From a virus: 38,157 nucleotides of DNA. The stretch lies in the IMG/VR virus record IMGVR_UViG_3300017960_000031, positions 1 through 38,157 of that record. One strand, given 5' to 3'. Under the pieces are notes generated by a model. That model was not told where the DNA came from. It saw nothing but the letters and a program-made list of their open reading frames with translations, and searched no databases. Made by a program: the position numbers and the translations under genes. Positions 1-38,157 of this stretch are shown here, one piece after another. Position 1 is the stretch's first letter; every line of letters begins with the position of its first letter.

Positions 1-1
1 A

Positions 2-262
2 GGTGGGTCACACGACATTACCAACTGGCAGCCGCTATGCGTGGAGTGTAACGTCGGCAAACGAAGAGCGTGTGCGGATTGCGAACTTGAATGCCAGGAA
101 TGCTCATGGGCGTTCCCAGAACGAGTTGGGCGGCGGCTGCTGGTACAGGTTTCTCGCGATGTAGAGGTGGCGCTGAAGCAATACTCCATCGACACGGGCA
201 AAAGTCTGGGTCTCTGCGTTGCGGAAGCGGTAGCCGAGTACGTCACTGACAAAAAGAAGTAA
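2..262 (+). CDS. HNH nuclease, C-terminal part (5' end outside window)
   Basis: The reading frame is open from the first bases of the window, so the gene starts upstream. The visible start-like GTG at 41 is probably internal. The first residues read as the second half of an HNH core: a Gly-Gly, an Asp-Ile-x-Asn, then NWQPLCVECN followed by GK, the usual 'N-LQ-LC-x-x-CN-x-GK' zinc/metal-binding end of HNH nucleases. Two further Cys pairs (CADC, CQEC) follow directly, then WAFPE and about 45 residues that could form a small helical or ribbon-helix-helix-like tail. The gene is convergent with the cytosine methyltransferase, 37 nt away. It may be another homing-type endonuclease or a nuclease partner of the methyltransferase; the missing N-terminus would decide. 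HNH assignment is fairly secure, role is inference. Confidence 0.7.
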   Translation, partial: GGSHDITNWQPLCVECNVGKRRACADCELECQECSWAFPERVGRRLLVQVSRDVEVALKQYSIDTGKSLGLCVAEAVAEYVTDKKK

Positions 263-299
263 TTCGCCCCATCGGTCATCAGTTTCGCCCAGATTCTCA

Positions 300-1322
300 C
301 TAGGTATTCTGTTGTTCCGCCCTCTCCATCATCTCCAGTAATGGAAGACCGGTCAGTCCCCGGTCAGGATTCACCGACTTCCCATTTTCGGACAAAGCAT
401 TGAGAATGGCCTTTCCAACAGCCGTTGCGACCGGTGGTGGAAATGCGTTGCCGACTTGCCTATATGCAGCGGTCTTCTTGCCAGAGAACTCCCATGCATC
501 GGGGAAGCCTTGAACACGGGCAACCATCTTAACCGTGAGTTTCGGAGTACCTTCCTTTGGAAAATCAGGACCGGGCGGGTCGTACGCTATCCCCAAGCCA
601 TCGACTCCAAGTTCGAGCCACTGCCTTTTGGCCCGAGTTGGACCCAAGTCTGGCCCACCGTGTTTCTTTGATCCTCCAACAACAGTGGGTGCAATATCCG
701 CTGCTCTCTTCGCCCAATTGTCGGCCCCAGCCCAGCCGCCAGACGACATCAGATCCTTCAGCGTCGCACCGACGGTTGGCGGACTGCCGATGGGCTCAGG
801 CCACTCGAAACGGTCTGCAATTTCCTTGCGAAGTGCAACTAGAATAAATCTAGGACGAAGTTGCGGGACACCGAAATCGCTGGCGTTGAGAAGGCGCCAG
901 TCCGCGCGGTATCCCATTCGACCTAGTTTTTGAATGATTCCCGCTCGATAATCTGCAAATTTCGGTGATGCAAGCCCCCGCACGTTTTCGAGCAACACTG
1001 CACGTGGCTTGGTCTCTCTGACAAGACGCAGAGCCTCCGGGAAAAGATCCCTTTCGTCATCGGCTCCGAGCTGTTTCCCAGCAATGGAAAACGGCGGACA
1101 GGGAACACCTCCCGCCAATAGATCAATTCCCCGGTATGGCTTTCCGTCGAACTCTTTCAGGTCTCCTTCAACTACATTCCATGAGGGTCGATTCTGACGC
1201 AGCGTTGCACACGCTGCAGAGTCGATCTCAACTACGGCAGCATGGTCGAATCCCGCGAGTTCGAGACCCAGGGCTTGTCCGCCGCCACCGGCGCATATCT
1301 CCATTGCTACCGGTCTTTTCAC
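300..1322 (-). CDS. C5-cytosine DNA methyltransferase (Dcm family)
   Basis: Transfers a methyl group from S-adenosylmethionine to C5 of cytosine in DNA. The signature motifs appear in the family order. Motif I is EICAGGGGQALGLELAGF-like. The catalytic motif IV is GGVPCPPFS, with Cys in a Pro-Cys-Pro rather than the commoner Pro-Cys-Gln. Motif VI is ENVRG, VIII is QLRPRFILVA, IX is RVQGFPD and X is QVGNAFPPPVA. Length of about 340 aa is normal. An ATG at 1376 is possible, but the GTG at 1322 is preferred: a GGGAGG Shine-Dalgarno lies 6 nt upstream, and the GTG overlaps the stop of the upstream regulator (GTGA), implying translational coupling. Phages commonly use such orphan enzymes to evade host restriction. 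The target sequence cannot be read from the variable region. Confidence 0.93.
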   Translation of the reverse strand: MKRPVAMEICAGGGGQALGLELAGFDHAAVVEIDSAACATLRQNRPSWNVVEGDLKEFDGKPYRGIDLLAGGVPCPPFSIAGKQLGADDERDLFPEALRLVRETKPRAVLLENVRGLASPKFADYRAGIIQKLGRMGYRADWRLLNASDFGVPQLRPRFILVALRKEIADRFEWPEPIGSPPTVGATLKDLMSSGGWAGADNWAKRAADIAPTVVGGSKKHGGPDLGPTRAKRQWLELGVDGLGIAYDPPGPDFPKEGTPKLTVKMVARVQGFPDAWEFSGKKTAAYRQVGNAFPPPVATAVGKAILNALSENGKSVNPDRGLTGLPLLEMMERAEQQNT

Positions 1323-1555
1323 TTGTGACCTCCCGTTCCTGCGACCCGAGCTTTCTCTTTTTCGTTTTTTATCCATTCGGAAACGTCATTTGCCATGAAT
1401 CGCCATGTACCAGCGACCTTGAACCCTGGAAGCATGCCCTTGCATGCCAAGCGATACACTGTCCGCTCATTGACCTTGAGTAGATCAGCAACTTCATGGA
1501 CAGTAAGTGCCTTGTCCTGGCTGTGAGCAATCGGTTCCATGTCTCGTGAGTACAA
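1319..1555 (-). CDS. Excisionase/MerR-type helix-turn-helix protein
   Basis: A 73-78 aa DNA-binding protein of the excisionase (HTH_17) type. The pattern LTVHEVADLLKVNERTVYRL, then a Gly-Met-Leu-Pro turn, FKVAGTWRF and a basic tail is the classic winged-helix 'xVxEvAxxLxVsxxTVYRxxxxGxlPaxkvgxxWRF' signature. Start is TTG at 1555 or ATG at 1540 (MEPIAHSQ); the ATG avoids using the repeat array as coding sequence. It lies directly upstream of, and overlaps, the methyltransferase, so it may control that gene. Proteins of this family also act as recombination directionality factors, but no integrase is visible here. Three 10-bp direct repeats sit over and just upstream of its start and are candidate binding sites. 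Confidence 0.8.
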   Translation of the reverse strand: MYSRDMEPIAHSQDKALTVHEVADLLKVNERTVYRLACKGMLPGFKVAGTWRFMANDVSEWIKNEKEKARVAGTGGHK

Positions 1556-1577
1556 CAGAGTACAAGAGAGTGCAAGC
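1548..1577. repeat. Three tandem 10-bp direct repeats at regulator start
   Basis: On the plus strand GAGTACAACA, GAGTACAAGA and GAGTGCAAGC run back to back with no spacer. The 10-bp period places each copy on the same face of the helix. The array overlaps or lies just upstream of the start of the excisionase-type gene (TTG 1555 / ATG 1540). The arrangement resembles direct-repeat operators bound cooperatively by small winged-helix proteins; autoregulation is inferred, not shown. Confidence 0.65.
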
Positions 1578-1587
1578 CAAAACTGGG

Positions 1588-1603
1588 CAGGTGTTCAGGT
1601 GTT
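1588..1603. repeat. 8-bp tandem duplication
   Basis: CAGGTGTT occurs twice in direct succession, ending exactly where the stop codon of the high-GC helix-turn-helix frame begins (stop at 1603-1605). It lies between the 10-bp repeats and the GC-rich segment. It may be part of the control region or a scar at the edge of the acquired segment. Confidence 0.4.
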
Positions 1604-2572
1604 TATCCCACAATTTTCGCCCACCGCCGCCGCTGCTCCTCCCACTCCATCGCCCACGACACCTCCCGGAGCGCCCGCTCGCTGGTGGGCTCCAGCCCAT
1701 CGACCGCTTCGAGCGCGAGGACCTGCTCCTGGATGTCGGGGGCCAACAGCGTCAGGTTCAGGAGCTGGGTGACCCGGGCGCGGGTGAGCCCGTACTGGCG
1801 GGCGAGCGTGGCGCGGTCCTGGATCTCGCCGCTGTCGATGGCCCGCTGGAGGCGGTGCGCCAGGGCCAGCGTCCGGGCGACCCGGGCCGGGCGGCGCACT
1901 GTTTCGGGCTCCGGTGGCGGCGGCTCCTGGCTGAAGACCACGTCCGCGCCCTTGCGCGCCGTACTCTCGATGTGCCGGGTCGTCTCTGGAGTGCCGAAGA
2001 TGGACAGACAACCCTTTGGGACCTTCGCACACGAGCCCGCACACAGGACAGGCCACTGGGTTTTTCTTTTTGGACAGACAACCTTCGCAAACGATGGTGG
2101 CGCGTTTGGCGAGCGACATGAGCGTGGTTTCGAACTCCACACCACACTCTGAGCAACTAACACGCGTCTTCTTCAACTTCCGAGGCCCCGTGACGCCGAC
2201 GGTGTTGGTCTTCTGCAAACGTCTGGCGCGCTCGAGCGTCGCCGGCTCTCCGAACTCCTCCCTCCACCAGCGTCGAAGGACGGTGGAGTGAACCCCCACC
2301 TCCTTGGCCACCTTCTTCAGGGGAATGGTGCTGTGGAACTGCGAGAGGCCCTTCTCGCGCGCTCGCGCCAAGTCGTCGCCTTTCAAACGGCTCCTGCTCC
2401 GAGCCCTGCCTCGGGCTGCATTCCCCCGAGATCTGACAGCCTCGTCGCCGAACACGTCGCCCCAGAAACGACGGAGGCGGTCCCGACCCACTCCCAAGGT
2501 CTTGGCCGCTTCGCTCAAAGTCAGAGGCCCGGAGAAAAGTCTCCGGGCCTCTGCATTCTGGGTCTCATCCAT
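1595..2572 (-). CDS. HTH and zinc-finger protein with broken C-terminus
   Basis: Residues 15-50 and 78-118 are two related helix-turn-helix repeats: an LSEAAKTLGVG...LRRFW type followed by LKKVAKEVGVH...LRRWW, each ending in Phe-Gly-x-x-Ala. Residues 140-165 form a CxxC...CxxC knuckle (CSEC, CEGC). Residues 175-194 are a C2H2-like finger (CPVC ... HLRH). These parts resemble DNA-recognition regions of phage homing endonucleases; the Vsr-like endonuclease in this window also has Cys/His fingers. After about residue 204 (near 1960) the frame becomes low-complexity Pro/Arg/Gly/Ala and is probably not native, because a conserved helix-turn-helix continues in the next frame. A +1 frameshift or a recombination junction is therefore likely at about 1960. 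No nuclease motif is visible. The gene sits beyond the sheath terminator, so it needs its own promoter. Confidence 0.6.
   Translation of the reverse strand: MDETQNAEARRLFSGPLTLSEAAKTLGVGRDRLRRFWGDVFGDEAVRSRGNAARGRARSRSRLKGDDLARAREKGLSQFHSTIPLKKVAKEVGVHSTVLRRWWREEFGEPATLERARRLQKTNTVGVTGPRKLKKTRVSCSECGVEFETTLMSLAKRATIVCEGCLSKKKNPVACPVCGLVCEGPKGLSVHLRHSRDDPAHREYGAQGRGRGLQPGAAATGARNSAPPGPGRPDAGPGAPPPAGHRQRRDPGPRHARPPVRAHPRPGHPAPEPDAVGPRHPGAGPRARSGRWAGAHQRAGAPGGVVGDGVGGAAAAVGENCGINT
1603..1965 (-). pseudogene. KorB/ParB-like helix-turn-helix segment, no own start
   Basis: In the frame ending at 1603 the sequence reads as a conserved helix-turn-helix protein: VRRPARVARTLALAHRLQ, then RDRATLARQYGLTRARVTQ as the recognition helix region, LLAPDIQEQVL, and a Trp-rich end (WEEQRRRWAKIVG). 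This type is common in bacterial genomes next to recombinase genes (knowledge of the family). No good start codon or ribosome-binding site exists in this frame near 1965. The frame continues, one nucleotide out of register, from the zinc-finger gene upstream. By line-by-line count the GC content here is about 75%, against roughly 50-62% just upstream. It looks like the tail of a host gene joined to a phage gene, or the second half of one frameshifted gene. Confidence 0.6.
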
Positions 2573-2611
2573 GCACCCAGCCTACCGGAAGCCGGTCCAC
2601 AAATCAACCTA

Positions 2612-2652
2612 GAAAAGAAAGGGGTAAAGACCTGCGAACCCCACCCCTTTTT
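2612..2652 (-). terminator. Rho-independent terminator after the tail sheath
   Basis: Reading the minus strand just after the sheath stop codon (2658-2660), AAAGGGGT (2643-2650) pairs perfectly with ACCCCTTT (2618-2625) around a 17-nt loop, followed by a T-rich run (CTTTTCT, 2612-2617). This fits an intrinsic terminator closing the long structural operon. The opposite strand also ends in T residues, so it may work in both directions. Confidence 0.75.
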
Positions 2653-2657
2653 CTTGG

Positions 2658-5600
2658 TTATCCGCCCAAATTCGAGCGCAGATTGAAAGTGATGACGATA
2701 TACAAAAGCGGGAAAACGGGCTGATAGAAAGCCTCGACTTCGACGATGGTCGGGTCGTTGGTCGTCCGTGCCTGAATCCCAGTGAACGCCGTGATGATCT
2801 CGGCGTTCTTGAGCGCCTTCATCGTGGTCGAGAGCTGACCCTCGATCTGACTGAGCACACCCGGGAGGAACTTGATGCCGATGAAGCGATCAAGGTCTCG
2901 TCGAGCTGCCCGCTGCACCTCGTCCGCGATGGTGATCACGGTCGGGAGCTTGGTCAGAATGTTGCTCATGTCCGTGGTGAGGCCCTGACGGACCCGGATC
3001 ACGGTGCCACGCTGATCAAGGACGGTGACGCCCTGAACCGCAACCTGGTTCTGCTCGACAGCGTCCAGCGTCCGTGCGAGCTGGTCGAACCCGACGATGC
3101 GTGCCCGCGTCCACGGGGTTGCCACGTCAATGTTCGGGCTCGCCCGGTTACCGGTCATGGCCGCAGCCAAGAAGGTGCCATCGAGCAGGAACTGCTTGTC
3201 ATTGCCGAGGGCGTCCTGGACGGTGAGCGTCACGATGTCCGGGTAGACCAGACGGATGCGGGTGCTCTGGATCTGCTGAGCGATGCCTCCCACGTCAGTG
3301 GGTTGCGTGCCCGAAGCCACTCCGATGATGCCCGTACGCTCCGCTCGGAAGCGGATGCTGGACTGGATGTCGCAGTGGTTCTTGAGGGACAAGAACAGGT
3401 CCACATCATCACCCTTGAGCGGGGTGATGGTGTCGAGAACCGCACCACCAGGCAGAGGGCCACGCAAGTCGTTGAGCGCGTCGATGAAAGTCGGCGTGCT
3501 GGCCTGGTTGCTGCCCGGGATCTTCGGCACCTGCTTGATGCCGAGGACCACAGCTCCGTTCAAGAACCCGAGGAACGCCGCGAGAGACACCGGGTTATCC
3601 GGGCTGATCTCACCGTAGTTCCGCTCCACCGCCCGCTGGTTGGTGAAGAGCTGGGTCTCGAAGTCGGCCTCCGTCTTGGAGTAGTTGTAGGTGACGAAGT
3701 AGCTGTCACCCACCGCCGGCTCCTGACCGCCACGGTCGAAGGTCTCGACGATGGCCGTATCGCCCGTCGGGATGGTCGAACCTTCGGTGTTCGCCACCGT
3801 GAGCTCGAGGCCAGGAAGCGAGTTGACCGGGACGTTGGCGTCCGTGGTCACCAAGCGCCGTACCTCGAAGGTGAAGAACGCCCCCGGTCCGATCGGGTAG
3901 TCTGCACCACCCTCACGCGGGAGGATGGTGAAGACAAGCCCCGTGACCGTGTCACGGTAGCTCTGACCGATGACGCCGTCCTGACCCGTGCCGTTGTTGA
4001 GGCACGAGGTGTTGGCCGAACCGGAACCGTCGATGGGATCGGAGCTCGTGACGTAGAAGCCCTGGAACCCATTTTCGCCCGAAGCACCGTCGCCCGACTG
4101 GACCCGAAGGCCAGTACCGGTACGGAGCCAGGAGTCGGTCGTCGCGTCCAGGAACACGATGTTCGAGGAAGCGCCCAGACCCACGATGTTGTTGGCCTGC
4201 GACTGGATGAACAGGAACTCCGCGTTGCTGGAGTCCACTTCCTTGGCCGCCAGAGCCTGAGCCGCGAACCAGTTCGCGTCGGGGCTCTGGTAATCGAGCA
4301 GCACACCATTGATGGTCGTGCTGTGGTGCATCATCAGCGCCGAAGCCACCTTCTCGACCTGCACCGAGTCACGGGTAGCCGTGGCGCCCTCGGAGAACCC
4401 GAGCACGTCGTTGGCGTTGCCGTTGTCGATGGTCACAGCCGAGTTGGTATCCACCAGTTGCGAGACGAGTCGCATACCGGCACCTTCGGGGGCGACCGTC
4501 ATGGGCGAGAGACCCGCACCCACAACCGCCGTCTGAATCTGGCTGAGGATGGTGTTCGGCGTACCGAGCGGCCCAAGCGGAACCGTAGCGGTACCCGCCG
4601 TCGGGATGGCGAACCCAGAAGCGTCCGTGAACACGACGGTGACGGGAGTGCCATCAACGTTGAACTTGAACACGTTGTTCTGGGGGTTGACCCCGTTCGG
4701 TCCGAAGAACTGGACCTGGGGCTGACCGTCTCGAGCGTCGCCGAAGGTACCCGAGGGCACCTGACCATCCGCGAACCCGACTTCGCCGTAGAGCGTCGCC
4801 GGCTGAATCACAGCACCGATGCCCGCCTCGCCGAAGGCACGGGAAGCCAGTCCCGTCTCGTCGTTGGCGTTGGTTCCCTGTATGACCAGGTTGGTCTGAG
4901 CAACCTGGCTTTCCGGACGAATGGAACCGGACCCCGGAGTGACGCGGTTGCGCATGATGATGCGGTCGTAGATCAGACGACCACTCACACCCGCTGCCGT
5001 GAAGCGGCGAGCCACATCACCATCGACGATCTTGGTCTGCTCCTGGCTCGGGAGCGAATCCGTAGACAGACCGGCCAGAACCGCGAAGTCCACAGCCAAA
5101 GACGCGCCATCGAGGAACTCGAACACACCGCCGCCGAGCCCGGAGCCACCCGTGAGAGTCGCCGCCGACACCGGGAGACGGACCATGTCGCTCGAGGAGA
5201 GCGTGATGAAGTTCCCCTGCGGGCCTGGGACCGCCGCCGTGAGGTCCACAGTGGAGGAAGTGCCGGAGCTGTTGTCGGCCGTGACGAGCGTGTCCAGACC
5301 GTTGAGTGGATCGGTGATGGCCGTAACGATGGTCGTCGCCACACCCACGTCGGTGAGACCACCACCAAACACACCACCCGAGAGCGGGAGACGCACCGGA
5401 GTCGAGCTCGCCAAAGTGATGCCGTTGCCAGCCACACCCGGAACGTTGGCCCACACGGTCACCGTGGTGCTCGTGCCGCCCTCATTGTCCGCCGAGATAT
5501 CAGCCGCAAGACCGTTACCCAGGTCGTTGATCGCCGCCGCGATGGAAGCAGCCACCGTGAAATCGGTGCCCACACCACCCTGGAGAGTGACCGCCGACAT

Positions 5601-8600
5601 GAGGAGACGGCTTGCATCCGAGCTCGTCGTGTCGATGATGTTGCCCGCGTTGCCGGGGGTGACAGCGGTCATGGTGACCACATTGCCCACCGCCATCGCA
5701 CTCACCGTGGCACTGATGCCGTTACCAGCATCGTTGATGGCTGCCGCGATGGAAGCCGCCACAGTGGTGTCGTCACCAACACCGCCGAGGAGACTCGCGC
5801 CCGAGAGCATGATGCGAACACCACCCGTGCTCTCGAAGAGCAGGATGCCATCACCTACCAGGCCCGGCGTAAACGAATCGAGAGTGACCACCGCCGACGT
5901 ACCGCCCACGTTATCAGCCACAATGTCGGTCAGGCCGTTCGCAGGATCGGTGATGGCCGCCACCAGGCTTGTCGCCGCCGAGATGTCGTCGCCGAGACCA
6001 CCGGTGAAGGACCCCCCCGAAAGGACGAAACGACCCGCTGCCGTAGTACTCAGAGCGATGAGGTTGCCCGCAGCGCCCGGAGTCACAGCCGTGAGATTCA
6101 CGTTGCTGCCCACCGCAACAGCGGTTGCGGTAGCGGTGAAAGAGTTCAACGCATCGTTGATGGCAGCCGCAGCGTCCGTCGCAGCGGTGTTGTTGTCACC
6201 AACACCACCAGCAAGGAAGCCACCACCGAAGGTGAGTCGAGCAGGCGTGGTCGAAACCGTGCTGATCGAGTCGCCCGCCACACCCGGAGCCAACGCCTGG
6301 ATGTTGACGGTAGCCGAAGTGCCACCGGTGTTGTGAGCCTGGATGAGAGCATCCAAACCATTGAGCGGGTCAAGGATCGCCGCGACGATGGCCGTCGCAG
6401 TGGTGATCTCGTCGCCCACACCGCCGCCGAAGCCACCGGTCGTGGTGACCGTACCGTCGGAGCTACTGTTGACGACACCGTTGGAGAGCACACCCGGAAC
6501 CGTCCAGATCAGGGTCACATCCGCCGGCCCAGGACCTGCCGCCGCGCTCATGAACGTGGCGAAGGAGTTGGACGGATCGTTGATCGCAGCAGCGATCTCA
6601 CCCGCGATGGCAGCCGTGGTGCCGAGAGTCTCGTCGTAGTCGTTCGCACCCGGGGTACGAGGACCACCCGCCGGAGTCAGCGGGAAGGGGCCGCCGTTGA
6701 GACCACCCACGTCGATCGTGATCGTCGCGCTGGCCGGAGAAGCGGTCACGGTCAGCGTGTCCGTCGCCTGAGTACCAGCGTCGAAGTTGAGACCACCAGG
6801 TGTGGTCACGCTGTCCGCCACCAGAGGGATGCCGTTGATGGTGATCGTGTCACCGTACAAGACACCCGTGCTGGGACCGAGAGAATCGGCCACGACGGTC
6901 AGAGTTCCGACAGAGCGAGTACCCGCGTCGAAGTCATCGAAACCCGGAGTACGGGCACCTTCAACCGGAGTGAGGACCGAACCGCCGATGGTAACCGTGT
7001 CCGCCGGGGTGACGGGGAACGGCGCCATGGTGGCGGGTCGCACGCCCATGGTCATGAAGTCACCCGTGGCTGCGGTGCCGACGTTGAAGTCCAGACCACC
7101 AGGGGTGAGCGTGTTGCTGGCCGTCAGAGTGACGAGACCACCACCCACGACCGAAGCGTCGATGGTGATGGTGTCGCCGTACACGACGCTGGCGAGGGTA
7201 GCCGAACCGGTCGAACGGGTGCCTTCGTCGAAGTCCAGACCACCCGGGGACTGCATTCCCAAAGCGGTCAGAGTGATGCCGTCAACGGTAACCGTGTCGT
7301 TCGGGATCGGCCCGCTCACGGTGATGGTGCCGCTCGCCTGGACGCCCTCATTGAAGTTGAGGCCACCCGGAGTCTGAGCTCCGGCTGCGGTCAGGAGAAC
7401 CGGGCCACCGCCCACTGCCGTGGTATCGATGGTGATGGTGTCACCAGGCTGAACGCCGGCAGCCATGATGGTGCCTCGAGCTTGGCCGGTGTCGTAGTCG
7501 AGACCGCCGGGAGTGACCCCAAGGGAACCGGTAAGCGTGATGCCTCCAATCTCGATGGTGTCTCCCAGAACCGAAGCCACGTTGGTGACGGTGCCGGTCG
7601 CGAAGGTACCGAGGTCAGTGTCGGCACCTGTGAAGGTGAACCGCATCTGACCGTCCGCGTTCGCCGTGCAGGTCACGTCCACACCATCGTAGGCTGCCGG
7701 GAGAGCAGCGATGGCGGTGTCGAGTGCGGAGTTCACCGCAGCAGCCAGCGCGTTCGGGGACACGTAGATACCCGGGGCGATGGTCGCCGTCACCGGGCCA
7801 GTGCTGCCGTTGGTGACGCCCGTGTAGTTGAACGTGAGGGTGTCGTACTCACCAGCCGTGATGGTCGTGGTTCCGAGGAACCGCGTCACGCCGTCGTAGT
7901 ACGGGTTGTTGTCAGCGAGCTTGGACTCAGCGTTGATCGCCTCGACGTAGGCATCGGCGTTCACGCCCGTCTGTGCCGGGACGTTCACCGTGACCACCAC
8001 GTTGTCCACCGTGAACGAGATGTTGTCGTTCAGACCGGCGAGAACATCGTAGGTCGTCTTGCCCGAGTCGTCGGTGTAGACAATCTCCTCACCAAGGAGC
8101 GAGGCGTTGAAACCGAGACCCGCGATGCCGTGTGGCGCCGAGAGATCGATGCCGGCCGCACCGCCCGCCAGCGGAGAGCTGTCGATGGTGAACCGAGCTC
8201 GGTCCGACTGACTTTCGACGAAGAAATACGGGCCCGAACCGGGAACCGTGAACTTGCCGATCGTCGAGTCCTTGTCGGAGAACTGAATGGTGACGGTTTC
8301 CTCGACGGGGCCTTGCGTGCCGCCCTCGAAGTGAACGTCGGGAGTGATCTCCGAGCCGCTCGGGAACTGGATCGTGACGCCGGTGAGCGCCGGACCCTTG
8401 CTACCGAACTTCGGCGTGTAGACCGGGTTCCCGTTGCTGTCGAACAGGAAGTAGGTACCGATGCCCGACGGTCCGCTGGTCTCAACCTGAACGGTGTACT
8501 CCTCATCGACGAGGATGTTGTACCAGAAGGTCGCCCAAACCTCGGCGCCCACGGGCACCGGCTGCTCGAGGGTGATCTCCGTACCCTGAACCTGCGTCAC

Positions 8601-10115
8601 CGTCACCGGACCGCGCTGGAGGGCGTCTTGGATGCTGAAGCCCCAGTAGGCCCGAACCAGGTTCGGGTTGTTGGTCGGGAGATCGAGACGGTTGTTGCTG
8701 ATGCTGAGGAAAGTCTGCTGACCCAGCGGGGTGTCACGACCGTTGCCCGTGGTGGGCTGAGCCGGCAACGTGAACTTGGTACGATCCTCAACAGGCGGGT
8801 TGACCGTGTCGTCGACCACCACATCGGTGGGCGCAAGGAACCATCGGTTGTCGATGAGCAGGCCGCTGATCTGCGTGGGACCGAACGCGGGAGCTCCGGG
8901 GCTCGTGACTCCGGGCGACACCAGGAAAGCGGAACCCCAGACGATCAGGTCGTCCTTGAGGATGAAGTCAGCACCCTCGATGAAATCGTTGTTGAGCGGA
9001 ACGATGCCGCACCGCAAGACCTCGGTGACATTGATGTTCGCCAGGTAGTCGAACGTGTCTTGCCACGAGTTGAAGAAGTACTGGACAGTGACCTGCGATC
9101 CCACTTCGGGAGCGAAGGGCAGCGTCACAGCGTGGTTCTGGCCGTCCACCTCTGTGGGGATGACCTGCACCCCGTCCACGCGAACCGTCACCTTCGAAAC
9201 GTCGGTGGTGGTGATACCGCCGTTGGTACCGTCCACGATGGGACCGTTGTAGGTGTAGAAAGTTCGGTTGCGGTTGGTGCTCTGACCCCGCGAGAAGCCC
9301 AAGACGACGTTGGCCGATCCGTCGCCGATGAGCAGATCACGGTCAGCAACCAAACGCACAGCGGTCTGGCCAAAGTTGTTCGTGAACTCCGAAGCGACGA
9401 GAGACGTGCCGGCTGCCGCGCCGTTGATCAACGAGACAACCGTGGCGGCAGTGACGCTCCCAGTCGGGAAGGTCGCGGTCACGACCTGTTGAGTCGCCTG
9501 CGACTGGTCGAAATCCACCGTGACGGTGAGCTCGTTGGTGTCGGCGGTGAACTCGTACTGGTTGCCGAGCGCGCCATCCAGGACGGCGCTCGAGGGCGTC
9601 GCCTGGTTCGAGACATCGTCGGTGATCTGGGAGTCGGTCCGCTTGAAGAAGTACGTGATCCGCACATCGTCACCGAGCTCGGGAGCGGTGCTGATCTCGA
9701 TGACGCCGATGTCGGCGCGCGCGACGCTGAGCACCACATCGGCACGCCCGTTGATCGTCACGAAGATCGAGCTCGGGTCGGTGGCGATGGTGCCGCTGCC
9801 ATCACCGTTGGTGATGGGGAAGTTGCGCACCTGGATCCGACGACGCTCGCCATTGAAGTCACCGAGGGTGACCTGGCCAGTGTCGGAGATCGAGACTACC
9901 GCGCGACCAGTCTCGTCCTCCTGTGGAACCTGCTGGTCCACGGAGCTCGAGGAGCCACGGATGACTTCGAGGTCTTGTTGCTGGAGAAGCTCGTTACCGG
10001 TCCCGATGAAGACAGGAATCCGGACACCAGCAAGTACAGCGGAAACCGGGCTCTCGAAAAGCGTCCGCGTGTACACGCCGGGCGGGGCGTAAATGTTGCC
10101 TGGGAAATCGGCCAT
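2658..10115 (-). CDS. Giant tail sheath protein with repeat insertion
   Basis: Contractile tail sheath, 2485 aa, several times the usual 400-700 aa. Sheath signatures lie at both ends. The N-terminus (1-45) has PPGVYTRTLFESPVSAVLAG and a short FIGTG strand. The C-terminal 280 residues carry the conserved sheath core: VYPDIVTLTVQDALG, DVATPWTRARIVGF, TTDMSNILTKLPTVITIADEVQ, DRFIGIKFLPGVL and a final PVFPLLYIVITFNL strand. Everything between about 60 and 2170 is beta-rich surface insertion, Gly/Thr/Ala/Asp-rich, including two arrays of half-domain repeats (about 848-1162 and 1162-1665). Start ATG at 10115 has an AGAGGTAG Shine-Dalgarno about 7 nt upstream. It is preceded by 264 nt without a gene and followed by a terminator. 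No frame break was seen. The inserts probably decorate the tail exterior (inference). Confidence 0.9.
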   Translation of the reverse strand: MADFPGNIYAPPGVYTRTLFESPVSAVLAGVRIPVFIGTGNELLQQQDLEVIRGSSSSVDQQVPQEDETGRAVVSISDTGQVTLGDFNGERRRIQVRNFPITNGDGSGTIATDPSSIFVTINGRADVVLSVARADIGVIEISTAPELGDDVRITYFFKRTDSQITDDVSNQATPSSAVLDGALGNQYEFTADTNELTVTVDFDQSQATQQVVTATFPTGSVTAATVVSLINGAAAGTSLVASEFTNNFGQTAVRLVADRDLLIGDGSANVVLGFSRGQSTNRNRTFYTYNGPIVDGTNGGITTTDVSKVTVRVDGVQVIPTEVDGQNHAVTLPFAPEVGSQVTVQYFFNSWQDTFDYLANINVTEVLRCGIVPLNNDFIEGADFILKDDLIVWGSAFLVSPGVTSPGAPAFGPTQISGLLIDNRWFLAPTDVVVDDTVNPPVEDRTKFTLPAQPTTGNGRDTPLGQQTFLSISNNRLDLPTNNPNLVRAYWGFSIQDALQRGPVTVTQVQGTEITLEQPVPVGAEVWATFWYNILVDEEYTVQVETSGPSGIGTYFLFDSNGNPVYTPKFGSKGPALTGVTIQFPSGSEITPDVHFEGGTQGPVEETVTIQFSDKDSTIGKFTVPGSGPYFFVESQSDRARFTIDSSPLAGGAAGIDLSAPHGIAGLGFNASLLGEEIVYTDDSGKTTYDVLAGLNDNISFTVDNVVVTVNVPAQTGVNADAYVEAINAESKLADNNPYYDGVTRFLGTTTITAGEYDTLTFNYTGVTNGSTGPVTATIAPGIYVSPNALAAAVNSALDTAIAALPAAYDGVDVTCTANADGQMRFTFTGADTDLGTFATGTVTNVASVLGDTIEIGGITLTGSLGVTPGGLDYDTGQARGTIMAAGVQPGDTITIDTTAVGGGPVLLTAAGAQTPGGLNFNEGVQASGTITVSGPIPNDTVTVDGITLTALGMQSPGGLDFDEGTRSTGSATLASVVYGDTITIDASVVGGGLVTLTASNTLTPGGLDFNVGTAATGDFMTMGVRPATMAPFPVTPADTVTIGGSVLTPVEGARTPGFDDFDAGTRSVGTLTVVADSLGPSTGVLYGDTITINGIPLVADSVTTPGGLNFDAGTQATDTLTVTASPASATITIDVGGLNGGPFPLTPAGGPRTPGANDYDETLGTTAAIAGEIAAAINDPSNSFATFMSAAAGPGPADVTLIWTVPGVLSNGVVNSSSDGTVTTTGGFGGGVGDEITTATAIVAAILDPLNGLDALIQAHNTGGTSATVNIQALAPGVAGDSISTVSTTPARLTFGGGFLAGGVGDNNTAATDAAAAINDALNSFTATATAVAVGSNVNLTAVTPGAAGNLIALSTTAAGRFVLSGGSFTGGLGDDISAATSLVAAITDPANGLTDIVADNVGGTSAVVTLDSFTPGLVGDGILLFESTGGVRIMLSGASLLGGVGDDTTVAASIAAAINDAGNGISATVSAMAVGNVVTMTAVTPGNAGNIIDTTSSDASRLLMSAVTLQGGVGTDFTVAASIAAAINDLGNGLAADISADNEGGTSTTVTVWANVPGVAGNGITLASSTPVRLPLSGGVFGGGLTDVGVATTIVTAITDPLNGLDTLVTADNSSGTSSTVDLTAAVPGPQGNFITLSSSDMVRLPVSAATLTGGSGLGGGVFEFLDGASLAVDFAVLAGLSTDSLPSQEQTKIVDGDVARRFTAAGVSGRLIYDRIIMRNRVTPGSGSIRPESQVAQTNLVIQGTNANDETGLASRAFGEAGIGAVIQPATLYGEVGFADGQVPSGTFGDARDGQPQVQFFGPNGVNPQNNVFKFNVDGTPVTVVFTDASGFAIPTAGTATVPLGPLGTPNTILSQIQTAVVGAGLSPMTVAPEGAGMRLVSQLVDTNSAVTIDNGNANDVLGFSEGATATRDSVQVEKVASALMMHHSTTINGVLLDYQSPDANWFAAQALAAKEVDSSNAEFLFIQSQANNIVGLGASSNIVFLDATTDSWLRTGTGLRVQSGDGASGENGFQGFYVTSSDPIDGSGSANTSCLNNGTGQDGVIGQSYRDTVTGLVFTILPREGGADYPIGPGAFFTFEVRRLVTTDANVPVNSLPGLELTVANTEGSTIPTGDTAIVETFDRGGQEPAVGDSYFVTYNYSKTEADFETQLFTNQRAVERNYGEISPDNPVSLAAFLGFLNGAVVLGIKQVPKIPGSNQASTPTFIDALNDLRGPLPGGAVLDTITPLKGDDVDLFLSLKNHCDIQSSIRFRAERTGIIGVASGTQPTDVGGIAQQIQSTRIRLVYPDIVTLTVQDALGNDKQFLLDGTFLAAAMTGNRASPNIDVATPWTRARIVGFDQLARTLDAVEQNQVAVQGVTVLDQRGTVIRVRQGLTTDMSNILTKLPTVITIADEVQRAARRDLDRFIGIKFLPGVLSQIEGQLSTTMKALKNAEIITAFTGIQARTTNDPTIVEVEAFYQPVFPLLYIVITFNLRSNLGG
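5120..6630 (-). repeat. Seven C-half domain repeats in the sheath
   Basis: Sheath residues about 1162-1665 hold seven units of about 70 aa: an AAAIND(P)xNGL helix, strands with VTLTA or GGTSxTV, a TPGxAGN turn, and a closing LSGxxLxGGVGDD strand that runs directly into the next AAAIN helix. The helix cores in order are AAAIND, AAILDP, AAAIND, AAITDP, AAAIND, AAAIND and TAITDP. Units 2, 4, 6 and 7 carry GGTS/SGTS; units 1, 3 and 5 do not. No new GDTITI strand occurs between units, so these are second halves only. Confidence 0.8.
6630..7571 (-). repeat. Seven N-half domain repeats in the sheath
   Basis: Within the sheath (residues about 848-1162), seven units of about 40-50 aa each contain a G/N/A-D-T-[IV]-[TE]-[IV] strand, a [IV]-x-L strand and a TPGGLDFD-like turn with Asp/Asn and Gly. 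In order the DT strands begin GDTIEI, GDTITI, NDTVTV, GDTITI, ADTVTI, GDTITI and SATITI. Units 2, 4 and 7 carry a longer Val/Leu-x-Gly-Gly loop; units 1, 3, 5 and 6 are short. Each resembles the first half of a small beta domain frequent in phage virion proteins, but the expected second half (AAAIN helix and following strands) does not follow until the seventh unit. Confidence 0.8.
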
Positions 10116-10379
10116 TGTGGGGCTACCTCTTCGGAGTCAGGGCAGATCTCTCCTGTGGAGCTAAAAGCCCTGGATTGCAGTCGCTGGATGCGCTCAAAAG
10201 AGCACTGGAGTACACATCTGCTTCTCGTTCACGTCCGTTTGTCGGTTTCCATTTGGCCGTCCCCGTGAGGGGAGGAAGATCGGGGTGCTGCTGGAAAACA
10301 GCGGGTGTGTCTCAATCTGTCGTGTCTGTCTGGTTCAATCTGGGTGCCTCCAAGGGAGGCCCGGGGTAGCGACCGCTTT
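10116..10379. other. 264-bp intergenic region with hairpins
   Basis: The longest gene-free stretch, between the FmdB-type gene and the sheath. It holds two compact inverted repeats: GCCTCC/GGAGGC with a 3-nt loop (10346-10360) and TCCCC/GGGGA with a 4-nt loop (10260-10273). Neither has a T-run after it on the minus strand. A short GCTC-TTTT-GAGC repeat (10189-10202) is also present. No confident -35/-10 pair or T4-type late promoter was found. It is the natural place for control of sheath expression, as attenuator, processing site or promoter, but nothing proves this. Confidence 0.5.
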
Positions 10380-10883
10380 CTACGAAGCAGCCTCGTCGGG
10401 AATCTCATGGGTGCCGGAAAGGGACTTGCCGGTTCGGCCATACGCGCCCTTCGCTTTCCGGTACTCGGTGATGCGCTTCATCGCCTCCTGGTTTTGAAGG
10501 CGCGCCTTCTTCGCAGCGATGCGCTGTTGCTCGGTCATGACGAAGTAGTCGCCATTATCAAGCCGGCTGAGGTGATCACCAGTAGTGTTGTTGGCGTCAA
10601 TGACGCGCCGCTTGTAGTCTTGGCGGTCCTGGTAGACGCGCAGGTTGGCCTGTGCGCTTCGACCGATCACCACATCCACGTCGTGATCGACCGAGCTCGC
10701 TCCCGTGTTCTGAGGAGCCGGAGCATCAGGCCGATGACCGAACTTGAAATTAGCAGCCGAGACTTGCCGGGACGCACGACCCCTGCACTTCTTGCAGGGA
10801 AGCGTCTCCTTGGCAGCCGTTTTGGGCTGCATGGACTGGAACCGAAGTCCGCAATCCGAGCAGTGGTACTTGAAAATGGGCAA
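10380..10883 (-). CDS. FmdB-family zinc-ribbon protein
   Basis: A 167-aa protein beginning MPIFKYHCSDCG and continuing to LPCKKCRG: the N-terminal zinc ribbon of the FmdB/CxxC regulatory family, with two CxxC pairs at residues 8-11 and about 30-33. The start is TTG at 10883; the family almost always begins MPIYEYRC, and GGAG lies 9 nt upstream, so this start is well supported. The rest is charged and hydrophilic, with a basic Gln/Arg/Lys-rich helix near residues 115-150. FmdB-type proteins occur in many phages and bacteria without an established role. Here it sits between virion genes, so a late structural or assembly role is possible. Confidence 0.75.
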   Translation of the reverse strand: MPIFKYHCSDCGLRFQSMQPKTAAKETLPCKKCRGRASRQVSAANFKFGHRPDAPAPQNTGASSVDHDVDVVIGRSAQANLRVYQDRQDYKRRVIDANNTTGDHLSRLDNGDYFVMTEQQRIAAKKARLQNQEAMKRITEYRKAKGAYGRTGKSLSGTHEIPDEAAS

Positions 10884-10923
10884 GCGCGCGTGCTCCGTCT
10901 ATATGTGCGCCGGTATAGGCCCA

Positions 10924-12243
10924 CTAACGAAGCATCGGGCCCGTGTTCTTCTTGCCAGGGAAACCAGACTTGCCCGCGTACCAGGGATCGAACGTCTGGG
11001 AGAGGCCCAGATCGGCCATCGCGCGGATGTTGTCCTGAATTTGGGCGATCTGCTCGTCCGTGAGGCCCGCGATCTGCTCGATGAAGGGCGGTGTGAGCGG
11101 AGCCTGACTCGGCCCAGAAAGAGGCAATGGAGGTCCTCCACCAGGCTCGACGCCCCGGATACAGATGCCCAGAGGCACGTGGATGCTCCAATCCGTCTGA
11201 AGCTGAAGGTTGAAACTGGCGTTGTAGAACCAGTCATCGGCGTTTTCGTCGTAAACCTCTTCGGTCTCGCCGCCGAGATTGATCGACAAAAGCTCGATGC
11301 CCGCGCTCGAGAGCCGAGGACGCGCAGTTGCCCACAGGTACAGAGCGGTCTGATCCAGAATTTCACGTTGCGCGAGCGGATCTCGAGCGATGACATCCAC
11401 GTCGAGCGTGAGGTCCCAACGACCACCGAACTCGAGCGCAGAGATTGATCGCTTCGACTGCACCACAACCGCCAACCGATCTCCCGGAGTGATGCGGCGA
11501 CCGAAGGCCAACACGACACCAGGGATGGGTTCCGTCAACGCCCGGTTCTCCATGACCTTCCACGGACCCGTCGTCTCACCAGGGCAACGGTAGTCCGCCG
11601 AAAGGAAATCCTCTTCGGACAGAGGCTCGGTGAGCTCGAGCATCCCTGTCGCAGGGTCAGCCGTGTAATGCGTGCCTTCGTACAGTTGGAGGTTGCCAGG
11701 CATCCGGTACAGACGAAGCGTCCCTGCCAAGAAGGCACCCTTCTGAAGCTGGTACTCCGTGTCGTTGACCTGGAAGACCGTCTCGTCCTCGACGTTCAGC
11801 AGTGGATCGACGAAGAACGCATCATCCGTTGGGTTGCCGTTCGCATCACAGAAGTCAATGTAGTAGATGCCCGCCTCAGTCGGGAACAGACCACCGTTGT
11901 TCTGGATGTCGATCATGTTCTCCTTGACCCACTCGATCGACAAGCCAGGCTTGCCTTCAACGTTGGCCAAGTAAACGTAGCTGTGGACGTACCCTTGGAA
12001 GTTGTCGGCAGCGAGCTGCGCTTGGTTACCCGCACTGTTTTTCAGGACGATGCCGAACTGCGGACGCTCACGAAACGAGTACTTACCCTGGATGTGATCA
12101 ACGATGTCCTTGTACCGAGGGTGGTACTGCCAGTAGTTGCGCAGCTCCTCGATGAAGACACGTTGGATCTGCTGGGTCAAGAAATAGTAAATCTCACACC
12201 TTCCCTTCAGGCTTCGTGTCGATGACACGGTAGAGCCAGCCAC
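10924..12243 (-). CDS. Phage structural protein (439 aa), tail/baseplate type
   Basis: Not recognised with certainty. A mixed alpha/beta protein with an N-terminal segment LTQQIQRVFIEELRNYW that begins like a conserved tail or connector protein, many Tyr/Trp/Asp residues typical of virion proteins, a Pro/Gly-rich linker (near 365-390) and a helical C-terminus (EQIAGLTDEQIAQIQDNIRAMADLG). The ATG at 12243 lies inside the upstream endonuclease gene by 50 nt and has no good ribosome-binding site. TTG at 12180 (LTQQIQ), or a rare start just before it behind GGAAGG, may be the native start from before the endonuclease gene arrived. Context between actin-like ATPase and sheath supports a tail role (inference). 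Confidence 0.7.
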   Translation of the reverse strand: MAGSTVSSTRSLKGRCEIYYFLTQQIQRVFIEELRNYWQYHPRYKDIVDHIQGKYSFRERPQFGIVLKNSAGNQAQLAADNFQGYVHSYVYLANVEGKPGLSIEWVKENMIDIQNNGGLFPTEAGIYYIDFCDANGNPTDDAFFVDPLLNVEDETVFQVNDTEYQLQKGAFLAGTLRLYRMPGNLQLYEGTHYTADPATGMLELTEPLSEEDFLSADYRCPGETTGPWKVMENRALTEPIPGVVLAFGRRITPGDRLAVVVQSKRSISALEFGGRWDLTLDVDVIARDPLAQREILDQTALYLWATARPRLSSAGIELLSINLGGETEEVYDENADDWFYNASFNLQLQTDWSIHVPLGICIRGVEPGGGPPLPLSGPSQAPLTPPFIEQIAGLTDEQIAQIQDNIRAMADLGLSQTFDPWYAGKSGFPGKKNTGPMLR

Positions 12244-12973
12244 GGTCCACGCAGAACTTACGACCTGCGATGAACTTGGCCGCGATGCGGCCTGTTTTGT
12301 CAGCCTCGATTCGTCGTCGAGGTTTGATCTCTTCTACTTCCGGAAGGCGACCTTCGTAGATAACCAGGGTGTCGGGGGTGTAGTGTTTGACCGCTCCTTC
12401 CCAGAAGTAGGGGATCGAGAAAGGTTGTGGTTTGTACAGGAGGACCGTGTCATCCGCATCCAGTTCGATGAAACGATTTTTTTCCCAGGAACTCATGAAG
12501 TGTACGCGACCCGCTTTGGGGGAGTCATGCCAACCACGGGCAAAACCTCCTCCTGTAGTTCGAAGTCTTTCGGACGCGCGACGTGACTGTGCTTCACGGA
12601 ATTCGGGAGTCCGAACAACCTTGGCAAATGCCGCAGCAGCCCGAGCCACACGCTCATCGGTTTCCTTGGTCAGGCCGACATTCCAGCGACGCACTCGATC
12701 CAGAATTTCACGTTTTTTCGCTGCGGTTTCCGGCGTGTCTCGTCGTCCTCGTCGTGCTGCTGAAACCTTGGCCCGCGTTTCTGCGCTCCGAACCAAACCT
12801 GTCATGGCTTGCGACCGAGAGCGCCACGTAAGCCCGTGTGCAGTGAACGAGTCGCGCACAAGCCGGATGTTGGTTCCGGTTCGGTCAGCGACCTTTTGGA
12901 TAGAGAGCCCTTCTTGGAAATACAGAGTTTCCAGGACTTCTCGTTCCAGAAGTGGTTGGGTACGAGGTGGCAC
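12194..12973 (-). CDS. TnsA-like PD-(D/E)XK homing endonuclease
   Basis: A 259-aa free-standing mobile endonuclease. The N-terminus has a helix-turn-helix (LSIQKVADRTGTNIRLVRDSF, about 25-45). Then come NUMOD3-like basic segments (SAETRAKVSAARRGR and a similar second copy), typical DNA-grip modules of homing enzymes. The C-terminal nuclease core follows: SSWEKNRFIELDADD (E164), PFSIPY, then Pro-Asp (D201) and a Glu-Ile-Lys (215-217), giving the E...PD...ExK arrangement of TnsA and related restriction-like nucleases. Start is GTG at 12973 with AGGAGG 9 nt upstream; that site is the 3' arm of a strong hairpin. The 3' end overlaps the next gene's annotated start by 50 nt, fitting insertion into a compact late operon. 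Confidence 0.82.
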   Translation of the reverse strand: MPPRTQPLLEREVLETLYFQEGLSIQKVADRTGTNIRLVRDSFTAHGLTWRSRSQAMTGLVRSAETRAKVSAARRGRRDTPETAAKKREILDRVRRWNVGLTKETDERVARAAAAFAKVVRTPEFREAQSRRASERLRTTGGGFARGWHDSPKAGRVHFMSSWEKNRFIELDADDTVLLYKPQPFSIPYFWEGAVKHYTPDTLVIYEGRLPEVEEIKPRRRIEADKTGRIAAKFIAGRKFCVDRGWLYRVIDTKPEGKV

Positions 12974-12979
12974 AGCTCA

Positions 12980-13014
12980 AAGCCTCCTGGGGATTTGGGT
13001 TCCCACAGGAGGCT
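12980..13014 (-). promoter_or_regulatory. Hairpin burying the endonuclease ribosome-binding site
   Basis: On the minus-strand transcript AAGCCTCCTG (13005-13014) pairs with CAGGAGGCTT (12980-12989), and an inner GGGA/TCCC extends the stem past a single bulged T, with a 7-nt loop. The 3' arm contains the AGGAGG Shine-Dalgarno of the endonuclease GTG start at 12973. Folding of read-through RNA from the actin-like gene would hide that site. Only a weak TTT follows the stem, so it is a poor terminator. Confidence 0.75.
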
Positions 13015-13037
13015 TCGGCATAGAACGAAAACCGCTG

Positions 13038-15140
13038 TCAGTCCTCGTCGTCCACGTACTCTTGCATCGCCTGCACAAGAAGACCCCGTGCAACAGCATC
13101 CAGAGGCTCCTTAGCCGCCCGGATCTCGCTGATCTCGATGGGGAACTTTTTACGTTTGTCCTCGAAGACTTGGGTGAAGAACTCGAGGAACCCACCGGCC
13201 TTGGACGTACCGCCGCTGACGACGATGGGGATCGGCTTCGGCAGCGAGAACTTGCCCTGGATCTTCATGAACTCGCTCGCGACGTTGTCGAGCGCGTACT
13301 CGATGAGGCTCTTGTAGTAGACCACCAGAGCCTCTTCTTCACGGCTCTGCGGGTGCATGAGGTTGAGCCCCTTCTCCTTGAGGCTACACATGCGAGCCTG
13401 CGTAGAGCCCGTGGACTTCGCGGCACCGTGGTCGATCCAGTCCCCACAGTTATGAACCGTCATGCCTGGAGAACTGAAAGAGTGGTGTTCCGACCCCACA
13501 CGGATGTCGTAGACCTCCCCATCATGCTCCACTTCGGAAACCGAAGCGACCTTGTAGGTGACGAAGGCGGGGAATCTGTCGAACACTTGGTGGCCTTCGA
13601 CTGTGAGCATCGTGTCGAACAGATTCTTCGCTACGTGGCCGTTGATCCTGATCTCGTAGCACGGTTTGCGACCTTCGATTTGGACACCACGTGCGTTCAC
13701 GCCGCCGAGGCGTGGCTCCCGTTTGAGGATTGAATGTTCGATCCCGAAACGGTTGAGTAGATGGTGAGCCAACATGACGACAGGCACCGATGTGTTCGTG
13801 ATCGTGTGACGCTTGAGCTCCTCATGGGAGTCGCTGTCCATCAGACCATGAAGAATTCCGAGTGCCATCTGGTTGCCGATCTTGGAGGGATCAAGCGGGC
13901 ACCGTTTTGTCCCCTCATCATCGTAGAACTTTTCCTTGAAATGGCAGGCCACCGGTGTGATGTGAAGTTTGAGGCGCGTGAGGTTTTCGGCGGGATCGTC
14001 CACGATCTCCGGTTCTCGATGGAACAGGCGGAAACACAAGTCTGTATACTCTTCGACAAGATGTTGATCCCGGCGGTTGATGGCAAACTGGACATAAGAC
14101 GGCCTTTCGGCATGAGGACCACATGAACCATCGCCGAGGAACATCCCCATCAGACGCCCCAACCCACGCGCCCCAGCAACCGTGACGTTTTTTCCGTCTT
14201 GCCTACCGAAATAGTAGCTCGATCCGCTGTCCCGGTCGGACTGGATCGTCGCGATACCCACGGTATCCCCCTCACGAAGATCCCCTGCCTCAACCCACTC
14301 CCATCCGAAACGACGTTGGACAAATACCCGATGGTCGTGTGTGAGACGGTGAGGGAAAGCAGGGAGATTCTCGAGTTGAACCTCGATGAGATGGCGCCGG
14401 GTCCCGTTCGACATCTTCTCAAGGACAGGCACGAAAACACCGTATGCGTCGAGGATTTCGTCACCTTCGCGCACCTCCTCCATCGTTTTAAGCCCTTCCC
14501 GCGTGACGACCGGGAAGTCTCCTGAGAGACAGCGCGCGACGCTAAAACTCAGACCCTCGATGGTGCCCATGGCAAGCGCCACGTTGGTCATGCCGGACCC
14601 GAACGAGAATGCGATGCCGGAGAAACCATCCTTCGCGCACTCGGAGTAGATGATCGCCAGCGCCTCGTTGCTCGGGTACGCCTTGTAGCCGCACTCGTTG
14701 ACGATCCGCTCGAGAACGCCTCGGTGGTACACCACGTCCCGGTCCGGATCATCGACCGGAGCCGCCGGCACAGAGAAGTAGCAGACCTCCTTCTCTTCCT
14801 TCGGCTCACCGAGCACATGCTTGACCAAGATGCCGAGGATCTCGAGTGCATCGATCTCCCCAGCCGCGATCAGGCCGCTCTGAAGCGGGCGCCGAACTTC
14901 GCGACTGAACATGTTGGCCATGTCGTAGGCCGCATCCCCCACGATGACGAGCCCGTCGTCCGTTGAGACGTAGTTGACGCCCGACAGCTTGAGCATCTTG
15001 CGGTGCTCGGACGGCAGATCGAGGAAGGCGTCACGAATGCGGTTCGTGATGACGCCTTCCTTGGTACGACGGGCAGCCACGATGTTCATCGTGCCCATGT
15101 CGAGCCCGACCCCCAGGACTGGTTTTTCACTATCGCTCAT
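13038..15140 (-). CDS. Actin/ParM-like ATPase containing an intein
   Basis: Precursor of 700 aa; removal of the 361-residue intein leaves 339 aa, normal for a bacterial actin-like filament protein. Nucleotide-site motifs: phosphate-1 VGLDMGTMNIVAAR (about 11-24), a SVPAAPVD connecting region, phosphate-2 FSFGSGMTNVALA (178-190), and adenosine motif VVSGGTSKAGGF (640-651). The spliced sequence would read FSVAR-CGDWIDHGAA, restoring the actin-family GGDxID-like motif. Such proteins polymerise with ATP to segregate DNA or organise cells; in phages they may position genomes or aid assembly. ATG at 15140 overlaps the upstream gene (ATGA) and has AGGAG 9 nt upstream. Its placement inside a tail gene block is unusual. 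Family is confident, exact role unknown. Confidence 0.88.
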   Translation of the reverse strand: MSDSEKPVLGVGLDMGTMNIVAARRTKEGVITNRIRDAFLDLPSEHRKMLKLSGVNYVSTDDGLVIVGDAAYDMANMFSREVRRPLQSGLIAAGEIDALEILGILVKHVLGEPKEEKEVCYFSVPAAPVDDPDRDVVYHRGVLERIVNECGYKAYPSNEALAIIYSECAKDGFSGIAFSFGSGMTNVALAMGTIEGLSFSVARCLSGDFPVVTREGLKTMEEVREGDEILDAYGVFVPVLEKMSNGTRRHLIEVQLENLPAFPHRLTHDHRVFVQRRFGWEWVEAGDLREGDTVGIATIQSDRDSGSSYYFGRQDGKNVTVAGARGLGRLMGMFLGDGSCGPHAERPSYVQFAINRRDQHLVEEYTDLCFRLFHREPEIVDDPAENLTRLKLHITPVACHFKEKFYDDEGTKRCPLDPSKIGNQMALGILHGLMDSDSHEELKRHTITNTSVPVVMLAHHLLNRFGIEHSILKREPRLGGVNARGVQIEGRKPCYEIRINGHVAKNLFDTMLTVEGHQVFDRFPAFVTYKVASVSEVEHDGEVYDIRVGSEHHSFSSPGMTVHNCGDWIDHGAAKSTGSTQARMCSLKEKGLNLMHPQSREEEALVVYYKSLIEYALDNVASEFMKIQGKFSLPKPIPIVVSGGTSKAGGFLEFFTQVFEDKRKKFPIEISEIRAAKEPLDAVARGLLVQAMQEYVDDED
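13449..14531 (-). mobile_element. Intein with LAGLIDADG homing endonuclease
   Basis: Residues C204 to N564 of the actin-like precursor. Splicing blocks are complete. Block A starts CLSGDFPVVTREG with the nucleophilic Cys. Block B is LTHDHRVFV with the T-x-x-H histidine (H270). Block F is VYDIRVGSEHHSF. Block G is MTVHN followed by extein Cys565, with penultimate His and terminal Asn. Two LAGLIDADG-type motifs lie between: GRLMGMFLGDGS (about 328-339) and GILHGLMDSDS (428-438), both keeping their acidic residue, so the endonuclease is probably active. The insertion lies in a conserved active-site segment of the host protein, as is typical of inteins. Confidence 0.93.
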
Positions 15141-15871
15141 GATTCGTTCTCCTCGTTCCCATTCTTTCTACCGCGCTTCTTGCTTCGCAGTGCACGGAGT
15201 GCGGCCTGTGCGTCGTCGAGCTCTTCCCCGCCTTCGCTGGCCTTTTGCTTTACATCGATCTTGGCCTTCGTGTCCTTCGAGACAATCTTGTCCGGGATGA
15301 ACAGAGGCTCCTCGGGCCCAGAGCTCTTACGAGCCCTAGGAGCCGCTCCTGCCACACCGCCCTCGGGCACTACGCGCCGTAGGACGTTCTCCAGGACGCC
15401 CTCGAGCTGTGCAGGGTCCAAGGCCGGAGCTGGAGTTGGGGCCGTTGGTGCAGCCTCTGAGGCGGCTTGAGCGGCCACCTTCCCGACCTCCTCGGCGATC
15501 ACCGAACGAAGCCCAGGGATCAGGTCGCCCAAGAGCTCGGCCTTGAGCCTCTCGGTGTCCACCTCCTGCACCACAGTCTTTTCGACAAAGGTTTCGATGC
15601 GATGCTCGACTACCTTGCCGGAATCGGCGGGTTCTTTGTTCTGTGGCCGGCTGTGGGCCACGAAAGGCGGAGCTGGACGTGTAGGCACGGCACCCTTCCG
15701 TTGAGCTTTTCGATTCACCCGCACGTTGCCCTTCCCCTGCTCCTTGGCCAAGTCCTTGGAAGACTGAGCCGCAGCGATCGAAACCCAACGCTGCTCCCCA
15801 CGCTTCAGCCCCACAATCCCCAGGTCGGGGATGTCGCAAGGGTTGCAGCAGATGATCTGGGCTTCGATCAT
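15137..15871 (-). CDS. Unrecognised 244-aa protein coupled to the actin-like ATPase
   Basis: Not recognised. The N-terminal 35 residues look folded (IICCNPCDIPDLGIVGL then a Lys-Arg-Gly-Glu-Gln-Arg-Trp turn). Residues 36-90 are basic and disordered. A charged helix region follows (VVEHRIETFVEKTVVQEVDTERLKAE), then an Ala/Pro-rich linker and a Lys/Arg-rich C-terminus. Both ends use 4-nt ATGA overlaps, with the gene upstream (15868-15871) and the actin-like gene downstream (15137-15140), so synthesis is likely coupled to both. ParM-type systems pair an ATPase with a DNA-binding adaptor, and the basic tail would suit that. But neighbours are virion genes and no known adaptor fold is visible, so it could equally be structural. 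Confidence 0.7.
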   Translation of the reverse strand: MIEAQIICCNPCDIPDLGIVGLKRGEQRWVSIAAAQSSKDLAKEQGKGNVRVNRKAQRKGAVPTRPAPPFVAHSRPQNKEPADSGKVVEHRIETFVEKTVVQEVDTERLKAELLGDLIPGLRSVIAEEVGKVAAQAASEAAPTAPTPAPALDPAQLEGVLENVLRRVVPEGGVAGAAPRARKSSGPEEPLFIPDKIVSKDTKAKIDVKQKASEGGEELDDAQAALRALRSKKRGRKNGNEENES

Positions 15872-16404
15872 ACAAGGGGAGTCTCTTTGAGGGTCTTCAT
15901 GATCTGCTGGTCAATCATCGCCTTCATCTTGCGCCTCGATTTTTCGTAGGCCCTACGCACAAACGTGTGCTTCTTGAAACCTGGATGAATCCAGGAATCT
16001 TGTGGCGATGCCGGAGTGGTTCTGATCAACACTGTACCGCCGGGTCCCTTCATCGGTACCCGCGAGACTCCAGCCTGTTGGGTCAACCACTCCATGGGGT
16101 AAGCTTCACGCCCCTCAAGGAGCTGATCGATCCAGGGCCACGAAGAGTAGATCTCCACGCGACCCCCACGCGGAACTACTTTGTGCGTGAACGAATCGAA
16201 AAAGCCCACTGAACGAGGAAGACCCTCGGGTTCTCCTGGCGGGGTCGGTTTGTTGCCTTGTTTGGCGAAGTCCTTGCCCGCCTCGAAGACGATGGCTTCG
16301 ACGAGCATCTCGCCGATCTTGTTGAGGAACTCGGGAGTGATGAAGTCCTTGTTCTGGAGACCAGCCCAGGTCTTCCCATAGGTCCGTTTGATCTTGATCT
16401 CCAT
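15868..16404 (-). CDS. Tail-completion/virion morphogenesis-like protein
   Basis: A 178-aa protein. The layout suits the HK97-gp10/virion-morphogenesis group of head-tail joining or tail-completion proteins: an N-terminal helix, a central beta region (SFTHKVVPRGGRVEIYSSWPW), and then a His-Pro-Gly-Phe (HPGFKKHTFVRRAYEKSRRKM) leading into a long C-terminal helix. The match is by pattern, not by a unique motif. ATG at 16404 has a GGGG-rich Shine-Dalgarno and starts 13 nt after the stop of the 507-aa structural gene. It overlaps the next gene by 4 nt. A neck or tail-terminator role is inferred from pattern and position. Confidence 0.6.
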   Translation of the reverse strand: MEIKIKRTYGKTWAGLQNKDFITPEFLNKIGEMLVEAIVFEAGKDFAKQGNKPTPPGEPEGLPRSVGFFDSFTHKVVPRGGRVEIYSSWPWIDQLLEGREAYPMEWLTQQAGVSRVPMKGPGGTVLIRTTPASPQDSWIHPGFKKHTFVRRAYEKSRRKMKAMIDQQIMKTLKETPLV

Positions 16405-16417
16405 CTACGCCCCCCAC

Positions 16418-17941
16418 CTAGTAGGTGATGTTCTCGTAGACGGGCGTGCGACCCCTTTGCTCGCGTTCGTCTGGGATGTTGTCCTTCTCCGTCTGCATCG
16501 GGGTCTGCTGGTAGTCGGAGCCCACGGGGTAAGGACCCTCGGGTGGGTACTCCGTCTCCCAACCTCCGCCCTGCACGACAGCAGGACGACCGCGACACTC
16601 GGGCCAGCAAAGTTCCGTCGTGTCGAACAGCGGGATCTGGTAGCGGATGTCGTTCTCGTCCAGGTACTTCATTGTGAAGTGCTGCTGGAGGATCGTGCCG
16701 CGATTAGACGGCTTGCGAACCGGGCCAATCGAGTATCGCTCGTTGGTCTGCTTCACGATGAAGTCACGCATCGTGAGCAACGGGCTCGGGCCCGACCAGA
16801 CATCCTGCGTGTGGTCGAGGTACCGACCATTCGGTGTCTGTTTTACGGCACGCTCAGCGTCATCCGGCGCGACGATGAGGTCGTAGGGACCTTCGTATCC
16901 ACCGACGAATCCAGTGCCGAAGCACTCAAGACAACGGGAGTCGGGCTGCTGGTTGTACTCGATGGTCCGAGGATCGCGACCGCAGAAGCAGCGTGGTCCG
17001 CTGGTCTTTTTGATGAAGACCTTGACACGCTCACCACCCTGCTCGAGAACCCAGTTGTTCCGACGCATAGCCTCACGCCAGATGTAGTCGAGCCGCTCAA
17101 CGGACCGGTAGGTGATCGGCTCGGCGAAGTCGAGCGGCGTCTCCCGGAACCCGGTCGGGGAAGCGGGGTCTTGAGCCACCGTCGTAATGCGGTACCAGAT
17201 CTTCTTGTCGAGGTCGGTACGCACCGCGTTCGTGTTGTAGCGGTAGCTGATCGACACCGCCGACTCAGGGCCTGTAGGCAGCACAGGCTCGATCCACCGC
17301 TCCGTCGCGAAATTGTAGCCTCGGACGTTGATGAGGGTAACCTCGCCGGTCGGACCAAACACCGCGTGAACGGGGACGATCTGGTTGTCGATGACGAGCT
17401 GCACGTCCATCGGGCTGTTGGCCGAAATAGCCTGCCCGGAGTTTTTCACGATCGGGAAATACTTCGTCCGAAAGATCCAGTTGCGCTGGTTCGCGGACTC
17501 TCCTCGAGCGATCCAGCTCGTCTCCCAGTCAACGACTTCGTTGTCCACGAAGGCGTTGTTGGTGAAATCCCGATAGAACGTGCCACCTACCGGAGCGATG
17601 TTGAGGCGCGTGTAGGGGCCGCGCTCCGACGTGTCGCTACGGTAGATGTTGACGCCGAGGACTGTGAACTTGCTGTTCTTGGTCAGAATGGCTGGGTTGT
17701 CCCAACGCAGGTCCATCGTGCCCGAGAACAACGGGCTCACGACCTCAGCGTTGATGGGTGGGGCCGGACAGTCGTTCGGCCCCACCTCCCAGCCGGGACA
17801 TCCGGGACCGAAAGGTCCCGGACTGGGTCCAGGGTCAGGACATGGCGGCGTCGGGGTAGGTTCCGGGGTCTCGCACGAAACCGGCTTCAACGGATCCGGC
17901 TTCTGCAACCACGGTTCTTGCCCCTTGTTGATGCACGTCAT
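16418..17941 (-). CDS. Phage structural protein with Cys-rich zinc motif (507 aa), neck type
   Basis: After a Pro-rich, Cys-containing N-terminal stretch (residues 20-60) comes a beta domain with a LGVNIYRSDTSERGPYTRLN strand set similar to fibronectin-III-like virion modules. Residues about 320-350 hold CFCG...CLECFGTGFVGGY, a four-Cys zinc-binding site. The following DLIVAPDDAE, MRDFIVKQTNERYSIGPV and RGTILQQHF segments recall head-tail connector or neck proteins, in which a domain 'DxIxRxxNxRYxIGPVxxPxxRGxxLQQxF' is seen in large myoviruses. Start is ATG at 17941 behind AGGTAGG. Structural nature is likely; the neck assignment is tentative. Confidence 0.7.
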   Translation of the reverse strand: MTCINKGQEPWLQKPDPLKPVSCETPEPTPTPPCPDPGPSPGPFGPGCPGWEVGPNDCPAPPINAEVVSPLFSGTMDLRWDNPAILTKNSKFTVLGVNIYRSDTSERGPYTRLNIAPVGGTFYRDFTNNAFVDNEVVDWETSWIARGESANQRNWIFRTKYFPIVKNSGQAISANSPMDVQLVIDNQIVPVHAVFGPTGEVTLINVRGYNFATERWIEPVLPTGPESAVSISYRYNTNAVRTDLDKKIWYRITTVAQDPASPTGFRETPLDFAEPITYRSVERLDYIWREAMRRNNWVLEQGGERVKVFIKKTSGPRCFCGRDPRTIEYNQQPDSRCLECFGTGFVGGYEGPYDLIVAPDDAERAVKQTPNGRYLDHTQDVWSGPSPLLTMRDFIVKQTNERYSIGPVRKPSNRGTILQQHFTMKYLDENDIRYQIPLFDTTELCWPECRGRPAVVQGGGWETEYPPEGPYPVGSDYQQTPMQTEKDNIPDEREQRGRTPVYENITY

Positions 17942-17962
17942 GTCCTACCTGCCTTGGAGACG

Positions 17963-18319
17963 CTAGGCGCCTCCTTGAGTCTGACCTGCACCGGGGGGCG
18001 TGACCAGTCGGACCGTGCCGTCCTGGAGAGCCACCCACTGCTGACCGTCCTCGAGGTTGAGACGCTTCGAGATCGCGTTGATGTGCCCCTGGCCCTTGTC
18101 GTCGAGCTCGTCGAGCTTGGCCAAGATGCGCGTCTTGAGAACCTCATGCTCACCGACCTTGGCCAGGAGTTGCTGAGACTCCTGACGAATGCTCAGAAGA
18201 GCCGTCTGCTCCTCGGGGGTCAGCTTGCCGATGATGCTGGGGTCCTGCGCCGGAGCCTGCGTCTCCGGAGCGTCGGGGGTTGCGGTGGTGTTCTCGGTGG
18301 TGTTCTCGTTGTTTTCCAT
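17963..18319 (-). CDS. Small acidic helical protein (118 aa)
   Basis: Not recognised. An N-terminal disordered stretch rich in Asn, Thr, Glu and Pro (1-28) precedes a predicted helical hairpin, LTPEEQTALLSIRQESQQLL...LKTRILAKLDELDDKG (33-76). A short QQWVALQDGTVRLV beta end and a Gly/Gln tail follow. ATG at 18319 has a strong GGAGG 6 nt upstream. It lies 21 nt before the 507-aa structural gene. It could be a small scaffold or chaperone, but no motif shows this. Confidence 0.65.
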   Translation of the reverse strand: MENNENTTENTTATPDAPETQAPAQDPSIIGKLTPEEQTALLSIRQESQQLLAKVGEHEVLKTRILAKLDELDDKGQGHINAISKRLNLEDGQQWVALQDGTVRLVTPPGAGQTQGGA

Positions 18320-18343
18320 TTGAGCCTCCGGCTTGCCGGTACT

Positions 18344-18583
18344 CTACCCACGCCCCACAGATTTGGCTTTCTCCTCTTCAAGGAGAAGACGCCGGTGGGC
18401 ACGCAATTCAGACAGGAAGTTGTCGAAATGGGTGCCTACGCGGTCACCGAGGGTGAGGGTTCGTGCGTGTTTGACCACGCTGGGGAATTTTTCGAAAGAC
18501 CAGAAAACGTTCCCGTCCTGGTCGGTGTACTCGTAGATACGGAGTCCCTTGGTGACAGCGCTTTCTTTTGTCGAATCTGTCAC
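18344..18583 (-). CDS. Unrecognised small protein (79 aa)
   Basis: Starts at GTG 18583, overlapping the stop of the lipoprotein gene as GTGA, so translation is coupled. The middle (IYEYTDQDGNVFWSFEKFP) reads as a beta hairpin with aromatic residues, followed by a basic helix (FDNFLSELRAHRRLLLEEEKAK). No family recognised. Confidence 0.6.
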   Translation of the reverse strand: MTDSTKESAVTKGLRIYEYTDQDGNVFWSFEKFPSVVKHARTLTLGDRVGTHFDNFLSELRAHRRLLLEEEKAKSVGRG

Positions 18584-19134
18584 GGCTGTTCTTCCTTGGG
18601 CGTCGGACCTTTCTCAGCCTTGGCAGCCTTGGCGGTACGCTCCCGGTTCTCTTTTTTGAGCTCTTCGATGATCTCGTCAAGATCGTCTTCGGCCTTATCG
18701 ACCTGCGCGATCTGCTTCTCCAACAGATCGTGAGCAGCGTGGGCAGCCTCGTTTGGCATCTTCGCCTGCTGCACCCGCTTCAGCGCTTGCTGCTCTCGAC
18801 GCTCAAGGATGGTCTCAACCTCTTTCTTGGGGAGACAACGACCTTCGAAGCGCATCCGTCCCTTGAGACAGTCGTCTTTGAGCTCTTCGTCATTCGGTAT
18901 CGGCGCACCAGGCTCCGGGACTACCCCCTCACCTCCGGTGTCTTCACCCTCGTCCTCCGCAGCTTCCGGAAGGTCCTCTTTGGTCTCTTCCTTCTTGTCA
19001 AAATCCGACGACGGCCGATACTCAGGCAGCCGGTCCTCCTTCTTCTCGAAGCCCGGCGCCTGCTTACCAAGGCAGGAGATCATAGTCAGCAGGAAGCTAC
19101 TGAGGACGGTCGCGGAGTAGCTTTTTGACTTCAT
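18580..19134 (-). CDS. Putative lipoprotein, candidate outer spanin-like partner
   Basis: The start is placed at ATG 19134 (MKSKSYSATVLSSFLLTMISC), behind GAGAAG 5 nt upstream, rather than the longer in-frame TTG/ATG options. This gives a 184-aa protein with a lysine-rich start, a short hydrophobic core and Cys21 in a slightly weak lipobox (Met-Ile-Ser-Cys). The mature part is very acidic (Glu/Asp/Pro-rich, 30-100), then a basic Cys-containing patch (DDCLKGRMRFEGRCLPKKE) and a long coiled coil (EVETILERREQQALKRVQ onwards). The gene starts inside the upstream TM/coiled-coil gene, an arrangement seen in Rz/Rz1 lysis genes. It is longer than a typical Rz1, so the spanin role is a hypothesis. Confidence 0.65.
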   Translation of the reverse strand: MKSKSYSATVLSSFLLTMISCLGKQAPGFEKKEDRLPEYRPSSDFDKKEETKEDLPEAAEDEGEDTGGEGVVPEPGAPIPNDEELKDDCLKGRMRFEGRCLPKKEVETILERREQQALKRVQQAKMPNEAAHAAHDLLEKQIAQVDKAEDDLDEIIEELKKENRERTAKAAKAEKGPTPKEEQP

Positions 19135-19399
19135 CGATCTTCTCGTCCACGTTGTCGAGCTTGCCCTCGAGCCGCACCAAGGCAAGCGAATTCTTTTGGA
19201 CCGAATCAGTCACATCTGCGAGTTTGTCGAGGTCTTCTTGCAGCTCCGTGATCCGCTCGTCCTGAATAGCGTTGTTGACCTCAAGCTTGACTCCCCAGAT
19301 GATCACTGGAATCACCAAAACAGACAACACTTTCATGGTGATATCCACGAACTTGGAAGTGTTGTCCTTCGAAAAAGCGCTGTGGCTACTGGGGGACAT
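19097..19399 (-). CDS. Single-TM coiled-coil protein, candidate inner spanin-like
   Basis: A 100-aa protein. Residues 22-37 (VLSVLVIPVIIWGVKL) form one membrane segment after a polar N-terminus, followed by a continuous amphipathic coiled coil (ERITELQEDLDKLADVTDSV...LVRLEGKLDNVDEKIDEVKKLL) to the end. This topology, with TM near the N-terminus and coiled coil outside, suits an inner-membrane spanin (Rz type) or a small phage membrane accessory protein. ATG at 19399 has AGGAGCGG upstream. Its 3' end overlaps the lipoprotein gene by 38 nt. No holin or endolysin is recognised nearby, which weakens the lysis reading. Confidence 0.65.
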   Translation of the reverse strand: MSPSSHSAFSKDNTSKFVDITMKVLSVLVIPVIIWGVKLEVNNAIQDERITELQEDLDKLADVTDSVQKNSLALVRLEGKLDNVDEKIDEVKKLLRDRPQ

Positions 19400-19438
19400 A
19401 GGATCAACCGCTCCTACTCACAAAAACCTATAGAGGAG

Positions 19439-19798
19439 TTACCGGGCTGAACGAAGCTTGGCCGCCAAGTAGCGTGCCGTGACACGCGCAACCTTGTTGA
19501 GCTCGAGCTCGTCGCCTTCAGACGTCACCCAGCCGGCTTGCTTGAGCGCATCTACCGCCTCACGGAAGAACTCGGGGCCTTCTCCGTGGAAAGGATAGTG
19601 TCGGCTGATGTCTTCAGCCATGGTTTCAAGGTTCACGCTGTCCTGCGCGGGGAGGTTTTCGAGGTAGCGGAGCACAATGTTTTGCGCCTGCTTCAACTGG
19701 TCGCCCCCGAAGTCGTTGCGGAGATCGGTCCACTCGACCCGTCGGGGTTCGAGGTCACCTCGAAGAAATTGCCAAGTTTGTGGTTCACGGAGCGGCAT
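19439..19798 (-). CDS. Unrecognised 119-aa protein, possibly winged-helix
   Basis: N-terminal MPLREPQTWQFLRGDLEP is followed by helices (KQAQNIVLRYLENL, NLETMAEDISRHYP) and a region FFREAVDALKQAGWVTSEGDELELNKVAR that has the helix-strand-turn-strand look of a winged helix. ATG at 19798 has AGGAGA 6 nt upstream. No family was recognised, and a DNA-binding role is only a guess. Confidence 0.6.
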   Translation of the reverse strand: MPLREPQTWQFLRGDLEPRRVEWTDLRNDFGGDQLKQAQNIVLRYLENLPAQDSVNLETMAEDISRHYPFHGEGPEFFREAVDALKQAGWVTSEGDELELNKVARVTARYLAAKLRSAR

Positions 19799-19865
19799 CG
19801 TTGATCTCCTGCTTTAGGCCCTACTCAAGGGCGTGTCATAAAGGCTTCACCGGCACAGCACAACT

Positions 19866-20477
19866 TCATGAAAAGACTCTGCGGGCACGAAGTCGACAAA
19901 TAAAGCGGCGCCACCATGAGAGTCGAAGAAGGGTTCGATAAACCTCTCGAACCGCACGGGCCTCTTGAAGAGCGGAAGTGGGAGTATTCAACTCGATACC
20001 GAGGAACTCAGCAACGGACGCGAGGGACAAATTTTCAAGCCCACAGGGCTCAATTTGCTCCCAAGCCAAAGTAACCGTATCGATCCATGGAGAGTCAATG
20101 GAGAGCATCCTCGCCAACACAGCATCAGGAGGAACATTTTTGCTCTCGAGAATTTGTCGAACAACGGGGCGAACGAACCGCATAGCTCGCTGCACGTCAT
20201 GTCCGACAACGAGACGATTCTCAAGAAACTTGAGAAGAGCTTGACCTACATCGTTTTCAGACGGACTTGGGGCCCATTCCCCGTCAGAGTACCCGGCCCT
20301 TACGAGAAACTCGGCTACCCCTTTGTCAGGGCGCGAGGGAAGTAATGCCGTATGCAAAAGAGTACTCCCGTCGGTGCCAACGACTGCGACATCGAGAATT
20401 TCATGCTCACCTGCGTCGGGTCCTGAGGTCACCACCGCGAGAAACACGGGAGAACGTCCATTGATGTCGTAGCTCAC
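19866..20477 (-). CDS. DnaQ-like exonuclease fold with all catalytic residues lost
   Basis: A 203-aa protein that keeps the skeleton of a DEDD 3'-5' exonuclease. The Exo I strand is VFLAVVTSGPD, where active enzymes have FxDxETTGxD; here the Asp and Glu are Ala14 and Val16. Exo II is VVGHDVQRAMRFV, against the usual GHNxxFDxRFL; the key Asp is Ala. Exo III is TSALQEARAVREVY, against HxALxDAxAxxxVY; the His is Thr and the Asp is Glu. The reading frame is intact, so this looks like a repurposed pseudoenzyme, not decay. Start is GTG 20477, overlapping the upstream stop as TAGTG. The C-terminus is aromatic and basic (SWWRRFICRLRARR), perhaps amphipathic. Confidence 0.72.
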   Translation of the reverse strand: MSYDINGRSPVFLAVVTSGPDAGEHEILDVAVVGTDGSTLLHTALLPSRPDKGVAEFLVRAGYSDGEWAPSPSENDVGQALLKFLENRLVVGHDVQRAMRFVRPVVRQILESKNVPPDAVLARMLSIDSPWIDTVTLAWEQIEPCGLENLSLASVAEFLGIELNTPTSALQEARAVREVYRTLLRLSWWRRFICRLRARRVFS

Positions 20478-21073
20478 TACTCGTCTCCGAAAAGGGGCAC
20501 CAGGGAGAGCCGCACTCGACGGATCACAGCGACGTCGGTCTGACCCTGTCGAGAGAACTGAAGCTCAACGACCGGAGATGACCCACGACTCGTGTTGATC
20601 ACGAGGCTGCCGCTGCGGGCATCGAAGAATCCGACACCCTCTACCCCACCGCTGGCGACCTCCTGCCCGTCCACAAGAACGGAGAACCGAGCCTGTCCGT
20701 TGTTGGTGTTGTTCTGGAGTCGGAGCTCGCAGTAGAATCCGAGCTGGTACCGGAGCGTGCCGATGGGCTCGGCGTTCAGGACGGCGGCGGTCTGCGGCGT
20801 CGGGGTGCCGTTGGTCTGCGCGGCGATGACATTAACACGCTGAGGGTCATTGTTGAAGGGGATGCCCTGGTGATTGGCGACGATGCCGTCGAGAGTCGTC
20901 TGATCCCCTGACGAAAGCGTCGAGACGAACTCGATGTCGACATCGTCGCCATCGAGACTGATGCCTTGAAGCACCTCCGCGATGCTCGAGTTCTCGATCT
21001 CGACGGTGAGGACTGTAAGGTCAACAGCCTGGTTGGGGAAGTCGTTCTGGAGACTGTAATTGTAACTCGCCAT
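20477..21073 (-). CDS. Virion protein with shared anchor domain (198 aa)
   Basis: Start is taken at ATG 21073 (MASYNYSLQND), 8 nt after the upstream stop; an in-frame TTG at 21085 is less likely. Residues 1-75 form a domain shared with the next two genes upstream: a beta start, an acidic strand (DVDIEFVSTLSSG) and the LDGIVANHQG helix-turn. The rest (GTLRYQLGFYCELRLQNN... VRLSLVPLFG) is an all-beta, probably jelly-roll domain with a Gly-rich loop. This suggests a small fibre or baseplate appendage: a common virion-attachment module with a variable head. Confidence 0.7.
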   Translation of the reverse strand: MASYNYSLQNDFPNQAVDLTVLTVEIENSSIAEVLQGISLDGDDVDIEFVSTLSSGDQTTLDGIVANHQGIPFNNDPQRVNVIAAQTNGTPTPQTAAVLNAEPIGTLRYQLGFYCELRLQNNTNNGQARFSVLVDGQEVASGGVEGVGFFDARSGSLVINTSRGSSPVVELQFSRQGQTDVAVIRRVRLSLVPLFGDE

Positions 21074-21081
21074 GGGTTCGC

Positions 21082-22185
21082 TCAAAACTCACTGTTGGTG
21101 CTGATCGAGTAGAGGGTGACGGATGCCTTGCTTCCGCCGTAGGGAACGTCGCTAGACAGCTTGATCCGAATCCTCATGCCAGAGGCGGAGTCGATGTCTC
21201 GAGTGGCGTCCTCCTGGTACGGCCAGCGGTAGACCTGGATCGGGTTCTGGAGACCTCGCCACCCGGGACCGCCGAGAGCCGGGATCTCCGGGTAGGCTCG
21301 CTGAGCCTCGGCGATGTAGTCGTACATAGTCTTGTACTCGCGTCGGTAGCCGAGCGGGATGCGCGTGCCCGTCGGGAAGGAGGTCACGTAGTCCGGGTTG
21401 ACGTCGTTGACCAGTTGGGGGGCGTAGTACTGCACGTAACCCTCAAAGTCGAAGATGACCGTGTCCGTGAGCACCAGGTCCGTCGAGAACTGCGCCTCAA
21501 CGGCGGTGAAGCGCAGTTTAGTCCCCGGGTTCGGCTCAACAAAAAAATCGGAGGTGGTGGCGTAGCTGTACGTGGCCTTGACTGTCTTGCCGGACTGGCT
21601 CGAGTTGAACGTGACGACGCCGGTCTCGTAGTCGACCTGGTAGTCCCCATCCGTGGTGTCGGGGGAACTTTCGGTCATCGCCACGTCGTCCACGGTGACG
21701 GCAACGTAGTAGGAGTCGTAAAGCCTGTACTCCTGGGTGATTTTCCCGTGCGTGACGTCGATCCAGTAGGGGTTGGCGGAGGCGAACTCGGTCGCACTGT
21801 TCTCCGTCAGAACCTCATTCACGACCCGGCTCGACATGGTGTACCAGGTCGTCTTGTCGCACCAGTTATGGGACATGAAGTCCGTCGGGTTGCCCTCGCG
21901 CCAGGCAGGCATCGTGAAAGGCACGCCCGTAGAGGTGTACTGGCCCGGACCCTGGATCGTGGGGACCCCGTCGTGGGCCGCGACGACCGCGTCAAGCGCC
22001 GCCTCCTCGGCCATGTCGAGTGCTGCGAGAAAATCGACGTAGAGATCTTCGCCGGCCACGGTGACTCCGGCGAGCTCCTTCGTGATCGTGAGGTCCGCTC
22101 GGATCTCTGCGTCGAGGTTGCGAGGGGCGACCGCCCCGTTCAGCGTGTCGTCCGCGATGCTGAAGTTGTACTTGACGATGGCCAT
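21082..22185 (-). CDS. Virion protein with shared anchor domain (367 aa)
   Basis: Residues 1-78 carry the same module as its neighbours: KYNFSIADDTLNGAV, an EDLYVDFLAAL strand, then LDAVVAAHDGVP. The middle has YQVDYETGVVTFNSS, a strand-turn motif frequent in phage beta domains, and a large Tyr/Trp/Pro-rich C-terminal region (YVQYYAPQLVN, PLGYRREYKTMYDYIAEAQRAYP, PIQVYRWPYQED). No enzyme motif is visible. ATG at 22185 follows the previous stop immediately (TAAGATG). Probably a tail or baseplate component or receptor-binding protein. Confidence 0.72.
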   Translation of the reverse strand: MAIVKYNFSIADDTLNGAVAPRNLDAEIRADLTITKELAGVTVAGEDLYVDFLAALDMAEEAALDAVVAAHDGVPTIQGPGQYTSTGVPFTMPAWREGNPTDFMSHNWCDKTTWYTMSSRVVNEVLTENSATEFASANPYWIDVTHGKITQEYRLYDSYYVAVTVDDVAMTESSPDTTDGDYQVDYETGVVTFNSSQSGKTVKATYSYATTSDFFVEPNPGTKLRFTAVEAQFSTDLVLTDTVIFDFEGYVQYYAPQLVNDVNPDYVTSFPTGTRIPLGYRREYKTMYDYIAEAQRAYPEIPALGGPGWRGLQNPIQVYRWPYQEDATRDIDSASGMRIRIKLSSDVPYGGSKASVTLYSISTNSEF

Positions 22186-22186
22186 C

Positions 22187-23089
22187 TTAGATCACTCTCC
22201 AAAAACTCAGGGTGGCGTCCCACATGGACGACTCGGACCCGGCCCGACCCGATCGGTGTTGCAGGTGGTAGGTGTATGAGCCCTGACTGAGGCTCAGGAC
22301 AAAATGACGCGAGGCGTAGTGACGCTGGTCGGTTCCGGTGGATTCGAACGATTTCTTTGAAACCGTGGGCTCCTGCACGTGGTGTTGTCCAATATCCGTG
22401 TCCCCCTGTAGGACGCGCGCCTCGAAGTCGCTTGAGGTGGAGTCCATGGACCACCCATAGCTCACCAGGAGGATGTATGTGCCTGCCTCGAGCGTGCCAG
22501 TCGTCAACTTCACTTTGGGTTGCCAACGAGTACTCGTGGTCGTTGAGATACTGGGACTTTGCGCGGACTGGAAGTGATTCCCGAAAACAACCTGCGCGGA
22601 GCTTCCGAGCTCTCCCCACGAGGAGCCGTCCCACACAACGACCTCGCCCTCGTCCTTGATGTAGACGGCGAACCCCGAAGCAGGGATCTGAAACTGCCAG
22701 TTGGTCCCGTTCCACCGAGCCACCGCGTTGTCGTGGCTCGCCCACTCACCTGTCGCCGACGCGCCCACGATGTAGTAGTGGCTGGTGTTCGGCGAGCCTG
22801 GGGGGCTTGTCAAATCACGATTTTCGACCGTGATGTTCCAACCCGTCTCATCGTCAAGGAAGTCATCAACAGGCTCGCCCGTATGGGCCCCGACAATCGC
22901 AGCCAGCGTTACCTTTTCCCCCGCATCCAACTCGGGTTCAAACTCGATGTACAGAGTGTCCCCCCCTGTGGGGCTTGTTGAAACGCCCACAAGGCTCGCA
23001 AAGGTAGCGGCTACCTGTGTGTGCAGGGAGCCTGCATCCACGGTTCCGTTGAGCGTATCACCTGAAATCGAAAATTCCTCAACAGCCAT
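22187..23089 (-). CDS. Tail fibre-type protein with DUF2793-like domain (300 aa)
   Basis: Residues 1-76 are the shared anchor module (FSISGDTLNGTVDAG, DTLYIEFEPELDAG, LAAIVGAHTGEP). Residues about 85-165 match the DUF2793 pattern of phage and gene-transfer-agent tail proteins: SPPGSPNTSHYYIVGASA, TGEWASHDNAVARWNGTNW, then a GFAVYIKDEGEVVVWDGSSW strand set. The C-terminal 130 residues are a jelly-roll-like head (VSYGWSMDSTSSDFEARVL ... YTYHLQHRSG). The mixture of anchor, spacer and beta head is typical of receptor-contacting fibres. It follows the 216-aa gene after 4 nt. Confidence 0.75.
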   Translation of the reverse strand: MAVEEFSISGDTLNGTVDAGSLHTQVAATFASLVGVSTSPTGGDTLYIEFEPELDAGEKVTLAAIVGAHTGEPVDDFLDDETGWNITVENRDLTSPPGSPNTSHYYIVGASATGEWASHDNAVARWNGTNWQFQIPASGFAVYIKDEGEVVVWDGSSWGELGSSAQVVFGNHFQSAQSPSISTTTSTRWQPKVKLTTGTLEAGTYILLVSYGWSMDSTSSDFEARVLQGDTDIGQHHVQEPTVSKKSFESTGTDQRHYASRHFVLSLSQGSYTYHLQHRSGRAGSESSMWDATLSFWRVI

Positions 23090-23093
23090 CGCA

Positions 23094-23744
23094 CTACCCG
23101 ATCTTCACCAGGCTCAAACCAGAGCCACTGGGTTGCATCTGAACGGTACCCCAGCCCACGGTGCGCACAGCCCGAAGCCTCAAAGTGTCCCCAGCCGACA
23201 GATTCACAGGAAACACGTGCGACGCAGAGGCACCGTATGGCGCCTGACGCACATACATTTCGCCACGTGTGCCAAGCGTGAACCCGTTGTTGATGTCGAG
23301 GTAACTAGCAGCTTGCGTACGACTACCGCTGACCAAGAACACCGAAGTCGTGAAAGAAACCAAATACCGGCCATCCTCGTTGACCGTCACCTCATCGCCA
23401 GCCAAAGTGTATGTGGCAGAAGACGTAAACCGCTCCACGTTCAGGTTCACCACGATGGTGCTGCCCGTAAACTGCTGGCCGCCAGTCTGATCTACTGCGG
23501 AAAACGCATCAACGGTCGGGCTAGTCGGCGAAAGCGCCGCGCTTGACGCCGCCACGCCATCAATGGTCAGTCCGAGAGAGCCTGCGTCCAGCGCCTCATG
23601 TAGCCCCGGGTCACTGAGAATCTCGTAAACGAACAAAGAGTCCGTCAACGTGATGGAGCCCGCCAGTGGCACGGAAAGCCCAAGACGCGGCAAATTAAGG
23701 ATGGCCCCACTAAGGTTCTGGATTGCGATGGTCGGAATCGGCAT
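23094..23744 (-). CDS. Small fibre protein with C1q/TNF-like head (216 aa)
   Basis: The N-terminal 75 residues (IAIQNLSGAILNLPRLGLSVPL, then SLFVYEILSDPGLHEALDAGSL) differ from the anchor of the neighbouring genes. Residues 85-216 look like a C1q/TNF-type jelly roll: YLVSFTTSVFLVSGSRTQ, GEMYVRQAP, VNLSAGDTLRLRAVRT, and a closing GSGLSLVKIG strand. This is a common receptor-binding head in phage fibres. ATG 23744 overlaps the preceding stop by one base (TGATG) behind a GGAGGG site. Confidence 0.7.
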   Translation of the reverse strand: MPIPTIAIQNLSGAILNLPRLGLSVPLAGSITLTDSLFVYEILSDPGLHEALDAGSLGLTIDGVAASSAALSPTSPTVDAFSAVDQTGGQQFTGSTIVVNLNVERFTSSATYTLAGDEVTVNEDGRYLVSFTTSVFLVSGSRTQAASYLDINNGFTLGTRGEMYVRQAPYGASASHVFPVNLSAGDTLRLRAVRTVGWGTVQMQPSGSGLSLVKIG

Positions 23745-24652
23745 CAGGTGGCCCTCCAGCGGATACGCACAAACATCTGCACGTCAAACTCGGGCGTCAC
23801 AGCGTCCGAAACAAGGCGAGCCGCCAGGACACTTCCCTGGGCAAAGTCACCGTTGGCTGTGGTCGTGCGCACCCCAAAAATGAGGTTAGGGAAAGCCAAT
23901 GTAGCGATGTCCGTGCCAGACGCAACAACAGCATACTCAGCCACGCTTTGGGTCGAACGCCGGATAGTGACACCCACAACCGTTCCGTTGTACAGCGCGT
24001 CATACCCCTCCGTGGCGCTCGTGACCATGCCATTGATCGCCCTCAAATAGGTTCCAGCAGGGAACAGATTCCCGTTACGGCCGAACCCGAAGGTCGCGGA
24101 CTCCACGGACAGCCACTTCGACCGCGACCCGTCGTACTGCATCTGCATCTGAAGCGAGGTGTTGTAGTAGGTGTCGCCCTCGGCCGGGGCCGGACTGACG
24201 GGGTCGGTCGCCGAATTTGAGTACCTCTTGGGCCCCGCCCACTGCGGGTCAGACGCACCTGCGGTCAGGACCTGGCCTTCGGTGCCGAGACTGAGGCGAA
24301 CCCACTCGGCGCCATCGTAGTAGAGAAGATCTCCGGTAGAAGGCGTCCCAACGGGGGCGACGACGCCTCCCGTGAGAACCGATTGAAGGACATCCGGAGG
24401 TATGTAGGTTGCGGGTGTTGTGTCGAGGCTGACAATCTGGATGCGCCCGGTCACGACGGCGGTGAGATTGATGGTGACCGAGTTAAAGGGGTTGAGCCCG
24501 TCCGGCACCATGTCTTCGATGAGGTCATTCTGAACCTCTTCGCTGACGATGACTCTGACTCCCCAGTCCCCGTATCCCAGATTATGGTTCACCACAACCG
24601 AGTCGGTGGCGGTAAAGCTTTGGGTGAAAAGGACATTGACAACGCCGGCCAT
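23744..24652 (-). CDS. Tail fibre protein (302 aa)
   Basis: Residues 1-70 (FTATDSVVVNHNLGYGDWGVRV, then VTINLTAVVTGRIQIV) form a beta module common at fibre N-termini. Residues about 95-140 contain TGDLLYYDGAEWVRLSLGTE and QVLTAGASDPQWAG, the widespread fibre spacer motif. A DTYYNTSLQMQMQYDGSRSKW spacer follows, then a beta C-terminal head. The gene overlaps its 3' neighbour by one base and begins at the stop of the 782-aa gene. It is likely part of a short or side tail fibre. Confidence 0.72.
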   Translation of the reverse strand: MAGVVNVLFTQSFTATDSVVVNHNLGYGDWGVRVIVSEEVQNDLIEDMVPDGLNPFNSVTINLTAVVTGRIQIVSLDTTPATYIPPDVLQSVLTGGVVAPVGTPSTGDLLYYDGAEWVRLSLGTEGQVLTAGASDPQWAGPKRYSNSATDPVSPAPAEGDTYYNTSLQMQMQYDGSRSKWLSVESATFGFGRNGNLFPAGTYLRAINGMVTSATEGYDALYNGTVVGVTIRRSTQSVAEYAVVASGTDIATLAFPNLIFGVRTTTANGDFAQGSVLAARLVSDAVTPEFDVQMFVRIRWRAT

Positions 24653-27000
24653 TAGAGCTTCTCCCCGTCCGTCCAGAAGACGGCGTCGATCTCGACAGAC
24701 AGCACGAGGACATCCGTATTGCCGGGGCCATCATCGTCCAGTTCCAAACGCACAAACCCCATGTCGCCCTCGTACAACTCTGAGATATCAAACCCATCCT
24801 GAGTCGACGTGTGGGACTTATTGATAGAAGTCTGAGGCAAGTTAAAAGTGATGACCTGCCCCGCAGTAGAAGTCAGGGTAGGGGTGTTCGCGTCGGACCT
24901 GGGGACAGGTGTGATGCCTCCGGCAGGATCGGCAACGAGCACTCCGCTTGAAGCTTGCCCCAAAAAAGACCAGATCACCTGTACCGGAGTCGTGTTGGTA
25001 TTGGTGACATACGTGACAATGAGTCGGAGCGGAAAACTCGTATCAATGCCTCGAGGCAGATTAAACTGGAAATAGACAGCGTCACCATTGCCGTTCAGAA
25101 TCGAGTTTTTGATGTTGTGGGCCCACCCCGTGGGTAGTCCCCCAGCCCCCACGAGCAAAGTGCCGCTGGTCACCCCGCCGGACTCGCCGAAAATATTGCC
25201 CGAACTCACGACGGTTTTTCTGGACCGCGCTCGACCATGAGCCGTTTTGGTGCCGTCCTCGTTGAGTTCGGTTCGGTTCGTGGAGAGTTTGAACTGCTGG
25301 AAAACGGGGACAGTCGTAGCAGCCGATTCAATACGAACTCTAGCCCAATAAGCCGTTACGGTGTTGATGGTTTTAGTCGCCCAAGTGGTGTCGTCTTCGA
25401 TGCCGAAACGGACGTGCTCGCTGCTGTTGGCGCGCAGGAAAAACGTGTTCGCATACCTGTGGAACAGGCTCGAATGCGTGGCCATGGCCCCGATCTCGAC
25501 CCACGCGGCCCCGTCCCAGATCTCGAACACGTACGTCCCGCCGGAGGTTGCCGTGGTGTTCGCGATCTTCCAGCCCCAGTGCTTGAGCACATCGACGCCG
25601 TCCGACAGGACCGACCCGACCAAGATCGTGTGGTTAGCTGCGGTGCCTTGAAACGAAAAAGTACTTCCGGTAGGGGATGCAGCCGCAGCGGACACATTGA
25701 TGAAGTTACCGCCGTCGGACACGGAACTGGCCGTGGAGTCGGTCGTAAACACGACCATCCCTCGAGTATAACTGTCGCCCTCCCCGAACACGGACTCCCG
25801 CCCGCGTTCGGGGATGCCCACAGCAAGCTCGGAGATGAAACGATAAGCGTTGTCGCTGATGTCGTTATCGTCTTGGTAGCTGATGACGACATCAGCATTC
25901 GCCAAGTATGCGCCGGGCACAGAGAACTTGTTGCGAGATGCCTCAAAGTTGAGCACATGCAGTGTACCCGTAGTCACCGCAGGGTTGACGTTGAAGTCCA
26001 AGGTGCCGCCGTTCGTCCGACCACTGCGGAACGAGATATTGTGCCCGTTTGCGGTAATCGACACCGCTGTAGTGGGTCCCTCAATGTCCAAGACATCTCC
26101 GGTGACCGTAGCAGCTCCAACCGAAAGACCAGTGGTCGTCGTAGCACCGCTCAAGATGCTGACATCCTGAAAGCGCAAAGAGCCGCTGTTCACCAAGATG
26201 CCGTTAGAAATGGTGCCCGCGTCAATCAGGCACCTCGTGAGGCGCATTTCCCCGCCGCCCGAAGCTTGGCGGAAAATCGTGTTGCCCGCACCTCCGACGT
26301 ACTGGGTACGGTCGACCGTAAGCGTGCCCGCTCCGGAGTTTTCGACACCATGGCCAAAACCACCCGTGCCTTGGAGGAGAACATCACTAACCCGTGCCTG
26401 CCCGGCCGAACTGTAAGCGATGGCTGCCACCGCGTTCGTCGGCTGCGTGACGAGCACTTGGAAGAGCGAAGACTCATCCGAAAGAGTAATCCTTACACCG
26501 GTAGCCGCAGTTCCTGTAATCTGACTGCGGCCTGCTCCATAAGCTCCCTGAACACGAACCTGTGTTGGGATAGTGAAAGATTCAGCGAAAGAACCGGGCC
26601 CGAGAACAACCGTATCTCCCGCGATAGAGGCTGCCAACGCCGCAGAGATTGTCCCATAAGCCGTGGCTGTCGATCCGCTAACCAACACGACCGAGTTGAC
26701 GCCCGGTTGCACCAACGTGGAGGGGATGACGGTTTCCTCCCAACCGTTGACTGTGCCATCCGTATTGACGTACAGACGCCCCGTAGAAGCGTCTGTACGG
26801 AGGAACAAGTCACCCTCATTGCCCGCAACAGAGCCTTGAGGAGACCCAGATCCACGCTTAATGTTGTCGGCCTCGAAAACGGCGCCGCTTTGGAGGGTGA
26901 GATCGACCGACAAAAACAGATCATCCGACGCCACGTTGACGGTTCGGATAAACCCCGTGGTGTCGTCGTTCAGTGTGAGGTTGTCGATCTGGTTGGCCAT
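24652..27000 (-). CDS. Tail fibre/tailspike-like beta-helix protein (782 aa)
   Basis: The N-terminus (NQIDNLTLNDDTTGFIRTV) is nearly the same as that of the 1106-aa fibre, marking a common virion anchor. GNEGDLFLRTDASTGRLYVNTDG is the usual fibre spacer. Residues about 110-360 read as a right-handed parallel beta-helix: a GPGSFAESFTIPTQVRVQGA entry, then rungs such as VRITLSDESSLFQVLV, ARVSDVLLQGTG, MRLTRCLIDAG and LRFQDVSILSG. A second beta-rich half follows to the end. No hydrolase motif can be named, so depolymerase activity is possible but unproven. Start is ATG 27000. Confidence 0.75.
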   Translation of the reverse strand: MANQIDNLTLNDDTTGFIRTVNVASDDLFLSVDLTLQSGAVFEADNIKRGSGSPQGSVAGNEGDLFLRTDASTGRLYVNTDGTVNGWEETVIPSTLVQPGVNSVVLVSGSTATAYGTISAALAASIAGDTVVLGPGSFAESFTIPTQVRVQGAYGAGRSQITGTAATGVRITLSDESSLFQVLVTQPTNAVAAIAYSSAGQARVSDVLLQGTGGFGHGVENSGAGTLTVDRTQYVGGAGNTIFRQASGGGEMRLTRCLIDAGTISNGILVNSGSLRFQDVSILSGATTTTGLSVGAATVTGDVLDIEGPTTAVSITANGHNISFRSGRTNGGTLDFNVNPAVTTGTLHVLNFEASRNKFSVPGAYLANADVVISYQDDNDISDNAYRFISELAVGIPERGRESVFGEGDSYTRGMVVFTTDSTASSVSDGGNFINVSAAAASPTGSTFSFQGTAANHTILVGSVLSDGVDVLKHWGWKIANTTATSGGTYVFEIWDGAAWVEIGAMATHSSLFHRYANTFFLRANSSEHVRFGIEDDTTWATKTINTVTAYWARVRIESAATTVPVFQQFKLSTNRTELNEDGTKTAHGRARSRKTVVSSGNIFGESGGVTSGTLLVGAGGLPTGWAHNIKNSILNGNGDAVYFQFNLPRGIDTSFPLRLIVTYVTNTNTTPVQVIWSFLGQASSGVLVADPAGGITPVPRSDANTPTLTSTAGQVITFNLPQTSINKSHTSTQDGFDISELYEGDMGFVRLELDDDGPGNTDVLVLSVEIDAVFWTDGEKL

Positions 27001-27006
27001 AGAGGC

Positions 27007-27219
27007 TTACTTCACCTTGCTGGGGGCTTTCACCTCAACGTTCTTGACATGAACCTCCCAACCCACAGCCCGCTTTTCGCCACCAAGACGGCATCCCACC
27101 AAGGCGTTCAGGCGGTTACGAACTTGACGGACCATCATCCCGGTGGCGTTGGCCATCTCTTTGTTGTCGAGCTCCTTTTCGGGCTCGACCTCAAGCTCGA
27201 CTGTGAGTTGGACTTTCAT
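27007..27219 (-). CDS. Unrecognised 70-aa protein between fibre genes
   Basis: Charged, with a beta start and end (VQLTVELEVEP, VGWEVHVKNVEVKAP) flanking a helix pair (NKEMANATGMMVRQVRNRLNAL). It lies between two large fibre genes with gaps of 6 and 11 nt, so it belongs to the same transcript. Small proteins here are often fibre-assembly chaperones, but nothing in the sequence proves that. Confidence 0.6.
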   Translation of the reverse strand: MKVQLTVELEVEPEKELDNKEMANATGMMVRQVRNRLNALVGCRLGGEKRAVGWEVHVKNVEVKAPSKVK

Positions 27220-27230
27220 GTTTCATGCTC

Positions 27231-30200
27231 CTACGGGCGGATCGCGATGAACTGCGGCTGGTACACAACAAGCGGGCTCGTGTCTGCACCGTCCGCGCCT
27301 TGAAGGATGCCGACCACGTAGACGACGTTGCCCGATCCGGTCGGAGGCGTCATGGTGGCAACACCGGCCGTCTGGCTGACGTACACCGGATCACCGTTAC
27401 GAGCGGCAGCCGGAGCCGCCGCGAAGTTCACCGGCACCAGAGCACCCGGCACGGTGTAGACCTTCACATCAGCAGCAGCCGCCGCCCCCTCAGCCGCGAT
27501 ACCGATGCAAAGACCGTCAATACTGGTACCCGTGTTGGAATCAGCCAGGATGGCGTCGCCCGTCGTGTCTTCGATGGTCACCAGAGCACCGGCCGTGATG
27601 GCAGTGCCGGCCGTCAGAGTAATGCCCGAACCGCTGCCCGTGATGTCGAGGAATTGGTTGACCTCAACAGCCTGGCTTCCCGTCGTCGAATCGAACGTCA
27701 GGAAGTTGTTGGTTCCGTCATCGATGACCATCGCCGTGGCGTTGTTGGTCTCGAACGTCATCTGGATGTCATCCGCCGACGTGATATCCACGGTGCCCGA
27801 CGTGGTGGTCTCGAGCGTCAGGTTGGCGCCTGCGACCGAGAAGTTCGAAGCAGCCGAAGCATCGAGGCTGATGGCCTCCGTGCCGGAGACATCGAAGTCA
27901 CCGTTCGTGGTGTCCGTCGTGATGGTGTTTCCACCCTCGTAGGCGTTCTGGAGCGTAACCGATCCGCCCGTCGCCACCTGAGCCCACGTGGTGCCCGAGC
28001 CAGTCGAGGTGTTGATGTAGACCTCACCGGTCGTGCCCGTATCACGGAAGAACAGCGAGCCCGCCAGACCCGTCACGGTGCCGCTAGGATCGCTGTCGCC
28101 GACGAAGAAGTTGACCGAGTCACCGTTGATACCGGTGGTCGTCAGCGTCATCAGAGCAGCCGTCTCAGCCACCGTCGAATCGAAGGTGAAGGCCCCGGTA
28201 CCCGAGTCGAAGTTCACCGAGGTAGCGCCCGTGGCGTTACCCATCGTGAGAGTACGAGCCGCAGCGCCCGTGCCGATGTTGATGGCACCGGTGTTGGCGT
28301 CGTTGCCGATGTTGATCGCACCACCCGAGGAGTTGAGCTCGAGCAACCCTGCCGAATCGACCAGAACATCGCCCGATGTAGTGGTGCCCAAACTGAGGTT
28401 GGCACCGGCAACGGTGAAGTTCGAAGCGAGAGAAGCATCAAGAGAGATGGCTTGAGTTCCCGAAACGTCGAACGGTCCGTTCGTAGCGTCGGTAACGATC
28501 GTGTTGCCGTTCTCGTACGCATTCTGGAGAGTGACAACACCACCCGTGGAAAGCTCCGTCCAAGTGGTCCCGGAACCCGTTGAGGTGTTCAGGTAGAGCT
28601 CAGCACCCGCGCCCGTGTCTCGGAAGAAGAGCGACCCCGCGAGACCCGTGATGGTGCCGCTCGGATCGCTGTCACCAACAAAGAACTGGACCGAATCGCC
28701 GTTGGTCCCTGTCGTCGACAGTCGGACCAGTGCTTCGTCCTCGTTGTTGTCTCCAACGATGTCCACGAATCCCTGGATGCCAGTACCCGTGTTGGCACCC
28801 ACATCAAGAGCGATGACGCCTCCGTCACCATTGGTGGAGAGAGCATCACCCGCAGAGATGTTGACATTGCCGCCATTACCCGTGGCACCCGCTCCAGAGT
28901 TACCTCCTGTGAGGCTGACGGCACCACCGTTGTTGGCGCCACCGCCATCACCAGCATCAACGGTGACGGCGTTACCGGCCGCAGCCACCTCATCTCCTGC
29001 CGAAAGGGCCAAGACGTCCGCCGCAGCAACGGTCAGGTTGCCACTGGTGGTAGTCTCGAGCGTCAAGTTCGCGCCGGCTACCGAAAAGTTCGACGCAAGA
29101 CCCGCATCCAAGCTGATGGCCTGAGTTCCCGAAACATCGAACGGCCCATTCGTGGCATCAGTGACGATCGTGTTCCCAGCCTCGTACGCCTGCTGAAGGC
29201 TGTTGCCGCCACCAGCCGCAAGCTGCGTCCAGGTCGTGCCCGAACCAGTCGAAGTGTTGAGGTAAGCCTCCGCTCCCGATCCCGTATCCCGGAAGAACAG
29301 AGAACCCGCATCCGCCGTGACCACACCAGTCGGAACCGAAGTACCGGTGAAGAACCCGACCGTGTTGCCGTTGGTGCCGGTGGACGCGATCTGAAGCAGG
29401 ACCTCGTCCTCGTCGGCCGGAGACGTGATGTCCACGAAACCGGCCACACCGGTCGTGTTGCCGTCACCAGGAGTGAGGACGATGGAAGCACCACCAGCGG
29501 TGCCGCCCGTCGAAGAGCCGGCGGTGAAGGTGATGTCGTTGCCCGAAGCGTCAGCAGCGTTCGCGGTGTCGAACGTCATCGAGGTCGCAGCGTCCACGTC
29601 CAACGCAGCCGCCGACGAAGCGATGATGTTGCCCGACGTGGTCGTGGACAGCGTCAGGTCACCAGCCGTGACGCCGACGTTCGACGCAGCAGTACCGTCG
29701 ATGCTGAAGCCGTTCGTGCCCGTCATCTGGACATCGAAAGTCGTCACATCAGCATCGAAGACGGTATCGAGGTCGATACCGCCAGCAGCCGTGATGCTCA
29801 GAAGCTCGGTGCCGGCGATGACCACGTTGCCCTCAGCACCCGAGGTCGTGATCGTGTTGCCCTGGACGTACGCCTCTTGAAGATCGACAGTGCCCTGAGT
29901 CGTGAACGTGTTGTACGTCAGCCCCGTGGTCGTCGTGGTCGTGGCGGTCTGCCAGTTTCCGCTCGAGTCGCCCTCGAGGACGTTGACGTTGACAATGCGG
30001 ATGTCACCACCGGCGGTAGCATCCGCCGTGAAGTCGTTGACCACCCAAGGGACGGTCGCGCCTGTCACACCAACACCACGGATCGTGAGGGTCGTGCCGA
30101 CGTGGCTCAACACCTCGAAGATGCCGTCGTTGTCATCCAGGTTCGAACCGGCAATCTGGACGATGTCGCCAGCCGCGAACGTACCAGTACCCGTCGTCTG

Positions 30201-30551
30201 CACGGTCGGGTTCGACACCGCAGGAACACCAGCCACGAAAGTGCCCGCGATGGTGTCGGCGGTCGCCGTCGGCAGGACGTTCACGACGATGCCACCCGTC
30301 TGGGCGACCGTGGTCGTGTAGTCCGCGTTCAGGTACAGGTGGTTGTCACGGATATTGACCTGTTCGGAGTTGACCGTGGTGGTCGTTCCGTTGACGATCA
30401 AGTTCCCGTCCACCAACATGTTCGCGCCCGTAATGAGCTCGAAATCGGTGGAGAGCTGAATGGTGTCTGGGGTGCCACCCGTCTCAACGGTGCGAATGAG
30501 CCCCGTCGTGAGATCGAGCAGTGTCAGGTTGTCTGTCTGGTTGCCGGCCAT
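27231..30551 (-). CDS. Long tail fibre with tandem repeats (1106 aa)
   Basis: An N-terminal anchor (NQTDNLTLLDLTTGLIRTV) is shared with the 782-aa fibre. Then comes a shaft of beta repeats. Three large repeats of about 115 aa run NGDSVNFFVGDSDPSGT, AGSLFFRDTG, LYLNTSTGSGTTW, NAYENGNTIVTDATNGPFD, and VSGTQAISLDAS...LETTTSG. Shorter 'LTLSTTTSGNI' units lie between them. The last 125 residues form a cap (TAGALVTIEDTTG ... VYVVGILQGADGADTSPLVVYQPQFIAIR) closely related to the end of the neighbouring 324-aa protein. Almost entirely Gly/Thr/Asn/Asp/Ser and beta, as expected for a trimeric fibre. Start is ATG 30551. Confidence 0.8.
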   Translation of the reverse strand: MAGNQTDNLTLLDLTTGLIRTVETGGTPDTIQLSTDFELITGANMLVDGNLIVNGTTTTVNSEQVNIRDNHLYLNADYTTTVAQTGGIVVNVLPTATADTIAGTFVAGVPAVSNPTVQTTGTGTFAAGDIVQIAGSNLDDNDGIFEVLSHVGTTLTIRGVGVTGATVPWVVNDFTADATAGGDIRIVNVNVLEGDSSGNWQTATTTTTTGLTYNTFTTQGTVDLQEAYVQGNTITTSGAEGNVVIAGTELLSITAAGGIDLDTVFDADVTTFDVQMTGTNGFSIDGTAASNVGVTAGDLTLSTTTSGNIIASSAAALDVDAATSMTFDTANAADASGNDITFTAGSSTGGTAGGASIVLTPGDGNTTGVAGFVDITSPADEDEVLLQIASTGTNGNTVGFFTGTSVPTGVVTADAGSLFFRDTGSGAEAYLNTSTGSGTTWTQLAAGGGNSLQQAYEAGNTIVTDATNGPFDVSGTQAISLDAGLASNFSVAGANLTLETTTSGNLTVAAADVLALSAGDEVAAAGNAVTVDAGDGGGANNGGAVSLTGGNSGAGATGNGGNVNISAGDALSTNGDGGVIALDVGANTGTGIQGFVDIVGDNNEDEALVRLSTTGTNGDSVQFFVGDSDPSGTITGLAGSLFFRDTGAGAELYLNTSTGSGTTWTELSTGGVVTLQNAYENGNTIVTDATNGPFDVSGTQAISLDASLASNFTVAGANLSLGTTTSGDVLVDSAGLLELNSSGGAINIGNDANTGAINIGTGAAARTLTMGNATGATSVNFDSGTGAFTFDSTVAETAALMTLTTTGINGDSVNFFVGDSDPSGTVTGLAGSLFFRDTGTTGEVYINTSTGSGTTWAQVATGGSVTLQNAYEGGNTITTDTTNGDFDVSGTEAISLDASAASNFSVAGANLTLETTTSGTVDITSADDIQMTFETNNATAMVIDDGTNNFLTFDSTTGSQAVEVNQFLDITGSGSGITLTAGTAITAGALVTIEDTTGDAILADSNTGTSIDGLCIGIAAEGAAAAADVKVYTVPGALVPVNFAAAPAAARNGDPVYVSQTAGVATMTPPTGSGNVVYVVGILQGADGADTSPLVVYQPQFIAIRP
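27780..29400 (-). repeat. Three long repeats in the 1106-aa fibre
   Basis: Copies lie at about 27780-28150, 28365-28722 and 29030-29400. Each encodes the same run: FFVGDSDPSGT, AGSLFFRDTG, NTSTGSGTTW, AY(E/G)xGNTI, DVSGT(Q/E)AISLDA, and LETTTSG-like end. Between copies are shorter unrelated linkers of about 200-300 nt. The DNA is also clearly similar, offering sites for recombination between copies and with the 710-aa fibre gene. Confidence 0.75.
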
Positions 30552-30562
30552 GGTTCTCTACC

Positions 30563-31537
30563 TCACGCGCGGAAAGCGATGAACTGTGGTCGGAAGAGCA
30601 CTTCAGGAGACATCGAAGCGCCGTCTGCACCTTGCAGAGTTCCGACCGTGAAAAGGGTGTTTCCATTTGACGTAGGAGGCGTCACTGTCGCCTGCCCCGA
30701 GGTAGAGTCGAGAAAGACCAAACGGCCATTCAGACTCGCTGCTGGTGCCGCACCGAACCGAACGCTCGGCAAGGACCCAGATTTCGTAAAAACTTGCACG
30801 CTGACGCTCGCGCCAACGGTTTGTGCGGAGATGCCAATCACTTCCCATACACCTCCGGCAATAGAAGAATTCGCGCGAATCACTTCCCCCGAGGAGTTGA
30901 AAGTCAGCACGTCCCCCGCCGTCAACGCCTCCCCCGACGTGAAGACCTCGATGGAGGTCAGGTCGTTGGTCACGACATCGGTGATCGCGTCCTGGACGTT
31001 GTCCGCGCTGAGACCGGGAACGCCCCCATCGTCAAAAGTGATGTCCTCTGCACGACGACTCTGAGAAATCTCCCAGATGCTGTTGGCGGGGTCAGAGACG
31101 AGCCACAACGAGTCGCCGTGCTGGTCGAGGGTCTGAGTGACAGAACCATCGATGGTGTCACCACCCGTTCGTGTCACGGTCACCACGTTGGCGGACGCAT
31201 CCACCTTCATGACCTGTAGATCGTTGCCAAGCCTCGAGCTCGTCGCCGGCAGTGTGATCGACACAGGACCCAGCGTCGCGTCCGCAAGGATGACCTGTTC
31301 GGTTCCCACGACATGCGCGCCAGCCGGCACCACGATGGTGGGCCCCGTCGGATCAACCACATAGCCGAGGTCGGCCATGAAGTCGTCGAGGTCAGTGTCG
31401 CGCGTGCCGTCAACGACCGTGATCTCAGTCCAAGGAGTTCGTTGAAGGAACTCGAGCGTGGCGCCAGAGCCCGCCTCGATGATGTTGTTGAGGTCGTCTG
31501 AATAGACCCCCGTCCAACGGTATCGGCGAGTGCTCAT
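30563..31537 (-). CDS. Tail fibre-associated protein with shared cap (324 aa)
   Basis: Residues 85-160 form a beta module (GPVSITLPATSSRLGNDLQV, DASANVVTVTRTGGDTIDGS, GDSLWLVSDPANSIWEIS) of the type found in fibre tips. SADNVQDAITDV is a common fibre linker. The C-terminal 120 residues (SGEALTAGDVLTFNSSGEV ... TLQGADGASMSPEVLFRPQFIAFRA) are homologous to the cap of the 1106-aa fibre. The first 60 residues are unlike its neighbours. ATG 31537 overlaps the stop of the 710-aa gene by 4 nt (ATGA). Confidence 0.72.
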   Translation of the reverse strand: MSTRRYRWTGVYSDDLNNIIEAGSGATLEFLQRTPWTEITVVDGTRDTDLDDFMADLGYVVDPTGPTIVVPAGAHVVGTEQVILADATLGPVSITLPATSSRLGNDLQVMKVDASANVVTVTRTGGDTIDGSVTQTLDQHGDSLWLVSDPANSIWEISQSRRAEDITFDDGGVPGLSADNVQDAITDVVTNDLTSIEVFTSGEALTAGDVLTFNSSGEVIRANSSIAGGVWEVIGISAQTVGASVSVQVFTKSGSLPSVRFGAAPAASLNGRLVFLDSTSGQATVTPPTSNGNTLFTVGTLQGADGASMSPEVLFRPQFIAFRA

Positions 31538-33666
31538 GCTGCCACCTCCACGGTGACCTCCGGACGCCGAGCTCCGCTACCCGCCACCGCCACCTTAGTT
31601 ACTTGGATTCGGATAAGGTCTCCGGCAGAAACCGCTACAGAGTTGACCGTGTCCGAACCGTTCGAAGACGTACTCGCAAGACCGACCGTCAACGCCGTCG
31701 CAACCCCGTTCACGAAAACCGTGTACGTGATGACCGCGCCAGAGCCTCCGGGGTTGTTGTGCCGGACGTACATGTTCTGAAGCGTCCCCGCGATAGGGGA
31801 CCGAAGTTCGATGAACGCGGTGCTACTCGCCAAAGGAGCCGTCCGTTGCTCGTAACCGGGGTCAAGCACTCGAGCTGCGGTGCTGTTCGCGACGCTGTTG
31901 TTGCCCCAAGCAAGAACGGCAGTACTGGCTTCGTTGCCAGAGGTGACAACCTCCGACCAGCTCGTGCCCGAACCTGTGGACGTGTTGATGTAGAGCTCAC
32001 CACCCGTCCCGGTATCGCGAAAAAACACCGAACCGGCCTGACCAGTTACGGCTCCTGACGGATCGTTGTCTCCGACAAAAAAGTCAACGGAATCACCGCT
32101 GGCCCCCGTCGTCGTCCAGGTGGAGATCGGAAGCGCTTCTCCACGATCTGTAGAAAGATCGAGGAGCGTTCCGACGGTGGCGAGGATGTCGGTCGTCTGA
32201 GAATCCAGACGAAGTGATCCGCCAACCGAAGTCACTCGGACTTCATCACCAGCGGTGAGGTTTACGTCCGAAGCAACCGAAGTGAGGTTAGCGTCATTGC
32301 CGGCCCCGATCGCCGTGAAGACGATGCCACCATCGAGGGCGGTTCCCGTGATGTTGCCCGAGGTAGTCGTTGCCGTGATCGCGTCGCTTGCCGAGATCAG
32401 GACGTTACCCGTCCCCGTGCCTGCGTTGCTCGAAGAGAGCGTCAGGTCCAGGGCACCAGCGTCAGTACCCGCAACGGTGAAGTTCGAGGAGACCTCAGCA
32501 TCCAGGCTGACAGACTCCGTGCCGCTCACGTCGAAGTCGCCCGACACGGCACTCGTGACGATGGTGTTCCCGTTGTCGTATGCCTGCTGAAGCGTCAGGC
32601 CAGCACCACCGCCAAGGCTCACCAACGTCCACGTCGTGCCGGACCCTGCCGACGTATTCAGGTAGAGCTCAGCCCCGGCGCCCGTATCCCGGAAGAACAG
32701 CGAACCCGCCTGCCCCGTGACAACACCCGAAGGATCGTTGTCACCCACGAAGAAATCAACAGAATCTCCGTTGAGGCCCGTCGTCGTCAGTGTGGCAGCA
32801 GGAAACGTCTCACCACGCGAGCTCGAGAGCGCGATGACACCGTCAGTCGCAAGCGAGATGTCTTCCGTACCCGAGACATCAAAGGGGCCAAAGCCTGCCG
32901 AGGTAACGATGGTGTTTCCTACCTCGTAGGCGTCTTGAAGCGAACCGCCACCGCCTCCACCCGTCGTGCCCGGAAGAAGCTGGCCAGCGATGTAAGCGTA
33001 GACATTCGCACCGAGGCCACCGACATCCCCGTTGCCGTTGAACTGCATCGTGACCTGGCCCTCAGTCAGGCACACGTTCACGCCAGCCAACGTGGTCGAA
33101 GCGATGTCCGCTCCCTCGGAAGGAACCTCAATCAGGTACGAACCCGCAGCGACTCCAGCGAGACCACTCCCAGGGGTCGCCGTCGAGATGACGTACTCAC
33201 CGTTGAGGTTTCGGAACGCGCCTGTCAGGCCAGTGATTGCGACGGGCTCACCGACCAAAAAGCCCAAGGTTTCGAGCGTCGTCGGAATGACGTTGTCGGG
33301 AAGGACCAGGCGAAGAACCCCACCGACTCGCTCGATGTTTGGAACCGCAGGACGGAGCGTCTGGCCCGTGCCGGCCGGACCACCGCACCTGCTCTTGTCG
33401 CGGAACTGGAGGATGATCTCGGACGTGATCAACCCCTGCCGCGTGAACGTGCAAATGTCGCCCTGGTGCCACGAGATGAAAGTCCTCGTGGACATGGGGA
33501 TGTCCACGTAGCTGTTCGGAGGAACCGGTACCGCCCGGGTCCGGTTCTTTTGAATGGTGATCTCGTCGAGGTCGTACAGAGTCACCGACGCCGGATTTGG
33601 GCGTCCGTCTGCGTACACGCCCGTGTGTGTACATCGGACGATCAGAACGGCGACGATGTTGCTCAT
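31534..33666 (-). CDS. Tail fibre protein with repeats (710 aa)
   Basis: Residues 1-235 are a separate beta region (VTLYDLDEITIQKNRTR, PPNSYVDIPMSTRTFISW, LRLVLPDNVIPTTLETLG), perhaps the attachment part. From about residue 240 the protein uses the same shaft repeat as the 1106-aa fibre, in two copies (about 32430-32795 and 31935-32120), with FFVGDNDPSG and AGSLFFRDTGAGAELYLNTS. The C-terminal 120 residues are a beta head (TAFIELRSPIAGTLQNMYVRHN ... VAGSGARRPEVTVEVAA). ATG 33666 lacks a clear Shine-Dalgarno; a 6-bp hairpin lies just upstream. Confidence 0.75.
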   Translation of the reverse strand: MSNIVAVLIVRCTHTGVYADGRPNPASVTLYDLDEITIQKNRTRAVPVPPNSYVDIPMSTRTFISWHQGDICTFTRQGLITSEIILQFRDKSRCGGPAGTGQTLRPAVPNIERVGGVLRLVLPDNVIPTTLETLGFLVGEPVAITGLTGAFRNLNGEYVISTATPGSGLAGVAAGSYLIEVPSEGADIASTTLAGVNVCLTEGQVTMQFNGNGDVGGLGANVYAYIAGQLLPGTTGGGGGGSLQDAYEVGNTIVTSAGFGPFDVSGTEDISLATDGVIALSSSRGETFPAATLTTTGLNGDSVDFFVGDNDPSGVVTGQAGSLFFRDTGAGAELYLNTSAGSGTTWTLVSLGGGAGLTLQQAYDNGNTIVTSAVSGDFDVSGTESVSLDAEVSSNFTVAGTDAGALDLTLSSSNAGTGTGNVLISASDAITATTTSGNITGTALDGGIVFTAIGAGNDANLTSVASDVNLTAGDEVRVTSVGGSLRLDSQTTDILATVGTLLDLSTDRGEALPISTWTTTGASGDSVDFFVGDNDPSGAVTGQAGSVFFRDTGTGGELYINTSTGSGTSWSEVVTSGNEASTAVLAWGNNSVANSTAARVLDPGYEQRTAPLASSTAFIELRSPIAGTLQNMYVRHNNPGGSGAVITYTVFVNGVATALTVGLASTSSNGSDTVNSVAVSAGDLIRIQVTKVAVAGSGARRPEVTVEVAA

Positions 33667-33681
33667 GGCAGGGTCCGAGAA

Positions 33682-33699
33682 AGGGATGCACGAATCCCT
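33682..33699 (-). terminator. Hairpin between endonuclease and fibre gene
   Basis: AGGGAT (33694-33699 on the minus strand) pairs with ATCCCT (33682-33687) around a 6-nt loop and is followed by TTTCTC. It lies between the end of the Vsr-like endonuclease (33745) and the start of the 710-aa fibre (33666). It may be a weak terminator for the endonuclease or fold over the fibre leader. A GC palindrome followed by five Ts lies slightly upstream (about 33722-33738). Confidence 0.45.
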
Positions 33700-33744
33700 A
33701 CCTACGCCCTGCTATCGACCGAAAAACGCGGCGCGCCGAGAGCG

Positions 33745-35424
33745 CTACCCAAGGAAGTCGCGCAGGCGTCCGGCCACACCCTCAGGATCGCTTTTGACCT
33801 CGGACTCCCAAATCACGAGGCACTCGAGGCCGACTTCGGCATACGCCTCGATGAGCTCGGACTCGTGCTGCTCAGGCCAAACGCCCGTGAACTGCTCGCT
33901 GTGCCAGAAATCTCCGTTCACCTCCACCACTTTGCGGAGATCGCGGAAAGGATGGCCATGTACGGGACCGCGCAACACGAAATCAGGGTTCTTGTGACGC
34001 CCGAGGCGGGGGAGCCACCTCCAGAACGTGCGGTTCCCGGTGTACAGAAGACGGGGCTCCATCTCTTGAACCATGCGTTCAGGACCATTCGGTTCTCGGG
34101 AACTGCTCTGTGCGTGGAGCATCATCCGAGCGAAGTCCCGGTCCTGCATCGGATGTGTCATGCCATACCGATCCGCCAAATCTTCGAGGGTCTCGGCTTC
34201 GGTTCCGTACTCCGGAAATTCGTATCCCACTTTGGCGAGACACTCACGCAGAACCTTCTCCTTTACCCGAGGCCACGCGAACGGGTTGTCGTTGCCCCGG
34301 AGAATGGGACGTTTACCTTCTAACGCGGCTTGAACCTGCTCGTAGAGAATGGACCCTTGAGCGAAAGGGCTTATAGCCCCGTAACGCTCCATGTTGGTCT
34401 TTTCGGTTTTTGTACGAGTCTCTGGATGTTGTTGAGGGTTCTCAACACCCCACCGTTCCAACATGGTCCGTAGACGACGTGCGCGAGTCACCGCTTCAGC
34501 ATCCCGAAACATCCAGACGACACACACCTGTCGGTGCCTCTTCATCTGGGTCAACGAGGTGCTCTCGTGCCCACACAAACACGGCTCAGGAGCTTCCGTG
34601 TCAGGCCAGCCTTCGCAGATCGCCTTGTGGCGGCTCGTGACCTTGGTGAACACCTCGTCGCAGTGAGGACAGATCTCGTAGTTGCCGGAAACGATCAGCT
34701 CTTCTCTCCGGGCCTTTTCGCGCTCTCCCCGAGCACGCGCCAGCTCGGCATACCAAGTCGCGGATTGCAGAAACGAAACAGCCCCGTGACGCTCCAGTGT
34801 GGTCTGCTCGGTACGTCGTCGGATCTCAGGAACCTGCTGCGGGTTCTCGGCCCCGTGACGGTCAAGGTTTGTCGCGCGGATCTTCTCCTTGATCTCCTCG
34901 GACGCGAAAACATTGTCGGCGCCGTACCGCTCCCGATTCGTGCGTCGCCGTTTCCTCTGCACCTTCTTGGACTTCAGATGATGATCAACCCCGTATTTGC
35001 GACGTGCCGTATCCCGCGTCTTCTCCTTGACCTCATCGCTCTGCCCGACGTTGTCGACGCCGTACTTGGCCTGCGTCGTCTTCTTGCGTTTGGCACCTGA
35101 AGAACGCGCGACCACTGGAGCTCCAGGGAACCGGCTCTCGTACTCCTTGCGCTTCATCCCGTCGTGAGCGCGCTTGAGATGGTCGCTCAGACGCTTCACT
35201 CGGACTTCTGTGCCCTCAGCAGCACAGAGAAGACACCCGACATAGTCCTCGTTCTCAACCTTCTCAGGCGCCCACAAACCGCGACCAAAATGCCTGTCGA
35301 AATTGAACTCCGACGGCGGCACACCGATCACCTCATCCCACTTGGAGCACCCATTCGTGTGCTTGGGGACGGCTTTGGGGGATGAGAGCGGTTTTTGGCA
35401 GGCCGGACAGCGCAACTCGGTCAT
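33745..35424 (-). CDS. Vsr-like (EDxHD-type) homing endonuclease with repeat DNA-binding region
   Basis: A 559-aa free-standing endonuclease. An N-terminal zinc finger (RCPACQKPLSSPKAVPKH) is followed by a second Cys pair. Residues about 105-235 and 320-365 hold tandem units with a (R/K)(Y/H/W)G(V/A)(D/E)N core, including YGVDNV, YGVDHH, YGADNV, HGAENPQQ and WGVENPQQ, separated by basic helices; these are typical minor-groove modules. Between them lie further C2H2-like fingers (CPHCDEVF, CLCGHE). The C-terminal core is Vsr-like: KNPDFVL with D481, then EVNGDFWH with D505 and H508, and LECLVIWESEV near the end. It sits between two virion genes. Start ATG 35424 has only a poor Shine-Dalgarno, so expression is probably low. 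Confidence 0.82.
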   Translation of the reverse strand: MTELRCPACQKPLSSPKAVPKHTNGCSKWDEVIGVPPSEFNFDRHFGRGLWAPEKVENEDYVGCLLCAAEGTEVRVKRLSDHLKRAHDGMKRKEYESRFPGAPVVARSSGAKRKKTTQAKYGVDNVGQSDEVKEKTRDTARRKYGVDHHLKSKKVQRKRRRTNRERYGADNVFASEEIKEKIRATNLDRHGAENPQQVPEIRRRTEQTTLERHGAVSFLQSATWYAELARARGEREKARREELIVSGNYEICPHCDEVFTKVTSRHKAICEGWPDTEAPEPCLCGHESTSLTQMKRHRQVCVVWMFRDAEAVTRARRLRTMLERWGVENPQQHPETRTKTEKTNMERYGAISPFAQGSILYEQVQAALEGKRPILRGNDNPFAWPRVKEKVLRECLAKVGYEFPEYGTEAETLEDLADRYGMTHPMQDRDFARMMLHAQSSSREPNGPERMVQEMEPRLLYTGNRTFWRWLPRLGRHKNPDFVLRGPVHGHPFRDLRKVVEVNGDFWHSEQFTGVWPEQHESELIEAYAEVGLECLVIWESEVKSDPEGVAGRLRDFLG

Positions 35425-35484
35425 TCAAAGAGACTATCGCGTGACCAAAAACAAATCAAAGTTGTTTGTAAGTGCTTGATTTTA
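35425..35484 (-). promoter_or_regulatory. AT-rich leader of the Vsr-like endonuclease
   Basis: Sixty nucleotides, clearly more AT-rich than the flanking genes, between the 302-aa gene stop and the endonuclease ATG. A weak promoter-like pair can be drawn on the minus strand (TTGTGT, 16 nt, TACAAA), and short inverted repeats (AAACAA/TTGTTT) are present. It is a plausible independent promoter for the endonuclease, but the match is poor. Confidence 0.3.
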
Positions 35485-36393
35485 CTACACAAATGATCGC
35501 GGCGAAAGCACACCCCGACCAGTCGCGGGCCCGAAACTAGAGCGGACACCGAAACCGAACTTCGGTTGTTGCAACCCTCGGATGAATTTCACGGTCCGGG
35601 ATTTGGCCTCTGTCGCTTTATCGAGCTGGCCCTCTGCGTTCTGCTTCAGGCTCTCGTACTTACTCGACTTCTCGAGACTCAACGAGATCCCACCGATGCT
35701 GTAGTCGAACTCGTCGTGCACCCAGTTGATGCTCAAAGCGAAGAGCGCGTGCACCGCTGCCGCCCACAAAATGAACGTACGCCACACCGGCTTGCGAGCG
35801 CACAGATCGTTGAGTGTACGGATGCCCTCCGTCTCAGGAGGCATCGCGTTGAACCAGTCGAGTCCCATCTCGAGGTAGCAAAGCAGCTCGTGGTCTTCCC
35901 AGACGTAGCCGAAGACGCGGTTGTACTTCTTGATCACGCCCTCTTGCTCGGGAGGACGGAAGTGATAGTTGCGGTCCGGGTTGTTGTCCCGGAGCATGAT
36001 CCGAAGCTTGTCCACCAGGTCCTGCTCACAACTCGAGAGCAGTCGTTGCCCGAACTGGGAGCTCGAGGGCTCAACGATGCAGAACTCTTGGACGACCTCT
36101 TGCGGCTCGTCCATCAACGTCTTCCGGAATGTCCACCGGATCCGGTAGTCGCCCGCAGAGACGCCCGGGAACACCATGATGGCGGCGTAGTACTCACCAA
36201 CCGCAGGGTTCACTGGTACGTGTGCAGGCGGCCCAACCAGAACCTCGACCCCTGGTGGGCCCATGCTCTGGTCTACGAAGTAGAGGGCGTACGAGATCTC
36301 AGCCGCATCACAAGGGACACCGAGCTCATCGACCAGGAAGATCTTGAGATCGTTCCTGCCGAGCTCTTGTCCGATATTGAAGCATACAGCCAC
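35485..36393 (-). CDS. Phage structural-type protein (302 aa)
   Basis: GTG start at 36393 (MAVCFNIGQELGRND). Residues 1-110 form a beta domain (LKIFLVDELGVPCDAAEISYALYFVD, EYYAAIMVFPGVSAGDYRIRWTF) resembling immunoglobulin-like virion modules. Residues 115-250 are helical (LLSSCEQDLVDKLRIMLRDNNP, ELLCYLEMGLDWFNAMPP, TFILWAAAVHALFALSINW), with one strongly hydrophobic helix. The tail is basic and Gly/Ser-rich (KFGFGVRSSFGPATGRGVLSPRSF). The combination suggests a head-completion, neck or baseplate protein of a large myovirus. No specific family can be named. Confidence 0.7.
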   Translation of the reverse strand: MAVCFNIGQELGRNDLKIFLVDELGVPCDAAEISYALYFVDQSMGPPGVEVLVGPPAHVPVNPAVGEYYAAIMVFPGVSAGDYRIRWTFRKTLMDEPQEVVQEFCIVEPSSSQFGQRLLSSCEQDLVDKLRIMLRDNNPDRNYHFRPPEQEGVIKKYNRVFGYVWEDHELLCYLEMGLDWFNAMPPETEGIRTLNDLCARKPVWRTFILWAAAVHALFALSINWVHDEFDYSIGGISLSLEKSSKYESLKQNAEGQLDKATEAKSRTVKFIRGLQQPKFGFGVRSSFGPATGRGVLSPRSFV

Positions 36394-36396
36394 GCT

Positions 36397-36906
36397 CTAC
36401 AACCTCACGTCGCCGAGATCAAAGATGTCGGCGACGGAGATCGGCAGCTTCTCGCCGCTGGAGGTGTCCTTCACCTCAACTTCAGTGTTGTCGCCCGTTT
36501 CAGTTTTCACGTTGATATCGGACTCGACTTTGACTTTGACCTCACCGGGATCGGCGGGTTTGCCCTCGTCGAGGATTTTCTTGGACTTGGCGACCCACTC
36601 GTCCATGACGTGAATCAGGTCATCGAGGAACTGTGCGTCCGACTGGTCGATGGACTTGTACTGGATCAGGCGAGTGTAGATCTCAGTTTTGCCTTTGAAG
36701 GCTGCTTCGATGTCCTTTTTCGTCTGCTCTCCGAGCTCATCTACAGATTCAGAGCTGGTGACGTGAGCATCGAGCTGGGGGAGAACTTCTTTCTCGATCG
36801 CCTTGCGCGCCATGGGAGACACAGCCACCAGCGCCGCTTTCTCCCGTTCGGAAGCTACGTGCTGTTGGACCGAATCGTCTCCCTGAATGAGCTGCTCAAG
36901 ACGCAT
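36397..36906 (-). CDS. Unrecognised acidic helical protein (169 aa)
   Basis: Mostly charged helices (KAALVAVSPMARKAIEKEVLPQL, SVDELGEQTKKDIEAAFKG, QSDAQFLDDLIHVMDEWVAKSKKIL), then an alternating charged beta stretch (EVKVKVESDINVKTETGDNTEVEV) and a short LPISVADIFDLGDVRL end. Starts at ATG 36906, 5 nt after the preceding stop. It could be a scaffold-like or assembly protein; no motif decides. Confidence 0.65.
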   Translation of the reverse strand: MRLEQLIQGDDSVQQHVASEREKAALVAVSPMARKAIEKEVLPQLDAHVTSSESVDELGEQTKKDIEAAFKGKTEIYTRLIQYKSIDQSDAQFLDDLIHVMDEWVAKSKKILDEGKPADPGEVKVKVESDINVKTETGDNTEVEVKDTSSGEKLPISVADIFDLGDVRL

Positions 36907-36911
36907 AGAAG

Positions 36912-37163
36912 CTATCCCCTGTCCTCGTGGGTGAGGGCCTTCATGACCTTGATCTCATCCGCGTATGTCAGCGCCGCAACCTTACTGGTTCGGTTGTAGT
37001 ACTGGTCCCGGAGCTCGCGCATGGATGCGTTGTCCGCTTCCTCGAAGAGGAAGTAGACCCGGCCTCCATCTCGTTGCGTGCCCGTCAACTTCACTCCTGC
37101 GACCTTCAGGTAGGCGGCGTAGTACAGGTCCGAGGTCCTGTAGCCGTTTCGTTCTTCTGCCAT
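36912..37163 (-). CDS. DUF5659-like small protein (83 aa)
   Basis: The pattern (Y)RTSDLYYAAYLKVAGVKLTG, RVYFLFEEAD, and then a C-terminal YYNRTSKVAALTYADEIKVMKAL helix matches the small DUF5659 family found in phages and bacteria, whose function is unknown. ATG 37163 is preceded by a purine-rich GAGAGAAGAA. It is separated from the upstream structural gene by the strong 37213-37242 hairpin. Confidence 0.65.
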   Translation of the reverse strand: MAEERNGYRTSDLYYAAYLKVAGVKLTGTQRDGGRVYFLFEEADNASMRELRDQYYNRTSKVAALTYADEIKVMKALTHEDRG

Positions 37164-37192
37164 TTCTTCTCTCCGTTCGTTGGTTCTGACCG

Positions 37193-37242
37193 TCTCCCAG
37201 AGGGAGAGGAAGCGGGCGCCGACCAGAATGGGTCGGCGCCCG
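37193..37242 (-). terminator. Strong terminator-like hairpins
   Basis: A perfect 12-bp stem, CGGGCGCCGACC (37213-37224) with GGTCGGCGCCCG (37231-37242), and a 6-nt loop, lies just after the stop of the 224-aa gene. On the minus strand it is followed by a C/T-rich run. A second small stem (TCTCCC/GGGAGA, 37193-37207) comes next. There is no long T-run, so termination may be partial, or the stem may protect the 3' end of an abundant structural mRNA. Confidence 0.65.
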
Positions 37243-37250
37243 GAAGTCCG

Positions 37251-37925
37251 CTAGAGGACGGTTCCCGTCGCGCTGTAGACGGTGACCGCAGCCCCCGTCA
37301 CGTCGTCGTACGTGAAGTTCGCCGACTTTAGCAGCGAGACGTTCCCGTTCAGGTTCGACACGAGGAACTGCCCGGTGTCGTAGAGCTGCTTGTAGACGCC
37401 CTCGACGAAGGCGCCCTGCTGAGCGGCAACCTTGACGCCGCCAGCAGCCAGGTCCGTGCCAGCGTCCACCTGATAGCCAGCACCAGCCATGACACTCAAG
37501 AGCTCCGTGAGAACGCCCGTCGATCCACCACCACTGAGGCTCGTGCCAGCCACGACACCCACAAGAGCAGCGTCCACAGCCGCCGCATCGAGCACCATGC
37601 CGGCCTGAGCGATGGCGACCAGAGCCGTCGCCGCAGCGTCAGCCTCAGCTCCGGTGAACGGAGCACCGCCAGCAGCACCACCGGTATCGATGTTGCCGAG
37701 CAGGTAGGCCGCGAGACCCGACACGTCAGCCGACACGGTGAAGGTCGGGCCAGCACCGACGAGACCGTCAACCGGATCGGCCGGGATGTTGTGCACGTAC
37801 CCGGTCTGACCGAGGCCAGGCGGGTAGATGTAGTTCTTGCTCGAGGTGTTGGGGTACAGGTCCACCACCTGCAACACCCCGTCAGGGATGTCCATACGAC
37901 GCATGATGAGGAAAACTTCAGCCAT
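37251..37925 (-). CDS. Putative virion protein (224 aa), Ala/Gly-rich
   Basis: ATG 37925 follows an excellent AAGGAG site. The N-terminal region (VFLIMRRMDIPDGVLQVVDLYPNTSSKNYIYPPG) suggests strands; the middle is Ala/Gly/Val-rich helical (EADAAATALVAIAQAGMVLDAAAVDAAL); the C-terminus is beta (FLVSNLNGNVSLLKSANFTYDDVTGAAVTVYS). Strong translation signals and the following hairpin suggest an abundant virion protein such as a decoration protein or small structural subunit. No family was recognised. Confidence 0.65.
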   Translation of the reverse strand: MAEVFLIMRRMDIPDGVLQVVDLYPNTSSKNYIYPPGLGQTGYVHNIPADPVDGLVGAGPTFTVSADVSGLAAYLLGNIDTGGAAGGAPFTGAEADAAATALVAIAQAGMVLDAAAVDAALVGVVAGTSLSGGGSTGVLTELLSVMAGAGYQVDAGTDLAAGGVKVAAQQGAFVEGVYKQLYDTGQFLVSNLNGNVSLLKSANFTYDDVTGAAVTVYSATGTVL

Positions 37926-37937
37926 CGTCTTTTCTCC

Positions 37938-38157
37938 TTACGGGGTGAAGAGGGATCCATCGTCGTTGTAAACAACGACCGCTTCGCCGTTCGGATCACC
38001 GGGGACTCCGGCGTACACGAACGAGCTATCAGTGAACTCAGCGAGCTCACCCACCACGAACGACAGCGGAAGACCGTCGTTCAGGAACAGGGCGCGGTTC
38101 GAGTTCTCGACGAACCCAGGACCACCAGCCGAACCCACCGGAGGCTGCACGTCCCAA
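37938..38157 (-). CDS. Structural-type protein, C-terminal part (5' end outside window)
   Basis: The frame is open to the window edge, so this is the last 72 or so residues of a longer protein; the GTG at 38150 is probably internal. The fragment (SNRALFLNDGLPLSFVVGELAEF, GVPGDPNGEAVVVYNDDGSLF) is beta-rich with an NDD turn and resembles the ends of phage virion proteins. It lies 12 nt upstream of the 224-aa gene and probably shares its operon. Confidence 0.55.
   Translation of the reverse strand, partial: WDVQPPVGSAGGPGFVENSNRALFLNDGLPLSFVVGELAEFTDSSFVYAGVPGDPNGEAVVVYNDDGSLFTP

Follow-up and report, generated by a model that had tools for sequence, protein, structure and literature searches.

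Nested domain insertion usually involves a single level, and six levels were highlighted as extreme in a survey from 2026 that covered 2.7 million domains (PMC13114784). The Si3 region of cyanobacterial RNA polymerase, made up of HABAS or hybrid-motif domains, has a recursive A1-B1-C-B2-A2 order built largely from one domain type (PMC13114784). Among contractile phage tails, the multi-domain (type 3) sheaths of the T4 gp18 kind form a core from their N- and C-terminal parts and carry extra beta-rich domains in between (PMC9230969). Some of these extra domains are built jointly by the outgoing and the returning chain, the most domains are found in jumbo phages, and adhesion or contact with neighbouring subunits has been suggested as their role (PMC9230969).

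Here we describe an array in the window, by which we mean the whole 38,157-nucleotide stretch analysed (a 38-kb virus record). Like Si3, the array appears recursive and largely of one domain type. Si3 belongs to an unrelated protein and has six branched levels comprising eight domains, whereas the array would have seven levels without branching, all inserted at one constant point. The hybrid-motif domains of Si3 lie in the beta' subunit and the array lies in a sheath gene with matches to sheath-like folds, and the resemblance is one of architecture only. Like the type 3 sheaths, the array-bearing protein has an N- and C-terminal core with inserts; unlike them, with their few different domains, it seems to hold a single type of domain, nested within itself seven times over.

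Layout of the array and its gene

The array occupies residues 835-1657 of a 2485-residue protein (window 5145-7613, minus strand) and consists of seven N-halves followed by seven C-halves of one domain of ~115 residues. The N-halves span residues 835-1162, with starts at 835, 877, 925, 965, 1013, 1065 and 1115. The C-half block spans residues 1163-1657, with starts at 1163, 1232, 1305, 1374, 1447, 1515 and 1587. To represent the intact domain we built a profile HMM from relatives that have a single domain, together with the N7C1 segments of ten sheaths. N7 and C1 together match this profile end to end (positions 1-119, E 5e-53). Matches to lone N-halves are confined to model positions 1 to ~50, and those to the other six C-halves to positions ~50-118 (E 6e-9 to 1e-13). 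Of the six lone N-halves, three exceed the HMM threshold in the window ORF and five in L003, a sub-fragment of the same ORF; the rest were positioned by alignment. The break in the profile is constant at ~50/51. Since every half shows the same break, the cut site is constant and falls in the loop that links the TPGGxDFD motif to the AAAIN helix.

An inner domain is thus contiguous (1-119) and the outer ones are split around it (1-50 and 51-118), and the halves do not alternate as they do in an ordinary N-C-N-C tandem repeat. The initial annotation had read the region as seven N-halves and then seven C-halves, a reading borne out by alignment and HMM in ten lineages, and had placed it at 5120-7571; the array is there, with slightly different limits. 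It had also recognized N7-C1 as the only intact copy and the two half types as parts of one domain, and both points hold, the latter also through intact single copies in other proteins.

The array very probably comprises seven nested copies of a single insertional domain. Each copy would interrupt the next copy outward in its mid-domain loop, which lies between ..TPGGxDFDxG and xxTAAxxAAAIN, so that N-half i folds with C-half 8-i, and a sheath domain would hold the outermost copy in one of its loops. The features are as follows, with proposed partners and, in brackets, the evidence.

10115 to 2658, minus strand: predicted contractile tail sheath protein gene, 2485 aa (tblastn homology)
7614 to 7898, minus strand: host sheath domain, first part, ending ..FTGADTDLG (uninterrupted here in array-free relatives; boundary approximate)
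7488 to 7613, minus strand: N-half 1, proposed outermost shell, partner C7 (alignment, co-divergence)
7344 to 7487, minus strand: N-half 2, proposed partner C6 (HMM, co-divergence)
7224 to 7343, minus strand: N-half 3, proposed partner C5, strongest co-divergence (N3 and C5 change subtype in L011, L013 and L018)
7080 to 7223, minus strand: N-half 4, proposed partner C4 (co-divergence)
6924 to 7079, minus strand: N-half 5, proposed partner C3, weakest pair (co-divergence)
6774 to 6923, minus strand: N-half 6, proposed partner C2 (co-divergence, two-shell AlphaFold2 model)
6630 to 6773, minus strand: N-half 7, adjoining C1 in the sole intact copy (HMM 1-119)
6423 to 6629, minus strand: C-half 1, innermost domain with N7 (HMM, two-shell AlphaFold2 model)
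6204 to 6422, minus strand: C-half 2, would close the N6 shell (HMM, co-divergence, two-shell AlphaFold2 model)
5997 to 6203, minus strand: C-half 3, would close the N5 shell (HMM, co-divergence)
5778 to 5996, minus strand: C-half 4, would close the N4 shell (HMM, co-divergence)
5574 to 5777, minus strand: C-half 5, would close the N3 shell (HMM, co-divergence)
5358 to 5573, minus strand: C-half 6, would close the N2 shell (HMM, co-divergence)
5145 to 5357, minus strand: C-half 7, would close the outermost N1 shell (HMM, co-divergence)
5046 to 5144, minus strand: host sheath domain, second part, GLGGGVFEFLDGASLAVDFAVLAG.. (joins the pre-array part in array-free relatives; boundary approximate)

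By homology to annotated sheaths over the conserved N- and C-terminal core, the array-bearing protein is a contractile tail sheath protein. In tblastn searches it is 47.7% identical to a protein of a 485-kb uncultured phage, the tail sheath annotated in Tunturiibacter phage Tunturi_5 matches it across query residues 9 to 2480, and annotated tail sheaths of Bacillus phage G and mycobacteriophages match the ~380 residues at its C-terminus (E 6e-25 to 1e-12). Pfam, NCBIfam and PHROGs gave no informative domain name over the whole sheath or the array. The window sheath scores below the cutoff of Pfam Phage_sheath_1C; for Phage_sheath_domII (PF17481) the window array gave no hit, and the copy in L041 reached 10.4 bits against a curated cutoff of 31.4. 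The tail sheath family phrog_165 matches within the domain family, and a PDB sequence search with the family profile returned no match. Opposite the sheath gene, on the antisense strand, lies an open frame 2321 codons long (window:3303-10268, plus strand), which is probably a by-product of GC-rich codon usage. The record also carries a DNA methyltransferase-like gene (window:300-1376, minus strand; PHROG 116, E 1e-74), with the sheath gene two genes upstream.

Conservation and history of the array

The 7+7 arrangement is kept exactly, in one open frame each, in ten distinct clusters of full-length sheaths: a 64.7-kb contig carries a sheath identical to that of the window, and nine more clusters of full-length relatives share the array. 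Array identity among these relatives falls to ~50-58%, and the array dN/dS of ~0.07-0.19 is near that of the flanks. Judged from these coding sequences, the array is evolving under purifying selection. The intact frame across ten clusters and the low dN/dS together exclude chance and misassembly, and retention of seven copies over ~50% divergence suggests a set length. The largest array-bearing contig has 618,736 bases (L007), which places the array in giant phages. A frameshift in N6, close to where the contig stops, interrupts the array frame in L086 (3857-6101); it probably reflects an error of sequencing or assembly. L081 and L089/L210 are 100% identical to the window over the N-half region and stop inside the array, where the assemblies probably broke at repeats.

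Full-length sheaths formed 58 clusters, of which 42 have no copy of the domain by HMM, six have one intact copy and ten have 7+7. Lengths are 1591-1884 residues, as against 2454-2488 for the 7+7 sheaths. None of the 58 has two to six shells, and relatives with 5+5 or 6+6 copies, which the initial annotation had suggested seeking, are accordingly absent from this set. Searches of genome contigs yielded two array-free relatives. A tree built from the parts of the sheath that lie outside the array groups the 7+7 sheaths in a single clade with support 1.0 (one leaf beyond the labelled sheaths was taken as the window's own copy). Four sheaths, each with a single intact copy at the array site, make up its sister group, and the change from one to seven shells therefore maps to a single branch. 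The best matches of the sister-clade domain are scattered among the shells, N1/C7 not being the best, contrary to what simple outside-in growth would lead one to expect. When shells are partitioned by similarity, 1, 3 and 5 against 2, 4 and 6 is the best division for N-halves and for N- and C-halves combined; with only six shells the signal is weak, and it hints at growth by two-shell units.

The same domain occurs elsewhere in phage proteins. A 312-aa protein (L039:12649-13584, plus strand) has a host domain of a related kind interrupted by a complete copy, in the order N-N-C-C, with junctions ..GEDFAVV / QATATAT...FDGSVD / GTATNLAAAI... The insert is clean, ~108 residues long, and lies in the same mid-domain loop as the array shells. 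In four homologues this host domain is uninterrupted (L028 at 15004, L112 at 12234, L115 at 13401 and L030 at 17996), just as the array-free sheaths provide an empty site for the array itself. A plain alignment program, unprompted, set this nest against N6-N7-C1-C2. Single copies are found in varied virion-like proteins of large phages (L177-L194, ORF starts near locus position 3300-3700), among them beta-helical-looking proteins of 523-551 aa and proteins of 1172-1196 aa. The sheaths of L139 and L167 carry a copy of a related domain at a different site, after ..SYTLIGFAQ and ..AFTIIGFAQ, so sheaths acquired the domain more than once. None of the loci examined had a lone half outside such an array, and a tblastn search with one domain against a phage collection gave no match. 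On the best reading, the domain behaves as a mobile insertional domain of phage virion proteins, one that would have entered its own loop repeatedly to produce the array.

The nesting could also be real and have arisen by another route, in which N- and C-halves multiplied separately by unequal crossing-over and selection kept their numbers equal. The N-halves are homologous tandem repeats that could recombine, and this route would sit well with the lack of sheath intermediates among the 58 clusters. Against it, the L039 protein and its empty-site relatives display whole-domain insertion in this very loop, and counts of N- and C-halves are equal in 10 of 10 lineages; unequal counts, which would have spoken against nesting altogether, were not found. 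Similarity among the paralogous halves also bears on the point. When relationships among N-halves are compared with those among C-halves, mirror order (N1 with C7, through to N7 with C1) gives r=0.65, rank 72 of the 5040 possible pairings, and same order gives r=0.03. This mirror congruence, found with a comparison that the initial annotation had proposed, suggests that both halves of a shell were copied together. We consider separate crossing-over unlikely and prefer recursive self-insertion of the whole domain.

Pairing of N-halves with C-halves

We measured the divergence of each half between orthologues, subtracted general divergence, and scored the covariation of N-halves with C-halves over all 5040 one-to-one pairings. 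The sample holds ten distinct orthologues only. With nine of them, mirror order ranks first of 5040 in all four variants of the test, and with ten it ranks first or second in 12 variants. When any single shell is dropped, the nested pairing is still first or second of 720. In column bootstraps (n=200), mirror order falls in the top 1% in 84.5% of replicates and same order in none. Compared with all 13 other halves, most halves are closest to their mirror partner, despite the ~750 residues that separate N1 from C7, and halves adjacent in the chain show no excess co-divergence. This speaks against local recombination as the explanation. The clearest pair is N3-C5, in which both halves switch subtype together, with small deletions, in the three lineages listed above. 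The weakest is N5-C3, whose co-divergence vanishes in some variants (r 0.01).

Structure prediction was informative for the centre of the array. An AlphaFold2 model of N6-N7-C1-C2 (243 residues, 32-row alignment) has pLDDT 84.8 and pTM 0.70, and the outer halves N6 and C2 are about as confident as the inner domain. From this model we infer a contact between N6 and C2, as expected if split halves form one folding unit. The whole array (14 rows) was predicted with low confidence (pLDDT 42.6), and no topology was taken from it; the structural check advised in the initial annotation thus succeeded for the two innermost shells and failed for the full length. Among solved structures, the two-shell model matches the cyanophage A-1(L) sheath best (PDB 8kee, E 3.2e-5, prob 1.00), over ~138 alignment columns of the 243-residue query with TMq 0.34, or about one domain. 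Other myophage sheaths match more weakly, and many uncultured phage virion proteins in a viral structure library match as well. The insertion domains of the A-1(L) and other myophage sheaths give no indication of nesting of the array's kind.

It is very unlikely that the halves are independent units, the N-halves forming a stack of beta repeats and the C-halves a stack of alpha/beta repeats that share no domains. In the full model, which has low confidence, each half does show a regular secondary-structure pattern of its own; half-units folding as separate domains were not predicted with confidence. Such units are hard to reconcile with the intact domain that stands alone in many proteins while lone halves were seen only in arrays in the loci examined, with the confident placement of N6 and C2 within one two-shell model, or with one-to-one mirror co-divergence. 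We give the least credence, and very little, to two blocks amplified apart in which Ni folds with Ci, interlocked instead of nested: subtypes in the window agree in 6 of 7 such pairs and C6 resembles C7 more than N1 resembles N2, but same order ranks only 244-2107 of 5040 by co-divergence, lacks paralogue congruence, and leans on a long loop that is lost or shortened in N2 of L010, L011, L013, L018 and L103 and in N7 of L103, and is thus a poor pairing marker. The subtypes in the initial annotation (long-loop N2, N4 and N7; GGTS-like C2, C4, C6 and C7) are right for the window, and only its same-order argument from them fails. Its nested, or matryoshka, model is the topology supported here by mirror co-divergence, paralogue congruence, the two-shell model and the L039 nest with its four empty-site homologues.

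A proposed tail arm and its significance

From the nested, mirror-paired topology we infer a linear, double-tethered stalk of seven beads, with N1/C7 at the base, N7/C1 at the tip and two strands at each junction. The chain would climb out and come back to the sheath core at the point where it left it. Tandem copies placed in an internal loop could bring the chain home only by folding back, whereas nested copies would do so automatically. Recursive self-insertion could extend a straight arm from mid-chain while both chain ends return to the core. Assuming ~3-4 nm per bead, each sheath subunit would bear one arm reaching 20-28 nm from the tail surface. By analogy with other extra sheath domains, these arms probably decorate the tail exterior, as adhesion whiskers or by cementing adjacent subunits.

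Nested insertion as such is already known; what is new is seven homotypic levels, in a phage. We found no precedent for recursive or self-inserted phage domains in the open-licence literature, within which the nesting would be at least as deep as any reported. On balance we favour the view that this is the deepest nested domain insertion described: an unbranched series in which one mobile, self-inserting domain has seven shells kept by selection within an eighth, host domain. The array raises a folding question, as the outermost domain would close only after some 750 residues have been made, together with the questions of how the recursion originated at the DNA level and why seven is kept. It suggests a design rule by which nesting extends an arm out of an internal loop without parting the two ends of the chain, and it draws attention to a mobile insertional domain that giant phages carry in many virion proteins.
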